DNA of 64,000 nt from Bifidobacterium vansinderenii (lineage in GTDB: Bacteria; Actinomycetota; Actinomycetes; Actinomycetales; Bifidobacteriaceae): positions 62,061 to 126,060 of the forward strand of contig NZ_NEWD01000002.1 in assembly GCF_002234915.1 (NCBI RefSeq), written 5' to 3'. A program made the translations under genes and the position numbers. The notes under the pieces were generated by a model. It was given only the letters and a program-made list of their open reading frames with translations, ran no database searches and was not told the origin of the DNA. Shown one piece after another: positions 1 through 64,000 of this stretch (its first letter is position 1; every line of letters starts with the position of its first letter).

Positions 1-2
1 GT

Positions 3-368
3 GTGGCCGATCGTCGGCCGCGGCTGCGCAGGCTTGTCGGGGTGTGTGACGTATGCGGGGCGATGGTCCATGCCGTTCAGGGCGAGGAGTGGGCGGTGTG
101 CGGCCGGTGCGACAGTCTGCTGCATCTGCCCTCGGTGCGTCGGGCGGCTCGCAGACGGTTGGATGTGCTGCATACGACGCAGACCCCGTCCGGGGCCGCC
201 GTGTGGGTGAGCCGGGAGACCGGGATCGACGTGACCCGCGATGACGTCAACAACTGGATCCGCTCGGGCAGGATCACGGCGCCGAAGCTTGAGAACGGCT
301 ATCGGGAGTTTCCGATTCTGCGGCTGATCGAGCTGGCCGAGGTGAAAATGGATTCCAAGCAGGAGTAG
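3..368 (+). CDS. Phage zinc-ribbon / helix-turn-helix protein, 5' end uncertain
   Basis: The readable part is about 121 residues. The N-terminal part has two CxxC-type pairs (CDVC and CGRC, about residues 15-36) that would form a zinc ribbon. The C-terminal part (about residues 70-115) reads like a MerR/excisionase-type helix-turn-helix with a small wing: a DVNNWIRSGRI recognition helix followed by an FPILRLIEL strand. The GTG at position 3 may be a start, but the frame is open to the window edge, so the gene may begin upstream. It sits just before the tRNA and packaging genes, where small regulatory DNA-binding proteins are common in actinophages. The exact function is not known. Confidence 0.6.
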   Translation: MADRRPRLRRLVGVCDVCGAMVHAVQGEEWAVCGRCDSLLHLPSVRRAARRRLDVLHTTQTPSGAAVWVSRETGIDVTRDDVNNWIRSGRITAPKLENGYREFPILRLIELAEVKMDSKQE

Positions 369-410
369 GCCTACACGCACCTGTGATATACTCGCTTCAG
401 CGATAAGTAT

Positions 411-446
411 GAGAACCCCGAGACCCCTTGTGGATCCGGGGTTCTC
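411..446 (+). terminator. Hairpin after the zinc-ribbon gene
   Basis: A perfect 10-bp stem (GAGAACCCCG paired with CGGGGTTCTC) encloses a 16-base loop. It lies 43 bases after the stop of the upstream gene and has no T-run, so it may be a weak terminator or an RNA processing signal before the tRNA. Confidence 0.45.
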
Positions 447-519
447 TGCGTATTGCCACCTCTCTCTCGAAGACACCGTGCCGCCTCCCCGTCGGCAGTC
501 AGCGGGGAAGCGACACGCC

Positions 520-603
520 GGATGGTTGGCCGAGTGGTCGAAGGCACCTGTCCAGAAAACAGTCGAGGCGTATCCTCCGGGGGTTCGAATCCCTCACCAT
601 CCG
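520..603 (+). tRNA. Phage-borne class II tRNA, Ser-like, anticodon read as AGA
   Basis: The gene is 84 bases. The acceptor stem GGATGGT/ACCATCC, D arm GCC..GGC, a long variable arm with a GAGG/CCTC stem, and T arm GGGGG-TTCGAAT-CCCTC all pair. The D-arm sequence is of the serine type. Discriminator G603 fits serine. Two features are odd. The anticodon loop reads CCAGAAA, so base 33 is C instead of the nearly universal T. The outer anticodon-stem pair is C-T. The implied anticodon AGA is rare in bacteria. No CCA is encoded. It may be a degenerate or non-decoding tRNA. Neighbours are the zinc-ribbon gene and the HNH gene. Confidence 0.7.
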
Positions 604-623
604 CGAACACAGACGGGAGCCCT

Positions 624-968
624 ATGGCTTCGACGAATCCACGATGGAAGAACGGGTATAGACGCAGACAGGAGCAACGGCGCTGGCGAGCCAGCGGAGC
701 TCCCTGCTACATCTGCGGCCGACCCATCGACTACAGCCTGAAAAGTCCCGACCCGTGGAGCTTCGTCATCGACGAGACCCTTCCTCTGGCCAGGGGCGGA
801 CGCGTCTGTCACTCCAACAGCGGACCCGCGCACCGATGGTGCAACGGGCTCAAAGGCACCCACAGCCTTGAATGGGCCCGCAACGAAGTCGCCAAACGAC
901 TCCAAGCCGGCTCAGGCACGATCCCGACAAAAGCCACCTCTCTCCGGTTCGAATCCAGCGACTGGTAG
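624..968 (+). CDS. HNH endonuclease, packaging-associated
   Basis: This is a small (114 aa) phage HNH nuclease of the type found next to terminase genes in HK97-like phages. There it nicks or helps cleave DNA during packaging together with terminase and portal. Visible features are a CYIC zinc pair (Cys28, Cys31), the central acidic region VIDETLPLARGG, and the HRWCN.KGTH segment (His70, Cys73) of the beta-beta-alpha metal motif. The ATG at 624 is chosen because it follows GGGAGC and clears the tRNA. A longer reading from 453 would run through the tRNA gene and is rejected. The small terminase gene follows 96 bases later. Confidence 0.85.
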   Translation: MASTNPRWKNGYRRRQEQRRWRASGAPCYICGRPIDYSLKSPDPWSFVIDETLPLARGGRVCHSNSGPAHRWCNGLKGTHSLEWARNEVAKRLQAGSGTIPTKATSLRFESSDW

Positions 969-1064
969 CCCCTCCATAGGGGGATATACCCCCGCCTCCG
1001 GTCTCGAGGTGCCCTCGGGTGCAGCGCCTTTTTTTCCACGGACGTTTTTCCACAGGAGACCACC

Positions 1065-1340
1065 ATGGCCAAGACCTCCTCGGGCGTTCGAGGAACCGTG
1101 TACAACGCCGCCAGATCCAACGACCGACGGCGGTTGCTGGTCGCGATGCGCAACAAGATCGCCACCGCGCTCGACGAGGGCGTTTCCGCACGCGACCTCG
1201 CGGCCCTGACCAAGCGACTGGACGACATCACCCGCGAGATCGAATCCATCGACGCGCGGGACAAGGCGAAGGAGAACCCCATTGTGCAGGCGTTCGGAAT
1301 CGCGGACCAGCCGTTCGACCCCGATACCGGGAGCGAGTGA
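1065..1340 (+). CDS. Terminase small subunit (putative)
   Basis: The 91-residue protein lies directly upstream of the large terminase. The basic N-terminus (VYNAARSNDRRRLLVAMRNK) is followed by helices that look like the short DNA-recognition subunits of actinophage packaging motors, including an oligomerising segment LTKRLDDITREIESID. It would bind the packaging start site and load the large subunit. The start is supported by CAGGAGACC immediately upstream of ATG. The stop lies 20 bases before the large-subunit start. No diagnostic motif exists, so the call rests on position, size and composition. Confidence 0.75.
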   Translation: MAKTSSGVRGTVYNAARSNDRRRLLVAMRNKIATALDEGVSARDLAALTKRLDDITREIESIDARDKAKENPIVQAFGIADQPFDPDTGSE

Positions 1341-1359
1341 GCTCGTCATCCCCGACGAC

Positions 1360-2748
1360 ATGGCCACGACCAGCGAACCGTCACTCAACGCGTTCGTCGA
1401 AGCGCTCGGCTTCGCCCTCGACCCATGGCAGCGAGCCATCAACCGGCTCGCCCTCGCCAAACGCGCCGACGGCCTATGGGCCGCCCGCAACGTCGACATG
1501 AGCATCCCCCGCCAGACAGGCAAGACCTTCACCGCCGGATTCATCCCCTTCCACCGGTGCATCCGCAACCCCCGGTTCACCGCCATCTGGACCACCCACC
1601 ACTTCAGCGTCACCCAGGACACGTTCCAGACCCTGCGCGACATCGCCCTCATGGACGAAATGAACCCGTTCATCGACCCCGACCACGGCATCCACTCAGC
1701 CGCCGGCAAGGAGGCCATCTACTTCCGCAACGGCAGCCGCATCGCCTTCAAGGCCCGAGAAAACGGAGCCATCCGAGGATTCAAAAAGGTAGGACTGCTC
1801 GTCCTCGACGAGGCACAGCACCTGACCGACTCCGCCCTGGCCAGCGTGCTGCCCACCCAGAACCGAGCCGACAACCCCCAGACCTGGTACATGGGCACAC
1901 CACCCGGCCCCGACCAGCAGGGCGACGTATTCGCCCGACACCGGGCCAACGCGCTCGCCGGCCGGTCCGCACGCACCCTGTACGTCGAATTCTCGGCCGA
2001 ACGCGGCACCGACCCGCTCGACCGCAACCAGTGGATGCGCGCCAACCCCAGCTACCCGCAGCACACCAGCGACGAAAGCATCCTGAACCTGTACGAGGAG
2101 CTCGCCCCGGACGACTTCCGCCGCGAATGCCTCGGCATCTGGGACGACGTCACGTTCCACTCCGCGATCGACCCGGACGCATGGGCCGCCGGCATCGTCG
2201 AACGACGCGCCGCCACCCCGAACGGGTGGACAGCGATCGGCGTGGACATGCCGCCCGACCGCTCCAGCCTCGCCATCGGCGCATGCCGCGCATGGCCGGA
2301 CGGAATGGCCCACGTGGAACTGGCCATGTTCCGCGACACCAGGCAGCACGGCACGGCCTGGGCCGTCGACTGGATCACGCAGCGCTGGCCACGCATGGCC
2401 GCCGTCGTCATCGACGCGCAAAGCCCCGCGACCGTGCTCGTGCCCGACCTCAAACGCCGCGGCGTGCAGGTCACGCTCACCGGGCCCACCGACATGGGCC
2501 AGGCCGTCGGCCGCTTCCAGGACATGCTGCGCGACCGCAGACTCGCCCACCTCACGCAAGCGCCGCTCGACATGGCCGTGGGAGGCTGCACGCTGCGCCA
2601 CATCGGCCAGTCCGGCGCCATGGGGTGGAACAAACTCGGCAGCGACGTGGACATCAGCCCGCTGGTGGCCGTCACCCTCGCCCTGCACGGCGCCATGACC
2701 AGCAGACGCAGACCAGGACAAACGCAAAGGATGATACGACTGGCATGA
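1360..2748 (+). CDS. Terminase large subunit
   Basis: This is the packaging ATPase and nuclease that drives DNA into the prohead. Walker A is the terminase-type SIPRQTGKT (about residues 48-56). Walker B with the catalytic acid is GLLVLDEAQ (Asp150, Glu151). The C-terminal half contains acidic nuclease-type strands, GVDMPPDRSS and VVIDAQSP. The total of 462 aa is usual for the family. The frame is open back to 1282, but Met at 1360 is the first ATG after the small-subunit stop and is followed by typical sequence; no good ribosome site decides it. The stop overlaps the portal ATG by four bases (ATGA), suggesting translational coupling. Confidence 0.95.
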   Translation: MATTSEPSLNAFVEALGFALDPWQRAINRLALAKRADGLWAARNVDMSIPRQTGKTFTAGFIPFHRCIRNPRFTAIWTTHHFSVTQDTFQTLRDIALMDEMNPFIDPDHGIHSAAGKEAIYFRNGSRIAFKARENGAIRGFKKVGLLVLDEAQHLTDSALASVLPTQNRADNPQTWYMGTPPGPDQQGDVFARHRANALAGRSARTLYVEFSAERGTDPLDRNQWMRANPSYPQHTSDESILNLYEELAPDDFRRECLGIWDDVTFHSAIDPDAWAAGIVERRAATPNGWTAIGVDMPPDRSSLAIGACRAWPDGMAHVELAMFRDTRQHGTAWAVDWITQRWPRMAAVVIDAQSPATVLVPDLKRRGVQVTLTGPTDMGQAVGRFQDMLRDRRLAHLTQAPLDMAVGGCTLRHIGQSGAMGWNKLGSDVDISPLVAVTLALHGAMTSRRRPGQTQRMIRLA

Positions 2749-4202
2749 TCAGCTTCCCCACCACCATCAGCGGCCTGACCAGCGGCGAGCAGCAGCTCTA
2801 CCGTCGTCTCCTGCGCCGCCTGTACCGCAAACGCAACCGCAACCGACTGCGCTCCACCTACTACAACGGACGCAACCAGCTGCACGACATCGGCTACAGC
2901 CTGCCCCCGATCGCCAAGGACATCAGCATCGTGGTCGGATGGCCCGAAAAGGCCATCGAGGGACTCGCCAACCGCGTACGCCTCGACGGGCTCATCGCCG
3001 CCGACGGATCCACCCCCGCCGACGCCATCGGCGAGCTGACCGACGCCAACGACGTCATCCAACTCGCCCAGAGCGTTCACACCGACGCGTTCGTCCACTC
3101 GTGCAGCTTCGTCGCCGTCCTGCAGGGAGACCCGGCAAAGGGCGAGCCCGAAGCCATCATCCAGGAGTTCACCGCCGACACCGCGACCGGCGAATGGGAC
3201 AAGCGACGCAAGCGACTCGCCGCCGCGCTCCTGTTCGACGTCGACGACGAATACGAGCAGGTCAACGGCATCTACCTGATGGACTACGAGCACACCGTCA
3301 CCATCGAACCCGACGAACACGGCTGGCACGTCGCCGACCGGTGGGACGAGGTGTCCGGACGCATCCCGTGCGAGCTGTTCGCCTACAAGCCCGACAGCCG
3401 CCGCCCCTTCGGACGCAGCCGCATCAACCGCACCGTCATGAGCCTGACCGACTCGGCCGTGCGCACCTTCCTGCGCAGCGAGATCCAGGCCGAGCTCTAT
3501 TCCGTGCCCGGACGCTACTTCCTCGGCGTCAACGAGGACATGTTCACCGACGAGGACGGCAACCTCGTGCCCAAGTGGAGGATCATGCTCGACCAGGTCC
3601 TCGCCATCCCGCGGGACCAGCTCACCGGGCAGATCCCACAGGTCGGACAGTTCCAGCAGGCATCGTTCGAGCCGCACCTCGCACAGCTGCGCCAGACCGC
3701 CACCATGTTCGCGTCAGCGACCAGCCTCCCCCCGGACGCGATGGGCGTGCTCACCGACAACCCGAGCAGCGCCGAGGCCATCGACAAGGCCAGCAAGGAA
3801 CTGTGCCTGCTCGCCGAGAACTGCCACATCTGGTTCGGCCGACCATGGCAGCGCGTCATCGAGCACGCGCAGCGTATCAGCGGAGACGGGCAGACCCAGA
3901 CCCTGCTGCCCCAATGGCGCAACCCCAGCACCCCGTCCAAGGCCGCCGCCGCGGACCTCGCCGTCAAACTCGTCGGCGCGAACATCCTGCCCTCCGACAG
4001 CGAGGTCACCTGGGACATGCTCGACCTGACCGACCAGCAGCGACGCATCCTACGAGGCGAAGCCCGACGCAAACGCGCCCAGGCGGCCATAGACCAGCTG
4101 AGGGCCACGACCATGCAACAGATGCAGGAGGACACTGCCGGTGGAACTCAACGACCTGCAGGTGCCGGAGAACCGACGGGAGGAACTCGAACGACAGCTT
4201 GA
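2745..4202 (+). CDS. Portal protein (SPP1 gp6-like)
   Basis: The 485-residue protein follows the terminase with an ATGA overlap. Portal rings form the DNA entry vertex and head-tail docking site. Family-like features are an N-terminal helical arm (about residues 10-45), a long mixed clip/stem region with SRRPFGRSRINRTVMSLTDSA (typical portal wing sequence), the crown segment with DNPSSAEAIDKASKEL, and a charged helical C-terminus rich in Arg, Ala and Gln. The last 62 bases overlap the MuF gene in another frame. Length, position and the PFGRSR segment make the call firm. Confidence 0.92.
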   Translation: MISFPTTISGLTSGEQQLYRRLLRRLYRKRNRNRLRSTYYNGRNQLHDIGYSLPPIAKDISIVVGWPEKAIEGLANRVRLDGLIAADGSTPADAIGELTDANDVIQLAQSVHTDAFVHSCSFVAVLQGDPAKGEPEAIIQEFTADTATGEWDKRRKRLAAALLFDVDDEYEQVNGIYLMDYEHTVTIEPDEHGWHVADRWDEVSGRIPCELFAYKPDSRRPFGRSRINRTVMSLTDSAVRTFLRSEIQAELYSVPGRYFLGVNEDMFTDEDGNLVPKWRIMLDQVLAIPRDQLTGQIPQVGQFQQASFEPHLAQLRQTATMFASATSLPPDAMGVLTDNPSSAEAIDKASKELCLLAENCHIWFGRPWQRVIEHAQRISGDGQTQTLLPQWRNPSTPSKAAAADLAVKLVGANILPSDSEVTWDMLDLTDQQRRILRGEARRKRAQAAIDQLRATTMQQMQEDTAGGTQRPAGAGEPTGGTRTTA

Positions 4203-5490
4203 CGCGGCCTATGACCGCTACAAGCGCGAACTTGCCAAACTGCAAAGGAACGGCGCGGCCGACATCGGCTCGATCTGGGACGACGACTTCACCTTCCCCG
4301 ACGCCGAATCCCGTATCGAGGAGGCCCGCGCGATGCTGGAACGCTACAGCGACCGCGCAGGCCAGCTCGCCAGCGACTACTACGACTCGATACGAGAGCT
4401 CTGGGGAAAGTACTCCGGCGTTGAGCTGCCGGAATTCGACCGTGGCGACATGCTTGACCCGAACCGTGTCGTCTGGCAGCTCGCCGGCGGATTCAACCAG
4501 ACCGACTATCCCGGACTCCACTATCAGGACGTGATCCCCGGCGCCGACGGCGAAGTCCACAACAAGTACGGCAAGAGCATCGAGGAACTCTGGCCCAAGA
4601 CCGACGACATGGCGGGCTACCAGTCATACATCGCACGCTTGGTCATGTCTGCCGGGCGTCTGACCCTCATGGACACGATCGGCCGAGATCCAACCCAGCC
4701 TCGCTGGGCGCGTGTGCCCAACGGGCCCACATGCGAGTTCTGCGTCATGCTCGCTTCCCGAGGCTGGGTGTACTGGACCGAGGACAGCGCCAGACTGGGT
4801 GGCAGCTTCCACAACGGTAACTGCGACTGCTCCGTCGTTCCCTCGTGGGGCGCCCAGAAGCTCAAGGGGTACGATCCCGACAGGCTCTATGAGCAATACC
4901 AGCAATGCGCCGACACCGCGGCCCGACTGACCACCCGCGAGGAATACCGGAAATACGAGGCCTCCTTCATCCCGAAGGCCGATAAGGACAAGCCGCTCGA
5001 ATACAAGGAATGGAAACGCAACCGAATCCTCGCCGAGATGCGCACCCGTGACCGCCAGTGGCTATACGACGGGACCCCCACCCCGATCACCTATCTGAAG
5101 ACCAGAGAGGACATCGCCAAGAACGAGCCTCGCGACCTTTTCGCGATAGACAGCCTATCCGCCAACGGATTCGCCCTAACGACACGTTCCGAAGATGCGC
5201 CGGTCGGGTATTCCAACATCGACCTGGAGATCGGGGGCCTGATCTGGGAAATCAAAAGCCCGAACAACGGCAACGTGCGATGCGTCGAATCGAACCTCAG
5301 AAAAGCCAAGAGACAGTTCGCCCAAGCCTACCCGAACCCGCTGTCGGTGGTCAGAGTCGTATTCAACGGCAAATACCTGGCATTGGACGACGAGTGGCTG
5401 GCGGGCGAATTGCTCAGACGAGCCAATCAACACGGCATAGACGAGGTGCTCCAGGTACGAAAGGACGGAACCATTCTGCGAATCAAATAA
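4141..5490 (+). CDS. MuF-like minor capsid protein with C-terminal CdiA-type tRNase toxin domain
   Basis: The protein is 449 aa. The N-terminal two thirds are a helical minor head protein; the MuF core lies at about residues 195-240, with CEFCVMLASRGWVYW and a Cys/His cluster ending in GNCDCSVVPSW. After a charged linker, the last ~90 residues match the CdiA C-terminal tRNase fold: Asp361, Trp369, Glu370, Lys372 in IWEIKSP, then ESNLRKAKRQ and a basic end. In polymorphic-toxin families this domain cleaves tRNA. A capsid fusion would let the virion carry the toxin into a cell. Start is GTG after CAGGAGGAC. No immunity gene follows; the next features are a hairpin and a tRNA. Fusion seen directly; activity inferred. 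Confidence 0.85.
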   Translation: MELNDLQVPENRREELERQLDAAYDRYKRELAKLQRNGAADIGSIWDDDFTFPDAESRIEEARAMLERYSDRAGQLASDYYDSIRELWGKYSGVELPEFDRGDMLDPNRVVWQLAGGFNQTDYPGLHYQDVIPGADGEVHNKYGKSIEELWPKTDDMAGYQSYIARLVMSAGRLTLMDTIGRDPTQPRWARVPNGPTCEFCVMLASRGWVYWTEDSARLGGSFHNGNCDCSVVPSWGAQKLKGYDPDRLYEQYQQCADTAARLTTREEYRKYEASFIPKADKDKPLEYKEWKRNRILAEMRTRDRQWLYDGTPTPITYLKTREDIAKNEPRDLFAIDSLSANGFALTTRSEDAPVGYSNIDLEIGGLIWEIKSPNNGNVRCVESNLRKAKRQFAQAYPNPLSVVRVVFNGKYLALDDEWLAGELLRRANQHGIDEVLQVRKDGTILRIK

Positions 5491-5532
5491 GGCGGTTCAA
5501 GTCCCTATTAGCAGAGCCCTGAAACCGCCTTA
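5489..5532 (+). terminator. Hairpin directly after the MuF-toxin stop codon
   Basis: AAGGCGGTT pairs with AACCGCCTT around a loop of about 20 bases, starting on the stop codon itself. There is no good T-run. It could reduce read-through into the tRNA and scaffold region or mark the 5' processing edge of the tRNA transcript. Confidence 0.5.
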
Positions 5533-5551
5533 CACCCTCATCATACCACCC

Positions 5552-5633
5552 GGCGGATTGCCAGAGCGGTCGATTGGGGCCGGCTGTACCCGGCTGCATT
5601 CTTGCCTCGCAGGTTCGAATCCTGCATCCGCCA
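5552..5633 (+). tRNA. tRNA-Tyr (GTA)
   Basis: The acceptor stem GGCGGAT/ATCCGCC, anticodon arm GCCGG-CTGTACC-CGGCT (anticodon GTA, T33 present), a class II variable arm with a GCA/TGC stem, and T arm GCAGG-TTCGAAT-CCTGC all pair. Discriminator is A5633. It has every feature of a working bacterial tyrosine tRNA and encodes no CCA. It lies inside the structural module, 61 bases after the tRNase-toxin gene and 58 bases before the scaffold gene. Confidence 0.93.
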
Positions 5634-5691
5634 CGTACCGCGGACCCCGCACGCCGCGTCGCTAACCGTGCGCCATCACCAAGGAGGACCC

Positions 5692-6249
5692 ATGCACAAC
5701 AAGTTCCTGCAGTACCGGCTCCGTCGTCTGCGTCTCGCCGACACCGGCGGCGACGAGGGCAGCGGCTCCGAGCAGAGCCACGACGCCGGAGCTCTGAACG
5801 AGCACAAGGATGACCAGTCCAAGGACTTCAGCCGCGCCCTGGCCAAACGCGCCGCCGAGATCGAGGCCAAGTACTCGGACTACGAGGAGCTGAAAGCCAA
5901 GGCCGCGAAATACGACGCGCAGGAAAGCGAGTCGAAGTCCGACCTCGACAGGCTCGGCGAACGTCTCGCCGCAATCGAGAAGGAACGCGACGAGCTGAAG
6001 GCCGCCGACGCCCATCGCACGCTCGTGACCAAGATCGCCGCCGACACGGGACTGCCCACGGACATGGTCGCCCTGCTGTCCGGAGACGACGAGAACACGC
6101 TGGCCGAGCAGGCCAAGAAGCTCTCCTCGCTGATGGAGAAGACCACGACAAGGCAGCGCGGCCCCAAGGCCGCATCCCAGAACGGCAAACGCCCGCCCGA
6201 GGACGCGAAGTCCGCCATGGACATGCTGCGCGCCGCCTACGCCGACTAA
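5692..6249 (+). CDS. Capsid scaffolding protein
   Basis: The 185-residue acidic protein is mostly a long coiled coil (about residues 45-120, with heptad-like KAAKYDAQESESKSDLDRL and IEKERDELKA stretches) and has a disordered N-terminus. This is the classic make-up of a siphovirus scaffold that directs capsid assembly and is lost from the mature head. Start ATG at 5692 follows an excellent AAGGAGG site; the longer open frame from 5602 would overlap the tRNA-Tyr gene and is rejected. The major capsid gene follows 25 bases later. Confidence 0.85.
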   Translation: MHNKFLQYRLRRLRLADTGGDEGSGSEQSHDAGALNEHKDDQSKDFSRALAKRAAEIEAKYSDYEELKAKAAKYDAQESESKSDLDRLGERLAAIEKERDELKAADAHRTLVTKIAADTGLPTDMVALLSGDDENTLAEQAKKLSSLMEKTTTRQRGPKAASQNGKRPPEDAKSAMDMLRAAYAD

Positions 6250-6274
6250 CCGACAACATCGAAAGGAAACCATC

Positions 6275-7243
6275 ATGTCGCTCACCCTGGCCGAATCGGC
6301 CAAACTGTCCACCGACGCCCTGCAGCGCGGCGTACTCGAAACGTTCGTGCAGGAAAGCCCCGTGCTCGACCGCATCCCGTTCCTGAGCATCGAGGGCAAC
6401 TCCTACGCGTACAACGAGGAGGCCACCCTGCCCGGCGTCGCGTTCCGCAACGTGAACGAGGCATACGCGGAATCCACCGGCACCGTCAACCAGAAGAGCG
6501 AGAAGCTCGTCATCCTGGGCGGCGACGCCGACGTGGACCGCTTCATCCAGCAGACCCGCTCCAACCTCAACGACCAGCGTGCCACCCAGACCGCCATGAA
6601 GGTCAAGGCGATCTCCTACAAGTTCCAGCAGACGTTCTTCAACGGCGACACCGCCACCGACGCGAAGAGCTTCGACGGTCTGCGCAAGCGACTGACCGGC
6701 AACCAGGTCATCAGCCCCGCCGCCGGAGGACTGAAGGTCCTGGGCAACGGCGGCACCGACGTGCACGCGTTCCTCGACAAGCTCGACGAGCTGCTCGCCG
6801 CGGTCAACGGCATCGGCCCGTCCAACGGCGCGATCTACATGAACCGCACGATCATGGGCAGGTTCCGCTCCGCGCTGCGCCACATCGGCTACGACACCAC
6901 CCTCCAGCAGGACATCACCGGCAAGCGCACCCTCATGTGGAACGGCATCCCCGTGCTCGACGCCGGCACCAACACCGACGGCAGCATGGTCCTCGCCCAG
7001 AACGAGACCTTCGGCACCGGCGACACCGCGCCCAAGAACACGTCCAGCATCTACGCGGTCAAGTTCGGCGGCGACGAGGGAGACCAGGCCGTCACCGGCC
7101 TGACCAACGGAGGCGTCATGGTCGAGGACCTCGGCCAGCTGCAGGAGAAGCCCGCCTACCGCACCCGCGTCGAGTTCTACTGCGGCCTCGGCGTGTTCGG
7201 AGGCAAGGCCGCCGCACGCCTGAACGGAGTGCTCAATGCCTAA
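6275..7243 (+). CDS. Major capsid protein (HK97-fold)
   Basis: At 322 aa, placed straight after the scaffold gene with a strong GAAAGGAAA ribosome site, this is the main shell protein. The sequence shows an N-terminal arm (LAESAKLSTDALQRGVLETF), an extended E-loop-like strand region, and A-domain features such as a GAIYMNRTIMGRFRSALR helix and the TLMWNGIPVLDAG strand, with a short C-terminal beta region ending AARLNGVLNA. There is no protease gene nearby, so maturation may be protease-free. The stop overlaps the next gene by eight bases. Confidence 0.92.
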   Translation: MSLTLAESAKLSTDALQRGVLETFVQESPVLDRIPFLSIEGNSYAYNEEATLPGVAFRNVNEAYAESTGTVNQKSEKLVILGGDADVDRFIQQTRSNLNDQRATQTAMKVKAISYKFQQTFFNGDTATDAKSFDGLRKRLTGNQVISPAAGGLKVLGNGGTDVHAFLDKLDELLAAVNGIGPSNGAIYMNRTIMGRFRSALRHIGYDTTLQQDITGKRTLMWNGIPVLDAGTNTDGSMVLAQNETFGTGDTAPKNTSSIYAVKFGGDEGDQAVTGLTNGGVMVEDLGQLQEKPAYRTRVEFYCGLGVFGGKAAARLNGVLNA

Positions 7244-7478
7244 GCCGACCGACGACGTGACCACCGACATCCTCGACGAGCCCACGGCCACGCCGGCGCC
7301 GACGCCCGAACCGGACCCCGAACCCGCGGCGTCTCCCGCCGGCGACACCGCACCCACGGAGCCCACCGTCGAGGGGCTGCGCGTGGAATCGTTCGAGACC
7401 ACGCGACCGGACGGCACACGAGTGCGCGTCGTCCGCGACATCGACACCGGGCGCCAGACCGTCGAGGAACTGCCGTGA
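7236..7478 (+). CDS. Small Pro/Glu-rich virion protein, unknown
   Basis: An 80-residue acidic protein, the first half being almost only Pro, Ala, Thr, Glu and Asp, and so disordered. The second half (RVESFETTRPDGTRVRVVRDIDTG) looks like a short beta-hairpin. It overlaps the capsid gene by eight bases and the connector gene by four. Proteins like this sit in the same place in many actinophages and may be a head decoration or a linker to the connector. No function can be assigned from sequence. Confidence 0.7.
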   Translation: MPKPTDDVTTDILDEPTATPAPTPEPDPEPAASPAGDTAPTEPTVEGLRVESFETTRPDGTRVRVVRDIDTGRQTVEELP

Positions 7479-7861
7479 GCAAGCCGTTCGCCAGCGTGGA
7501 CGAGCTCGAAGCCGGATGGCACACGCTGAACGACGAGGAACGCGCCCGCGCCCAAACGCTGCTGGCGCGGGCGTCGCGCATCATCAGAGCCGACTGCCCC
7601 CACTGGCAGCGGTACGAGATCCGCACGCCCGGCCTGTGCGCCGACACCTGCTGCGAGATGGTCAAACGCGCCATGCTCGCGGACCAGAACGGCGCACCGG
7701 CAGGCGTCAGCCAGATGAACACGACCACCGGCCCGTTCACCGACGGGTACACGTTCGCCAACCCCATGGGCAACCTGTACATGCTCGACACCGAGAAACG
7801 ACGACTCGGCGCCGGCGCGGGCCGGGCGTTCACCCTCACCATGTCCAGGAGCGGCGAGTGA
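7475..7861 (+). CDS. Head-tail adaptor protein (Gp15/Gp19-like)
   Basis: The 128-residue protein begins with a GTG that overlaps the previous stop. It has the all-helical make-up of connector proteins that dock under the portal: SVDELEAGWHTLNDEERARAQTLLARASRIIR, then a Cys-containing helix (CADTCCEMVKRAML). The C-terminal TTTGPFTDGYTFANPMGNLYM segment matches the loop seen in Gp19/Gp15/Gp42-type adaptors. Overlapping starts and stops with both neighbours indicate coordinated translation of the connector set. Confidence 0.82.
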   Translation: MSKPFASVDELEAGWHTLNDEERARAQTLLARASRIIRADCPHWQRYEIRTPGLCADTCCEMVKRAMLADQNGAPAGVSQMNTTTGPFTDGYTFANPMGNLYMLDTEKRRLGAGAGRAFTLTMSRSGE

Positions 7862-8184
7862 ACACGGAGACCGTCCCATTCCAGCGGCACGAAACCCGCA
7901 TGGAGCACGGCAGGCGCGTCGCCGGCGAGCCGACCGAACTCGGCGCCCTGCACGTGCTCGCCGCTCCCGGCACCTACGAGCGGCAGACCGACACCGGGAG
8001 ACTGGTGGTCACGTCGGGCTACGACCTGTACCTGCGCGGCACGCCCCCGTTCGATGTGCGCGTCGGGGACACGGCCGTGGTGCGCGGCGAGACCCTGACC
8101 GTCACCCGCACGCCCGAGGACTGGCGGCGCGGCGACCGCCGCATCGGCGTCCAATACCACGTGGAAAGGAGCCTCGACTCATGA
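7858..8184 (+). CDS. Head closure / head-tail stopper protein
   Basis: A 108-residue beta-rich protein that starts at a GTG overlapping the previous stop (GTGA). The core GYDLYLRGTPPFDVRVGD and GETLTVTRTPEDW looks like the small beta-barrel of head-closure proteins that plug the portal channel after packaging. It lies in the usual second connector position, between the adaptor and the tail-completion genes, and overlaps the following ATG by four bases. The call is mainly positional with supportive strand pattern. Confidence 0.7.
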   Translation: MNTETVPFQRHETRMEHGRRVAGEPTELGALHVLAAPGTYERQTDTGRLVVTSGYDLYLRGTPPFDVRVGDTAVVRGETLTVTRTPEDWRRGDRRIGVQYHVERSLDS

Positions 8185-8420
8185 AACCCGGCAAACTCGT
8201 GCTCGACCGGCTGAAGGTCTCCCGATACCTGCTCCACAACGCGACGATCCTCGACAACGTCGAATCCCAGTTTCACGGGATGGCCACCGCGCACCGTGCC
8301 ATCAAGGTGTACCGCAACGAGGACGGCGACCGCGGCAACGTCGTGGCCACCATCCCCAAGGCCGTCGAGGACGCGCACCGCGGCACGCTGGCCGGATTCC
8401 CCGGAAGGCTGACCCTATGA
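8181..8420 (+). CDS. Small head-tail joining protein, unknown family
   Basis: A basic 79-residue protein (MKPGKLVLDRLKVSRYLLHN...) in the head-tail joining cluster, overlapping both neighbours by four bases. Actinophages commonly carry a short protein here, between the closure protein and the tail terminator. Nothing in the sequence identifies a fold beyond a likely helix followed by strands (AIKVYRN, NVVATIPKAVED). Structural role inferred from position. Confidence 0.65.
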   Translation: MKPGKLVLDRLKVSRYLLHNATILDNVESQFHGMATAHRAIKVYRNEDGDRGNVVATIPKAVEDAHRGTLAGFPGRLTL

Positions 8421-8806
8421 CCCCCGCGCTCACCGGCGTCGACCCGTCCGACATGATCCTCGACGGGCTCTCCGGCGCTCTGCCAGGCATCAGGTTCGGC
8501 TGGGACATGCCCGACGGCCTGCAGGCGAAGACGCTGCTCACCCTGGATCCGGGGGCCATGCCCACGCCCGCATCCCAGTACATGACGCTCACATTCAGCT
8601 GTTACGCGTTCCAGGCGGACGGTACCGCCGACACGCCGACGGCCATGCGAATGTTCCGTCAGTGCGCCCGATGGCTGCTTGCCCACCGCAAGACCGGCCC
8701 TCTCGTCGACGCCTCCCTGCAGGCCGGCCCCACCATCAACCACGACACCCGGCTGGGCGTCGACTACGCGTACGGGGCGGTCCTGCTCACCGTCGCCGCA
8801 CGATAA
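8417..8806 (+). CDS. Tail terminator / completion protein
   Basis: The 129-residue protein lies immediately before the major tail protein, the usual place of the tail terminator that caps the tube and joins the head. The pattern of alternating strands and helices (PTASQYMTLTFSCYAFQ-type strand, FRQCARWLLAHR helix, YAYGAVLLTVAAR final strand) agrees with the ferredoxin-like fold of that family. The gene starts inside the previous stop (ATGA) and ends 21 bases before the tail tube gene. Confidence 0.72.
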   Translation: MTPALTGVDPSDMILDGLSGALPGIRFGWDMPDGLQAKTLLTLDPGAMPTPASQYMTLTFSCYAFQADGTADTPTAMRMFRQCARWLLAHRKTGPLVDASLQAGPTINHDTRLGVDYAYGAVLLTVAAR

Positions 8807-8827
8807 CCAATCGAAAGGAAAACGATC

Positions 8828-9430
8828 ATGGCAACCAGTCTGGAGGCGCAGCTGCTCGCGGCCGGCGCCGCCGGCCTCGACTTCGTGTCCACCGGCAACA
8901 ACAGCGACCTCGTCAAGCTCATCAAGGAGGCCGCGATCTACAAGTTCGACGTGAACGAGACGCTCACGTTTGGACCGAACTGGCGTCCCGCCGACGGCAA
9001 GGACCCGTTCGGCTACTTCTCCGAGGACGGCATCGTCATCCACCCCGAATCCGGCGACAGCAACGACTTCAAGGCCCACAACGGCAACGTCGTCATCTCG
9101 CAGAGCTCCGGCGGCTACTGGACCATCCAGTTCACCGGCCTCGAGTCCAAGAAGGAGGTCGTCGAGACCTACTTCGACGCCACCATCGGAGAGGACGGCG
9201 GCCTGACCATCAGCTCGGCCGAATGCAACCGGATCAGCCAGTACGTCGTCGCCGGCCTCACCCAGAGCGAGGACCTCATCCTCCTGCACGTCCCCAAGGC
9301 CAAGGTCAACGAGCGCGAGGACATCACCTGGAACGTGAGCAAACTGCAGAACTTCGGCATGACCCTGCGCACCTACAGGGACTCCACGAAATACCCGTAC
9401 TTCATGAAGGCCTACGGCTTCGCAGCCTGA
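8828..9430 (+). CDS. Major tail protein (tail tube)
   Basis: The 200-residue protein has a strong AAAGGAAAA ribosome site, in keeping with high expression. It carries the expected mix of beta strands (TLTFGPNW, VVISQSSGGYWTIQFTGLESKKEVVETYF) and a single helix, and lies directly ahead of the two-frame chaperone genes and tape measure. It would polymerise around the tape measure to make the tube. There is no obvious C-terminal Ig-like decoration domain. Confidence 0.88.
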   Translation: MATSLEAQLLAAGAAGLDFVSTGNNSDLVKLIKEAAIYKFDVNETLTFGPNWRPADGKDPFGYFSEDGIVIHPESGDSNDFKAHNGNVVISQSSGGYWTIQFTGLESKKEVVETYFDATIGEDGGLTISSAECNRISQYVVAGLTQSEDLILLHVPKAKVNEREDITWNVSKLQNFGMTLRTYRDSTKYPYFMKAYGFAA

Positions 9431-9446
9431 CCGGAAGGAACACCGC

Positions 9447-9800
9447 ATGAGCGACAAGCAGTACACGCAGATCACCCCCGAGCACATCACCGACGACGTC
9501 GACCCCCGTCCCGTGCACATCCAGTACGGCAGCGTGAAGATGGACCTACCCCGCCTCGACGACAGCAGGCAGATGCCTACCGCCGTCATGATCGCCGGCA
9601 TGAGCGTCGCCTCCAAGGGCTGGGACAACCTCGACGAGAACGAGCAGACCGGGTTCATGGCCGTGCTCCTCGCCTGGCTGTCCCGCGAATACCCGCGGTT
9701 CGAACGCGAGCTCGACACCAGGAGCGGCGACAAGATCAAGGACATCGGCCTCGTGTTCCAGGCATGGGCGCAGGCCTCGAAGGCCGACCCAAAAGCCTGA
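9447..9800 (+). CDS. Tail assembly chaperone, short form (G-like)
   Basis: The 117-residue protein (helix-rich middle, VMIAGMSVASKGWDNLDENEQTGFMAVLLAWLSREY) is the short product of the usual pair of tail chaperones that bind the tape measure before tube assembly. It ends at TGA 9798-9800. Six bases upstream of the stop codon is a CCCAAAA slippery heptamer placed correctly for the reading frame, so part of the ribosomes would make the longer G-T product described separately. The first residues DKQYTQITPEHIT contain no other domain. Confidence 0.85.
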   Translation: MSDKQYTQITPEHITDDVDPRPVHIQYGSVKMDLPRLDDSRQMPTAVMIAGMSVASKGWDNLDENEQTGFMAVLLAWLSREYPRFERELDTRSGDKIKDIGLVFQAWAQASKADPKA

Positions 9801-10150
9801 TCGTCCTGCACCTGTGGCTGGAGCACCGGGCCGCGCTCCAGTACGACTGGATCCGCGCATGGGGCTGTCCGCTGGATCTCAAGGCCATGCCCCTGTATGC
9901 GGCATGGCCCATGCTCTGGCAGATCCTCATGGACCACTCCAGCCACAGCTACGCCGCACTGGCCGGATACGCGTGGATCCCCGACCCCGCCGACAAGTAC
10001 ATCCACGCCTACAACCAGGGCATGAGCAAGATACGGATCCGCCCGCCCTGGCAGACCACCGTCACGCAGACCGACCCGGCCAAGCCGAAAAGGCCGCATG
10101 ACGAACGACTCAGACGCCGGCTCAAGGACCGTCTGGGCATAACCGAATAG
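9447..10150 (+). CDS. Tail assembly chaperone, long frameshift product (G-T like)
   Basis: The second frame (readable from 9764) has no good start signal of its own and lies in the -1 frame relative to the short chaperone. Slippage at CCCAAAA (9788-9794) joins codons 9447-9794 to 9794-10150, giving about 234 aa: the short protein through ..ADPK, continuing SLIVLHLWLEHRAAL. The T part has the aromatic segment LYAAWPMLWQILMDHSSHSY and a basic tail (KRPHDERLRRRLKDRLG) typical of this family. The tape measure follows 22 bases later. Confidence 0.85.
9788..9794 (+). other. -1 ribosomal frameshift slippery site CCCAAAA
   Basis: The heptamer is phased as C-CCA-AAA in the chaperone frame, exactly the X-XXY-YYZ pattern. 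It lies four codons before the 0-frame stop and inside the 37-base overlap with the -1 frame. Phage tail-chaperone genes are the best-known users of this type of site. Confidence 0.85.
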
Positions 10151-10171
10151 CGAAAGACCGGAGGGAGCCGC

Positions 10172-13100
10172 ATGGCCAAGGATCTGGGAACCTACTACAT
10201 CCTCGTCCAGCCCTCCACCAAGGGGCTGGGCAAGGCCATCGAGGGCAGTCTCGACGACGCCACCAGCAGCGGCGTGCAGAAATCCTCCAGGACGATCCTG
10301 TCCCGCGTCGGCGGCGCGTTCACCAAGGTCGGCAAGATCGGCGTCGGCGCGGTCGCCGGTGTTGCCACCGGGCTCGTCGGTCTGGCGGCCAAGGGCGGCT
10401 TCGACCGCGCCCTGAACATCGAGAACGCGCAGGCCAAGCTCAAGGGCCTCGGTCACGACTCGGAGTCCGTCAGCGAGATCATGAACAACGCCCTCGCCTC
10501 CGTCAAGGGCACCGCGTTCGGTCTCGGCGACGCCGCAACCGTCGCCGCCAGTCTGAGTGCATCGGGCGTCAAAAGCGGCAAGCAGCTGACCGACGTGCTC
10601 AAGACCGTGGCCGACACCGCCCAGATCAGCGGCCGCGAACTGACGGACGTGGGCACGATCTTCGGATCCGTGGCCGCGCGCGGCAAGCTCCAGGGCGACG
10701 ACATGCTCCAGCTGATGAGCTCGGGCATCCCGGTGCTGCAGATGCTCGCCAACCATCTGGGCACCACGTCCGAGGCCGTCAGCGACATGGTGAGCGCCGG
10801 CGAGATCGATTTCCAGACCTTCGCCGACGCCATGCAGGAGGGGCTCGGCGGCGCCGCCCAAAGCGCCGGCACCACGTTCACCGGCGCCCTCGCCAACGTC
10901 AAGGCCGCCTTGAGCCGTCTCGGCGAGACCGCCGCCACGCCCGTGCTCAACGGACTGCGAGACCTGTTCAACCAGCTCATCCCCGTCATCGACCAGTTCG
11001 CCGCCACCGCCGAACCCGCACTCAAGGCGTTCGGCGACATCCTCGGCACCACGCTCGCCCAGGCGGTGCCCACCGCCAACAGCCTCCTGCAGCAGCTGCA
11101 GGGCACGCTCCAGTGGTACGAGGAGCACGGCGCGCCCATCAGCGCGGCGCTCATGGCCATCGCCGCGGGGTTCCTCGCGGTCAAGGGCTACCAGACCCTC
11201 AACGGCGGGCTCACGGCACTGACCAGGACCATGGACGCGGTCGCCTCGGGCGCCCAGTCGGCGGGCAGGGCCCTGCTGCTCATGCAGGATCTCGGCGGCC
11301 CGGCAGCGGCGCTCCGGACCTACGCGGGCAGCCTCACCCTAGTCGCCAACGCGCAGAAGGCGCTCTCCAGCGGCCAGGCCATGTTCACCGCGATCAAGGG
11401 AGCCGCCACGGGATTCGGCGCGGCGCTGTCCGGCACGATCGGCGTGATGGGCATGGTCGGCATCGGCGTCGCCGCGGTCGTCGCCGCCATGGCCCTGTTC
11501 TTCACCCAGACCGAGACCGGACGAGCGGCATGGCAGTCGTTCATGCAGTTCCTCCAGCCGCTCTGGCAGCAGGTGCAGGCGGCGTGGCAGGCCGCCCTGC
11601 CGGTCCTCCAGTCGCTCATGCAGTCGATCGGGAACACGATCTCCAACGTCGTCTCGACGGTGGGACCGGTCCTGTCCTCCCTCGCGTCCAGCATCGGCCC
11701 GCTGCTCTCCTCGATCGCCTCGGGGATGGCGGACCGGTTCCAGACCATCGTCGGCGTGGTCGGTTCCGTGCTGCAGCAGATCGGGCCGACGCTGGGGCAG
11801 ATCGGCGGGCAGATGGCCGACGCGTTCGCCACGCTCGCCCAGGCCTCGATGCCCGTGCTGGAATCCCTGGCGGGACTGCTGTCCACGATCCTGCAGCCGA
11901 TCATCGCGCAGCTGCCGGCACTGTCCGACGCGTTCGCCCAGCTCGGGCAGGCGTTCGCCCAGGCCGGCGCGGATCTCGCCCCGGTCATGGCCGACATGAT
12001 GACGCAGATCGGCGACGCGCTGGCACAGCTCTCCCCGGTCATCGCCGAACTCGTCACCGCGTTCGCGCAGCTCGGTCCGGCGCTGCTCACCCCGCTCATC
12101 GCACTGGCATCCACGCTCATGTCCGCGCTGGCCCCCGTGATCACGATGGTCGCCGGACTGGCCGCGCAGATCCTGCCCGTGATCATGCAGCTCGCCACCA
12201 CGCTGGTCAGCGCGCTCGTGCCGGTCATCACCACGATCATCAGCCTAGCCGCGCAGATCCTGCCGGTCATCGCCCAGATCCTGCCGGTCATCGCCCAACT
12301 GGTCTCCATGCTCGTGGGCACGCTCGTCCCCGTCGTCGTGCAGCTGGCGGCCACGCTGGTCAGCGCGCTGGTACCGGTCATCACGCTGATCGTGTCCGCG
12401 ATCGCCGCGTTCCTGCCCGTCGTGGCCACCCTCGTCACCACGCTGGTGAGTCTGCTGATCCCCGTGATCACCGCCATCGTCAACGTCATCACCGCCATGG
12501 TGCCGGTCATCACGGCGGTCGTGTCCGCGATCATCGGCGTGGTCACCCCCGTGATCACCACGATCATCGGCGTCATCCAGAGCGTGGTCACCGTGCTCAC
12601 CGGCGTGATCACGTTCCTCACCGGCGTGTTCACCGGCAACTGGAGTCAGGCGTGGGACGGCATCAAACAGGTGTTCTCCGGCGTATGGCAGGCCATCAAG
12701 AGCATCCTGTCCGGCGCATGGAACACGGTGCAGGCGCTTATCCGCGGCGGTCTGACCGTCATCACCAGCCTGTGGAACGCGGCGTGGAACGGACTGTCCG
12801 GCGCGTTCAGCGCGATCTGGAACGGCATCAAGACCGCCGCCAGCAGCGGCGTGAACGCCGTCGTGAGCGTGATCACCGGCATCAAGGACAAGATCACCGG
12901 CGCGTTCGCGAACGCCGGAAGCTGGCTCGTCAACGCCGGCAGCAACATCGTCAACGGTCTGGTCGACGGCATCAAGGGCGCCGTGAGCAAGGTCGTCGAG
13001 GCCGCCAAGAGCGTCGCCGACAGCGCCATCAACGCCGCCAAGAACGCGCTCGGCATCCACTCGCCGTCCCGAGTGTTCCGCGACCAGATCGGCCTGATGA

Positions 13101-13363
13101 TCGGCGCCGGCATGGGGCAGGGCGTGAGCATGTCACGCGGGCTCGTGGAACGGTCCCTCGACGAGATGACCGCCAAGCTCCAGTCCGGCATCGAACCGCT
13201 GGTCGTGCCAGTGACCGCGCTGGCCACGACCGGAGGCAACGGCACGACCAGCGTCGTGCAGAACTTCACCACGAAGGTGGTGCGCGCCGACAGCGACCTG
13301 CACGTCGCCGCCAGCATCATCCACCGCAACGCGGCAAGGGAGGCGAGGCTGATGCTCGCATGA
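10172..13363 (+). CDS. Tape measure protein
   Basis: At 1063 aa it is the longest tail gene apart from the fibre. The N-terminal ~280 residues match the TP901-type tape measure core, with GRELTDVGTIFGSVAARGKLQGDDMLQLMSSG spread over positions ~155-190. The middle (about 640-820) is an extended hydrophobic stretch of repeated ALVPVIT/ILPVIAQ/TLVTTLV units that may form membrane-active helices for DNA delivery. The C-terminal region has repeated WNGIKT/WNAAWNG units and ends with GIHSPSRVF, a motif common to Gram-positive phage tape measures. Start at a GGAGGGAGC site. Its length sets tail length. Confidence 0.95.
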   Translation: MAKDLGTYYILVQPSTKGLGKAIEGSLDDATSSGVQKSSRTILSRVGGAFTKVGKIGVGAVAGVATGLVGLAAKGGFDRALNIENAQAKLKGLGHDSESVSEIMNNALASVKGTAFGLGDAATVAASLSASGVKSGKQLTDVLKTVADTAQISGRELTDVGTIFGSVAARGKLQGDDMLQLMSSGIPVLQMLANHLGTTSEAVSDMVSAGEIDFQTFADAMQEGLGGAAQSAGTTFTGALANVKAALSRLGETAATPVLNGLRDLFNQLIPVIDQFAATAEPALKAFGDILGTTLAQAVPTANSLLQQLQGTLQWYEEHGAPISAALMAIAAGFLAVKGYQTLNGGLTALTRTMDAVASGAQSAGRALLLMQDLGGPAAALRTYAGSLTLVANAQKALSSGQAMFTAIKGAATGFGAALSGTIGVMGMVGIGVAAVVAAMALFFTQTETGRAAWQSFMQFLQPLWQQVQAAWQAALPVLQSLMQSIGNTISNVVSTVGPVLSSLASSIGPLLSSIASGMADRFQTIVGVVGSVLQQIGPTLGQIGGQMADAFATLAQASMPVLESLAGLLSTILQPIIAQLPALSDAFAQLGQAFAQAGADLAPVMADMMTQIGDALAQLSPVIAELVTAFAQLGPALLTPLIALASTLMSALAPVITMVAGLAAQILPVIMQLATTLVSALVPVITTIISLAAQILPVIAQILPVIAQLVSMLVGTLVPVVVQLAATLVSALVPVITLIVSAIAAFLPVVATLVTTLVSLLIPVITAIVNVITAMVPVITAVVSAIIGVVTPVITTIIGVIQSVVTVLTGVITFLTGVFTGNWSQAWDGIKQVFSGVWQAIKSILSGAWNTVQALIRGGLTVITSLWNAAWNGLSGAFSAIWNGIKTAASSGVNAVVSVITGIKDKITGAFANAGSWLVNAGSNIVNGLVDGIKGAVSKVVEAAKSVADSAINAAKNALGIHSPSRVFRDQIGLMIGAGMGQGVSMSRGLVERSLDEMTAKLQSGIEPLVVPVTALATTGGNGTTSVVQNFTTKVVRADSDLHVAASIIHRNAAREARLMLA

Positions 13364-14244
13364 ACCACACGATCGAAACGGTCGAACTCCGCGCGGGAGC
13401 CACCACGCTGACCCTGCACGGGGGCGCCGTGGACGACATCGACGGCCTGTACGTCACCGAGGACGGCATCGAGGGATGGCTGTCCACCCCGGATCTGAAG
13501 GTCACCAGCCAAGAGCGTGGCATCGGCGACGGCGCGCACGACATCCCCGACGGCATGATCCACTACGCCGCCAGAACCATAACCCTGCACTGGGCCGCCG
13601 TCTCGGAGAACCGTGACGCCCTGCAGCGACTGATCACCTCCATGGGCCTGCTGACGGGCCGGCAAATCACCATCCGCGTCATGGACGGCGAACAGGACAC
13701 CTACTGCACCGGATACGCGTCGGTAGACGTCAACGCCGCATGGCCCGACAGGGTCCTGACCAAGAACCAGCTGACCATCGTCTGCCCGCGCCCGGAACGG
13801 CTCGCGTGGCAGGAACAGCGGCTGCAGCTGTCGGCCGCGCATGCGGGCGGGGGCGGCGGCCTGTCCTACGGGAGCGGAGTGAAGGGCCTCTCCTACCCAT
13901 TGTCGTACGGGGACGTGGCCGTGGACGCGCGCAACGTGGGCGTGCTGCGCAACGGGGGTACGTATCCGGCAGCGCCCGTGTTCACCGTGCACGGGCCGAT
14001 GCCCGACGGGGTGACGCTGCGCATGGGCTCGGACGCGATCCTCGCCTACGGACAGCCGATCGGCATGGTGCCGCTGGTTTTGGACTGCCGCAGCCGTACC
14101 GCCACGATCGGCGGCATGGACGTCAGCCGCGGTCTCACGGCGCGCGGCTTCCCCACGGTACCGGCCGGGGGCAGCGTGCCGGTCGTGCTGGAGTCGCCGG
14201 GCGGCGGGGTCGTGGACTGCCTGATCAGGGACACCTACATGTAA
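13360..14244 (+). CDS. Distal tail protein (Dit-like)
   Basis: A 294-residue protein whose start overlaps the tape-measure stop (ATGA). Position immediately after the tape measure is that of the distal tail protein, the hub joining tube to tip. The N-terminal half has the strand-rich pattern GLYVTEDGIEGWLSTPDLKV and GRQITIRVMDGEQDTYC seen in such proteins; the C-terminal half (about 160-294) has an extra glycine-rich loop GGGGGLSYGSG and a beta domain. The internal G-rich stretch is five Gly codons, not a homopolymer run. Confidence 0.78.
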   Translation: MNHTIETVELRAGATTLTLHGGAVDDIDGLYVTEDGIEGWLSTPDLKVTSQERGIGDGAHDIPDGMIHYAARTITLHWAAVSENRDALQRLITSMGLLTGRQITIRVMDGEQDTYCTGYASVDVNAAWPDRVLTKNQLTIVCPRPERLAWQEQRLQLSAAHAGGGGGLSYGSGVKGLSYPLSYGDVAVDARNVGVLRNGGTYPAAPVFTVHGPMPDGVTLRMGSDAILAYGQPIGMVPLVLDCRSRTATIGGMDVSRGLTARGFPTVPAGGSVPVVLESPGGGVVDCLIRDTYM

Positions 14245-14254
14245 AGGAGACTTC

Positions 14255-15130
14255 ATGGTTACCGCACTGGGCGTGGCGCCCGACAGGAACGGCAACGGCG
14301 TGGACCCGCTCACACACCGCAAAATCATCATGGGCCGGTGGATGACACCGGGCGTCACGTTCGGCCTGGACGTGACACGGCGCAGCGACCTGCGCTACGA
14401 CGTGGCCGAGGGCAACGCGATCTGCAGCAGGGACGGCATGGGCGCCGACGGGATGACGGAGGCGTACTGGCCGGGAGGCCCGACCCCCGCGGTCGCGCCT
14501 GGCGACCCGTCGAACCCGCGCTACGACGTGATCTGGATCAGCGCACACGACGTGACGCAGGGCGACACGGACAACCAGGTGACGCTCAACGTGACCAGCG
14601 GCACGCCCGCCGCGTCGCCCGCCATGCCGAGCCTGCCGGCAGGCGCGGTGATCCTCGGGGTGCGCCTGCTCGCCGCCGGGGCGACCAGCACGCAGAACTC
14701 CGCCGCCTACGACTCGCAGCACTACGCGATCCCGTACGGAGCGACCATGGGCCGGCTCGGCTACGCGGAGAACACCCTGACCATCGAGCAGAACCACGAC
14801 GACACATGGTACGTGCAATGCTCGGCCAGCACGTCGTACATGGCCCAGGACCGGCTCGTGGACGTGGTCTGGACCGGCAGGGCCAGCGCCGACGGCGACG
14901 CGATCGGCAGCTACTACCTCAAGGTCCAGATCGACGGCGTGGACAAAACCGACGGACTGGACGAGGTGCTCGTCAATCGCATCTGGTCCCGCAGCCGCGT
15001 CACCTGGACGCTCAAGCTGCCCGCCGGCTCGCACACCGTCACCATCCTCGCCAAATGCAACACGAACGAGGCCAAATGGTGGTGGCGCGGCGTGCGCAAC
15101 GTCACCGTCTGGGACCGGGCGATGGCATGA
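14255..15130 (+). CDS. Minor tail protein (tail tip)
   Basis: The 291-residue protein follows the distal tail gene with AAAGGAGA ahead of ATG. It has an N-terminal segment found in tail-tip proteins of actinophages (GVAPDRNGNGVDPLTHRKI, then MTPGVTFGLDVT) and a beta-sandwich-like second half (YYLKVQIDGVDKTDGLDEVL, WTLKLPAGSHTVTILAKC) that could bind carbohydrate or the baseplate. The end overlaps the next start by four bases. Role in the tip complex is inferred from position. Confidence 0.72.
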   Translation: MVTALGVAPDRNGNGVDPLTHRKIIMGRWMTPGVTFGLDVTRRSDLRYDVAEGNAICSRDGMGADGMTEAYWPGGPTPAVAPGDPSNPRYDVIWISAHDVTQGDTDNQVTLNVTSGTPAASPAMPSLPAGAVILGVRLLAAGATSTQNSAAYDSQHYAIPYGATMGRLGYAENTLTIEQNHDDTWYVQCSASTSYMAQDRLVDVVWTGRASADGDAIGSYYLKVQIDGVDKTDGLDEVLVNRIWSRSRVTWTLKLPAGSHTVTILAKCNTNEAKWWWRGVRNVTVWDRAMA

Positions 15131-16341
15131 CCTGGACCCACTACCTGTACGACACCACCACCGGATTGCTTGGTAGTCCGATCGACCTGCCCGCCTTCCA
15201 ATGGAGCGTCAGCGTGTCCGACAGCACGCTGTCGACCACCCGTGACAAGGGCGTGGGCGAGGACGACGTGTCCGGCCTGAAGGTCCCGTGGAGCGCGGTG
15301 CCCGGCAGCACGCCGGCGGCTAGGAACGCGGCCCTGATGGCCGGCAAGCGGTCGATCGTCAGCATGTGGCGGCCCGCCGGCGCGGATCCCTCCTCGCCCG
15401 GCATCCCGATCGTCACCGGCTGCATCGAACCACGCACCGACACCTGGAACGACACGAGCTTTTCGCTCCTGTCGACGATGCAGCAGCTCGCCTACCGGAT
15501 CGTGGTCCCCGAAGGCCGGTTCGGCATGGACGAGGGCGGCACCAGCCGCAGCTCGATCACGGTCAACGGCTCCTACCGGGCGATCGCCTGCGAGGCCATC
15601 CGCCTCGCCACGTCGGCCAAGCCGGGCGGGGCGCTGCCGATCGACCTGCCGTATGCCGGCGAGGACGGCACACGGACACGCACGTGGGCCACGTGGAACG
15701 TGCAGAACCTCTCCTGCCTCGACGTGCTCACCAAACTCAGCAATGTGCAGGCCGGCCCCGACATGCAGTTCCGCCCCTACCTCGCCGACGCGCAGCACGT
15801 GCGTCAGCGGTTCGTCGCCGCCAGCGACGGGGACGTGTACCTCGGACAGGACGTCATGCACAGCCTCAGGGCGTTTCCCGGAGGCGGGGACGTGGACGAC
15901 CTGACCATCACCAGGGCCGCGCCCATCCAACGCGTCTACATGACCGGCGCGGGCACCGACGAGGCCACCCTGTGCACGCTGGCCGAGGACCGCACCCTCA
16001 TCGAGATGATGGACCCATGGCCGCTGCGCGAGAGCGCGAAAAGCGACACGGACCTCGACAACATCCCCCTGCTCACGGCGCACGCCACGGCCACGTTGAA
16101 CGCGAACAGCAGGCCGCTCATGCAGGCGTCCTGCACGATCGACATAGCCGACGAGGACGCGAGCGGCAGCCCGCTGCATCCGCTCGGCTCGTTCTGGCCC
16201 GGCGAACTGTTCACCGTGTCCATCAGCTCGTATCCGTCGCTGCCCGACGGCGACTACCTGATGCGCCTCATGCAGATGAAGGGAGACGAGACCAGCACCG
16301 TCAAACTCGTCTTCGACATCATGGACGACCCGATCTACTAG
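15127..16341 (+). CDS. Minor tail protein, Tal/baseplate-hub-like
   Basis: The 404-residue protein occupies the slot of the tail-associated hub protein (gp27-like fold). It begins FQWSVSVSDSTLSTTRDKGVGEDD and carries mixed beta/alpha regions, including ITVNGSYRAIACEAIRLAT and a late segment LMQASCTIDIADEDASGSPLHPLG followed by SISSYPSLPDGDYLMRL, matching the pattern of hub proteins that clamp the tape measure end. No peptidase or lysozyme domain is present. Start overlaps the preceding stop; the large fibre gene follows nine bases later. Confidence 0.74.
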   Translation: MTWTHYLYDTTTGLLGSPIDLPAFQWSVSVSDSTLSTTRDKGVGEDDVSGLKVPWSAVPGSTPAARNAALMAGKRSIVSMWRPAGADPSSPGIPIVTGCIEPRTDTWNDTSFSLLSTMQQLAYRIVVPEGRFGMDEGGTSRSSITVNGSYRAIACEAIRLATSAKPGGALPIDLPYAGEDGTRTRTWATWNVQNLSCLDVLTKLSNVQAGPDMQFRPYLADAQHVRQRFVAASDGDVYLGQDVMHSLRAFPGGGDVDDLTITRAAPIQRVYMTGAGTDEATLCTLAEDRTLIEMMDPWPLRESAKSDTDLDNIPLLTAHATATLNANSRPLMQASCTIDIADEDASGSPLHPLGSFWPGELFTVSISSYPSLPDGDYLMRLMQMKGDETSTVKLVFDIMDDPIY

Positions 16342-16350
16342 GAGGCACAC

Positions 16351-19300
16351 ATGGCGGAACACTACCTATTGAATCCAGACCCCGACGATCTGGCCCTGTC
16401 GGTCGCCCAACGCGCCCTGTTGGAGGCACGCAGCCAGCAGACCATGAGGGCGGGCAGCATCTGGGTGCCCAACGGCGACGGCAGCGGCGCGGGCACCATG
16501 ATCGGACCGCTCGCGGGAGGCCAGGGCATGTCCGACTGGGTGGGCGACACCACCGTCCCGCCCCGGCCGACCGGACTGGGCGCGACGAGCACGATGGGCA
16601 TCGTGGCGGTCACGTGGGACGGGCGTCTGGAGGAGGAGACGCCACCGGATTTCGACTGCATCGAGATCCGCATCACCCTGCCCGACTCGACCGTGCAGAC
16701 GCTAGGCCGCATGAGTGCGGCCGGCGAGCTCACGTCCGGCAGCCTCACCCCCGGCCAGAAGGTCACCGTCACCGCCCGCTCCTACGACCGCGCCCACGCC
16801 GTGGATGGCTCGACCGCGCCCAACGTGAGCGCGGACTCGGACCCGATCGGCGTGACCGTCAGCAGCGCGATCGACGACGCCGAGTTCGACCGGATCAACC
16901 AGGACCTGCAGGACGCGCTCGACCAGATGCACGACCTGAGCCAGACCGTCACCAGCATCGACGGCAAGACCACCGTCTCCGGCAGCGCGCCCACCACGGC
17001 CGACGCCAATGGCAAGCCCGAAGGCGCCATGTGGACCCAGATCGACAGCACCGGCAAGGTGCTCGGCATGTGGGTGCTCCGCAACGGCACGTGGATCAAA
17101 ACCAGCTCCGACGCGACGATCCCGGACGGCATATTCGACGACATCAACAACCGGCTGGACGAGGCCGAAAAGGACCTCACCGACCTGTCCAAGACGGTCA
17201 CCTCGATCGACGGGAAGACCACGGTGTCAGGCAAGGCCCCCACCACGGAGGATGCGAAGACCCACCCCGAGGGCGCCATGTGGACCCAGATCGACAGTAC
17301 CGGCAAGGTGCTCGGCATGTGGGTGCTCAGGAACGGCGCATGGGTCAAGACGTCGTCCGACGTGACCATCCCCGACAGCGCGTTCGACGAGGTGAACAAG
17401 CGGATCGACCAGGCCATCAAGGACATGGACGATCTGGGCAAGACCGTCACCAGCATCGACGGGAAGACCACGGTCTCCGGCAGCGCGCCCACCACGGCCG
17501 ACGCCAAGGGCAGGCCCGAGGGCGCCATGTGGACCCAGATCGACAGTACCGGCAAGGTGCTCGGCATGTGGGTGCTCCGCAACGGCACGTGGCTCAAGAC
17601 GTCGTCCGACGTGGAGATCCCGGACGGCGCGTTCGACGACATCAACAACCGGTTGGACGAGGCCGAGAAGGACCTCACCGACCTGTCCAAGACCGTCACC
17701 AGCATTGACGGAAAATCCACCGTCTCCGGCAAGGCCCCCACCACGGCCGACGCCACGGGCAGGCCCGAGGGCGCCATGTGGGTGCAATTGGGAGCCACGG
17801 GCCAGCCACTGGGCCGCTGGTACCTGCACGACGGCGCGTGGATCGAGGAGAAGGCCGGACTGTCGGAACTGCCCTCGTGGGTGCGCACCGACATCGACCA
17901 GGCGCTCGCCCAGGCCAAGGACGCCAAGACCACCGCGGACGGCAAGAACCGAATATTCGCCCAGACGACGGAGCCGACCCATACGGGCCGTGTGAACGGC
18001 GACCTGTGGAGGAAGCTCGACGCATCCGGGAACATCATCGGCGAATACGTATGGAACGGCACCGTATTCGTCGCTCATGCGATCACGGCCGACAGCGTCC
18101 TGCTGCCCGGCAGCGCGACCGGCTCGACCCTGATCAAACCCGGGTCCATCACCGTGGGCACGATCCACATCGGATCCGGCGAGATCCTCACCGAACTCCT
18201 CAAGGCGCGCAAGATCACCACGTCCGACATCAGCACCGCGGGACTCGACGCCGGGGTCATCACCACGGGATACCTGAGCGCCGCCCGCATCAAGGCCGGC
18301 AGCCTCGACGCGTCACAGGTGCTCGTCAAGGGGTCGGTCGGCAGCGTGCTGATCGCCGACGGCGCCATCACCTCCAAGAACATCAGCATCGGCAACGGCG
18401 AGATCCTCACCGAACTCCTCAAAGCCAGAAAGATCACCACGTCCGACATCAGCACCGCCGGACTGGATGCGGGTGTCATCACCTCGGGCTACATCAGCGC
18501 GGCGCGCATCAAGGCCGGCAGCCTCGACGCCTCTCAGGTGCTGGTGCCCGGCAGTGTGGACGGCGGCGTGCTCATCAAGGACGGCACGATCACCGCCAAG
18601 AACATCAAGATCGGCAACGGCGAGATCCTCACCGAACTCCTCAAGGCGCGCAAGATCACCAGCACGGACATCAGCACCGCGGGACTCGACGCGGGCGTGA
18701 TCAAGTCCGGCTACATCAACGCCGCCCGCATCCAAGCCGGATCACTGGACGCAAGCAAGGTCCTCGTCAAGGGGTCGGTCGGCAGCGTGCTGATCGCCGA
18801 CGGCGCCATCACCGCCAAGAACATCAGCATCGGCAACGGCGAGATCCTCACCGAACTCCTCAAGGCGCGCAAGATCACCACCGGGGACATCACGGCCGAC
18901 GGACTGGACGCCGGCGTGATCACCACCGGCTACCTGAGCGCCGCCAGAATCAAGGCCGGCTCATTGGACGCCTCTCAGGTGCTGGTGCCCGGCTCGATCG
19001 ACGGCGGCGTGCTCATCAAGGACGGCACGATCACCGCCAAGAACATCAAGATCGGCAACGGCGAGATCCTCACCGAACTCCTCAAGGCGCGCAAGATCGT
19101 GGCGGACGACATCCAGGCGGGCGCGTTCAGCGGCTACACGTTCACCGGCAGCACATTCCAGTCCACGACCTGGGGCACGCCGAAGTCCAACAGCTGGCAG
19201 CTCAACAACCAGCGGCTCGAATGGTGGAACGACGGCGTCAAGACCATCTATTTGGACGGCACCGGCAAGGAAAACCTCCTCACCGGCACGTTCCAGACCG

Positions 19301-20205
19301 GCACCAGCGGCAACCGCGTGGTCCTCAGCCCGGAGTTCACCCAGTTCACCATCGGCGGCAGCGACACCATGTACGGTTCGGGCATCAGCTTTCCCATGTC
19401 CGGCACGTACGCACAGATGCCGTACATCGCCACCGAGGCCAGCACCAGTACGGAGGGCGACGTATCCGCACTCACGTTCAACGGTGGCCGCCGCGACAAC
19501 GGATCCCTCGGCACGGGCCACGGATACGGGGCGTTCGGCCGTCTCGGAATGCGCCGCGACAGCCAGAAGCGCCAGCGCGCGACCGTGTACTTCAACGCGT
19601 GCGCGGACTACGACCACACCAACGACACCGACAAGACCCAACGGGAATGGAACTCCTATCTGAGCCTGCTCGTGCCCGACGAGGAGGACACCATCTCGAC
19701 GCTGGGCGCGAACTCACCGACCCGGTGGGGACGCCACTGGGTCAACGTCTCCCAGGGACAGGCCGGCATGCGCATCGACGACGACAAGTCCGGCGCCTCC
19801 AACTACGCCGACATCCGCGGGGACATCCAGCAGGGCTTCTCCAGTCTCGAGTCCGGCGACGTCAATGGCACCGTCGGAATCCAGGCGAACATCACCAAGG
19901 GATACGTGTACCTCGGCGGATTCCTCGGCGGGTATACCAGCCGTCAGACGTTCCAAACGATCAACTGGCTCGCCTGGGGGCAGGGCATGGCCGCCGGACA
20001 GACCGGCTCCGTCGTCTGGACATGGGATCCGCCGAAGTACGGCGGCTACCACGTGCTCGCCCAACCGGTATGCGAATGGAGCGAGGTCCAGGCCCACCCA
20101 AAAAGCGACCACATCTCCAGCCAATGCGAGGTCACGTTCTGGAACGGGGCGGGATCCAGCAGCGACAAGGTGTACTGCAACGGCTACGCATGGCTGCACA
20201 GTTAG
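16351..20205 (+). CDS. Large repeat-containing tail fibre protein
   Basis: A 1284-residue fibre. An N-terminal domain (about 1-195, including a fibronectin-like segment GLGATSTMGIVAVTWDGR) is followed by four 83-residue repeats (each with SIDGKTTVSG...PEGAMWTQIDSTGKVLGMWVLRNG), then five 73/74-residue repeats (each with GEILTELLKARKIT and AGLDAGVI..GY..AARIKAGSLDAS). The final ~350 residues form a beta-rich tip (FSGYTFTGSTFQ, RLEWWNDGVKTIYLDG) that likely contacts the cell. Repeats of this kind build long triple-stranded shafts. Start follows AGGAGGCAC. The near-identical repeats make copy-number change by recombination likely. Confidence 0.85.
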   Translation: MAEHYLLNPDPDDLALSVAQRALLEARSQQTMRAGSIWVPNGDGSGAGTMIGPLAGGQGMSDWVGDTTVPPRPTGLGATSTMGIVAVTWDGRLEEETPPDFDCIEIRITLPDSTVQTLGRMSAAGELTSGSLTPGQKVTVTARSYDRAHAVDGSTAPNVSADSDPIGVTVSSAIDDAEFDRINQDLQDALDQMHDLSQTVTSIDGKTTVSGSAPTTADANGKPEGAMWTQIDSTGKVLGMWVLRNGTWIKTSSDATIPDGIFDDINNRLDEAEKDLTDLSKTVTSIDGKTTVSGKAPTTEDAKTHPEGAMWTQIDSTGKVLGMWVLRNGAWVKTSSDVTIPDSAFDEVNKRIDQAIKDMDDLGKTVTSIDGKTTVSGSAPTTADAKGRPEGAMWTQIDSTGKVLGMWVLRNGTWLKTSSDVEIPDGAFDDINNRLDEAEKDLTDLSKTVTSIDGKSTVSGKAPTTADATGRPEGAMWVQLGATGQPLGRWYLHDGAWIEEKAGLSELPSWVRTDIDQALAQAKDAKTTADGKNRIFAQTTEPTHTGRVNGDLWRKLDASGNIIGEYVWNGTVFVAHAITADSVLLPGSATGSTLIKPGSITVGTIHIGSGEILTELLKARKITTSDISTAGLDAGVITTGYLSAARIKAGSLDASQVLVKGSVGSVLIADGAITSKNISIGNGEILTELLKARKITTSDISTAGLDAGVITSGYISAARIKAGSLDASQVLVPGSVDGGVLIKDGTITAKNIKIGNGEILTELLKARKITSTDISTAGLDAGVIKSGYINAARIQAGSLDASKVLVKGSVGSVLIADGAITAKNISIGNGEILTELLKARKITTGDITADGLDAGVITTGYLSAARIKAGSLDASQVLVPGSIDGGVLIKDGTITAKNIKIGNGEILTELLKARKIVADDIQAGAFSGYTFTGSTFQSTTWGTPKSNSWQLNNQRLEWWNDGVKTIYLDGTGKENLLTGTFQTGTSGNRVVLSPEFTQFTIGGSDTMYGSGISFPMSGTYAQMPYIATEASTSTEGDVSALTFNGGRRDNGSLGTGHGYGAFGRLGMRRDSQKRQRATVYFNACADYDHTNDTDKTQREWNSYLSLLVPDEEDTISTLGANSPTRWGRHWVNVSQGQAGMRIDDDKSGASNYADIRGDIQQGFSSLESGDVNGTVGIQANITKGYVYLGGFLGGYTSRQTFQTINWLAWGQGMAAGQTGSVVWTWDPPKYGGYHVLAQPVCEWSEVQAHPKSDHISSQCEVTFWNGAGSSSDKVYCNGYAWLHS
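16945..17940 (+). repeat. Four tandem 249-bp units in the fibre gene
   Basis: Unit starts at 16,945, 17,194, 17,443 and 17,692 are exactly 249 bases (83 codons) apart. Units 1-3 are highly similar; the fourth diverges in its second half. The frame is kept, so loss or gain of a unit shortens or lengthens the shaft without a frameshift. Confidence 0.92.
18100..19130 (+). repeat. Five tandem 219/222-bp units in the fibre gene
   Basis: The anchor GAGATCCTCACCGAACTCCT occurs at 18,181, 18,400, 18,622, 18,841 and 19,063, with spacing alternating 219 and 222 bases. Alternate units carry either VKGSVGSVLIADGAIT or VPGS.DGGVLIKDGTIT, so the true repeat is a 441-bp pair. All spacings are multiples of three. 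Confidence 0.92.
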
Positions 20206-20214
20206 GAGAAACGC

Positions 20215-20775
20215 ATGGAAACCGTGATCGAGGACGACAACCTCATCATCCGCCCCGAAGCCGGGGAGACCACCAAGGGACTGGTCTGCTCCCTGCGGTC
20301 GATCGCCGTCTGGCAACAACTGCTCGGAACACGATCCCCCACGGAAACCGTCGCGATGATGATGCAGGCGCAGGACCCCGGCATCATCAACCGAGCAACC
20401 GGAGAGAACGCCTGGACCAGCGCCTACACGCAACTCGAACGGGACAGGCTCCAGGACCTCAACCAGACCCGCAAAGCCGCACTGCACCGGGCCACCAACC
20501 CCCGAACACGCGCCCTCAGCATCGACGGCAGGGAGACCACACGCCGCCTGCTGGGCCTGCCCGGCAACCCCATCGACACGTACGAGGCCACGGCCGCCCT
20601 CGCCACCGGACAGACGGAGGACGAGGAAGCCATGGACGTGCCCCTGCCGGACGGCATCGACGAAACCACCCTGACCATCCTCCTGGACGGACAGGCTCCC
20701 CTGCTCGAACAGGAGGGCACGGCATTCCTCGAATCCCTCGTCCGCATCACCACCGACCCGCAACCACAACCATAA
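20215..20775 (+). CDS. Phage protein of unknown function, fibre-associated position
   Basis: A 186-residue mostly helical protein with an acidic C-terminus (SLVRITTDPQ end). It follows the fibre gene by nine bases with a TAGGAGAA ribosome site. The central part (AWTSAYTQLERDRLQDLNQTRKAALHRATN) is a likely amphipathic helix. It could be a fibre-assembly chaperone or a small tail protein, since such genes commonly follow long fibre genes, but no motif supports a firm name. Confidence 0.65.
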   Translation: METVIEDDNLIIRPEAGETTKGLVCSLRSIAVWQQLLGTRSPTETVAMMMQAQDPGIINRATGENAWTSAYTQLERDRLQDLNQTRKAALHRATNPRTRALSIDGRETTRRLLGLPGNPIDTYEATAALATGQTEDEEAMDVPLPDGIDETTLTILLDGQAPLLEQEGTAFLESLVRITTDPQPQP

Positions 20776-20786
20776 AAGGAGCCCAT

Positions 20787-20924
20787 ATGGCCACACAGAT
20801 CGACTCGACCACCATCATCACCCGACTCGCCACACGCATCGCGGACCTCGAGATCCAACACGCCATCGACCAGGAAACCATCCACCAGCTCACCGAACAG
20901 AACAACACCGGGGAGGACGACTAG
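20787..20924 (+). CDS. Small helical phage protein
   Basis: A 45-residue protein (MATQIDSTTIITRLATRIADLE..) with a strong AAAGGAGCC site. The whole chain is predicted by eye as one amphipathic helix with heptad spacing (ITRLATRIADLEIQHAI), ending acidic. Its stop shares one base with the GTG start of the next gene, so the two are translationally coupled and may act together. Function unknown. Confidence 0.65.
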   Translation: MATQIDSTTIITRLATRIADLEIQHAIDQETIHQLTEQNNTGEDD

Positions 20925-21364
20925 TGGGACCACTGCCCCAACTGTTCAACTCCACCGAATTCTGGACCGCGGTCATCGTCTCCGGACTCGGATCCGGCGG
21001 ACTCATCGCCTGGATCCTCCGCCGCATCGACAAACACCTCGACCGCCACGAAAAGGTCCTGACCCGAGACGAACTCGACCTCGCGCTCGCCGAATCCCCC
21101 GTGATCCGCAGCTTCGAAACCAAACTCGACCGGGACTGGGAACGCTTCGAAGAGGCGGACCGGGACCGACGTGCGATCCGTCTGGACGTGCTGCGCATCG
21201 AGATGTTCGCCCACACCAACACGCGCACCCAGCACGAACGACAGCTCGAGGCCGGCAAGGAATACCTCGCGCTCGGAGGCAATGGACTGGGCCACGCCCG
21301 CTACGACGCGCTCAAAGCCGACTACGTACGCCGAGAACAGGCGTGCGACTGGACCTACCGGTAA
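20924..21364 (+). CDS. Membrane-anchored coiled-coil phage protein
   Basis: A 146-residue protein starting with GTG right on the previous stop. A single hydrophobic segment (FWTAVIVSGLGSGGLIAWIL, about residues 12-31) is followed by a long charged helical region (RRIDKHLDRHEKVLTRDELDLALAESP and LDRDWERFEEADRDRRAIRLDVLRIE). This could be a lysis accessory or a membrane-anchored tail-associated factor. It lies between the fibre and receptor-binding genes rather than beside the holin, so the lysis role is uncertain. No known family was recognised. Confidence 0.65.
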   Translation: MGPLPQLFNSTEFWTAVIVSGLGSGGLIAWILRRIDKHLDRHEKVLTRDELDLALAESPVIRSFETKLDRDWERFEEADRDRRAIRLDVLRIEMFAHTNTRTQHERQLEAGKEYLALGGNGLGHARYDALKADYVRREQACDWTYR

Positions 21365-21382
21365 CCCAACGAAAGGACCCTC

Positions 21383-22081
21383 ATGACACAGGTCAAGATC
21401 ACCCTTAAACGCCATATCTCCACCGGACTGGAACCCATGGCCGACGGGCTCATCCGCTTCCAGGCCAAACGCCGCATCGACGCGGACAAGAACGTGATCG
21501 TTCGCGAGCCATTCGACGTCACCCTGGACAAGCAGGGCACCGCCACCGTCAGCCTGCCCGCCACGGACGGAACGTTCGTCTGGCACGTGGCCGAACTGCC
21601 CGGCACCGCGAACTCGTACGACCGATATGTGACCGTCCCCGACAGCCAGCAGACCATCGACTACGCGGACCTGACCGACGTCGACCCCGTCACATGGGCC
21701 CCTACCGCGATGATCGGCGGACGCCTTCTACAGGTCCGTGTCGCCACCAGCCAACAGGCCGCACAGGAACTCTCCGCCCAGCACCCCGATGACATGATCG
21801 TCTGGTTCGACGAAACCGCGACCGCCGAAGCCACGGAAACCGCACTCACCGCCGCCATGCAGGCCGCCGAGCGCGCCAGAACCGCCGCCGCCCAGGCACA
21901 GGCGGCACAGACCAGCGTGGAAACCAACGCCACCGCCATCGGCCACCTAGCCGAAACCACACAGACCGCCATCACCACGACCGTCCAGACCGTCGACCAG
22001 GCGGCAGCCGACGCGACCGCACGCATCGACGCCGCCGCCACACAGGTCGAGAACAAGGCCGCCGGCCTCATGGAAGGATAA
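21383..22081 (+). CDS. Tail protein with N-terminal beta domain and C-terminal coiled coil
   Basis: At 232 aa, the first ~110 residues are beta-rich (ITLKRHISTGLEPMADGLIRF, GTATVSLPATDGTFVWHVAEL), resembling adaptor domains of tail-tip proteins. The rest is an Ala/Thr/Gln-rich helix (TAAMQAAERARTAAAQAQAAQ and TTTVQTVDQAAADATARID), typical of trimeric fibre stems. It ends nine bases before the first receptor-binding-type gene and probably forms the mount for it. Ribosome site GAAAGGACC. Confidence 0.72.
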   Translation: MTQVKITLKRHISTGLEPMADGLIRFQAKRRIDADKNVIVREPFDVTLDKQGTATVSLPATDGTFVWHVAELPGTANSYDRYVTVPDSQQTIDYADLTDVDPVTWAPTAMIGGRLLQVRVATSQQAAQELSAQHPDDMIVWFDETATAEATETALTAAMQAAERARTAAAQAQAAQTSVETNATAIGHLAETTQTAITTTVQTVDQAAADATARIDAAATQVENKAAGLMEG

Positions 22082-22085
22082 GCCC

Positions 22086-23072
22086 ATGCCAGCAGTCATG
22101 AGCCAACACACCATGCAACCACCCATCATGGGAGGCCACACATGGAACGCCTACATCGCCGGCAAACTCGTCTGGCCCTCGGCCAAGGACACCGTGGTAT
22201 CAATCCGCATCACCACGGCGGCAGGCGGCCAGGTCCCGTCCATGCTCCCGGTCAACGGCAGCGTCCAGCTTGCGGCCGTGGCCACGTACGGGGACGGCCA
22301 TACCGAGACCCATACGACCGAGGGCGTCGCATGGCGTTCGCTGGACACGGGCGTGGCGGTCATGGACGGGGCCACGCTGCGTTGGGTTCACGGCGGCACC
22401 GCGTTGGTGACCGCGACCGTGAACGGGTTCACATCGGCCGCGCTGTCGGTCGCGTGCGTCTGGGCGCCGGAGTCGATCACGGTCAGCCCGAACCCGGTCC
22501 TGGTGCGTGTGGGCGAGAGCGTGGACCTGACCATCCGGGTGCTGCCCGCCGCGGCCAGCCAGGACGTGACCGTGAGCATCGACGACGAGACCATCGCCCA
22601 GGTCGCGAAGACGGCCGGGGGGGGGATTAGCCTGACCGGCCTCGCGCCGGGCGGGACCGCGCTGGCCCTGCAGGCCGGTGACAAGCGTGCCAGGGTGCCG
22701 GTCACGGTGAGCGAGGCCGTGCGACCGAACCTGTGGCCGGCGGGCAGCCTGCCGGTGTCGAACGCCGGGGTGACGTTCTCGGACGCCGGCGGCGGCCGGG
22801 TGCGTGTTGCCGGTTCGAGCACGGGGTACGCGATCTACAGCGCGACCGGCGGGCTCGACGGTGCCGGCGAGTACACGATCGCCGACGGCGAGGGCTTCAA
22901 CGGATCCCTGCTGTACATGCAGGTCAAGGCCGGTGGCACGACAGTGCTCGGCCCCGCCACGAAGACCGCGACCCTGACCGCAGCGCAGGCCGAACGCGTG
23001 CAATGCCAGATCGTGGTCGCGCCCGGCCTGACGGGCGACACGACCGTCACCCCGGTCATCCGCAAACTCTGA
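22086..23072 (+). CDS. Receptor-binding-type tail protein with two Big_2 domains and a G9-run
   Basis: A 328-residue protein. After a short basic start come two bacterial Ig-like (Big_2) domains (about 35-125 and 130-212), then a beta-sandwich of about 110 residues starting NLWPAGSLPVSNAGVTFS, which looks like a carbohydrate-binding module. Codons 178-180 are a GGG run made by nine consecutive Gs (22,617-22,625), followed by ATTAGC. This falls in the second Big_2 domain, replacing a more usual G/D-rich turn. The start has GGAAGGA 9 bases upstream. The next two genes repeat the G-run and the same kind of C-terminal module. Likely the host-contacting protein. Confidence 0.78.
   Translation: MPAVMSQHTMQPPIMGGHTWNAYIAGKLVWPSAKDTVVSIRITTAAGGQVPSMLPVNGSVQLAAVATYGDGHTETHTTEGVAWRSLDTGVAVMDGATLRWVHGGTALVTATVNGFTSAALSVACVWAPESITVSPNPVLVRVGESVDLTIRVLPAAASQDVTVSIDDETIAQVAKTAGGGISLTGLAPGGTALALQAGDKRARVPVTVSEAVRPNLWPAGSLPVSNAGVTFSDAGGGRVRVAGSSTGYAIYSATGGLDGAGEYTIADGEGFNGSLLYMQVKAGGTTVLGPATKTATLTAAQAERVQCQIVVAPGLTGDTTVTPVIRKL
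22617..22634 (+). repeat. G9-run/TTAGC site 1
   Basis: Nine Gs at 22,617-22,625, then ATTAGCC, then GACCGGCCT-like sequence. TTAGC is read as xTT-AGC, the same phase as in sites 2 and 3. Confidence 0.9.
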
Positions 23073-23110
23073 ACCCCGTCACGGGGTTCCCAACATGGAA
23101 GGAGCCCCGC

Positions 23111-23986
23111 ATGGGGACATTGAACGTCACGGGCGTGGCCATGGGCGCCACGAGCCTGAACATCGCATCATCCGGCCAGCCGACGGTCACGGCGAGCGTG
23201 CCTATCACGGTCCACAGTCGCAACCTGCTCGCCTACGGACCCGCCAGCGCGAACGGACTAACCTGTACGGTCAACCAAGACGGCAGTCTGCACGTCAGCG
23301 GACAGACCACGGCGGCCAACCAGGGCGTCAAATGGCGGTACCCCATCCCCGACGACGTCAAGGGCAAAACCGTCACCTACAAGCTCAGCTACGCGCCGGC
23401 GGGCGTGTACTGCTACGTGCAGGCCAGGAACGCGAGCGGCGTGCTGGTCACTCTGCTCTCCTCAGCCGCGACCCAGACCCTGCCCGAGGCGGCCACCGAG
23501 ATCGAATTCAGGGTCGCGACCAACACCACCAACCTGATCGGCGGGGACATTAAGGTGCAGGTGGAACCCGGCGACACCGCAACCACATGGATGAGTCCCG
23601 ACGTCACGAATCTCTCGGGGGGGGGGCTTAGCCTAGCCAGCCTCTGGCCTGCCATCACCGGCGGCACCAAAAACGGGGTCACCCTGACTCCGGGCCCGGA
23701 CGGCTCGTACACGACCGGCGGCACCTGGGACAAATGGACCACGTTCGAATCCACGGTCGAACTCGAAGCCGGGCTCTACACGATCGAGGGATCCGAGGGA
23801 CTGACCTCGCTGTCCTCGTGGGATCTGATCCTGCAGGTCGCGCCCTATCCCAGCGGCGACGCGATCATCAAGCCCGGTACCCCCAGCGCCCGCCTGGACG
23901 CGGGACGCTACCGATGCCAGATCAACATCAACAGCCAGGGCGCGATCGGCCGCAGCGTCACGCCCCGACTTACCAGAATCGACTAA
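23111..23986 (+). CDS. Receptor-binding-type tail protein, second copy, with a G10-run
   Basis: A 291-residue protein. It starts with a shortened Ig-like half domain (GTLNVTGVAMGATSLNIASS, then SVPITV), so the N-terminal part of a Big_2 domain is missing. Two beta-sandwich modules follow, starting NLLAYGPASANGL and SLWPAITGGTKNGVTL; these align in pattern with the C-terminal module of the preceding gene. Ten Gs (23,617-23,626) encode GGG at 170-172 between the modules, followed by CTTAGC. Start ATG at 23,111 is picked because AAGGAGCCC lies just upstream; the open frame further left is a shadow of the previous gene. Its role is inferred from similarity to its neighbours. Confidence 0.76.
   Translation: MGTLNVTGVAMGATSLNIASSGQPTVTASVPITVHSRNLLAYGPASANGLTCTVNQDGSLHVSGQTTAANQGVKWRYPIPDDVKGKTVTYKLSYAPAGVYCYVQARNASGVLVTLLSSAATQTLPEAATEIEFRVATNTTNLIGGDIKVQVEPGDTATTWMSPDVTNLSGGGLSLASLWPAITGGTKNGVTLTPGPDGSYTTGGTWDKWTTFESTVELEAGLYTIEGSEGLTSLSSWDLILQVAPYPSGDAIIKPGTPSARLDAGRYRCQININSQGAIGRSVTPRLTRID
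23617..23634 (+). repeat. G10-run/TTAGC site 2
   Basis: Ten Gs at 23,617-23,626, then CTTAGCC and AGCCAGCCT. It begins exactly 1,000 bases after site 1. Confidence 0.9.
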
Positions 23987-23999
23987 AGGAGCACACCAT

Positions 24000-25223
24000 A
24001 TGAGCAAGAATCGCATCGGGGGGGGGGGACTTAGCGTCACCGGCCTGAAACGAGGCCATACCACCCTCACCCTCACGGCCGGGAACATCACCACGAGCAT
24101 CCCGGTCACGGTGATCGACCCGCAGGCTCCCAGCCTGCCCACGGACCCGTCCGCCGGAGTCAGCCTAGACGAGGCACACGTGAAATACTCCCCGCAGGCC
24201 GTCAAAATGACCGCCGAGGCAGGGAAGACCGTGACCGCGCTCCTGTACCCCGACTACCGAGGGCAGGCCACCCCGCAGCGCGTGGGCCTGTGGGTGTGGG
24301 TGGGCCCCGAGAACCTGCCCAGCAAGGCCAGCGGCTCGACTTACACGGCCGTCAGCCTCGGCCGCGGCAACGGCGGCGGCTCCGGCACTCCGATCATCGG
24401 CACGGACCGGTACAAGGGCCTGTTCCCAGGCTGGAACCTGTGCGTGTTCGATACCCAGGCGTATGCGGTCGGGCTGACCGTCCAATGGAGAAGCGAGACG
24501 GGAGGCTCGATCTGGGTGGACAGCCTCATCGTCGAACCGCCCACCCCGAAGGCGGTCATCGTGTTCACGCATGACGTGGCCCCCGGCCAGGTCACGCAGG
24601 ACATGATCGACATGTACCAGACGCGCGGACTCGTGTTCACGTGGGACCAGTCCAACGACAGTAATTGGACGGCCGATCAGGTCGCTCACCTGCTCGGGGC
24701 CGGCGTCACCGATGGCGGCGTGTACTCCGGTCACCCGGAGGACATCGACTACGACACCGGTGATTGGACCGTGGTGGCCGAACGCATGAAACACGTGCGA
24801 GACATTCCCAGTCTGCCGCGCGCCTCGTACGTCGCCAGCACCAGAAACCAGCTCGGCAAGGCGTATCTGGAGCGCCTGACCGATGACGGGTGGCCGCTCA
24901 TTCGAGGCAACTACGGTGGTGGTCTCGGACTGACCATCGACCCCACGTACCGGAGCGTGCCGACGATCGGATACGAGGAGGCGTCCACGAAACTGGACAC
25001 CTACGTGGACCTCGGCGCCATCATCTGCGTGACCGAACACAAGATCGTGGCCGACGGCCAGGGCAGCGACACCACCCAGATCGAGGTATCCAAGTGGACT
25101 GCCCTGCTCGACAGGGTCAAGACGCTTGTCGACGCAGGCAAGCTCGAATGCCTCACCATGCGCCAACTCGCCCAACGATACGTGCCCGACGCACTACACG
25201 CGTGGGACCAACAAACCAACTGA
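24000..25223 (+). CDS. Receptor-binding-type tail protein with deacetylase-like C-terminus and G11-run at its start
   Basis: A 407-residue protein. Only six residues precede eleven Gs (24,018-24,028), read as GGGG at 7-10, then CTTAGC. The following LSVTGLKRGHTTLTLTAG is the C-terminal half of a Big_2 domain like that in the first gene. A beta module comes next (about 50-180, KVEAGKT-type segment, GLWVWVGPENL), and then a domain resembling polysaccharide deacetylases (AVIVFTHDVAPG, about 182; SGHPEDIDYDTG, about 243; IGYEEAS). Metal-site residues look incomplete, so catalysis is doubtful. AAAGGAGC ribosome site present. G-run slippage would stop translation at once. Confidence 0.75.
   Translation: MSKNRIGGGGLSVTGLKRGHTTLTLTAGNITTSIPVTVIDPQAPSLPTDPSAGVSLDEAHVKYSPQAVKMTAEAGKTVTALLYPDYRGQATPQRVGLWVWVGPENLPSKASGSTYTAVSLGRGNGGGSGTPIIGTDRYKGLFPGWNLCVFDTQAYAVGLTVQWRSETGGSIWVDSLIVEPPTPKAVIVFTHDVAPGQVTQDMIDMYQTRGLVFTWDQSNDSNWTADQVAHLLGAGVTDGGVYSGHPEDIDYDTGDWTVVAERMKHVRDIPSLPRASYVASTRNQLGKAYLERLTDDGWPLIRGNYGGGLGLTIDPTYRSVPTIGYEEASTKLDTYVDLGAIICVTEHKIVADGQGSDTTQIEVSKWTALLDRVKTLVDAGKLECLTMRQLAQRYVPDALHAWDQQTN
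24018..24035 (+). repeat. G11-run/TTAGC site 3
   Basis: Eleven Gs at 24,018-24,028, then ACTTAGCG and CACCGGCCT, seven codons into its gene. It starts 401 bases after site 2. Confidence 0.9.
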
Positions 25224-25238
25224 AAGGAGGCCTGGTGC

Positions 25239-26189
25239 ATGCCTAGCATCCAGAAACTGTGCGACAGGATGCGCTACTGGTGCGTGTCCGTGTCGCTCGG
25301 CTACGACCAGTCCCAGCGCTGGAACATCTATCCCGGCGGCGAATGCGACTGTTCGAGTCTGGTGATCCACTGCCTCAGGGAGGCGGGATTCGATACAGGC
25401 TCTGCGTCATATACCGGGAACATGAGCCAGCAGCTGTGCGCCCGAGGATGGAAACGCCTGCCGAACAACGGCCGTCCCGCAAAGGGCGACATCCTGCTCA
25501 ACGACGTGCACCACGTGGCCGTCTACCTCGGCGGCGGCAAGCTCGCCCAGGCCAGCATCGACGAACGCGGCCGGGCCAGCGGCGGCCAGTCCGGCGACCA
25601 GACAGGCTATGAGACCAATATCCGCAGCTATTACAACTATCCGTGGTCCTGTTATCTCAGGTACGCGGGCTCGACCGAACAGGAGGACGACATGACACCA
25701 AACGACGTATGGAACGCCGGTCTCGGACAGGAGGGCACCTACGGCAAGGACGACATCCCCGCGTGGATGCACCTGTCGTTCGCGCACTACGACACCGCCA
25801 GGCTGTTCGCGATTCTGGGCCGCACCGACGACGCGGGACTGGGCGACGGCACATCGGGCAACATCTACGAGCGCACCGTCAACATCGACAAGCGCGTGCG
25901 TGACATGGCCGGCATGCTGTCCCGCACGGACGACGCCGGCACGGGCGACGGGACCGACGGGGATCTCTACACGCGCGTGGTCAACATCGACAAGAGGGTC
26001 AGGGAGATGACCGCGACGATCGCCGCGCAGGCCGCCGCGATCGAGGCCCTGTCCAAGGCGCTCGGCCAGGATCCCGTCGACATGGCCGACGTGGTCGAAC
26101 AGGCCGTCAGGGAAAAGCTCGACAGCCTCACCATCAGCCTGTCCACCAACACCATCACCGCACCCAAGACAAAGAAGGAGACCGAATGA
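25239..26189 (+). CDS. Endolysin, NlpC/P60 (CHAP-like) peptidase with C-terminal repeats
   Basis: The 316-residue lysin begins with a cysteine-peptidase domain (about 1-150): catalytic Cys38 in CDCSSLV, and His91/His92 in VHHVAVYLGGG after GDILL. It would cut peptidoglycan peptide links at lysis. The C-terminal half contains two 34-residue repeats (each RTDDAG.GDGT...VNIDKRVR.M, from DNA 25,821 and 25,923), then a coiled segment (TIAAQAAAIEALSKAL) and ends KTKKETE. The repeats are probably a wall-binding or oligomerising part. Start ATG with GAAAGGAGG. It overlaps the holin start by four bases. Confidence 0.9.
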   Translation: MPSIQKLCDRMRYWCVSVSLGYDQSQRWNIYPGGECDCSSLVIHCLREAGFDTGSASYTGNMSQQLCARGWKRLPNNGRPAKGDILLNDVHHVAVYLGGGKLAQASIDERGRASGGQSGDQTGYETNIRSYYNYPWSCYLRYAGSTEQEDDMTPNDVWNAGLGQEGTYGKDDIPAWMHLSFAHYDTARLFAILGRTDDAGLGDGTSGNIYERTVNIDKRVRDMAGMLSRTDDAGTGDGTDGDLYTRVVNIDKRVREMTATIAAQAAAIEALSKALGQDPVDMADVVEQAVREKLDSLTISLSTNTITAPKTKKETE

Positions 26190-26539
26190 GCGACGAAACC
26201 ACGGATCCGGCCCAGAACCGAGTCGAGACCCACACCACCGACCTCACCGAAAGCCTGCCGCCCGACGTGCAGGAGATCTGGTACAAGGGGCAGCGCGTGC
26301 TGAGGACCATCGTCCAGATCGTGATCGCGTTCGCCCTGAGCGCGCCGACGATCACCGCGATCATCGACGCCCTGGGCATCCCGGTCGACACGCACATCGG
26401 TGCGTTCCTCGCCTCGATCGGCGTGGCCACCACCGCCATCGCCGCGGCCATCACCCGAGTCATGGCCATCCCCACGGTCAACCAGTGGCTCGTGAGCATC
26501 GGCCTCGGCAGCGTGCCCAAGGACAGCCTCAACCACTAG
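26186..26539 (+). CDS. Holin
   Basis: A 117-residue protein with two hydrophobic stretches: TIVQIVIAFALSAPTITAII (about 40-60) and IGAFLASIGVATTAIAAAIT (about 71-90), with charged ends. This is the usual class II holin topology. It overlaps the endolysin stop by four bases (ATGA), as expected for a lysis pair, and is the last phage gene before the attachment region. The order endolysin-holin is common in actinophages. Confidence 0.88.
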   Translation: MSDETTDPAQNRVETHTTDLTESLPPDVQEIWYKGQRVLRTIVQIVIAFALSAPTITAIIDALGIPVDTHIGAFLASIGVATTAIAAAITRVMAIPTVNQWLVSIGLGSVPKDSLNH

Positions 26540-26570
26540 GTTGGTACGGCAGCTGCACATCTGAAAGTCA

Positions 26571-26608
26571 TGCCCCGTCTGACGCCAAACGTCGGACGGG
26601 GCAGTTTT
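26571..26608 (+). terminator. Rho-independent terminator of the phage late operon
   Basis: TGCCCCGTC pairs with GACGGGGCA and an inner TGACG/CGTC extends the stem, followed by TTTT. It begins 31 bases after the holin stop. Confidence 0.88.
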
Positions 26609-26759
26609 CCGTATATGGCGACACGCCGATGTCCCAGCTCACCGTTTGGGACATTTTTGGGACAGGAATCATTTTCTCCACGGGACTCATTAGACTCATT
26701 CGACGTCAATAACCGTGTTAAAACCCTTGGAATCATGCCAAACCGCATAATTCCAAGGA

Positions 26760-26793
26760 CCGGTCTGCGGGTTCAAGTCCCGCTCCGGACACC
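26760..26793 (+). pseudogene. tRNA 3' fragment (probable attR core), isotype unclear
   Basis: The T arm GCGGG-TTCAAGT-CCCGC and 3' acceptor half TCCGGAC with ACC are present, but no matching D arm or 5' acceptor (GTCCGGA) is found upstream. This is what a prophage leaves at its far end after integrating into a tRNA gene; the intact tRNA would be at the left junction, outside the window. The 3' half is leucine-like, but the evidence is thin. Confidence 0.5.
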
Positions 26794-26797
26794 GATT

Positions 26798-26827
26798 AAC
26801 CCGGGAGTTTCGACTTCCGGGTTTTTT
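26798..26827 (+). terminator. Terminator after the tRNA fragment
   Basis: AACCCGG pairs with CCGGGTT around GAGTTTCGACTT, followed by a T6 run, at the usual distance behind a tRNA gene. Confidence 0.85.
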
Positions 26828-26892
26828 GTTATCCAAACGGTCTCGCACCGCTTATTTCCAGATTCGCCGCGACGGCGACCCAAGGTAGGATC

Positions 26893-27759
26893 ATGCGCTA
26901 CATTCACATCGACTCCATCGACGACGAGCGACTTGCCTCGTTCACCCACCTGACCGAACCGCAGCTACGCAATCGTCTCGAGCCCTCCATGGGCATGTTC
27001 ATCGCGGAATCCCCCAAGGTGATCGACCGTGCGCTGGCCGCGGACGTGGAGCCCGTGTCGTTCCTGGTCGAGGAGGCCTGGCTGTCCGGCATGGAGCCGG
27101 AGTTTGCACAGGTCGACGAGCGCTGGGGCACCGACGTTCCCGTGTACATCGCCACCAGCGAAGAGCTCAAGCGCATCACCGGATATCGTCTGCACCGTGG
27201 AGCGCTCGCCACCATGCGCCGTTGGACGCTGCCCAGCGTGGAGGACATCTGCCGCAATGCGTCGCGCGTCGCGGTGATGGAGAACATCGTGGATCCCACC
27301 AACGTCGGCGCGCTCATGCGTTCGGCGGCCGCGCTGAACGTGGACGCCGTACTGGTCACGCCGTCGTGCGGAGATCCGCTGTACCGCCGCGCCGCCCGCG
27401 TCTCGATGGGCACGGTGTTCCAGGTGCCGTGGACGCGCATCGGCGGCGACGACACGCACTACTGGCCGTGGAAGGGTCTGAAGCAGCTGCACGAATGCGG
27501 TCTGACCACGGCGGCTCTGGCGCTCACCGACGACTCCATCGGTCTGGACGATCTTGTGGAACGACTGAACAACACGCCCGACACTCCGGGACACATCGAT
27601 CGTCTTGCGATGATTTTCGGCACCGAGGGCGACGGTCTGAGCCGTCATACCATCGCCAACGCCGATCTGACCGTGAAGATTCCCATGGGTCACGATGTGG
27701 ACAGCCTGAATGTCGCGGCTTCCAGCGCCGTTACGTTCTGGGCGACGCGCCGACGCTGA
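26893..27759 (+). CDS. TrmH/SpoU-family RNA 2'-O-methyltransferase
   Basis: At 288 aa, this has the three SPOUT signature motifs in the C-terminal domain: NIVDPTNVGALMRSAAAL (motif 1, about 134-151), IFGTEGDGLS (motif 2, about 238-247) and IPMGHDVDSLNVAASSAV (motif 3, about 260-277), which bind S-adenosylmethionine in a trefoil knot. The N-terminal part (about 1-100) is a substrate-binding domain like that in rRNA/tRNA methyltransferases (FIAESPKVIDRAL). Which RNA it modifies cannot be told. ATG follows GGTAGGA. First chromosomal gene right of the prophage. Confidence 0.92.
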   Translation: MRYIHIDSIDDERLASFTHLTEPQLRNRLEPSMGMFIAESPKVIDRALAADVEPVSFLVEEAWLSGMEPEFAQVDERWGTDVPVYIATSEELKRITGYRLHRGALATMRRWTLPSVEDICRNASRVAVMENIVDPTNVGALMRSAAALNVDAVLVTPSCGDPLYRRAARVSMGTVFQVPWTRIGGDDTHYWPWKGLKQLHECGLTTAALALTDDSIGLDDLVERLNNTPDTPGHIDRLAMIFGTEGDGLSRHTIANADLTVKIPMGHDVDSLNVAASSAVTFWATRRR

Positions 27760-27946
27760 CACGAATGCATCGGCGTGTCGCAAGGCGCGATTTCCCGGAA
27801 TTCGAACATGACCTATAGGTAACGGCACGGCAAACGATTAACGAAAACCCGCAACACCCTCAACACCCACGCACATAATCACGATTTTTGTGAGATTATA
27901 GAGGCATTGTTTCAACTCACCGACGAGTAGAAGGCAGGGGATACCC

Positions 27947-29191
27947 ATGAAGAGAAACCCGAAAGTGCTCTCGATAGTGCTGGCAGGCGGCGAAGGCACG
28001 CGTCTGATGCCGCTGACCCGTGATCGAGCCAAGCCGGCCGTGCCGTTCGGCGGCGTGTTCCGCCTGATCGACTTCCCGCTGAGCAATCTGGTGAACTCTG
28101 ATTTCCGTCACATCATCGTGCTCACGCAGTATAAGTCCCACTCGCTTGACCGTCACATCTCCCAGGTTTGGCGCTTCTCGTCCCTGCTCGGCAACTACGT
28201 CTCCCCCGTTCCCGCCCAGCAGCGTCTTGGCAAACACTGGTATCTCGGCTCCGCCGACGCCATCTACCAGACGACCAACATCATCGAGGATGTCAAGCCC
28301 GACATCGTGGTGATCGTCGGCGCCGATCACGTCTACCGCATGGACTTCCAGCAGATGGTGGAATCGCATATCGAGTCCGGCGCCGAGTTCACGGTGGCCG
28401 GCATCCGCCAGCCGATCAGCCAGTCGAATCAGTTCGGCGTGATCAACACCGATCCGAACCACCCCGGTCTCATCACCCACTTCGAGGAGAAGCCCGCCAC
28501 CACGCAGGGTCTGCCGGACGATCCGTCGATGATGCTGGCCTCCATGGGTAACTACGTCGCCAACACCGACGCCCTGTTTGACGCGCTGCGCAAGGACGAG
28601 AAGGCCAAGGACACCAAGCACGACATGGGCGGTGACATCGCCCCCTACTTCGCGTCCCGCGGCGAGGCCGGAGTCTACGACTTCACGACCAACGAGATCC
28701 CCGGTTCCACCGAGAAGGACCACGCCTACTGGCGTGATGTGGGTACGATCAAGCAGTTCTACGATGCCCACATGGACCTGATCGCCTACGTGCCGGAATT
28801 CAACCTGTACAACACGGATTGGCCGATCTACACCTACTCCGGCTCCCTGCCGCCGGCAAAGTTCGTGCACGCCGGCCGCGATCGTCTCGGCCACGCCACC
28901 GACTCGATCATCTCCCCCGGCGTGATCATCTCCGGTGGTGAGGTGCATCATTCGGTCATCTCCCCGAACGTGCGCATCCACTCCTGGTCGCAGATCGTCG
29001 ACTCGATCCTGTTCAACAATGTCACGATCAACCGTCGTGCCCGCGTGTACAAGGCGATTCTCGACAAGAACGTCGTGCTCACGGAGAACGCGACCGTCGG
29101 CATCGACACCGAGCGCGATCTTGAGCGTGGCTTCACGGTGACCGCCGAGGGTATCACCGTGGTGCCGAAGGGTACGATCGTCACCGACTGA
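27947..29191 (+). CDS. glgC: Glucose-1-phosphate adenylyltransferase (ADP-glucose pyrophosphorylase)
   Basis: Makes ADP-glucose from glucose-1-phosphate and ATP, the first step of glycogen synthesis. At 414 aa it shows the nucleotide motif [12 protein letters not shown] (about 10-21), the effector-region KPAVPFGG and the glucose-phosphate site FEEKPATTQ. The metal/substrate segment GADHVYRMD is present (about 126-134). The C-terminal left-handed beta helix runs from about 290 to 414 (repeats such as [19 protein letters not shown]). Start with AGGCAGGGGA upstream. A strong terminator follows the stop by 35 bases, so it is transcribed alone. Confidence 0.96.
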
Positions 29192-29225
29192 TCGCATACC
29201 CCGCGCATAACGGCGTAGAGACGAG

Positions 29226-29266
29226 AAGGGTCTGAACCCAGAGAATATGGGTTCAGACCCTTTTCT
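29226..29266 (+). terminator. Terminator after glgC
   Basis: A 15-bp perfect stem (AAGGGTCTGAACCCA paired with TGGGTTCAGACCCTT) with a 7-base loop, followed by TTCTT. Confidence 0.9.
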
Positions 29267-29333
29267 TGTACCTTGCCAAGGAAAACCTAGGCACCTCGCC
29301 ATCACTGTCAATCGGCAATCCCAAAACGGCATG

Positions 29334-29359
29334 AAAAAGGCGCCCTCTCAGGGGCGCCC
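29334..29359 (-). terminator. Terminator of the SUF operon
   Basis: On the minus strand, GGGCGCC pairs with GGCGCC around a short loop and is followed by TTTTT. It lies 20 bases beyond the last gene of the operon. Confidence 0.85.
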
Positions 29360-29378
29360 GAATATCATGTCTACGCGA

Positions 29379-29972
29379 TCACGCGCCGTAGGTGGGCAGG
29401 TTGTTGAAGTTGAATCCCAGCGCGGAGAGCTGGGCCTGTCCCTCGGGGGTGATCTTGTCGATCGTCCACGGCGGGGTCCACGTCCAGTCGATGCGGAATT
29501 CCTCGACCAAGCCGGCCAGCACGCTTGCCGTCTCGTCCTCGATGAGGTCGGTCAGCGGGCACGCGGGCGTGGTGAGGGTCATGGTGATGATGGCCCTGCC
29601 GAGTTCGTCGATCTCGATGCCGTATACCAGACCGAGGTCGATCACGTCAATACCAAGTTCGGGGTCGATGACCTGATGCATCGCCTCGCGCACGTCCTTG
29701 GCGGTGGCACGACCGATGTCGTCCACGGCCTTCAGTTCGATGCCGCCGTCCTCGGGGTCCTCTCCCCCGCACCCGCATGCGCCGTGGTCGTTGCCGCAGC
29801 CGCAGGTGTCGGCGGAAGTCGCGGATCCGCCGTCCTTGTTCGCCTGCACACTGCCGGCGAGATTCGGGTTCGCCATCACCTGACGGGCCGCCTTCTCGTC
29901 ACCCAGCGCGCGTTCCACGGATGCGAAGATCGAATCCGTGGGCTCGGGAACCAGATTGCTGTTATCGCCCAT
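29379..29972 (-). CDS. MIP18/DUF59 iron-sulfur assembly factor with Cys-rich N-terminal extension
   Basis: A 197-residue protein in the SUF operon, directly after sufU (abutting). The MIP18 domain (about 95-175) includes the conserved HQVIDPELGIDVIDLGLVYGI and TTPACPLTDLIEDE with its Cys. This family (SufT/PaaD-like) helps mature or deliver Fe-S clusters. Unusual is the N-terminal ~90 residues: a poorly structured region containing Cys57, Cys59, Cys66 and Cys68 in the motif TCGCGNDHGACGCG. Standard SufT proteins lack this, so it may bind metal or a cluster. End of the operon; a terminator follows. Confidence 0.85.
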   Translation of the reverse strand: MGDNSNLVPEPTDSIFASVERALGDEKAARQVMANPNLAGSVQANKDGGSATSADTCGCGNDHGACGCGGEDPEDGGIELKAVDDIGRATAKDVREAMHQVIDPELGIDVIDLGLVYGIEIDELGRAIITMTLTTPACPLTDLIEDETASVLAGLVEEFRIDWTWTPPWTIDKITPEGQAQLSALGFNFNNLPTYGA

Positions 29973-30560
29973 TTACGCCTCCTTTGCGTTCATCTGAGCC
30001 AATGCCTGTGCCATGGAATCCTTCAGGCCCTCCCATCCGAGCAGCGCGCACTTGATGCGCATTGGGTAGCGGGAGACTCCCTGGAAGACCACGGCGTCGC
30101 CGAGCTCCTCCTCCATGGCCTCATCGTCAAGACCAGCGCCGCGCGATTCCATAAGCTTGTGGAATGCATGGAACAGTTCCATGGCCTCGTCCACGGTCTT
30201 GCCATCCACAAGATCAACCATAATCGAAAGGCTGGCCTGTGAGATGGAGCATCCCTGCCCGTCCCAGACCAGATGCTCGATGTGCTGGGGCTTGCCGTCG
30301 GTGCCGTCGGAGATCTCCACCCGTACGGTGACCTCGTCGCCGCAGGTGGGGTTGAACTGGTGGGACTGGGCCGGCACGCAATATTCGTGGGTTGCGCTCA
30401 GCGTGCTTTCCCCGGCACTGAGACTGTCTACGCCGATGGTCGCCTGCTGGCCCTTCTCGGCGGTGAAACTCACCTTGCCATGCGGTGTTTTCGAAGCCTC
30501 GAGGATGACCTCCTGGTACATCTGCTCGAGTTCTTCGCTGCTCATTCCGTAATCTGCCAT
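29973..30560 (-). CDS. sufU: Fe-S cluster assembly scaffold / sulfurtransferase SufU
   Basis: A 195-residue zinc protein that takes persulfide from SufS and hands it to SufBCD. The three conserved zinc-binding Cys are seen in NPTCGDEVTV, GQGCSISQAS and IKCALLGW, plus the Asp of the first site. Start at ATG (30,560) with GAGGG upstream; the longer open frame extends to 30,641 without a ribosome site and is not used. It is slightly longer than typical SufU (about 145-150 aa) because of an insertion before the first Cys region (GKVSFTAEKGQQATIGVDSL). Lies downstream of sufS with a 134-base gap containing a hairpin. Confidence 0.9.
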   Translation of the reverse strand: MADYGMSSEELEQMYQEVILEASKTPHGKVSFTAEKGQQATIGVDSLSAGESTLSATHEYCVPAQSHQFNPTCGDEVTVRVEISDGTDGKPQHIEHLVWDGQGCSISQASLSIMVDLVDGKTVDEAMELFHAFHKLMESRGAGLDDEAMEEELGDAVVFQGVSRYPMRIKCALLGWEGLKDSMAQALAQMNAKEA

Positions 30561-30623
30561 GCCCTCTAACCTAGTGGCGCGCCCTGACTTGGACGCGCCG
30601 TACTTCTCCCAGCGAAACGACGA

Positions 30624-30657
30624 TTCCGTCCGCAGATCCATATCTCCACGGACGGAA
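30624..30657 (-). other. Hairpin between sufS and sufU
   Basis: TTCCGTCCG and CGGACGGAA form a perfect 9-bp stem around a 16-base loop inside the operon, without a T-run. It could be an attenuator or a processing/stability element. Confidence 0.55.
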
Positions 30658-30694
30658 CCATATGCCGGTCCTCTTCTGTCCGGTCCGACAGCGC

Positions 30695-31966
30695 TCAGAC
30701 GCGGAAGAAGGCACGTACCTTGCCGACGGCCTCCACCAATGCCTGCGCGTCCTGTACCGAGTTGTATACACCGCTCGAAGCGCGATTGGATGCAAACAGT
30801 CCGAAGTGACGGTGGACCGGCTGGGCGCAGTGGTGTCCCACGCGGATGGCGATGCCTTGTGCGTCGATGAACTGGCCGACGTCGTGCGGATGCACGCCCT
30901 GCACATCGAACGCCACCGTGCCGATGCGGTTCACGTTTTCACGCGGTCCGAGGATGCGCACGCCGTCGATGTCGCCGAGCTTGAGCAGTTCGGCGGCGAT
31001 GGTCTTCTCATGGGCTTCGATGTTCTCCATGCCCACGGCACGCATCCAGTCGGCGGCCACGCCGGCGGCCACCACCTGAGCGACGGGCTGGGTGCCGGCC
31101 TCGAATCGAGCCGGCGGAGCCATGTACTGGGCAGGCTTGTCCATCCATGCCAGTTCGACCATCGAACCACCGAAGTTTGCCGGCGGCAGGGCCTCGAGCA
31201 GCTCGCGCTTGCCGTACAGGAATCCAACGCCGGTGGGGCCGTACATCTTGTGGGCGCTCCATGCGGCGAAGTCCACGTCCAATGCGTGGAAGTCCACGGC
31301 CAGATGCGGCACGGACTGGCATGCGTCGAGAATGAAGATCGCTCCCACCTCATGCGCGCGACGGATGATCGGCGCGATGTCGGTGATGGCGCCGGTGGTG
31401 TTGCCCACATGCGTGATGGCCACGACCTTGGTGCGTTCGGTGATCACCTCGTCCGCGGTGTCGGCACGGACACGTCCCTCCTCGTCCAGGTCGAACCACT
31501 TGAAGGTCGCTCCAGTGCGTGCGGCCAGCTCCTGGAACGGCAGCAGCACGGAATGGTGCTCGGCCTTGCTCACCACGATCTCATCGCCGGGCTTGAGCGC
31601 GAAGCGCTTCGCCGCGTCTCCCCCGCAACCCAGTGAAGCGTTGCCAATGGCGGTGGCCAGCAGGTTCAGGCCTGCCGTGGCGCCGGCGGTAACGACGATC
31701 TCCTCCTCGCCTTCCGCCGCGTTGGCACCGACCAGTGCGGCGACCTTCGCGCGGGCCTGTTCGAACGCCTCCGTGCTCAGTGCGGCCAGCTCGTGGGCTC
31801 CGCGGTGCACGCCGGCGTTGATGGTGCGGTAGAACTCGGACTCGGCGTCGATGACCGTCTGCGGCTTCTGCGATGTGGCCGCCGAGTCCAGATACACGAG
31901 CGGATGGCCGTGGATCTGCTGGTCCAGAATCGGGAACTCCCCCCGAATAGCCTCAAAATCAACCAT
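30695..31966 (-). CDS. sufS: Cysteine desulfurase SufS
   Basis: PLP-dependent release of sulfur from cysteine for Fe-S cluster building. The 423-residue chain carries the class II-type PLP lysine in AWSAHKMYGPTG (about Lys236), the HH of AEHHSVLLPF, and the active-site Cys in RVGHHCAQPVHRHFG (about 377). The ending SSGVYNSVQDAQALVEAV is normal for the family. ATG is preceded by AGTAGGGGAT. The gene lies between sufC and sufU; 158 bases separate it from sufC, filled by a large inverted repeat. Confidence 0.95.
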   Translation of the reverse strand: MVDFEAIRGEFPILDQQIHGHPLVYLDSAATSQKPQTVIDAESEFYRTINAGVHRGAHELAALSTEAFEQARAKVAALVGANAAEGEEEIVVTAGATAGLNLLATAIGNASLGCGGDAAKRFALKPGDEIVVSKAEHHSVLLPFQELAARTGATFKWFDLDEEGRVRADTADEVITERTKVVAITHVGNTTGAITDIAPIIRRAHEVGAIFILDACQSVPHLAVDFHALDVDFAAWSAHKMYGPTGVGFLYGKRELLEALPPANFGGSMVELAWMDKPAQYMAPPARFEAGTQPVAQVVAAGVAADWMRAVGMENIEAHEKTIAAELLKLGDIDGVRILGPRENVNRIGTVAFDVQGVHPHDVGQFIDAQGIAIRVGHHCAQPVHRHFGLFASNRASSGVYNSVQDAQALVEAVGKVRAFFRV

Positions 31967-32022
31967 ATTATCCCCCTACTTATATTTCCTTTTCGCTTCA
32001 GTAAGCCAGTAGTTGTACGTGA

Positions 32023-32109
32023 GCCGAGGGGCGGGACGTATGATGTTCGACTGTAGGCTCGGCCAAACGGCCTTGAGTGTGTCGAACATCATATGTCCCG
32101 CCCCTCGGC
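32023..32109. repeat. Large inverted repeat (29-nt arms) between sufC and sufS
   Basis: Left arm 32,023-32,051 and right arm 32,081-32,109 are 29-nt reverse complements with one mismatch; the 29-base loop between contains a further GGCC/GGCC stem. Nothing codes here. On the transcript it would give one of the strongest hairpins in the window, lying between two genes of the same operon. Confidence 0.9.
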
Positions 32110-32124
32110 GACCAACCAAGTACC

Positions 32125-32904
32125 TTACGCCAGGGCGCTTTCGGAATCCGCGCCCTCCGGCAGATACTGGTCGTAGCCGTTCTCCTCCAGCTCGTCGGCC
32201 AGCTCGGGGCCGCCGGTCTTCACAAAGTGGCCGTCGGCGAACACGTGCACGATGTCGGGCTTGATGTACTTGAGGATGCGGGTGTAGTGCGTCACCATCA
32301 TGATGCCGAGGCCGGTGTTCTCCTTGGCACGGTTGACGCCTTCGGACACGATGCGCAGGGCGTCAACGTCAAGGCCGGAGTCAGTCTCGTCGAGAATGGC
32401 GAACTTGGGCTTGAGCAGTTCGAGCTGCAGCACTTCGGCGCGCTTCTTCTCGCCGCCGGAGAAGCCCTCGTTCACGGAACGGGAGGCGAACTTCGGATCC
32501 ATGCGCAGCTTCTTCATCGCGTCGCCGAGCTCCTTGGCCCAGGTGCGGATGGCCGGCGCCTTGCCGTCCACCTCGGTCTTGGCGGTGCGCAGGAAGTTCG
32601 TCATGGACACGCCCGGCACCTCCACCGGGTACTGCATGGCCAGGAACAGTCCAGCTTTGGCGCGCTCGTCCGGGGTCATCTTCAGCAGGTCGACGCCGTC
32701 GAGCAGTGCCTGACCGGAATCGACCTCGTACTTGGGGTGGCCGGCCAGCGTGTAGGCCAGCGTGGACTTGCCGGAGCCGTTGGGGCCCATGATGGCGTGG
32801 GTCTCGCCGGAGTTGACGGTGAGGTTCACGCCCTTGAGGATCTGCTTGCGTCCGTCCTTGGTCTCCACCGAGGCGTACAGGTCCTTGATCTCCAATGTGG
32901 ACAT
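32125..32904 (-). CDS. sufC: Fe-S assembly ATPase SufC
   Basis: The 259-residue ABC-type ATPase drives the SufBCD scaffold. Walker A GPNGSGKST (about 40-48), Q-loop region LFLAMQYPVEVPGV, signature FSGGEKKRAEVLQ (about 149-161), Walker B and D-loop AILDETDSGLDVDAL and switch His MMVTHYTRIL are all present. This is the normal size. Start ATG with AGGAGATTTTG. It stands 22 bases downstream of sufD. Confidence 0.96.
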   Translation of the reverse strand: MSTLEIKDLYASVETKDGRKQILKGVNLTVNSGETHAIMGPNGSGKSTLAYTLAGHPKYEVDSGQALLDGVDLLKMTPDERAKAGLFLAMQYPVEVPGVSMTNFLRTAKTEVDGKAPAIRTWAKELGDAMKKLRMDPKFASRSVNEGFSGGEKKRAEVLQLELLKPKFAILDETDSGLDVDALRIVSEGVNRAKENTGLGIMMVTHYTRILKYIKPDIVHVFADGHFVKTGGPELADELEENGYDQYLPEGADSESALA

Positions 32905-32926
32905 TTCAAAATCTCCTATTTCGTCG

Positions 32927-34198
32927 TTACTTGTCTTCGAGGACCTGTGCCATGGCCGCGCTCTCGCCCTTGGCGAGCCTGCGGTCGATGACGGTCATCA
33001 GGTGTTCGGAAATGGACGGGATGCCGATCTCTTCGATCAGTTCGGCGAAGAATCCGCGTACCACGAGCTTGCGTGCCTCGGTTTCGGGGATGCCGCGGGA
33101 CTGCAGGTAGAACAGCTCCTCGTCGTCGAATCGTCCGACGGAGCTGGCGTGGCCCGCGCCCACGATGTTGCCGTTCTCGATCTCCAGGTTCGGTTCGGAG
33201 TCGGCCACGGCGCCCGGAGTAAGCACCAGATTGCGGTTGAGCTCGTAGGAGTCGGTGCCGGGGGCGGTCGGTTCGATCAGCGCGTTGCCGACCCACGTGG
33301 AGTGGGCGTCCTTGCCGTCGAGCGCACCCTTGTAGACCACGCGGGACTTGCATTCGGGGTGGTTGTGCACCACCATCGTGCGGTGCTCGATGTGCTGGCC
33401 GGGATCCACGAAGTAGATGCCGAGCATGTTGAGGTCGCCCTGCGGGCCGCCGAAGTCCTGATCCATGCGGATGCGCACCACGTCGCCGCCGAGGGTGACG
33501 ACGGAGTGACGCAGGCTTGCGCCCTCGCCCACGTGGATGCGGTGGTTGCCCACGTGCTTGCTGGTCTTGTCCCATTCCTGCACGAACGTGGTGGAGATGT
33601 GCGAGTCCTTGCCGGTGGTGATCTCCACGCCTTCGGCGAGACGGGCGTGGCCGGTGTGCTCGATGATCACGTCGCCGTGTGCCTTGTCGTCGGCCTTGAT
33701 CACCAGATGCAGGGCGTCGAGTTCGTCGCCGGCGCCGGTGATCTTGACGAGCACGGGCGTGGTGAGTTCACCGGTCAGTTCCACCACGGTGGCGGTGGTG
33801 CCGGACTGCCATTCGACGGCCGACACGCGGTCGTTCGGCTTGGAGACGGTGCCGGAGGGGGCTTCGTCGATCTTGGTCTGGTACAGCTTCACATTGTCCG
33901 CCGCCAGTTCGGTGCCGTCGATGGTGGACACCTCGATGGTGGTCTCGCCGCTGGGCTTGAACACGTCGAAGAACTCCGCGATGCGGTCGACGGGGGTGAA
34001 GCGCCAGTCGTCTTGCTTGCGCGTGGGGACGGCGAAGTCGTTGGCCTCGAACGAGCGGATGGCCTTGTCCGCGCTGGACGGCATCAGGGCCGGCACGGCG
34101 TAGGGATCGTTGAGATCCGCGACGGGGATGTTGAGTTCGGCGGCGATGTCGCGCACGGTGCCGTCGCCGACGGTTTCGACCTTGTTTTCGTCTGTCAT
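32927..34198 (-). CDS. sufD: Fe-S assembly protein SufD
   Basis: A 423-residue partner of SufB in the SufBC2D scaffold. It shows the right-handed beta-helix core (about 150-340: TPVLVKITGAGDEL, GDVIIEHTGHARLAEG, HRIHVGEGASLRHSVVTLGG) and the C-terminal helical region with the SRGIPETEARKLVVRGFFAEL segment shared with SufB, which binds SufC. The HPECKSRVVYKG part contains the conserved His-Cys neighbourhood. The start lies five bases after the sufB stop, so the genes are coupled. Confidence 0.94.
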   Translation of the reverse strand: MTDENKVETVGDGTVRDIAAELNIPVADLNDPYAVPALMPSSADKAIRSFEANDFAVPTRKQDDWRFTPVDRIAEFFDVFKPSGETTIEVSTIDGTELAADNVKLYQTKIDEAPSGTVSKPNDRVSAVEWQSGTTATVVELTGELTTPVLVKITGAGDELDALHLVIKADDKAHGDVIIEHTGHARLAEGVEITTGKDSHISTTFVQEWDKTSKHVGNHRIHVGEGASLRHSVVTLGGDVVRIRMDQDFGGPQGDLNMLGIYFVDPGQHIEHRTMVVHNHPECKSRVVYKGALDGKDAHSTWVGNALIEPTAPGTDSYELNRNLVLTPGAVADSEPNLEIENGNIVGAGHASSVGRFDDEELFYLQSRGIPETEARKLVVRGFFAELIEEIGIPSISEHLMTVIDRRLAKGESAAMAQVLEDK

Positions 34199-34203
34199 CG
34201 GTA

Positions 34204-35721
34204 TCAGCCCACCGATCCTTCCATCTGCAGTTCCACCAAGCGGTTGAGTTCGAGCGCGTATTCCATGGGCAGCTCACGGCTGATCGGCTCGACGAAGCCG
34301 CGCACGATCATGCCCATGGCCTCCTTTTCCTCGAGGCCGCGGCTCATCAGGTAGAAGAGCTGGTCCTCGGAGACCTTGGAGACGGTGGCCTCGTGGGCCA
34401 TGGAGACATCGTCCTCGCGCACGTCCACATGCGGGTACGTGTCGGAGCGGGAGTAGTCGTCGACGAGCAGCGCATCGCAGACCACGGATGAGCTGGAGCC
34501 CTCGGCGCCCTTGACGATCTTGACCAGACCGCGGTAGGCGGATCGTCCGCCGCCACGGGAGATGGACTTGGCCACGATGGTGGAGCTGGTGTGCGGGGCC
34601 AGATGGATCATCTTGGCGCCGGTGTCCTGGTACTGGCCCTTGCCGGCGAAGCCGAGCGACATGGTTTCGGCCTTGGCGTACGGTTCGGCGAGGATGCAGG
34701 CCGGGTACTTCATGGTGGCCTTGGAGCCGATGTTGCCGTCGACCCATTCCATGGTGCCGCCCTCGCGCACGTAGGCGCGCTGGGTGACGAGGTTGTACAC
34801 GTTGTTCGACCAGTTCTGCACGGTGGTGTAGCGCACGCGGGCGTGCTTCTCGACCACGATCTCCACGATGGCGGCGTGCAGCGAGTCCTCGGACCAGATC
34901 GGGGCGGTGCAGCCTTCGACGTAGTGCACGTAGGAGCCCTCGTCGGCAATGATCAGCGTGCGTTCGAACTGTCCCATGGCCGGGGTGTTGATGCGGAAGT
35001 ACGCCTGCAGCGGGATGTCCACGTGCACGCCCTTCGGCACGTAGACGAACGATCCGCCGGACCATGCGGCCGTGTTGAGCGCACCGAACTTGTTGTCCTC
35101 CGGCGGCACCACGGTGGCGAAGTACTTCTTCACCAGATCCGGGTATTCACGCACGGCGGTGTCGGTGTCGACGAAGATCACACCCTGCTTCTTGAGATCC
35201 TCCTGAATGGAGTTGTAGATCACTTCGGACTCGTACTGGGCGGCCACGCCGGAGACCAGACGCTTCTTCTCGGCCTCGGGGATGCCCAGTCGATCGTAGG
35301 TGCTGCGGATGTCGTCGGGCAGCTCATCCCAGCTCTTGGCCTGCTTGTCGATCGGCTTGACGTAGTACTTGAAGTCGTCGGCGTTGAAGCCGGAAAGGTC
35401 CACGCCCCATTCGGGCATCGGCTTTTCGAGGAACGCCTTGTATCCGCGCAGACGCATGTCGAGCATCCATTCGGGCTCGCCCTTGTCGGCGGAGATGGCC
35501 CTCACCACGTCCTCGTCGATGCCTCGCTTCGCAGCCTCGCCGGCGGCATCGGAATCATGCCATCCGTAGCTGTAATCACCGAACTGCGAGATGATCTCGT
35601 CATCCTGCTTGATCTTGTCCTCGTTGACGCGGGAACGGTCGGCCACATACTGGCTCATCTCCACGTCAGCCGCCGCGGAGCCCTTGTCCGGGGTCTCCTG
35701 CGACGTCATTTCATCCGTCAC
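34204..35721 (-). CDS. sufB: Fe-S assembly scaffold SufB
   Basis: A 505-residue scaffold, with the long N-terminal helix region ([23 protein letters not shown]) and beta-helix core. Typical features are [18 protein letters not shown], the EGCTAPIW Cys, and the C-terminal [20 protein letters not shown] segment that contacts SufC. The open frame runs to 35,796 but the start is put at the GTG at 35,721 because GGGAGGAAA lies 6-12 bases upstream; Met at 35,709 is an alternative with no ribosome site. First gene of the operon; no SufR gene is present. Confidence 0.93.
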
Positions 35722-35904
35722 CTTGAGTTTCCTCCCATCGTCCGGCGTGATCATGGTCGCCGGAGCCTTGACGAAAGTGCTTTCTGTCCGTAGCAAATCT
35801 AACAGAACATCACGAACAACACTAATCGGCGTTCCGTGAATTATCCATCGGCAAACGTGAGAAAGATTACAAAGACAATGTGTCCGCCGGACGCAGAATA
35901 CGAT

Positions 35905-35939
35905 GAAGCCCGCCGTACGCGTAATGCACGGCGGGCTTC
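35905..35939 (-). terminator. Hairpin after pyrG
   Basis: GAAGCCCGCCGT and ACGGCGGGCTTC form a perfect 12-bp stem around 11 bases, 61 bases beyond the pyrG stop and before the SUF promoter region. The T-run is weak. Confidence 0.75.
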
Positions 35940-36000
35940 ACGTCTCATCGGTGGTCGTCGAATCAATCGGTTAGATCATGGATTGATCGACGAATCCCGA

Positions 36001-37662
36001 TCAGTGAGTGGCCTGATGATCAAGCGCAGCCTTGACCAGACCGGCGAACAGCGGGTGCGGCTTGGTCGGGCGGGACTTGAACTCCGGATGGGCCTGCGTG
36101 GCGATGTAGAACGGGTGCACGTCCTGCGGCAGTTCCACAAACTCGGTGAGCTCGCCATCAGGGCTCTGGCCGGAGATGCGCAGACCGGCCTCGCGCAGAC
36201 GATCCTTATAGGCCACGTTCACCTCGTAGCGGTGGCGGTGACGCTCGGTGACGTGCGTGGTACCGTACAGCTGCGCGGCGAGGGAGCCCTCCTCCAGCAC
36301 GGCCGGGTAGCTGCCCAGTCGCATGGTGTGGCCCATGTCACCCTTGCCGGCGACGATGTCCTTCTGCTCCTCCATGGTGGCGATGACCGGGTTGGCGCAA
36401 TCCGGCTCGAACTCGGAAGAGTTGGCGTCCTCGAGGCCGAGGACGTGGCGGGCGTATTCGATGACCATGGACTGCAGGCCCAGGCACAGGCCCAGAGCGG
36501 GCAGACGGTTCTCACGGGCGTACTTGAGGGCGCCGATCTTGCCGTCGATGCCGCGGATGCCGAAGCCGCCGGGGATCACGATGCCGTCCACGTCGGCCAG
36601 CGCCTTGGCGGCGCCTTCCTCGGTCTCGCACTCGTCGGCCGCGACCCATTCGACGTTGACCTTGGCCCAGTTGGCGAAGCCGCCGGCCTTGATGGCCTCG
36701 GTGACGGACAGGTAGGCGTCGGGCAGGTCGATGTACTTGCCCACGATGGCCACGTTCACCTCGTGCTTGGGGTGGTGCACGCGGTCGAGCAGGTCGGACC
36801 ACTCGGCCCAGTTCACGTCGTGGAACGGCAGGCCGAGCTCACGTACCACGTAGGCGTCGAGGCCCTCGTTGAACAGGGTCTTCGGCACGTCGTAGATGCT
36901 CGGGGCGTCCACGCAGTTGACCACGCCTTCCTCGTCCACGTCGCACATGAGGCTGATCTTGTCCTTGATGGACTGGGACAGCGGACGGTCGGAACGCAGC
37001 ACCAGGGCGTCGGGGGCGATGCCGAGCTGACGCAGCATCATCACGGAATGCTGAGTGGGCTTGGTCTTGAGCTCGTGGGCGGCGGCGATGTACGGCACGA
37101 GGGACACGTGCACGAACATGCAGTTGTCGGAGCCGATGTCGCGACGCACCTCGCGGGCGGCCTCCAGGAACGGTTGGCTTTCGATGTCGCCGACGGTGCC
37201 GCCGATCTCGGTGATGATCACGTCGACGTCATCGGACGCCTGGGCACGCATACGCGACTTGATCTCGTTGGTGATGTGGGGAATGACCTGGACGCACTGG
37301 CCAAGGTACTCGCCGGCGCGCTCCTTGCGCAACACCTCCTGGTACACCTGACCGGTGGTGACGTTGGCCTTCTGGGAGAGGAACACGTCGAGGAAGCGCT
37401 CGTAGTGGCCGATGTCGAGATCCGTCTCGGCGCCGTCCTCGGTCACATAGACCTCGCCGTGCTGGAACGGGTTCATGGTACCCGGATCAACGTTGATGTA
37501 GGGGTCGAGCTTCTGCTGAAGCACATGGATGCCACGACTACGGAGGAGTCGGCCGAGGGACGATGCCGTGAGTCCCTTGCCGAGCGACGACACAACTCCG
37601 CCGGTGACGAAAATGTGCTTGGTGATGTGCTCTTGCGCGATGCCATGTTTTCTTCTAACCAT
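36001..37662 (-). CDS. pyrG: CTP synthase
   Basis: Makes CTP from UTP, ATP and glutamine. At 553 aa it has the synthetase domain (about 1-275; [38 protein letters not shown]) and the class I glutamine amidotransferase domain (about 300-545) with nucleophile Cys in LGLCLGLQ and His/Glu in AHPEFKSRP. The GFGIRG oxyanion stretch is seen (about 360). Start ATG 37,662 follows a region of AAGTGAAATTCC on the transcript side; no strong ribosome site. A single gene flanked by the aro group and the SUF operon. Confidence 0.97.
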
Positions 37663-37855
37663 GGAATTTCACTTTATCATCGCCATGAGACGCGGCGTGT
37701 TCGCAGTCGTCCCAGTGGATCGTCCCATCCCGTGGAACGAAAGTCGTCGTGTCGCCGTTGGTGTGATCACACTAGCGACGACACGACAGATGCGCGCACC
37801 GGCACGACATGCGATACGTCTGTACACAAATCGAATGTGCGAATGTGTACGGCGC

Positions 37856-38302
37856 TCAGCCGTTGACGATGTGCGCCACGGCCTCGAGGGCGAGCTTGTA
37901 GCCGAAGAAGCCCATGCCGGTGATGGTGCCGGTGGCCACGGGGCTGATCACGGAGCGCTTGCGGAATTCGTCGCGGGCGGACGGGTTGGAGATGTGCACC
38001 TCCATGAGGGGCAGTCCGGCGTCGCCGACCATGTGCGCGGCGTCGGACAGCGCGTACGAGTAGTGGGTAAACGCGGCGGGGTTCATCACCACCGGGGTCT
38101 TCTCGTCGGCGGCCTGGTGCATCCAACGGACCATCTCGGCCTCGTCGTCGGTCTGACGCACCTCCACGTCGAGACCGAGTTCCGCACCCCACTCGGTGCA
38201 CAGGCGACGAAGCTCCTCAAGATCCTGCCGGCCGTAGACGTCCGGCTGGCGCACGCCGAGGCGGCCGAGATTAGGTCCGTTGACAACGATGACTTTGGTC
38301 AT
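37856..38302 (-). CDS. aroQ: 3-dehydroquinate dehydratase, type II
   Basis: Third step of the shikimate pathway. The 148-residue sequence has the type II motifs NGPNLGRLG (residues 8-16), QPDVYG, MNPAAFTHYSYALSDA with catalytic His, MEVHISNPSARDEFRKRS and SVISPVATGTITGMGFFGY. The Tyr in PDVYG and Arg are conserved. Start ATG 38,302 follows TAAAGGAGCCC. It lies 11 bases after the aroKB fusion in the same direction. It is normal in size for the family. Confidence 0.96.
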   Translation of the reverse strand: MTKVIVVNGPNLGRLGVRQPDVYGRQDLEELRRLCTEWGAELGLDVEVRQTDDEAEMVRWMHQAADEKTPVVMNPAAFTHYSYALSDAAHMVGDAGLPLMEVHISNPSARDEFRKRSVISPVATGTITGMGFFGYKLALEAVAHIVNG

Positions 38303-38313
38303 GATGGGCTCCT

Positions 38314-39927
38314 TTACTGCTGAATGCGGCGGAAGGCTTCCTCGACGGCGTCGGCCGGCGGGTTGTCCAGATGGACGACGTGTCCGGGGCGGTCGAGCAC
38401 CACGAAGCGCAGCATATTGCCGCGGGCCTTCTTGTCGCGGTGCATGAGCGCGAGCACGTCCTCGAAGCTGCCGCCGTTCCACGAGGTCGGCAGGCCGAGC
38501 GAGGACAGCAGCGAACGATGGTAGTCCACCAGATCCTGGTCGATGTAGCCGAGCAGATGGGCAAGTTCGGCGGCGTAGACCATGCCGACGGCCACGGCGT
38601 TGCCGTGACGCCAGCGGAAGTGTTCCAGCTTCTCGATGGCGTGCCCCATGGTGTGACCGTAGTTGAGGAACTCACGCAGTCCCTTCTCCTTGAGATCGGA
38701 GGAGACGTGATGCGCCTTGACACGCACCGTACGCTCGATGAGTTCGGCGATCACATGCTCGAGCTCGTCGGACACATGTTCGGGATCGAAGATACGCAGC
38801 GCATCGGCGTTCTCCTCGAGGATGCGCAGGATCTCGGTGTCCATGATGAAGCCGGACTTGGCCACCTCTCCCAGGCCTTCGACGAAGATGTCGTTCGGCA
38901 GCGTGGCGAGCGTGGTCAGATCGGCGAGCACGCCGGCCGGCGTATAGAACGATCCGACCAGATTCTTGCCCGCCTCGGTGTTGATGCCGGTCTTGCCGCC
39001 GGTGGACGCGTCGACCATGGCCAGCAGCGAGGTCGGGCAGTTCACGTAGCGGATGCCACGCATCCAGGTGGCGGCGACGAAGCCGGCCAGATCGGTGGCC
39101 GCGCCACCGCCGAGGCCCACCACGGCGTCGGAACGGGTGAAGCCCTCCTCACCCAGACGCTTCCAGATGCCGTTGGCCACCTCGATGGTCTTGCCGGCCT
39201 CGGCATCGGGAATGGTGATATCGGACACCTCGTATCCGGCACGACGCAGCAGCGTGCGGGCACGGTCGGAGTGCCTCTGGACGGGAGTGGTGTGGATCAG
39301 TGCGATACGCACCGGCTTGTCGCCCAACACTTCGGCCAGATGGCTGCCCACATGCGAGCCGATCCGCACGTCGTAGGGGTCGGCACCCGTAACGTGCACC
39401 ACGCGTTCGTTCGCGGAATCGGCGATGTTCTGTGCCGCCTGCATGGGATTCTTTCCTTTCGTGTGAACGATGCAATTCGCCAGTCGTTCGAATACCGGAC
39501 GACGCTGTGAATACAGTTTGCGCCATTTCTTGGCGGCGCCGTCGACTAGCAGCGGCCTGTTGCCGGAACGGGATGCGCGGGCGATGGCCTCGTTGGGATC
39601 CGCATCGAGATAGGCGACGGTGCCGCCCTCCCCGATGTAGGATTCCAGGGCGGCGTAGACCCGGTCGGTCATCGGCGCTCCGCCGCCCAGCGACAGCACG
39701 CCTTCGAAGTCATGCAGATGTTCGAGTATCGTATCCGCCTCGATGCGGCGGAATTCCGCCTCGCCTCGGGTCTCGAAGATCTGTGGGATCTTCACGCCCT
39801 CGCGTTCCTCGATCTCCACATCGGAGTCGACGAACGGCACGTTCAGCAGTTCGGCCACATCCTGGCCGATGCGGGTCTTGCCCGCTCCCGGCATGCCGAT
39901 GAGCACGGCCTTGGGGATCAACGTCAT
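38314..39927 (-). CDS. aroKB: Fused shikimate kinase / 3-dehydroquinate synthase
   Basis: A 537-residue two-domain enzyme. Residues about 1-170 are shikimate kinase (Walker [21 protein letters not shown] with shikimate Arg, [10 protein letters not shown], lid Arg in RSGNRPLL). Residues about 178-537 are 3-dehydroquinate synthase, with NAD-binding [31 protein letters not shown] and metal ligands Glu in GLGEVAKSG, His in [11 protein letters not shown] and His in [10 protein letters not shown]. Two separate pathway steps are thus made as one chain. Fusion of these two is known in bifidobacteria. Between aroC and aroQ, all co-oriented. Confidence 0.96.
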
Positions 39928-39942
39928 GATCGAAGCTCTCCC

Positions 39943-41130
39943 CTACCGCATGTGCTCGGGCCAGGACGCCAGGTAGGACTCGGCGTTACGACGGATCTCA
40001 GCCACCGAATCGCCACCGAACTTCTCCAGCACGAAACGTGCGAGCGTCAGACGGACCATGGCCTCAGCCACCACGGATGCCGCGGGCACGGCCGTAGTGT
40101 CGGAACGCTGGTTGATGGCCTGGGCGGCCTCGCCGGTCAGCACGTCCACGGTGCGCAGCGCGCGCGGAATCGACGGGATCGGCTTCATGGCGGCGCGTAC
40201 GCGAATCGGCTGGCCGTTCGACATGCCGCCCTCGATACCGCCGGCGCGGTTGGACAGACGAGTGATGCGACCGTTCTCGTCGGTCACGATCTCGTCATGG
40301 GCCTGGGATCCGGGACGGACTGCCTCGAGGAAGCCGTCACCGATCTCCACGCCCTTGATCGCCTGGATGCCCATAACAGCACCGGCCAGAGCGGCATCGA
40401 GACGACGATCGGACTCCACGTAGGTGCCCAGACCGGCGGGAACGCCGTAGGCCAGCACTTCGATCACGCCGCCGACGGTGTCGCCGCTCTGCTTGATCTC
40501 GTCGATGCGGGCCTTCATACGGGCCTCACCGTCCTTGTCGAGCGTACGCACCGGGGACGCATCGAGGGCGGCCACATCATCGGGAGTGGGCAGCGGGGCG
40601 TTCTCGTCGACGCCGGCACCTCCGATGGAGATGACATGGGAGACGGTACGAATACCCAGCGTCTGCTCAAGGAACTTGGCGGCCACGGCGCCCAGAGCCA
40701 CACGGGATGCGGTTTCTCGGGCGCTGGAGCGTTCCAGCACGGGGCGGGCGTCATCAAAACCGTACTTGCGCATGCCGGTGAGATCGGCATGGCCGGGACG
40801 CGGACGGCTCAGCGGGGCGTTGCGGCCCTCGCGGGGGATGTCGTGGTCAAGCGGGTCGGCGCTCATGACCTCGGTCCACTTGGGCCATTCGGTGTTGGCG
40901 ATCTCGATGGCGATCGGGGAACCCAGCGTGGAACCGTGACGCACGCCGGTGAGCATGCGTACCTTGTCCTCTTCGAACTTCATGCGGGCGCCGCGTCCGT
41001 ATCCCAGACGTCGACGCGCCAGCGCGTCCTTGATGTCCTGGGATGTGACGGCCACGCCGGACGGCAATCCCTCGATCATGGCCACCAACGCCTCGCCATG
41101 TGATTCCCCAGCCGTCTGCCAGCGCAACAT
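39943..41130 (-). CDS. aroC: Chorismate synthase
   Basis: Last step of the shikimate pathway, FMN-dependent, at 395 aa. Motifs are [16 protein letters not shown] near the start, [13 protein letters not shown] with FMN-site Arg, [15 protein letters not shown] (central) and [15 protein letters not shown], all highly conserved. Start at ATG 41,130 preceded by AAAGGAGCGGGAG; the longer frame with Met at 41,148 has no ribosome site. First of the aroC-aroKB-aroQ unit. Confidence 0.96.
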
Positions 41131-41201
41131 CTCCCGCTCCTTTATCAACGTGTGTTCCCGGTCGAACGCTTGTCGTTCAACCTCGGTATATCTTACGAGT
41201 A

Positions 41202-41645
41202 ATGACGTACCTTTTCATTCCTACAGCAGTGGCCGGATTTGTGGTGACGTGTACCGATATACGGACACGTCGGGTGCCCCGTGCGGTGATCGCCGCCGGA
41301 TCGCTGACGCAGGTGATATGCATGGCTGCATGGTGCGCGACGGTGGGACGATGGTCGTCGTTGATCATGAGTCTCGTGCTTGCGCTGGCATGCGCCGCCG
41401 TGCAGCTGCTGCTGGCGATGGTCCGCCCCGGCACGCTGGGGTTCGGCGATGTGACGTGCACGCTGATGATGGGGATCGCCGTGGGCTGGTTCGGTGTGGA
41501 GGCGGTGCTGGTCTGGTGGATGCTGATGGGCCTGCTGGGACTGGTCATGCTGGGAGTACAAAAACGCCGGGGCGGGGATTCAATTCCCTTCGCCCCGGCG
41601 ATCGTGCTGGCCGCGGTGATCGTGGTGCTGGCGCGCGCGCTCTGA
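41202..41645 (+). CDS. Short prepilin peptidase (A24, TadV/CpaA-type)
   Basis: A 147-residue integral membrane aspartic protease that trims prepilin leaders. The first catalytic Asp is in [11 protein letters not shown] (about residue 19), and the second in the GxGD motif LGFGDVTC (about 78-85). About four to six hydrophobic segments span the rest ([20 protein letters not shown] and [17 protein letters not shown]). It lacks the N-terminal methyltransferase domain of the large type, as usual for Tad systems. The gene is divergent from aroC and lies alone; pilin genes would be elsewhere. Start has no clear ribosome site. Confidence 0.82.
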
Positions 41646-41673
41646 TTTCGGCACGCACCAGCCGATCGATTCG

Positions 41674-42861
41674 TCAGTTCGAAGCCTCCCAGTCCTCGTA
41701 TTCCTTGGAGAACTGCTGGAACTCGTTCTCGTCGGCGGTGAACTTCGTCTCGCCCGTGTCGAGGTTGACGGTCACGAAGTAGAGCCAATCGCCCTCCTCG
41801 GGGTTCATCGCCGCCTTGATGGCATTGTCGCCCGGCTGGTTGATGGGCGTGGGCGGCAGACCCTTCTGGGAGCGGGAGTTGTAGGGGTTGCTGGTGTCGT
41901 TGAGCATCGCCTTGGTCAGTGCACGAGGCTCCACGTTGTTGCCGTAGGCGATCACGGAATCCATGCCGAGCGGCATGTCCTTGGCGAGGCGGTTCTCGAT
42001 CACCCGCGTCACCTTGCCGTAGTAGTCGGACTTGTTCACCTCGCCCTCGGCGATGGATGCGATCTTGAGGATGCGCTCCCGGTCGTCGCCGGTGGGCACG
42101 CCCAGCTGATCGAGCTTGGCGATGCGCTTGTCGACCATCATCTTCATGATGTCCCCGGCCGACTTCTGCTCCTTGACGTTGTAGTTGCCCGGTTCCAACC
42201 ATCCTTCGAAGCTGCCGCCGGCCTCCGCGGGAAGGATGCCGTCGCCCTTGTTATCGACGATGGCCTGGAACTCCGAACGGTCGATGCCGGAAAGGCTCGC
42301 TGCCTGATCCAGCACGGCACTGAGCCGCTCCCCCGGATTGACCACGAGGAAGCCCTTGGCGTTGCTGGAATCGGTGAGCACCTTCGCCACGGCGTCGGCC
42401 TTCATGCGATACTTCAGCTCGAACACGCCCGGCTGGAGTTGGTTCTCGAGTCCGGCGTTCTTGACCGCCTGCTGGAACGCCGCGCTGGACTTGACGATGC
42501 CCTTCTTTTCCAGATTGTCGCCGATCTGCACGCTGTTCTGCCCATTTTCGACGGTGAACTCCACATCGCCACTGCCGGGACCGGGATAGTCCGCCGCCTC
42601 GGTACGCGTGACCTGCACAGCGTTGCGAACGGATCCCAGCTTGGAGAACAACATCCAGCCGCACAGGCCGACCAGAACGACGAAGACCACTGCGATGATG
42701 ACCTTGACCTGCCGGGCTCGCTGCTGCTTGCGCCGATACTTCTGCATCTCCTTGCGAGAGCGCGGAGGACGCGGAGGCGTGCCGGGAGCGGGCTCGGGCT
42801 CACCGTCCCCGCCAACCCATTCGGCCTTTTCAGCGAAAAAGTCCTGCATATCGTCGGCCAT
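41674..42861 (-). CDS. mltG: Endolytic murein transglycosylase MltG
   Basis: At 395 aa, it has a charged cytoplasmic N-terminus (about 1-50, RRKQQRARQVK), one transmembrane segment (about 52-71, VKVIIAVVFVVLVGLCGWML), a LysM-like region (VQIGDNLEKKGIVKSSAAF) and the YceG lytic domain with catalytic Glu in LKIASIAEGEV and NPYNSRSQKGLPPTPI. It cuts nascent glycan strands and ends their growth. Start ATG preceded by GGAGGTTTG. It overlaps the ruvX stop by one base. Confidence 0.95.
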   Translation of the reverse strand: MADDMQDFFAEKAEWVGGDGEPEPAPGTPPRPPRSRKEMQKYRRKQQRARQVKVIIAVVFVVLVGLCGWMLFSKLGSVRNAVQVTRTEAADYPGPGSGDVEFTVENGQNSVQIGDNLEKKGIVKSSAAFQQAVKNAGLENQLQPGVFELKYRMKADAVAKVLTDSSNAKGFLVVNPGERLSAVLDQAASLSGIDRSEFQAIVDNKGDGILPAEAGGSFEGWLEPGNYNVKEQKSAGDIMKMMVDKRIAKLDQLGVPTGDDRERILKIASIAEGEVNKSDYYGKVTRVIENRLAKDMPLGMDSVIAYGNNVEPRALTKAMLNDTSNPYNSRSQKGLPPTPINQPGDNAIKAAMNPEEGDWLYFVTVNLDTGETKFTADENEFQQFSKEYEDWEASN

Positions 42862-43328
42862 CAAACCTCCATAACCGCTGTATCCGTGCGTTCGCGTGCG
42901 TTCCTGTCCAAAGCCTCCTGCAGCAGCACCACGGCGGACTGCTGGTCTATGCTCGGCCGGTGATCCCGGGTCTTGAGCCCGGCCTCGCGAAGCTGACGGT
43001 GCGCGTCGACCGTCGTCAACCGTTCATCCAGCAATTCTACCGTGGCGGCGATGCCATCCTCATCGAGACGGCGTTCTAGGGCCTTGGCCCAGCGTCGAGC
43101 CTTCTTGGCGCTTTTGCCTTCGGTGCCATCCAACTGCAACGGATGGCCTACAACCACATGAGTGATGCGCTCGTCCTCGATGACGTCGAGGACATCGTCA
43201 AGCGCATGAAAATAATCGTCTCCCCATACCTGCACGTTGCCGATGGGGTGCGCGAAGGTAAGCTCCGGGTCGGACTTCGCGAGTCCGACCCGAGCGTTAC
43301 CGAGATCCACGCCCAACCAATATGACAT
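42861..43328 (-). CDS. ruvX: Putative pre-16S rRNA nuclease / Holliday junction resolvase-like RuvX
   Basis: A 155-residue RNase H-fold protein. The conserved motif GVDLGNARVGLAKSD opens the protein; VVVGHPLQLDGTEG and LLDERLTTVDAHRQL carry the Asp/Glu of the active site. The family is required for ribosomal RNA maturation in other bacteria (YqgF). The order alaS-ruvX-mltG is a widely conserved arrangement in Gram-positive bacteria and supports the call. The ATG shares no overlap with alaS; 20 bases separate them. Confidence 0.95.
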   Translation of the reverse strand: MSYWLGVDLGNARVGLAKSDPELTFAHPIGNVQVWGDDYFHALDDVLDVIEDERITHVVVGHPLQLDGTEGKSAKKARRWAKALERRLDEDGIAATVELLDERLTTVDAHRQLREAGLKTRDHRPSIDQQSAVVLLQEALDRNARERTDTAVMEV

Positions 43329-43348
43329 GGAATGCTCCGTCCCGTTGA

Positions 43349-46030
<2,682 letters not shown>

Positions 46031-46099
46031 GGACGTGCGACTCCTTTAATTGATTGGCTTGCGGGCACGGCGATCGGCCCGCGAAAAATTACTGATCAT

Positions 46100-46124
46100 G
46101 ATCGCGGCGGACTGGTCCGCGATC
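46100..46124 (-). terminator. Hairpin between a small membrane-protein gene and alaS
   Basis: On the minus strand GATCGCGG pairs with CCGCGATC across nine bases. It lies after the stop of the small upstream gene, with AATTTTT about ten bases beyond the stem. Confidence 0.55.
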
Positions 46125-46126
46125 GG

Positions 46127-46372
46127 CTAGCGTGCGGTCCGTTCGATGAACTCGCGGTTGAGCTGCTCCTCACGATCCCGGCGATGCTGCTGGAAGTCGT
46201 CGAACAGAGCCTGCACCGTCTGCAGGGTGATGGGCGGCTGCTCCTCATCGGGACCGAACACGAACTGTCTGGCCGGCTCGGGCGTATGGGCCTTCACGTA
46301 GGCCTGCGCCTTGGTGACGGCCATGATGCCGATGCCCACGCCGAGCGAAACCCAGAAGATGCGTTTGAACAT
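46127..46372 (-). CDS. Small membrane-anchored protein, unknown
   Basis: An 81-residue protein starting at ATG 46,372 (GGGGAG upstream); the longer open frame has no ribosome site. The N-terminal segment IFWVSLGVGIGIMAVTKAQAYV (about 5-26) is hydrophobic, and the rest is charged and helical (LQTVQALFDDFQQHRRDREEQLNREF). It begins one base after the DUF948 gene stop, in the position of the small hypothetical gene commonly found before alaS in actinobacteria. A role is not known. Confidence 0.75.
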   Translation of the reverse strand: MFKRIFWVSLGVGIGIMAVTKAQAYVKAHTPEPARQFVFGPDEEQPPITLQTVQALFDDFQQHRRDREEQLNREFIERTAR

Positions 46373-46373
46373 G

Positions 46374-46784
46374 CTACTCCCCCTTGGATGCGTCGGACAG
46401 CGGCGAAGGCTCGGCATGGCGGCCGGCCGCACGACGGTTAAGGAAGTCCTGCGCGGTGGCTTTGAGGGCCCACAGTGCGGAGGCGGCCTTGATCACCGGC
46501 TTGCCGAGGAACGACCCATACAGATCGGTCAGCGCACCGACGTTCGTGGCGGAGCGCTGAGCCGCGTCGGAGATGGTGTTCACATCCTCGAGGGAACGGT
46601 TGACCTTCTGCACGGTGGTCACGCCTTCGTCAAGGGCGGGAAGTGCATGGTCTCCGGTGTCTTTGACGGTCTGTGCGATCTGATCGAACAGCTTGCCCAG
46701 ACGAATCAGCGGGTAGATCATGAACCCCGCCAGAATGGCGAACGCGATGGCCGCGATCAGGCCGGCGATCTGACCGATATCCAT
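46374..46784 (-). CDS. DUF948-type membrane protein
   Basis: A 136-residue protein with an N-terminal membrane segment (IAGLIAAIAFAILAGFMIYPL, about 5-25) and a long helical part (LGKLFDQIAQTVKDTGDHALPALDEGVTTVQKVN) typical of the DUF948 family, which is placed upstream of alaS in many actinobacteria. Start at ATG 46,784; the longer frame to 46,874 has no ribosome site. It precedes the other small membrane gene by one base, so the two make a unit. Confidence 0.82.
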   Translation of the reverse strand: MDIGQIAGLIAAIAFAILAGFMIYPLIRLGKLFDQIAQTVKDTGDHALPALDEGVTTVQKVNRSLEDVNTISDAAQRSATNVGALTDLYGSFLGKPVIKAASALWALKATAQDFLNRRAAGRHAEPSPLSDASKGE

Positions 46785-46901
46785 TGCCGAATACCTCGTT
46801 TCCTTGACAACTTCTCGCGTCCCGGACGCAATACAAATCCAAAGGCTATCACCTACGGCGAACAGTCCCGTCATATTCGCCGCGAATGGTTCGCGATCGG
46901 C

Positions 46902-47579
46902 TCACTGATTATAGGAGACGATCGTGATGCCTCCGTCGTCCAACGGCCTGGACGGATCGAAGTCGAGCACGGTGACGCTGCCGTTCGCCGGGCGCTCGCT
47001 CAGATCGTAGCCGGCGGGCGCGAACCGGTGCATCAGGCTGAGCAGCGTATTGCCGTGGGAGATCACGAGCACGTCGTCGCCGTCCCGGAGCACGGGGTTG
47101 GCGGCGATGATGTCGAAGCCGCCCTCCACACGCTTCCAGTATTCGGTTTCGCTTTCGGCGTCATGGAACGGGTCGGCCTCCTTGAGGAAGTCCTTGGTGG
47201 CGCCGAGTCCGTATTTCTCCACGATGGCGTTGTAGGTCTTGACGCCGTGGGGCGCTCCGGCCGCATACCATGCCATGGCCATGTCGAGGCCTTCGTAGTA
47301 GCCGTAGAACTGCTCACGGAAGTGCATGTCCACGGTCAGTTCGGGACGCTGATGACCTGCTTTCTCGTTGATATCGAGGATGGAGCGAGCGGTCAGTTCG
47401 GCGCGGGTGGTGTCGGAGCAGTAGGCTGCCGCGAAGTCGATGCCTTCCAGCTTGTGACCGGCCTTTTCGGCGTCGGCGATGCCGGATTCGGTCAGCGGCG
47501 AGTTCGACCAGCCCTGCAGACGGTTGTACCGGTTGAAATAGGTCTGTCCGTGACGGACCAGATGCAGATGAAACGTCAT
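46902..47579 (-). CDS. Histidine phosphatase (phosphoglycerate mutase-like)
   Basis: A 225-residue protein of the phosphohistidine clade. The RHG motif is LVRHGQTYFNRYNRLQG (about 7-23), the second His in ISHGNTLLSLM (about 174). Acid Glu in FREQFYGYYEGL is present (about 88). The size is close to cofactor-dependent phosphoglycerate mutases, but the middle region is different and the substrate cannot be named. A second member is encoded 19 bases upstream in the same direction. Start ATG at 47,579. Confidence 0.85.
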   Translation of the reverse strand: MTFHLHLVRHGQTYFNRYNRLQGWSNSPLTESGIADAEKAGHKLEGIDFAAAYCSDTTRAELTARSILDINEKAGHQRPELTVDMHFREQFYGYYEGLDMAMAWYAAGAPHGVKTYNAIVEKYGLGATKDFLKEADPFHDAESETEYWKRVEGGFDIIAANPVLRDGDDVLVISHGNTLLSLMHRFAPAGYDLSERPANGSVTVLDFDPSRPLDDGGITIVSYNQ

Positions 47580-47598
47580 AGCTCTGATTATCCCACGC

Positions 47599-48429
47599 TC
47601 AGCCCGCGATGGGCTTCCAACGGGGCATATCGTCGTTGCGCAGTTCTTCGGGCCCGTTCTCCCAGTCCATCAGTCCGGCGATGGCCGGACCGGAATTGAA
47701 CTCATCGAGTGTCCAACGCAGTGTGCCGTCTCCGACGAACACTGGGGTGAGTCGTGACCAGAAGGCATTACGCATGGAGCCAAGATTGCTCAGATTGTCG
47801 GGATCCATGCCGACCAGTGTTTCGATGGTGGCCACGATCCACGATCCGTGACCCACGATGACCAGCGTGGTCTCCCGTTCCTCGCCGCGGGAACGCCCGA
47901 CGATGTCGATGACCGCGTCTGCGCCACGCCGACCGACGTGAGTGCGCGTCTCCACGCCGTATCTGGTCTCGCCGCCGGTGTGCGCCTTCCACGACGCATA
48001 GGCTTCGGCGTCCATCGCACGCATCTCCGGGCGGGTCATCCCTTCCCATCGTCCGAATGCACGTTCGCGCATGCGTTCGTCCAGTTCGATCGGCAGACCG
48101 AGGATGTCGGCGAACGCATGGGCGGTCTGCTGGGCGCGGAACAGGTCGGACGACACGATCCTCAACGTTCTGCGCGCCGCCGGCGCCTTGCGATATTCCT
48201 CGGTGCTGCTCGGCCGCGCCGCCTGAGGTCCGGGCTGAGGCAGGGTTTCGGGATGATCGGCGATACGGCTGACCTTGGCCCAGTAGTATCTGCGCGCGAG
48301 TTCGAATCCGGTCTGGTCCGCCTGCCACTGGCCGACGATGTCGAGCGGAACGTCGATCTGCCCCTGCAGTCGACGTTCGAGATTGAAGCAGGTACGTCCG
48401 TGTCGCACCATCACCACTTCGGTAATCAT
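47599..48429 (-). CDS. Histidine phosphatase
   Basis: A 276-residue phosphoglycerate mutase-like protein. Catalytic core: VRHGRTCFNLERRLQGQIDVPL near the N-terminus, the SSDLFRAQQTA area, acid Glu in RMRERAFGRWEG (about 142) and the second His in VIVGHGSWIVATI (about 206). The C-terminal 60 residues (WTLDEFNSGPAIAGLMDWENGPEEL) are unusual for a minimal phosphatase and look actinobacterial. The substrate is unknown. It lies upstream of the other phosphatase and ends by sharing an operon-like spacing. Confidence 0.88.
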   Translation of the reverse strand: MITEVVMVRHGRTCFNLERRLQGQIDVPLDIVGQWQADQTGFELARRYYWAKVSRIADHPETLPQPGPQAARPSSTEEYRKAPAARRTLRIVSSDLFRAQQTAHAFADILGLPIELDERMRERAFGRWEGMTRPEMRAMDAEAYASWKAHTGGETRYGVETRTHVGRRGADAVIDIVGRSRGEERETTLVIVGHGSWIVATIETLVGMDPDNLSNLGSMRNAFWSRLTPVFVGDGTLRWTLDEFNSGPAIAGLMDWENGPEELRNDDMPRWKPIAG

Positions 48430-48527
48430 CGTGTTCCATCCATTCCATGCCGTGTTCGTGACGGTAATCGTCGTATCGTTCCTATCATATGCTGGACATA
48501 GTCAATGAACACCGGCAGGGAGGTACG

Positions 48528-49229
48528 ATGAGGATTCTGCTGGCAACACTCAACACTGCGTTGCGCAATGCGGTACGCGCGACGTTGGAGTCAGCGGGGC
48601 ATGTCGTCGAGACGATTCCTTCGGACGACGACGATGACACGCCCGCCGATGCGTTCTCCGCGGAACTGATCATCATGGACGACGCTTTTCCGCGACATGC
48701 CGATCGAGAGGATCTGGACCGACTCGCCGCACGAATGATGCAGGCCAGAATGCTGTATCTGCGAACGCCCCGTCTGACCACGGCGGACGGCGATGCTCAT
48801 GCCGATGACACGCATGCGGATGCCGCCGAGGCCGGGATGCTGTCGCAGATCGACGACGAGCTGCGCAAACCGTTCTCTGATTCGGAGCTGCTTGCCCATG
48901 TTCGCCGTCTGTCGTATGTCAATGACTCCGAAGACGCAACGATCCTGACCCGCGGCGATCTGACATTGGACACCGATGCCAGACGGGCGTTCTACGGGGA
49001 TCTGGGACGCCCGTTGCCCCTTTCGCCCCGTGAGTACGCGGCTTTGGAGATGCTGGTTCGAGCCGACGGCGATTATCTGTCGTTCGACGAGCTGCTGGAA
49101 GGGGTGTGCGGCAACGGGTTCTTCGAACAACGCGACGTCATGGCTACCGCCATGCGTTCGCTCGCTCGTAAATTGCAACGCGCGGGCCTGTTCCTCACCC
49201 AACGCGGCGACCGGTACCGCATCGGCTGA
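48528..49229 (+). CDS. Orphan response-regulator-like protein (OmpR/PhoB type)
   Basis: A 233-residue protein. The N-terminal ~115 residues resemble a receiver domain (RILLATLNTALRNAVRATLESAGHVVE), with an acidic pocket Asp in ELIIMDDAF at about residue 55, but the usual phosphorylation-site neighbourhood and Lys are altered and the loop is long (LTTADGDAHADDTHAD). The C-terminal ~85 residues are a winged helix DNA-binding domain (LPLSPREYAALEMLVRADGDYLSFDELLEGV). Start ATG at 48,528 with GGGAGGTACG; the upstream 13 residues have no site. No histidine kinase gene is adjacent. The regulated genes are unknown. Confidence 0.8.
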   Translation: MRILLATLNTALRNAVRATLESAGHVVETIPSDDDDDTPADAFSAELIIMDDAFPRHADREDLDRLAARMMQARMLYLRTPRLTTADGDAHADDTHADAAEAGMLSQIDDELRKPFSDSELLAHVRRLSYVNDSEDATILTRGDLTLDTDARRAFYGDLGRPLPLSPREYAALEMLVRADGDYLSFDELLEGVCGNGFFEQRDVMATAMRSLARKLQRAGLFLTQRGDRYRIG

Positions 49230-49241
49230 CGTGTTCGAAAC

Positions 49242-49601
49242 TCAGCGGATTACGGCACCGAACGGCATGAGGGCGAGCTTGGCCATTTTGAAGGACTGGA
49301 TGCCGAAGGGGATGCCGATGATCGTGATGCAGTTGGCCAGTCCGGCAATGACGTAGCCGATGGCCATCCACAGTCCCGCGATGACGATCCAGATGATGTT
49401 GAGCAGCAGGGAGCCGAATCCTCCCCCGTAGTCCACATGCTTGCCGAACGGCGTGAGCGTGAGTTGGGCCATCTTGAATGCCTGGATGCCCAGCGGGATA
49501 CCGATGATCGTGATGCAGAGGATGATGCCGATGATGGCCCAGCCCAGCGCGAGGAAAAGTCCGCCGAGGATCAGCCATAGAATGTTGCCGAGCAGTCTCA
49601 T
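49242..49601 (-). CDS. YccF-family inner-membrane protein
   Basis: At 119 aa, with duplicated membrane halves: NILWLILGGLFLALGWAIIG...ITIIGIPLGIQAFKMA and IIWIVIAGLWMAIGYVIAG...ITIIGIPFGIQSFKMA. Each contains a CITIIGIP.GIQ.FKMA motif, the hallmark of the YccF domain. About four transmembrane segments. Role in the cell is not established. The gene converges with the regulator; 12 bases separate the two stop codons. Confidence 0.88.
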   Translation of the reverse strand: MRLLGNILWLILGGLFLALGWAIIGIILCITIIGIPLGIQAFKMAQLTLTPFGKHVDYGGGFGSLLLNIIWIVIAGLWMAIGYVIAGLANCITIIGIPFGIQSFKMAKLALMPFGAVIR

Positions 49602-49768
49602 GATTGCAATGCCACCTTATTGTGCGTGTTGATTATCCGTATGGTTTCATTATGGGCGCGCATGGGCGAGGGCGCCATCGGGGTTTGCCCTGATTGTTCC
49701 CCGATTCGTCCCTGATGGCAGGCTGCCTCGAAGTCGGCGACGCTCCGAACGACGATGTTCGGATATGG

Positions 49769-49800
49769 AAAAGCCCTGCGGCCACGAGGGCGCGCAGGGC
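49769..49800 (-). terminator. Terminator of rpsD
   Basis: GCCCTGCG pairs with CGCAGGGC and is followed on the minus strand by TTTTCC; located 23 bases after the rpsD stop. Confidence 0.82.
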
Positions 49801-49822
49801 GAAATGCTGAACTGAACCAGGA

Positions 49823-50449
49823 TCAGCGAGCGTAGAACTCGACCACGTACTGGATGTTCACCTGAACCGGGATCTCCTCGGCGAGGGGCTTGCGGGTCAG
49901 GGTGGCCTTCAGCGAGGCGAGGTCGACGTCCAGGTAGCCCGGGACGGCCGGCAGCACGTCACGGTGCACGCCTTCGGCGGCAGCCTGGAAGGGCTCCATG
50001 GTCTGGCTCTTCGGACGGACCTGAATGGTCTGGCCGGGGCGAACCTTGTAGCTCGGACGATCCACCTTGTTGCCGTCGACCATGATGTGGCCGTGCACGA
50101 CGAACTGACGGGCCTGAGCGGTGGTGCGGGCGAAGCCGGCACGCAGCACGAGGGCGTCGAGGCGGGACTCGAGGTCCTGCAGCATGGCGTTACCGGTCTG
50201 GCCGGCCTCGTGGGTACCCTTCTCGTAAGCGGCGCGCAGCTGCTTCTCGGAGATGCCGTACTGGGCGCGCAGACGCTGCTTCTCGCGCAGACGAACGGCG
50301 TAATCGGACTCGGTGCGGCGACGGGTGCGGCCGTGCTCGCCGGGGGCGTACGGACGCTTCTCGAAGATGCGCTGGGCCTTGGGGGTCAGAGCGATGCCGA
50401 GGGCGCGGGAAAGACGCACCTGACGGCGGGAGCGCTGAACGTTAGTCAT
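49823..50449 (-). CDS. rpsD: 30S ribosomal protein S4
   Basis: At 208 aa, it has the family start QRSRRQVRLSRALGIALTPKAQRIFEKRPYAPG and the S4 RNA-binding core SRLDALVLRAGFARTTAQARQFVVHGHI plus VNGxKV-type MVDGNKVDRPSYKVRPG. It lacks the zinc Cys residues seen in some S4 proteins. It is an early 16S rRNA binder. It is transcribed alone, outside the main ribosomal operons, with a 213-base leader where S4 autoregulation could act, although no specific structure was identified. Confidence 0.97.
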   Translation of the reverse strand: MTNVQRSRRQVRLSRALGIALTPKAQRIFEKRPYAPGEHGRTRRRTESDYAVRLREKQRLRAQYGISEKQLRAAYEKGTHEAGQTGNAMLQDLESRLDALVLRAGFARTTAQARQFVVHGHIMVDGNKVDRPSYKVRPGQTIQVRPKSQTMEPFQAAAEGVHRDVLPAVPGYLDVDLASLKATLTRKPLAEEIPVQVNIQYVVEFYAR

Positions 50450-50662
50450 GAATGTTCATCCTTTGTTTCTGTCGTTATCTGAACGGAACGCGCGGCATGC
50501 GCCGCACGCTGAGCCGGCCTCTCCAATGCTTCACCGTGCCATGGCACGAATGACCGCAACATGATTGCAGCCACCGACCCATTGATGGGCTAAGGCTCCA
50601 GATAGGTTTCCGCCTGATGGCAGACACCAAAAATAGAAGTATACGGTAACGGTCGGACTTTG

Positions 50663-51490
50663 TCACCGGGATGGTCTGTCGGCGAGTCGTCCGGCGTCCA
50701 GCGTGAGCACACGGTCGGCGTAAGGCAGGGCATCCGCATCATGGGTGACCATCAGCACGGCCGTGCCGTGGTCGGCAAGCGAGCGCAGGAGTCGCATGAC
50801 GATGAGCGTGCTCTCCGCGTCAAGGTCTCCGGTCGGCTCGTCGGCGATCAGCAGCTTGGGGCGATTCATCAACGCCCGGGCGATGGACACGCGACGCATC
50901 TCGCCGCCGGACAGCTCCTTGGGATAGCTGTCGGCGAGGTCATCGACCTGCAGGTCGGCAAGCAATGCATGGGCGCGCGTCGACAGCGCGTCGGGCCTGG
51001 CGGCCGTCGGTTCGGAAACGCGTACCGGTGCTATGACGTCAGGCATATCCGGGTCGTCGGCTGGAGTCTCGGCCGGCTCCGCCGATTTGACGCCGGCGTT
51101 CTCGTTCTCGGATTCGACAGGCCCGCCAGCGGCCTGTCCATCGGAGTCGTCCGGGAAGAACAGGGCCGGCAGAATCACGTTGTCCAACGCGGTCAGGTTG
51201 GGCAACAGCGTCTGACTCTGCGTGACGAAACCGATGGTACGGTTGCGCAGTCGGGACAGCGCCTTGTCGTCAAGATCGGCGACGGACTGCCCGTCGATCG
51301 TCACCGCACCCGATGTGGGACGCAACAGTCCCGACACCATGTTGAGCAATGTGCTTTTGCCGTTACCGGAACGGCCGACGATGGCAATGAATTCGCCCGC
51401 GTCCATGGACAGGTTCACGTGGTCGACCGCCGCGAACGGTACGCCGCGACGAATGAACTCGCGGGTCAGGTCCTTGATCTCCAGCAGCAT
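50663..51490 (-). CDS. ABC transporter ATP-binding protein with an acidic insertion
   Basis: A 275-residue MacB/LolD-type ATPase paired with the FtsX-like permease (start 2 bases after its stop). Walker A GRSGNGKST (39-47), Q-loop FVTQSQTLLPNLTALDN, signature LSGGEMRR (193-200), Walker B LLIADEPTGDLD and switch His MVTHDADALPY are all normal. The unusual part is residues about 113-170, which inserts a low-complexity, Asp/Glu/Pro/Ala-rich segment (DDPDMPDVIAPVRVSEP) between Q-loop and signature, where most homologues have a short helix. The insertion may be a flexible loop or an interaction site. Confidence 0.92.
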   Translation of the reverse strand: MLLEIKDLTREFIRRGVPFAAVDHVNLSMDAGEFIAIVGRSGNGKSTLLNMVSGLLRPTSGAVTIDGQSVADLDDKALSRLRNRTIGFVTQSQTLLPNLTALDNVILPALFFPDDSDGQAAGGPVESENENAGVKSAEPAETPADDPDMPDVIAPVRVSEPTAARPDALSTRAHALLADLQVDDLADSYPKELSGGEMRRVSIARALMNRPKLLIADEPTGDLDAESTLIVMRLLRSLADHGTAVLMVTHDADALPYADRVLTLDAGRLADRPSR

Positions 51491-51491
51491 G

Positions 51492-52709
51492 TCACTCCCC
51501 CTCCCTCAGAGTCAGATATGCCTCGGGACGTCCCAGGCGGAAGGCGACGAACAGCGAAGCCACCGCCGCGGTGAGCACCGCAAAGACCAGAGCGACCAGC
51601 GCCATGCCCAGAATCGATCCGATGCCCACCTGCAGGTACGGCAGCTGCATCTGCTTGCCGATGTACCCGCTGAACGGGAACACGATCAGCGACGCCGCCG
51701 CCACGCCGATCACGCCGCCCGCAAGACCGGTGATCAGCGCCTCGCGGATCACGATGGAGATCAACATGCCGCGCGTGGCGCCCATGATGCGCAGGGATGC
51801 GAACTCCTTCTTGCGCTCGTTGACCGAGGAGGAGAACACGGCGAGCATGACGATCAGTCCCATCACCCACAGCACGACGACGAACACCAGCATATAGGAC
51901 AACATGGTGTTCAGTGAAGTCTTGGTGGAGGCCGTCACGCCACCGGGATAGACAAACCCGACCGAGGCGAGCTGCGGATCCAGCTTGGCGATATTGTCCG
52001 CCACCGTATGGGCGTCGTATCCATCCTGCACCTTGATCAGCACGGAGGATACGGCCTTGGACGCGTACTCCTGCGGCATCACGCGCTTGGCCACCTTGGC
52101 CGAGGCCGCGACCATCTGCGGAACCGTGGCCTTGTTGACGAATACGGAGTTGTCGAGGCTGGTACCGGTGCTGGCCAGCTGTGCCACCACGGGCCAGGTC
52201 TTGCCATACAGTTCGATCGTACCGTCGGTGGACACGTTCACGTTCGCGCCGGCCACCATCTCGCCGTCGCCCAGCGTCTTGTCGTACTGGGAAGCGACCC
52301 ACGGTTCGATCACGAAATCGGTCTGCGGATCGAACCCGATGATCTGCAGTTTTTCGGCGCAGCAGGCCGCGGCAAGTGACGAAATATAGGTCTGGGACGT
52401 GATCTGTGCGATGCCGTCGGCCTTGGCCACCTTCGATTCGATGTCGTTCGTGAAGTAGAAGGTGTTCGGCGTGCCGTCTGTCAGCAGTGCCTCGGCCTTG
52501 GATTCGGTGGTCTGCGGCACGACCATGAGGTCGGCCCCCAAGCGCTCCTCCATGCTCGTCAGACCCTTGTTGAGATTCATGGCGAGCATGGAGCCGCCAA
52601 AGAAGGCCACGGAGAGGATCGCCACCACGGTGATCAGGGAAGCGGTGCGGAATGGCTTGCGTCGAAGGTTCTCCAGCGGCAGTCCGGCAAGCGAGATATG
52701 CGGCGACAT
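51492..52709 (-). CDS. FtsX-like ABC permease
   Basis: A 405-residue MacB/FtsX-family membrane protein. N-terminal membrane segment LITVVAILSVAFFGGSMLAM (about 25-44), a large extracellular domain of about 220 residues with an ITSQTYISSLAAACCAEKL Cys pair, then a cluster of three membrane segments at the end (LNTMLSYMLVFVVVLWVMGLI; GLAGGVIGVAAASLIVF; ILGMALVALVFAVLTAAVASLF). These exporters move peptides, lipoproteins or act mechanically; the substrate is not shown. Upstream is the DUF4418 gene, downstream the ATPase. Confidence 0.93.
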   Translation of the reverse strand: MSPHISLAGLPLENLRRKPFRTASLITVVAILSVAFFGGSMLAMNLNKGLTSMEERLGADLMVVPQTTESKAEALLTDGTPNTFYFTNDIESKVAKADGIAQITSQTYISSLAAACCAEKLQIIGFDPQTDFVIEPWVASQYDKTLGDGEMVAGANVNVSTDGTIELYGKTWPVVAQLASTGTSLDNSVFVNKATVPQMVAASAKVAKRVMPQEYASKAVSSVLIKVQDGYDAHTVADNIAKLDPQLASVGFVYPGGVTASTKTSLNTMLSYMLVFVVVLWVMGLIVMLAVFSSSVNERKKEFASLRIMGATRGMLISIVIREALITGLAGGVIGVAAASLIVFPFSGYIGKQMQLPYLQVGIGSILGMALVALVFAVLTAAVASLFVAFRLGRPEAYLTLREGE

Positions 52710-52725
52710 GATGTCCGGGTCCCGG

Positions 52726-53124
52726 TCAGACGCGCTTGGCCGGACGGGAGTCCAGCCAGATGGCGATGGCGGAGAAGACGATGGTCAGCACGCCGAGAAC
52801 GATCAGCGTCGGACGGGTAACCATGTGGCAGTGCATCATGGCGCCGGGGCACACGCCGATCAGCACGGTCGGCACCGCAATGGCCAGCAGTGCACCCAGC
52901 ACCGCGGCGATGTTCAGACCGATGCGGATCTGGGGGGCCACGAACAGGGCGATCACTCCCAGCACGGCGATGAGGGCGCCGACACCGATCTCGGCCTGAG
53001 CGGTCCAATGACATGCCATCGGCATCTTCTCAACCTTGCAGACATAGGCGAACGTGTGCGGGGCAATGGCGATCAGCGCACCGAACACGATGGACGGAAT
53101 GGATGCGAACAGCTTGTTCTTCAT
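52726..53124 (-). CDS. DUF4418 membrane protein
   Basis: A 132-residue protein with about four membrane segments and a set of Cys/His residues in the extracellular loops: YVCKVEKMPMACHW and CPGAMMHCHM. These are typical of DUF4418, which in other bacteria is encoded beside FtsX-type permeases in clusters associated with metal handling. Start at ATG 53,124 with CAGGAGAGAAG. The Cys/His motif suggests metal or redox sensing, but no direct evidence is in the sequence. It leads a three-gene unit. Confidence 0.82.
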   Translation of the reverse strand: MKNKLFASIPSIVFGALIAIAPHTFAYVCKVEKMPMACHWTAQAEIGVGALIAVLGVIALFVAPQIRIGLNIAAVLGALLAIAVPTVLIGVCPGAMMHCHMVTRPTLIVLGVLTIVFSAIAIWLDSRPAKRV

Positions 53125-53244
53125 GATCTTCTCTCCTGCGACTTCTGTATTGGGGATGTCCACGGATGCCTTCTGCATCCGAACCTGAGCGATTGTGAAC
53201 GGCAATCGGGGGAAAATCAAGTCTTGACTTTCCCCCGATCCGTG

Positions 53245-55917
53245 CTAGAGCTTTTCGATCGGTGCCACGCGCAGCAGCAGACGCTTGGTGCCGTCGGAGC
53301 CGAAGTTCACGGTGATCACGGAGTTGCGGCCCTTGTCCTCCACCGCCACGACGGTGCCCAGACCATACTGGTCGTGCGTCACCTTGTCACCGGTGTGGAA
53401 GTCGGCGACGTTGGGCAGGGATTCCTGATCGTTCTGCGCGGTCCTGCGCGCGGCGGCGGCCTTGGCCTTCGACAGGGAGCCGAACAGATCCTGCTGCATG
53501 CGCTTCGTGGTCACCTTGCCGGAACGTGATGATCCCGAACCGGAGCGGGAGCCACGCGAGCCGTAGGAGGACGAACCGCCGTAGGAACGGGACGAACCGG
53601 AGCCATACCGTGAGCCGGAACCACGGGAACCCGAACGGGAACCGTAGGAGGAGCCCGAACCGTATCCGGAATCGTAGGATCCGGAACCATACGATCCACC
53701 GGTCGCACGCGCGGCGGCTGACCCCCAGCGGTGTGACGACCCGTATCCGGAATCGGACGCCGATTCGAAGCCGCCGAATTCGTCGTCGTCATCGAATCCG
53801 CCGCCCCAGCCGGTTCGCATGCGTTCGGCCGAGGTCTCCCGACGCTTCCATTCGATCAGGTTCTCGGGAATGTCGTCGAGGAACTGGCTGGGCATCATCT
53901 CCGCGGCCTGCCCCCACTGAGCACGCACCGCGGCGCGGGTGACATAGAGGATCTGACGGGCACGGGTGATGCCCACATAGGCGAGACGACGCTCCTCCTC
54001 CAGTTCGCTCTCGTCCTCCATGGCGCGCGAATGCGGGAACGTGCCCTGTTCCATGCCGGTGAGGAACACCACCGGGTATTCGAGGCCCTTGGCGGTGTGC
54101 AATGTCATGAGGGTGACGGTACCGGTGTCCTCGCCCTCGCCGGGCAGCTGGTCGCTGTCGGCCACGAGCGCGGTGGTCTCCAGGAATCCGTTGAGCGTGG
54201 CGTCGGGCGTGTTCTGCTCGTACTCCGCGGCGACGGACTGCAGCTGGGAGAGATTGTCCACGCGGGTCATGTCCTGCGGGTCGGTGGATTTGCGCAGTTC
54301 GGCGAGCAGACCGGACTTGTCGAGCACTTCGGCCACGATCTCGCTCGGCTTGGTGTCGTTGGCCGCGGCGAATTCCTGCAGCGAGCGCATGAGGTCGCGG
54401 AACTGTCCGAGCAGTGTGGCGGTGCGCGTGGGCACGCCTTCGATGGTGTCCAGAGCCTCGAGGGCTCCCCACGTGGTGGTCTGGTGGTCGGCCGCATACA
54501 TGGTGATCACAGCTTCGGCACGAGCGCCGAGGCCTCGCTTGGGCACGTTGAGGATGCGTCGGAGGTTCACGTCGTCGGCCGGGTTGGCGATGGCCTGCAG
54601 GTAGGCCATCGCGTCCTTGACTTCCTTGCGCTCGTAGAACTTGGTGCCGCCGACGAGCTGGTAGGGGATGCCGGCGTTGATGAGCGCCTCCTCGAGGGAG
54701 CGCGACTGCGCGTTGGCTCGGTACATGATGGCGATGTCGGAGTAGCGGAAGCCCTCCTCCCCCGCGAGTCTGGCGATTTCGGTGGCGATCCAGGCGCCCT
54801 CCTGCTGGGCGTTGTCGGCTGCGTAGCCGATGATCTTGCTGCCTTCGCCGAGCGCGGTCCACAGCTTCTTGGGCTTGCGGCCCGGGTTGAGAGCGATCAC
54901 CGCGTTGGCGGCGTTGAGGATGGTCTGCGTGGAACGGTAGTTCTGTTCCAGCATGATGGTCTTGGCGTTCGGGAAGTCCTTCTCGAATTCCTGGATGTTG
55001 CGGATGTCGGCGCCGCGGAACGCGTAGATGGACTGGTCGGAGTCGCCCACCACGGTGATCCATGCCGGTCCCGTCTTGCCGGCGCCACGAGCGTTGGGGT
55101 CGCGCGGCTGACCGGAGTCCACGCCACCGAGCTCGCGCACGAGTACGTACTGGGCGTGGTTGGTGTCTTGGTACTCGTCGACCAGGATGTAGCGGAACTT
55201 GCGACGATAGTAGTCGGCGACCATCGGGTCGGTGCGCAGCAGTTCCACGGTGCGCATGATCAGGTCGTCGAAGTCCACGGCGTTGGCCGCGGCGAGACGG
55301 TACTGGTATTCGGCGTACACGCAGGCGTAGAGCACTTCGACGTCGCCGAAGTTGCCGATCTGGGAGCCGCGGATGCCGGGCTTGAACTGCGGGGCGTACT
55401 CCTTGAGTCGTTCCTGCCATCCGATGAGGCTGTTCTTGTAGTCGGAGATGTGGGCGAGGATGGACCGGGGCGTGTACCGCTTGACGTCGATGTTGAGTTC
55501 GTTGCAGATGATCTTGATCAGACGCTGCGAATCGGCGGTGTCGTAGATGGAGAATCCGGATTTGAGTCCGATTTTCTCGCCGTCGCGGCGCAGGATGCGC
55601 ACGCAGGCGGAGTGGAAGGTCGACACCCACATGCGCTGGGCCACGGGTCCGATCAGTGTGGTGAGTCGCTCCTTCATTTCGGCTGCGGCCTTGTTGGTGA
55701 AGGTGATGGCCAGGATCTGGCTGGGCCATGCGCCCACCTGACTGAGCAGCCATGCGATGCGTCGGGTGAGCACCCTGGTCTTGCCGGAGCCTGCGCCGGC
55801 GGCGATCAGCAGCGCCGGACCGTGATACTGCACGGCTTCGGCCTGCTGATCGTTGAGGCCGCCCAGCAGCTCCTCCGCACTGCGGGCGATTACCTCGGGT
55901 TCGTCATACATCATCAT
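53245..55917 (-). CDS. pcrA: UvrD/PcrA-type ATP-dependent DNA helicase
   Basis: A 3'-5' superfamily 1 helicase of 890 aa. Motifs: I AAGAGSGKT (39-47), Ia ITFTNKAAAEMKER, II VDEYQDTNHAQ, III GDSDQSIYAFRGAD, IV NYRSTQTILNAA, V LMTLHTAKGLEYPVVFLTG, VI VGITRARQILYVTRA. Residues about 724-800 are a low-complexity Gly/Ser/Arg/Tyr tract (SYGSGSYDSGYGSG-type) and the last 90 residues form the UvrD/PcrA Tudor-like domain (HDQYGLGTVV). Start at the first of three ATGs (55,917), with AGGGGAGCG. It acts in repair and plasmid/phage replication. Confidence 0.95.
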   Translation of the reverse strand: MMMYDEPEVIARSAEELLGGLNDQQAEAVQYHGPALLIAAGAGSGKTRVLTRRIAWLLSQVGAWPSQILAITFTNKAAAEMKERLTTLIGPVAQRMWVSTFHSACVRILRRDGEKIGLKSGFSIYDTADSQRLIKIICNELNIDVKRYTPRSILAHISDYKNSLIGWQERLKEYAPQFKPGIRGSQIGNFGDVEVLYACVYAEYQYRLAAANAVDFDDLIMRTVELLRTDPMVADYYRRKFRYILVDEYQDTNHAQYVLVRELGGVDSGQPRDPNARGAGKTGPAWITVVGDSDQSIYAFRGADIRNIQEFEKDFPNAKTIMLEQNYRSTQTILNAANAVIALNPGRKPKKLWTALGEGSKIIGYAADNAQQEGAWIATEIARLAGEEGFRYSDIAIMYRANAQSRSLEEALINAGIPYQLVGGTKFYERKEVKDAMAYLQAIANPADDVNLRRILNVPKRGLGARAEAVITMYAADHQTTTWGALEALDTIEGVPTRTATLLGQFRDLMRSLQEFAAANDTKPSEIVAEVLDKSGLLAELRKSTDPQDMTRVDNLSQLQSVAAEYEQNTPDATLNGFLETTALVADSDQLPGEGEDTGTVTLMTLHTAKGLEYPVVFLTGMEQGTFPHSRAMEDESELEEERRLAYVGITRARQILYVTRAAVRAQWGQAAEMMPSQFLDDIPENLIEWKRRETSAERMRTGWGGGFDDDDEFGGFESASDSGYGSSHRWGSAAARATGGSYGSGSYDSGYGSGSSYGSRSGSRGSGSRYGSGSSRSYGGSSSYGSRGSRSGSGSSRSGKVTTKRMQQDLFGSLSKAKAAAARRTAQNDQESLPNVADFHTGDKVTHDQYGLGTVVAVEDKGRNSVITVNFGSDGTKRLLLRVAPIEKL

Positions 55918-56066
55918 TCGCGCTCCCCTGTCCCGTTGTCGATTCATGTGGTTGTGCGTTCCTCGCGGTAAAACCGAGTACATGAATCTACCATCGGGCG
56001 CGGTCAAGCGCGACTGACGGGCAGCGTGCGGACGCATGCGTGACGGGCATCCGCACCGGTCGGGGG

Positions 56067-57671
56067 TCAGGCCTTGACGGCGTGCTCCTCGAGAAGCTCT
56101 CCCACGTTGGTGTCGTCGTCCATGTAGTGGTCGAACACGTCGGTGATCTCCTTGCCGGGCTCCTTGGTGGCGAGCGAGACCACGACGATGGCGATGGCGG
56201 AGACGATGAACGCGGGCAGCAGCTCGTAGATGCCGAAGATGCCGCCGAGGGGCTTGAGGGCGAGGTTCCAGACGAACACCGTGACGGCACCGACGAGCAT
56301 GCCGGCGATGGCGCCGTACTTGTTGGTGCGCCTCCAGTAGAGGCTGAACAGCATGAGCGGTCCGAATGAGGCGCCAAGGCCGGCCCACGCGTAGGAGACG
56401 ACCTGGAAGATGGAGGAGTTCTGGTCGGCGGCGATCACGCAGCCGAACACGAACACGACGAAGATGGTGATGCGGGCCACCCACATGACCTGACGGTCGC
56501 TGGCGTTGCGCTTGAGGATGCCGCGGAAGATGTTCTCCGCCACGGCGGATCCCGCGATGATCATGTAGCTTGACGAGGAGCTCATGGATGCGGCAAAGAT
56601 GCCGGAGACCACCACGCCGCAGATGAAGCTGGGCAGCAGCATCTGGCTGAGCACGATGAACACGCTCTCGGCGGCCGCCTGAGTGCCGAACTGGACGGGC
56701 AGCATGGCACGGCCGAACAGGCCGATGGCGATGGCGCAGCCGAGCGAGATGACGACCCACACGGTGGCGATGATCCTCGACTGCTTGATCTCCTCGGCGT
56801 CGCGCACCGACAGGAAGCGCACGAGCACCTGCGGCATGCCGAAGTATCCCAGGCCCCATGCCATCAGGGAGACGATGGTGATCAGATCGAAGTCGGTGGG
56901 TGCGCCGAACAGTGGCTGGCCGCCCTGTGCGAGCTGGGCTCCGGTGGCCGGGTCGAGCGTCGGGGTGGCGGTGTGGTTGGCGCTGATGTAGCCGGGGATG
57001 TCGGAGAGGAAGGCGGCGACATGGTCGATGCCGCCCGCGCTGATCACGGTGCCGCTGCACACCACGGCGAGCGCGAAGAACATGAGCATGCCCTGGATGA
57101 AGTCGGTGACGACGACGGACAGGTAGCCGCCGATCACGGTGTAGAGGAACACGACGATGGCGCCGAGCACCATCATGAGGTGGTAGTCGAAGCCGAAGAG
57201 GGTGTCGAACAGTTTGCCGACGGTGACGAAGCAGCTGCCCACGTAGACGGCGAAGAACACGATGATGATTACGGCCGCGATGGTGGATAGGATGTTCTTC
57301 GTGTCGCCGAACCGCTTGGAGAAGTAGTCGGGAATGGTGATGGCGTTGCCGGCGGCCACGGAGTAGCGGCGCAGGCGCTTGGCCACGATCTTCCAGTTGA
57401 GGTAGGTGCCGATGGCCAGGCCCGCGGCGGTCCATCCGGCGTCGGCGACGCCGGTGAAGTAGGCGAGGCCGGGCAGGCCCATGAGTAGCCAGCCGGACAT
57501 GTCGGAGGCTTCGGCGGACAGTGCGGTGAGCCATGGGCCGACTCCTCGGCCACCGGCGAAGTACTGGGATGCGGATGAGTTGGATCGCCTCGAATAGAAG
57601 AATCCCACCGACAGCATGGCCACGAAATACAGGACCATCGCCAAGAACACCCAGATATCGCTGGTTTGCAT
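56067..57671 (-). CDS. Sodium/solute symporter (PutP-like)
   Basis: A 534-residue sodium:solute symporter family protein with about thirteen membrane segments. It has the family sodium-site motif ASDMSGWLLMGLPGLAYFTG (about 55-75), GYFGMPQVLVRFLSVRD and VWVVISLGCAIAIGLFGRAM, and matches proline transporters (PutP) closely in these segments. Start ATG at 57,671, preceded by CGGAGGAGC. The C-terminal soluble tail is acidic. It is divergent from xpt. Solute is likely proline but not proved. Confidence 0.88.
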   Translation of the reverse strand: MQTSDIWVFLAMVLYFVAMLSVGFFYSRRSNSSASQYFAGGRGVGPWLTALSAEASDMSGWLLMGLPGLAYFTGVADAGWTAAGLAIGTYLNWKIVAKRLRRYSVAAGNAITIPDYFSKRFGDTKNILSTIAAVIIIVFFAVYVGSCFVTVGKLFDTLFGFDYHLMMVLGAIVVFLYTVIGGYLSVVVTDFIQGMLMFFALAVVCSGTVISAGGIDHVAAFLSDIPGYISANHTATPTLDPATGAQLAQGGQPLFGAPTDFDLITIVSLMAWGLGYFGMPQVLVRFLSVRDAEEIKQSRIIATVWVVISLGCAIAIGLFGRAMLPVQFGTQAAAESVFIVLSQMLLPSFICGVVVSGIFAASMSSSSSYMIIAGSAVAENIFRGILKRNASDRQVMWVARITIFVVFVFGCVIAADQNSSIFQVVSYAWAGLGASFGPLMLFSLYWRRTNKYGAIAGMLVGAVTVFVWNLALKPLGGIFGIYELLPAFIVSAIAIVVVSLATKEPGKEITDVFDHYMDDDTNVGELLEEHAVKA

Positions 57672-57928
57672 GAACAGCTCCTCCGCTTCCCTTTGTTGAC
57701 GCCACCGGCGCATACCGGCACGGAGACCTTACTATAGCCATCATGTCGGCATCGCCCTAATGCGTCTCACATGGTAAAGTCCAAACCCTGGTTTGTACCA
57801 CGGTACAGTCGTCATCCCACGCCCAGAGTAGTCTGCTAGACATACGTGGACGAGCACTGTCCGCGGAGTGAACAGACCGTAAACGGCGTCGGGGCGACGA
57901 ACCGGAGCCGATGATCAAAGGGGTGTGC

Positions 57929-58507
57929 ATGAAGGAACTCGAGGAGCGAATCCGCAAGGAGGGCACCGTCAAGCCCGGCAACGTGCTCAAGGTAGACGCT
58001 TTCCTCAACCATCAGTGCGATGTGGAGCTGTTCGACCACATGGGCGCGGCGTGGGCCGAGCACTTCAAGGGCAAGACCATCACCAAGATCCTCACCATCG
58101 AGGCGTCCGGCATTGGCATCGCCTGTTGCGCCGCCCGCCATTTCGGCAATGTGCCGGTGGTGTTCGCCAAGAAGGCGCAGTCCATCAATCTGGACGGCGA
58201 CCAGTACGTGACCACGATCTACTCGTACACCAAGCAGCGTGAATTCCCGGTGATCGTGGCCAAGAAGTTCCTCTCCCCCGGCGATCACGTGCTGCTGATC
58301 GACGACTTCCTCGCCAACGGCAAGGCGCTGCAGGGCCTGATCGAAATCTGCGATCATGCGGGCGCCACGGTGGAGGGCATCGGCATCGCCGTGGAGAAGG
58401 GCTTCCAGGATGGCGGCGAGCAGCTGCGCAAGGCCGGCTATGATCTGGATTCGCTGGCGATCGTCAAGTCCATGGATGCCGAGACCGGCGACATCGAATT
58501 CGCCTGA
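57929..58507 (+). CDS. xpt: Xanthine phosphoribosyltransferase
   Basis: Purine salvage: xanthine plus PRPP gives XMP. A 192-residue protein opening [19 protein letters not shown], the family start, with [31 protein letters not shown] and the PRPP-binding motif [18 protein letters not shown] (about 123-140). Met at 57,929 has AAAGGGG upstream; the open frame starts earlier at 57,911. A permease gene for the substrate lies downstream behind a terminator, as in B. subtilis xpt-pbuX. No purine riboswitch was found in the 5' region. Confidence 0.95.
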
Positions 58508-58550
58508 TCGGTTTCGGGCGGCCCCACCGCCCGTTTCATGATCGTTCCCG

Positions 58551-58582
58551 AGGGAGGGTCGACATTCTCACCCTCCCTTTTT
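58551..58582 (+). terminator. Terminator after xpt
   Basis: AGGGAGGGT pairs with ACCCTCCCT around 10 bases, followed by TTTT. It separates xpt from the permease gene. Confidence 0.88.
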
Positions 58583-58654
58583 CATGCCGTCCGGCACATG
58601 GGTTCGGGAGTCCGTCGGGACGGCGGTCCATCAAGGAATCAAGAGAGGAAACAG

Positions 58655-60037
58655 ATGAGTGACAAAGTCACCGAGAACGGTGGAGAGAAGCACCGTTCCG
58701 GTATCTCGTTCGAGGCGCTGAGCAGTCTTGACGCCCCGGTTTCGTTCTGGAAGGGCATTCCCTTCGGCCTGCAGCATGTGATGGCCATGTTCGTGGCGAA
58801 TCTGGCGCCGATCTTCATCGTGGCCTCCGCCGCGAAGATGAGTCCGGAGCAGTCGGCCACGGTCATTCAGGCCGGTCTGCTGGTGGCGGGTCTGGGCACC
58901 TGCCTGCAGCTGTACGGCGCCTGGCGCATCGGTTCGAAGCTGCCGATGGTCACGGGTATCTCGTTCACGTATGTGGCGGCGGCCGTGGCGATCTGCGCCG
59001 ACAAGGGTTACGGCGCCGTGGTGGGCGCGGTGATGGTCGGCGGCCTGCTCGAGCTCGTGCTCGGCCTGACCGCGAAGTACTGGCGTCGGTTCGTGCCGCC
59101 GATCGTCTCCGCGATCGTGGTCACCTCGATCGGCTTCTCGCTGCTGACCGTGGGCGCCACGAGCTTCGGCGGCGGTTCCGGGGCGAAGGACTTCGGCAGC
59201 TGGCAGAATCTGACGCTCGGCCTGATCTCGCTGGTTGCCTGCCTGGCGTTCCAGCTGCTGATGAAGGGCACCGCCAAGCAGCTGTCCGTGCTGTTCGGCC
59301 TGGTGGTCGGTTATGTGGTGGCCATCTGCATGGGCAAGGTCGATTTCTCTGGCTTCCAGCATCTGGCGATCGTGTCCGTACCGCAGTTCATGCCGTTCCG
59401 CCCCGAGTTCGACTGGGGTGCGATCATCTCGCTGGGTCTGCTGTACGTCGTGTCTTCGGTCGAGGTGCTTGGCGACACCGCCGCCCTGACGAAGGTGGGT
59501 CTCAACAGGCTCCCCACCGAGCGTGAGACCGCCGGCGCAATCGCCGGCGACGGTCTGATCTCCTCGGTCTCCGGCCTGTTCGGCTGCCTGCCGCTGACCT
59601 CGTTCGCGCAGAACATCGGACTGGTGGCCATGACCAAGGTCGTCAACCGCAAGGTAATTCTCTCCGGCGGCGTGATCCTGATTCTCGCGAGCTTCGTTCC
59701 GGCCATCGCCGAGGTGTTCAACTCGCTGCCGCAGGCCGTGCTCGGCGGTTGCACGATCATGATGTTCGGCAACATCATCCTCTCCGGCTTCCAGATGATC
59801 TCCGAGGCCGGCTATACGCAGCGCAACATCACCATCGCGGCGCTTTCGCTGACCATCGGCATCGGCTTCACCCAGGTGAGCGACATCTTCGTGCACTTCC
59901 CGGCCCTGTTCCAGCAGATCTTCGCCTCGAACTGCATCGCCGTGGCGTTCGTCGTGGCCGTAATCCTCAACCTCGTGCTGCCAAGCGAGGACCACTTCCT
60001 CTCGGCGCCGAAGGAGCAGCCGGCCGACGCCGAATGA
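58655..60037 (+). CDS. Xanthine/uracil permease (NCS2 family)
   Basis: A 460-residue nucleobase:cation symporter with about fourteen membrane segments. The NCS2 motifs are QHVMAMFVANLAPIF (near the N-terminus), the substrate-site segment VSSVEVLGDTAAL and TSFAQNIGLVAMTKV (QNxG motif). The region PMVTGISFTYVAAAVAI also matches. The place next to xpt points to xanthine (PbuX-like) rather than uracil. Start ATG 58,655 with GAGAGGAAAC upstream. A terminator stands 73 bases further on. Confidence 0.92.
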   Translation: MSDKVTENGGEKHRSGISFEALSSLDAPVSFWKGIPFGLQHVMAMFVANLAPIFIVASAAKMSPEQSATVIQAGLLVAGLGTCLQLYGAWRIGSKLPMVTGISFTYVAAAVAICADKGYGAVVGAVMVGGLLELVLGLTAKYWRRFVPPIVSAIVVTSIGFSLLTVGATSFGGGSGAKDFGSWQNLTLGLISLVACLAFQLLMKGTAKQLSVLFGLVVGYVVAICMGKVDFSGFQHLAIVSVPQFMPFRPEFDWGAIISLGLLYVVSSVEVLGDTAALTKVGLNRLPTERETAGAIAGDGLISSVSGLFGCLPLTSFAQNIGLVAMTKVVNRKVILSGGVILILASFVPAIAEVFNSLPQAVLGGCTIMMFGNIILSGFQMISEAGYTQRNITIAALSLTIGIGFTQVSDIFVHFPALFQQIFASNCIAVAFVVAVILNLVLPSEDHFLSAPKEQPADAE

Positions 60038-60098
60038 TCATTCATCCGTGACCGTTCGAACGACGGCACGGCCACGGAACGCATAGTCAAACATAGTC

Positions 60099-60146
60099 AA
60101 AGGTGCTTCTGACACGGACCATACCGTGTCGGAAGCACCTTTTTTT
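60099..60146. terminator. Bidirectional terminator
   Basis: A 19-bp stem with one wobble pair (AAAGGTGCTTCTGACACGG against CCGTGTCGGAAGCACCTTT) and a run of seven Ts on the + strand. It can serve the permease gene and, in reverse, the convergent glucuronidase gene. Confidence 0.93.
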
Positions 60147-60178
60147 CATGCCGCCAGACCCGTGGATAGGCCTGCGGA

Positions 60179-62032
60179 TCAGCCCTTGTATCCGAAGTCC
60201 GGAATGGCGGCCCAGCGGTCGCGCAGGAAGTGGGCGGCCATCTTGGGCTGGCGGTCGCGAGTGAGGATGCCCTTGCGGTTGCCCTCCACGCGCATGGTGC
60301 CCTGGATGGTCACGAAGTCGGCGAAGTTCCACAGCTGTTCGCCGATGAACCACGGACGCTTGTCGATCTCCGCGTCGATGCGGGCGAAGTAGTCGCGCTG
60401 GTATTCCTCGCTCCACATCTTGCCGTGGGTGCCGTGCACGCCCTCCATGGTGTCCGCGCCGTACTCGGTGAACATGACCGGCTTGCCGATCTTCTCCCAC
60501 CAGTCGAGCTCGTAGTTCAGGGCGTAGCAGGCCGCGTCGAGATCGCCGGACAGGTTGTACCAGCCGTAGTAGCGGTTGAGGCACACCACGTCCATGGTGC
60601 GGGTGACGAGATCCTTGGTGTAGTCGTTCTGGCAGCACACGATCGTGACCGGGCGGTTCTGCGGGTCCTCCGCGTGCGCGAGCTCGTACAGCGGAGTGAA
60701 GTACCTGAGCGCGTTCTCGGACTTCTCGCCGCCCTGGTCGTACCACGGCTCGTTGGCGAGCGACCACATGACCACGCTCGGATGGTTCTTGTCTCGGGCG
60801 ATCATGTCGCGGATCACCTGCTGGTGGTGTTCGAACAGCGGCTTGTTCGTGTACTGGGGCCAGCTCATACCCACCGCCGGGGTCTCGTCGATGATCACGA
60901 TGCCCTCGCGGTCGCACAGGTCGTACATGTTCTCCGCGTACGGGTAGTGCGAGGTGCGGAACGAGTTGGCGTTGAGCCAGTGGATGAGCGAGACGTCCTT
61001 GACGTTGAGCAGCTGGTCGGTGCCGCGGCCGTGGAAGTAGCTGTCCTCGTGCTTGCCGAAGCCCTTGAAGTAGAACGGTCTGCCGTTGATAAGGAACTTC
61101 TGATCCTTCACCTCAACGGTGCGGACGCCGAAGGTCTGATCGTATTCGTCGTCCGAGCCCTTCGCCTGGCCGGCGAGCGCGACGTGCGCGGTGTACAGGT
61201 ATGCGGCGCCCGGATTCCACAGGTGTGCGGCCGGCAGGTCGATCTCGCCCTTGGTTCCGGTCGCCGTGGCGACGGTGGCGCCCTGTTCGTCTCGGATCGT
61301 CACGCTCACGCGGTCGCCGCTTTCGTCTGCGGATGCTCCGCCGAGCGTCACCTCGTAGCCGATGACCGCCGGTCCGGTCTCACCGTCGTGTAGTCCTTCG
61401 GTAACGGCCTTGGTGGTCACGGCCACGTCGGCGATGTATGTGCGCGGCGTGGTGTAGATCTCCACGTGTCGGTTGAGGCCGGCGAAGTTGAAGAAGTCGA
61501 AGTTCGGACGGTTCTGCGGCTTGGCCCAGCGCTTGCCCGCCTCCACGGAGGGGATGCCGGCGTTGTCGGAGCCGAAGAACGCCACGTTGCCTTCGTTGCC
61601 GATCGGCAGGGTGGACTGGTTGATGCGGTTGTCGATGGCGACGGCGAGCAGGTTGTCGCCGGGCTTGATCCTGTCGGTCACGTCGAACTCGAACGGCAGG
61701 AATCCGCCCTTGTGACTGCCGATGCACTCGCCGTTCAGGTATACGTCCGCGGCATGGGTGGCGGCGTCGAATCGCAGTACCACGCGCTGGCCGTCGATCA
61801 CGCGTTCGGGCAGACTGAACGTGCGCTGGTAGACGACCCATCCGTATACATCGTACAGATCGGTCATGTCGTTCTGATCGTTGTAGGAGCCGGGGACTGC
61901 CATGGGGATGGGTTCGGGCAGGGCCTCGGCGGTCCATTCGGCTGGATAGTCGTTCTCGCCGGCGGTTCTGAAGTTCCATACGCCGTCAAGGCTGAACACC
62001 ATGCGTGCGTCATTGGTCTGTGGGTAGAGCAT
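60179..62032 (-). CDS. uidA: Beta-glucuronidase (glycoside hydrolase family 2)
   Basis: Releases glucuronic acid from glucuronides. At 617 aa it has the three-domain GH2 layout: jelly-roll sugar-binding N-domain (about 1-190, SLDGVWNFRTAGENDYPAEW), Ig-like domain and TIM barrel. Acid/base Glu428 in WSLANEPWYD, nucleophile Glu523 in VMFTEYGADT, and the N-x-K motif Asn585/Lys587 in GNRKGILTRD that recognises the glucuronate carboxylate; together these separate it from beta-galactosidases. No signal peptide, so it is intracellular. A single gene; no regulator or glucuronide transporter beside it. Confidence 0.92.
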   Translation of the reverse strand: MLYPQTNDARMVFSLDGVWNFRTAGENDYPAEWTAEALPEPIPMAVPGSYNDQNDMTDLYDVYGWVVYQRTFSLPERVIDGQRVVLRFDAATHAADVYLNGECIGSHKGGFLPFEFDVTDRIKPGDNLLAVAIDNRINQSTLPIGNEGNVAFFGSDNAGIPSVEAGKRWAKPQNRPNFDFFNFAGLNRHVEIYTTPRTYIADVAVTTKAVTEGLHDGETGPAVIGYEVTLGGASADESGDRVSVTIRDEQGATVATATGTKGEIDLPAAHLWNPGAAYLYTAHVALAGQAKGSDDEYDQTFGVRTVEVKDQKFLINGRPFYFKGFGKHEDSYFHGRGTDQLLNVKDVSLIHWLNANSFRTSHYPYAENMYDLCDREGIVIIDETPAVGMSWPQYTNKPLFEHHQQVIRDMIARDKNHPSVVMWSLANEPWYDQGGEKSENALRYFTPLYELAHAEDPQNRPVTIVCCQNDYTKDLVTRTMDVVCLNRYYGWYNLSGDLDAACYALNYELDWWEKIGKPVMFTEYGADTMEGVHGTHGKMWSEEYQRDYFARIDAEIDKRPWFIGEQLWNFADFVTIQGTMRVEGNRKGILTRDRQPKMAAHFLRDRWAAIPDFGYKG

Positions 62033-62173
62033 TCCGCTTCCTCCCTGTATTGTCGACAGCTTTGTCTCTTACTGTTCATAATACACGAGATTCACGCAGT
62101 TTTGATCAGTTTTGCACATTTTCTATCAGAAGATGTCAGAGCGTCGGCAAGACGACGTTCCACCCGTCCGCCG

Positions 62174-62221
62174 AAAAAGCCAGAGGGCCCGCCCCGGTGG
62201 AATTTCCGGGGCGGGCCCTCT
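62174..62221 (-). terminator. Terminator of nhaA
   Basis: A 16-bp perfect stem (AGAGGGCCCGCCCCGG with its complement) around eight bases, followed on the minus strand by GGCTTTTT. It lies 100 bases beyond the nhaA stop, and nothing else codes in 62,033-62,320. Confidence 0.85.
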
Positions 62222-62320
62222 GCGCAGAAGGAATCGAGGCGATCGATCACGGCACGCGAACTGGACCGCGGTTCACAACGATCCGTTGTCGCCGCCACGA
62301 CGTCATCCGTATCCGCATCG

Positions 62321-63691
62321 TCAGGATTCGCCTTCCGCGTTCAGCGCCTCGTGACGCAGGATCAGGAATCCGATCGCGCCGGCCACGATGGACGCGGCGA
62401 GGATGGCGGTCTTCGAGATCGCAGCGATCTGCGGGTCGGAGAACGAGAGGTTCGTCACGAAGATCGCCATGGTGAAGCCCACACCGCCCAGCGCCGAGAC
62501 GCCGGCGATATGTCCCCACTTGACGCCCTTGGGCAGCTGCGAGATGCCCAGCTTCACCGTGATCCACGTGGAGATGAAGATGCCGAACGGCTTGCCCACC
62601 AGCAGGCCGAGGAACACGCCGATCGCCACAGGACTGGTCACGATCTGCGAGAACGACATGCCGCCGAGCACCACGCCGGCGTTCGAGAACGCGAACAACG
62701 GCAGGACGAAGAAGTACACGAACGTGTGCAGGCTCTTCTCCAAGCGGATCGTCGGAGGGATCGTGGCGTGCGACACGCGACGGATCGAGTACACCTCGCG
62801 CAGGTATTCGCGCTGCGCCACGTCCGGCTCTCCCGGATCATACCGGTCCTCGGCCGTGCGCGCGCGATGGGCGAACCAGCCGCCCACGCGGTCGAGCTTG
62901 ATCTCGGACCGTGCGGGGATGGCGAGCGCGAGCATCACGCCGGCGAGCGTGGCGTGCACGCCGGAGAACAGCACGCAGATCCACAGCACGAATCCGACCA
63001 CCAGATACGGGGGCAGATCGTAGATGTGGCAGCGGTTGAACACGATCAGCAGCGCGAACGCGGCGAACGCGGCGATCAGCCACGGCAGACTGAGATCGGA
63101 CGTGTAGAACAACGCGATCACGCCGATGGCGATCATGTCGTCGGCGATGGTGAGCGTGGACAGGTAGGCGCGCAGCCCCGACGGCACGCGCCGGCCGAGC
63201 AGGGCGAGCAGACCCAGGCAGAAGGCGATGTCGTTGGCCATGGGCACGCCCCAGCCTCCGATGTACTGTCCGCCGGCGTTCACGATCAGGTAGATGATGG
63301 CCGGCAGCAGGGCGCCGCCTGCGGCCGCGACGATGGGCAGCACGGCCTTGCGCGGCTCGGTGAGTTCGCCGGCGCGCATCTCGTGCTTGATCTCAAGGCC
63401 GACCATGAGGAAGAACAGTGCCATGAGGAAGTCGTTGATGAAGTGCTCCAGGCTGATGTTCGCGTGGAACGACCCCAGTGAGAACGACAGGTGCACGGAT
63501 TGCCAGAACTCGTTGAAGTATGGCAGCGCCGGAGTGTTCTCGATGGCGAATGCGGCCAGGGCCGCGAACACCATGAGCATGGTCGCCTTGGTGGATGAGT
63601 GTGTGAATTCGACGAGGCGCCGTTTCCCCCTGTGGACCTTGACGACGCCGGGTTCGAGAATGCCCTCGTGAATCTGGGGGCTTTGTGTCAT
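62321..63691 (-). CDS. nhaA: Na+/H+ antiporter NhaA
   Basis: A 456-residue membrane protein that expels Na+ for H+. It has the NhaA-type elements LMALFFLMVGLEIKHEM, MANDIAFCLGLLAL, the ion-binding Asp pair in TLTIADDMIAIGVIALFY and the late segment GGVGFTMAIFVTNLSF. A central extra loop carries charged residues (AHRARTAEDRYDPGEPD) and is longer than in E. coli NhaA. Start ATG at 63,691 with TTAGGAGCA; the further open frame is not used. About eleven to twelve membrane segments. Confidence 0.93.
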   Translation of the reverse strand: MTQSPQIHEGILEPGVVKVHRGKRRLVEFTHSSTKATMLMVFAALAAFAIENTPALPYFNEFWQSVHLSFSLGSFHANISLEHFINDFLMALFFLMVGLEIKHEMRAGELTEPRKAVLPIVAAAGGALLPAIIYLIVNAGGQYIGGWGVPMANDIAFCLGLLALLGRRVPSGLRAYLSTLTIADDMIAIGVIALFYTSDLSLPWLIAAFAAFALLIVFNRCHIYDLPPYLVVGFVLWICVLFSGVHATLAGVMLALAIPARSEIKLDRVGGWFAHRARTAEDRYDPGEPDVAQREYLREVYSIRRVSHATIPPTIRLEKSLHTFVYFFVLPLFAFSNAGVVLGGMSFSQIVTSPVAIGVFLGLLVGKPFGIFISTWITVKLGISQLPKGVKWGHIAGVSALGGVGFTMAIFVTNLSFSDPQIAAISKTAILAASIVAGAIGFLILRHEALNAEGES

Positions 63692-63930
63692 GCGAGTGCT
63701 CCTAACAACTGCTTTCGTGAATGGAGTCGGCCGCCGCATGCGGCCGCGAGGATTCAACCTTTCCAGTGTACAGGATGCGCATACGGCGGCATCGCCGAGC
63801 GCGAAACGGCCGTCGCGCCCGGTGGAACGCACGGAATGTATAGTGGCGGGTGAACGACGGGAACGCTCCGTCCGCGATTCCCGTCGCGACGACGATGTCA
63901 ATGACATGACGATGACGACGGGAGGAATTC

Positions 63931-64000
63931 ATGGCCGAGACGACCACGCCCAGCACACCCCAATCCGATGCCGGATCCGAAACGAAGGGACGCAAGGAGC
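63931..64000 (+). CDS. Start of a gene, cut by the window end
   Basis: Only 23 residues are visible (MAETTTPSTPQSDAGSETKG then RKE). It begins at ATG 63,931, with GGGAGGAATTC in an ideal place upstream, and continues beyond the window. The polar Thr/Ser/Pro-rich start looks like the cytoplasmic tail of a membrane protein; function cannot be guessed. It is divergent from nhaA. Confidence 0.6.
   Translation, partial: MAETTTPSTPQSDAGSETKGRKE

What the first reader, a model, noticed from the sequence alone, without database searches (positions are those of the whole stretch)
22617..24035. Three frame-phased G-run/TTAGC sites in three adjacent receptor-binding-type genes
Seen directly: G9, G10 and G11 runs at 22,617, 23,617 and 24,018, each followed by one or two bases, TTAGC and a CC.GCCT stretch. 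Comparable G-runs were not seen elsewhere in the window. In all three genes TTAGC is read in the same phase (xTT-AGC), so a crossover at TTAGC between any two sites keeps the frame. Before the site are Ig-like or beta modules; after it are different C-terminal modules. This is what an exchange point for swapping tail-tip modules would look like. Known background: bifidobacterial prophages have been reported with a shufflon (Rin) that varies their receptor-binding protein using a tyrosine recombinase and inversion. Here all sites are in the same orientation and no recombinase is in the window, so deletion, gene conversion or a recombinase further left would be needed.
Basis: partly seen in the sequence, partly recalled or inferred. 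Interest (0 to 1): 0.88.

Follow-up and report, generated by a model that had tools for sequence, protein, structure and literature searches.

The report
Phage surface modules switched by G-runs
A virus hidden in a bifidobacterium-type genome carries three neighbouring tail genes that each contain a run of G's placed so that losing or gaining one G cuts the protein short, which looks like a set of on/off switches for the parts it shows to host cells, some of which may clip on as half of a split protein domain.

Summary
Confirmed: G9, G10 and G11 are the only G runs of 7 or more in the window. They lie in frame in three adjacent prophage genes before the endolysin-like gene. They do not look like a special recombination site: TTAGC follows within 3 nt in 5 of 37 related tracts, and no invertase match (two Pfam families) lies in the prophage besides the attachment-site recombinase.
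They have the marks of slipped-strand ON/OFF switches. Of 34 related tracts outside the window 22 are out of frame and 12 in frame; the downstream frame stays open for 107 codons or more in 33. In 22 of 36 tracts both wrong frames stop after at most 5 codons (1% at background positions). In one relative a (GA)11 repeat replaces the G run.
A second layer is new to me. Cassettes begin with the last three strands of an Ig-like Big_2 domain. In relatives, first halves stand unfinished at the ends of anchor proteins and, behind -1 frameshift-like sites, of major head and tail proteins. I infer half-domain 'sockets' and phase-variable 'plugs'. No within-strain length variation was seen and docking is not shown. 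Phage poly-G switching is known in Campylobacter; my nine paper searches listed no split domain.

The parts
22086..23072 (+). g1: tail-tip anchor gene with Ig-like Big_2 domain and C-terminal beta module (328 aa)
   Evidence: Big_2 E 2.4e-8, aa 129-194; phrog_215 structural protein with Ig domain; phrog_35108 aa 221-328; anchor alignment
22464..22616 (+). first half (strands 1-5) of the Big_2 domain: socket half
22617..22625 (+). G9 tract in the loop between strands 5 and 6 of the Big_2 domain; in frame
22626..22709 (+). second half (strands 6-8) of the Big_2 domain; other frames hit TAG (22628) and TGA (22633)
23111..23986 (+). g2: cassette gene (291 aa) starting MGTLNVTG with a stand-alone second-half Big_2
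   Evidence: phrog_35081 aa 1-183, phrog_35108 aa 185-291
23120..23212 (+). stand-alone second half of Big_2 in g2 (plug half), no G tract in front; found with my own profile, no Pfam Big_2 match on its own
23213..23616 (+). g2 beta module 1 (called CBM1 in my scripts; sugar binding not shown)
23617..23626 (+). G10 tract between module 1 and module 2; in frame; other frames hit TAG at 23629 and 23634
23627..23983 (+). g2 beta module 2
24000..25223 (+). g3: cassette gene (407 aa): 6-codon leader, G tract, stand-alone second-half Big_2, 369-aa C-terminal module of unknown family
24000..24017 (+). leader MSKNRI
24018..24028 (+). G11 tract; in frame; other frames hit TAG (24032) and TGA (24046)
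24030..24113 (+). stand-alone second half of Big_2 in g3 (plug half)
   Evidence: Big_2 profile positions 52-79 of 79, weak, E 0.16
26766..26792 (+). 27-bp right attachment repeat; left copies at C12:48802-48828 and 49280-49306, so the prophage is about 39.5 kb and starts left of the window

Best explanation
The three G runs are contingency tracts. Slipped-strand mispairing during replication adds or removes Gs, so each gene flips between full-length and cut-short. g1 OFF leaves an anchor with an unfinished Ig domain. g2 OFF keeps module 1 and drops module 2. g3 OFF makes little more than a short leader peptide. The bases after the tract (such as TTAGCCTGA) put a stop codon in both wrong frames, so the OFF product ends cleanly. 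The genes encode display modules of a siphophage-type tail, so a lysogen or phage population would carry a mixture of displayed sets. Shown: the tracts, their frames, the stops, the ON/OFF spread over relatives, and the module anatomy. Inferred: that slippage happens at useful rates, that the modules bind the host surface, and (separately, at about 0.5) that half-domain cassettes dock onto unfinished Ig domains.
For: 37 tracts (G7-G11) were found in 22 related regions that I picked. The 3 window tracts are all ON; the other 34 are 12 ON and 22 OFF, close to the one third expected if length drifts freely. In 36 of the 37 the frame after the tract stays open for 107-408 codons; the exception, in L062, has 21 codons. 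Both wrong frames stop after at most 5 codons at 22 of 36 tracts against 1.0% of 4,536 background positions; medians are 4.5 and 90 codons. In the same 361.6 kb there are 37 sense-strand G>=7 runs against 3 on the other strand. In L156 a (GA)11 repeat stands at the same leader position, in frame. Two similar arrays of B. platyrrhinorum (88.5% over 3.1 kb) differ in tract length: G10/G10/G9/G10 against G9/G10/G11/G10. In the family scan with g2, 8 of 38 rows read through a stop, and all 8 end at residues 174-180, the tract. dN/dS between pairs of downstream modules, OFF copies included, is 0.54-0.79 in 5 of 5 comparisons. Slippage at G tracts is established in bifidobacterial pilus genes (PMC9187656: abstract, section 21 and passages).
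Against: No length variation within one strain was seen. L289, L293 and L294 (three records of one prophage) all have G9, and L037/L017 are identical to the window genome; these may share raw data. Homopolymer lengths in short-read assemblies can be wrong by one. The related tracts are not independent of one another, and ON/OFF is judged by my own frame rule. dN/dS of 0.54-0.79 is only weak constraint. One g2-type gene in the C34 prophage (L068 7788-7795, GGTGGGGG) has an interrupted run followed by a stop, so not every copy is switchable. Two of the 22 regions (L164, L165) have no tract.
Confidence: 0.82

Rival explanations
1. Exchange point: the G-run/TTAGC is where recombination swaps C-terminal modules in frame. 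(Not exclusive of slippage.)
For: Window g2 is a mosaic of two C34-prophage genes with a joint within about 23,591-23,650, which holds the G10 tract. The same modules occur behind different partners: g1-type C-terminus fused in the window, free in L068, L157, L158; g3-type free in the window and L108, fused in L156.
Against: TTAGC is within 3 nt of 5 of 37 tracts. A (GA)11 repeat replaces the G run in one relative. Two joints lie at the end of the half-domain, not at a tract. No invertase or resolvase match in the prophage besides the attachment-site recombinase. The shared stretches around the tracts within the window are only 27-99 bp at 68-85% identity.
Confidence: 0.1
2. Silent-cassette model: g2, g3 and their relatives are DNA donors for gene conversion into g1 and are not used as proteins.
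For: Cassettes start with the half-domain that would join to g1 at the tract, and modules do move between fused and free positions.
Against: 15 of 37 tracts fit the rule ribosome-binding-type sequence, ATG, leader of 5-8 codons, tract. In L157, L158, L160, L161 and L163 the upstream frame ends with a first half and has no second half to be replaced.
Confidence: 0.12
3. Programmed slippage of RNA polymerase or ribosome at the G run, so that one DNA length gives several products at once.
For: Runs of G9-G11 can slip at any polymerase (general knowledge). Stops in both other frames would suit this too. Frameshift-like sites are present elsewhere in these phages.
Against: Tract length varies between relatives and is usually out of frame. 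A GA repeat stands in the same place in one of them.
Confidence: 0.08
4. Neutral glycine linkers; OFF calls are assembly errors in homopolymers.
For: Homopolymer errors of one base are common (general knowledge); glycine in a loop or linker is harmless.
Against: Early stops in both wrong frames at 22 of 36 tracts against 1% background, strand bias 37 to 3, same lengths in the records compared, and the GA-repeat substitute.
Confidence: 0.03

Closest known systems
Poly-G phase variation in Campylobacter phages (Sorensen et al. 2021, Cell Rep 35:109214; paper not held, seen as a title in reference lists and described as phase variable RBP expression in a passage of PMC10579305)
   Same: Phage-encoded G tracts tied to receptor-binding proteins, changing expression by length.
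   Different: Here: prophages of bifidobacteria, often several tracts in adjacent genes, tracts at module borders, early off-frame stops, and split Ig domains.
G-tract switch of sortase-dependent pili in Bifidobacterium (Penno et al. 2022, PMC9187656; abstract, section 21 and passages)
   Same: Intragenic G tract with ON/OFF by replication slippage, in the same group of bacteria.
   Different: There it is a host pilus gene; 'phage' and 'tail' do not occur in that main text. Here it is phage structural genes.
Rin shufflon of bifidobacterial prophages (Mavrich et al. 2018, PMC6109161, passages)
   Same: Varies tail receptor-binding modules in bifidobacterial prophages.
   Different: Rin uses a tyrosine invertase, 11-bp repeats (TTCCCTAACCC) and inverted modules; none found here.
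Frameshift-added Ig-like or FN3 domains on phage tail proteins, such as the extended SPP1 gp17.1 (review PMC8718954, passages)
   Same: A C-terminal Ig-type extension added to a fraction of tail subunits by frameshift.
   Different: There a whole domain is added. In several relatives of this array only the first half of a domain follows the frameshift-like site.

Membership tests
Phage-encoded poly-G phase variation | G tract inside the coding frame of a phage gene for a surface or tail module | tested here: met
Phage-encoded poly-G phase variation | Tract length differs between relatives and sets the frame | tested here: met
   G7-G11; 15 ON, 22 OFF of 37
Phage-encoded poly-G phase variation | Length variation within one population | tested here: inconclusive
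   records of one prophage identical; no reads available
Phage-encoded poly-G phase variation | ON/OFF changes adsorption or host range | not testable with these tools
   needs phage and host
Bifidobacterial pilus G-tract switch | Lies in a sortase-dependent pilus gene | tested here: not met
   prophage genes between tail genes and an endolysin-like gene; no sortase or pilus family over its cut-off among the matches of g1-g3
Rin-type shufflon | Dedicated invertase next to the modules | tested here: not met
   in the prophage only the tyrosine recombinase at C12:49474-50034, beside the attachment repeat
Rin-type shufflon | rix repeats TTCCCTAACCC and inverted modules | tested here: not met
   0 matches with up to 1 mismatch in the window and in L075; all three genes on one strand
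Diversity-generating retroelement | Reverse transcriptase and template/variable repeats | not tested
   no search made
Big_2 Ig-like domain (PF02368) | Whole domain formed by both sides of the tract in g1 | tested here: met
   Pfam match aa 129-194 (tract at aa 178-180); AlphaFold2 mean pLDDT 90.7, tract in the loop between strands 5 and 6. A first model of whole g1 was under 50 there.
Big_2 Ig-like domain (PF02368) | Stand-alone halves match the two parts of the Pfam profile | tested here: inconclusive
   first halves 3 of 4 match (L290 to position 49, L289 to 50, L286 to 58 of 79; L160 none); second halves 1 of 5 match, weakly (g3, 52-79, E 0.16)

The most novel reading that the evidence does not exclude
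A phase-variable, split-domain display system. Phage structural proteins (tail-tip anchor, and in relatives the major head protein and major tail protein behind -1 frameshift-like sites) carry the first half of an Ig-like domain as an open socket. A bank of separately translated cassettes, many behind G-run switches, carries the second half as a plug fused to different surface modules. The two halves would join on the virion to complete the Ig fold, so the displayed set changes by single-base slips without any DNA rearrangement.
Probability: 0.5. Interest if true: 0.95.

Novelty: new variant of a known kind. Interest (0 to 1): 0.85.

Why it matters
Phase variation by G tracts is known for bacterial surface genes and for Campylobacter phages. 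Here several switches stand side by side in prophages of bifidobacteria, at module borders, so one prophage could make many tail types from one genome. If the half-domain docking is real, it would be a natural counterpart of laboratory split-protein tags, used by phages to change surface parts at the protein level. It can be tested with two small purified proteins. It may also mean that automatic annotation has split these genes: PHROGs holds the two g2 modules as separate families of unknown function.

Tried and rejected
TTAGC as a specific site: rejected because it is not conserved. Of 55 viral stretches with G9+TTAGC only L017 and L037 belong to this kind of array, as judged by flanking sequence; in the family scan 7 of 189 genomes match, and the hits outside the window's genome looked unrelated. 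A shufflon: rejected, no invertase match and no rix repeats. Direct proof of slippage from several assemblies of one strain: tried, no difference seen. Isolated phage records: g2 and g3 have no match; g1 matches 6 records, only in parts (Listeria and Propionibacterium phages, E 6e-4 to 1e-3); the 10.2-kb DNA query has none. Identity of the g3 C-terminal module: none in Pfam; in PDB only one chance-level match for whole g3 (E 0.24) and none with the profile. A wider anchor search gave 54 of 189 genomes, mostly ordinary Ig repeats in long proteins; full-length anchors only at 6 loci in 5 genomes. A first automatic ON/OFF table misjudged leader tracts because the end of the previous gene was taken as the frame; it was replaced. 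The first AlphaFold2 run gave pLDDT under 50 in the Big_2 region; its alignment placed tandem first halves against the second half. One search used a cleaner alignment (query plus 9 rows). Alignments A4 and A5 misplaced the second halves and were not folded. The PDB fold search of the second model could not be run; that of the first gave general Ig-type matches only.
Full report
What is there. The window lies in contig C12 (62,061-126,060) of a 3.11 Mb genome in 68 contigs. The anchor gene g1 has relatives in named records of Bifidobacterium callimiconis, B. ramosum, B. platyrrhinorum (two) and B. reuteri: 5 confirmed of 46 pattern stretches in the genome collection. The left 26.8 kb is the right part of a prophage of about 39.5 kb. 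A 27-bp repeat at 26,766-26,792 recurs at C12:49,280-49,306 and 48,802-48,828, next to a tyrosine recombinase at C12:49,474-50,034. The window holds the major head protein (6275-7243), major tail protein (8828-9430), tape measure protein (10172-13363), a long tail gene (16351-20205), then g1, g2, g3, and an endolysin-like gene.

The observation. G9, G10 and G11 at 22617, 23617 and 24018 are real and are the only G runs of 7 or more in the window. All three are in frame. Simulated sequence with the same neighbour frequencies gave three G>=9 runs within 1.4 kb in 0 of 300 trials.

Why TTAGC is there. Read in the three frames, the bases after each tract give sense in one and an early stop in the other two: TAG at 22628 and TGA at 22633 in g1; TAG at 23629 and 23634 in g2; TAG at 24032 and TGA at 24046 in g3. 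I tested this over related arrays. In 22 of 36 tracts both wrong frames stop after at most 5 codons, against 1.0% of 4,536 codon positions in the same downstream frames; medians are 4.5 and 90 codons. One of 37 tracts was left out of that count because its downstream frame is shorter than 60 codons. TTAGC itself follows within 3 nt in 5 of 37. So what recurs is a G run plus off-frame stops, not a fixed word.

Related arrays. g2 has relatives in 15 of 189 family genomes searched. I took 22 regions: the window, 3 further arrays of the same genome, 2 of the same GTDB genus, and 16 of other family members. They hold 37 G runs of 7 or more on the gene strand and 3 on the other strand, in 361.6 kb; two regions (L164, L165) have no tract. 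By my classing rule the 37 are 15 after a short leader (5-8 codons with the ATG), 3 inside a Big_2 domain, and 19 after beta module 1. State: 15 ON, 22 OFF. Without the window, 12 ON and 22 OFF, near one third ON. The frame after the tract is open for 107-408 codons in 36 of 37. In L156 a leader carries (GA)11 instead of a G run, in frame. This is what contingency switches look like, and it is hard to reconcile with a sequence-specific crossover site.

Limits of this evidence. The tracts are related by descent, so counts are not independent tests. Two similar arrays of B. platyrrhinorum (88.5% over 3.1 kb) differ in tract length, but three records of the B. reuteri array agree (G9), and the two viral records from the window's own genome or one like it are identical to it. 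I have no reads, so slippage within a population is inferred. A gene of the C34 prophage has an interrupted run (GGTGGGGG, L068 7788-7795) followed by a stop, which looks like a switch that has decayed.

Modules do move. Window g2 compared with the C34 prophage of the same genome is a mosaic. Its first about 105 bp match ORF2 (83-100% per 30-bp bin), the next about 385 bp match ORF3 (73-100%), and the rest matches ORF2 again (80-100%, last bin 67%). The second joint falls within about 23,591-23,650, which holds the tract; both parents are alike there, so it cannot be placed more finely. The first joint (about 23,215), and the loss of similarity in g3 at about 24,113, fall at the end of the half-domain. 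So the tract region is one of several module borders at which exchanges have ended up.

The split domain. In g1 the tract sits inside an Ig-like Big_2 domain (Pfam aa 129-194). AlphaFold2 on that stretch (query plus 9 rows) gives mean pLDDT 90.7: five strands before the tract, the tract in the loop (residues 52-56 of the model), three strands after it. An earlier model of whole g1 was below 50 there. g2, g3 and many relatives start with the last three strands alone, as found with a profile built from these sequences themselves. Complementary first halves occur unfinished. In L157 and L158 two first halves in tandem end the anchor gene, in L161 three, and the ATG of a leader-tract-second-half cassette follows 5-14 nt after the first base of the stop. 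In L160 and L163 the first-half frame ends in ATGA, where a gene starts that I read as a second half; my profile finds it only weakly (E 0.9 and 0.2). Pfam agrees in part: first halves match in 3 of 4 (L290 to profile position 49, L289 to 50, L286 to 58 of 79; L160 none), second-half starts in 1 of 5 (g3, positions 52-79, weak, E 0.16), and L156, where both halves are in one frame, matches 4-78 at E 3.7e-13. Thirteen of 22 regions have a first half at E 1e-4 or better. I read ten as unfinished (L068, L108, L109, L153, L157, L158, L160, L161, L163, and L159, where the tract is OFF; for one of the two first halves in L068 and in L109 a linker and further domains follow) and three (window, L156, and L162 weakly) as continued by a second half.

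Frameshift sockets. I looked at eight first halves whose own frame reads like noise upstream (L068 2, L109 2, L160 2, L163 2). In all 8 the first half lies in the -1 frame of a longer upstream frame whose stop is within 10 nt of its start; for one (L160 8307) a second, shorter frame in the other phase was also listed. All 8 have an in-frame slippery heptamer (C CCA AAA six times, G GGA AAA twice) ending 0-9 nt before the stop, against 44 of 529 long open frames of the same regions within 31 nt, those 8 regions included. L160/L163 and L068/L109 are related, so these are not eight independent cases. The six upstream genes I scanned are major head proteins (L068, L109, L160) and major tail proteins (L068, L109, L160); the two L163 genes were not scanned. 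Frameshift-added Ig-type domains on tail proteins are known (PMC8718954 passages). An added half domain is what would be odd without a partner.

Fused and free. The g3-type C-terminal module is free in the window and in B. callimiconis (L108), but fused behind first half, G9 and second half in L156. The g1-type C-terminal module is fused in the window and free in L068, L157 and L158. Parts that are separate in one genome and fused in another often interact (general reasoning). I therefore put docking of free cassettes on unfinished sockets at about 0.5. It is not shown: no complex was predicted or measured. Full-length anchors of the g1 kind were found at only 6 loci in 5 of 189 family genomes, so the tail-tip form is not common.

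Place among known systems. Phage poly-G switching is known for Campylobacter phages (title seen in reference lists; PMC10579305 passages). G-tract switching in bifidobacteria is known for pili (PMC9187656). The Rin shufflon is a different device (PMC6109161 passages). The rows listed by my nine paper searches showed no report of G tracts in bifidobacterial prophage tail genes or of split Ig domains in phages. The library holds only open-licence papers, so this is a weak negative. I file it as a new variant of a known kind, with a possibly new mechanism on top.

Noticed in passing
L068:5699-5860 and L109:9128-9283: A G GGA AAA heptamer directly at the stop of the major tail protein, with an Ig first half and further Ig-type domains in the -1 frame; seen in two prophages of different genomes.
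   Followed up: partly
L160:8292-8456, L163 reverse complement 8467-8631, L068:3279-3419, L109:6715-6882: C CCA AAA heptamers near the end of the major head protein frame (L163 gene not scanned), followed in the -1 frame by only the first half of a Big_2-type domain; in L160 and L163 the next gene seems to begin with a second half.
   Followed up: partly
L156:8924-8945: (GA)11 dinucleotide repeat in the leader of a cassette gene, a different kind of unstable repeat in the place of the G run.
   Followed up: partly
L226:6897 and 8110 (viral contig IMGVR_UViG_3300011977_000007): Two tandem frames of 375 and 386 codons, each behind a leader (MPIINRLPI / MPTINRLPI) and a G11 tract: similar switch logic in a phage without the Ig half-domains.
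   Followed up: no
L170:1343, 1873, 2307: Three leader-plus-G-run starts within 1 kb of a viral contig, followed only by short frames of about 21 codons.
   Followed up: no
G000:C24:31225-31233 (L064 reverse complement 3884): G9 tract near the start of a 1,485-codon open frame in the window's genome, possibly another phase-variable gene.
   Followed up: no
window 16351-20205: Long tail gene with several direct repeats of about 270-720 bp at 81-87% identity, which could recombine.
   Followed up: no
L108:6942-8206, minus strand (B. callimiconis): Between the unfinished anchor and the cassettes lies a gene that looks by eye like a pectin-lyase-type tail spike; no family search was made.
   Followed up: no
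L068:7788-7795: Interrupted tract GGTGGGGG followed by a stop inside a g2-type gene: looks like a switch that decayed in the OFF state.
   Followed up: partly
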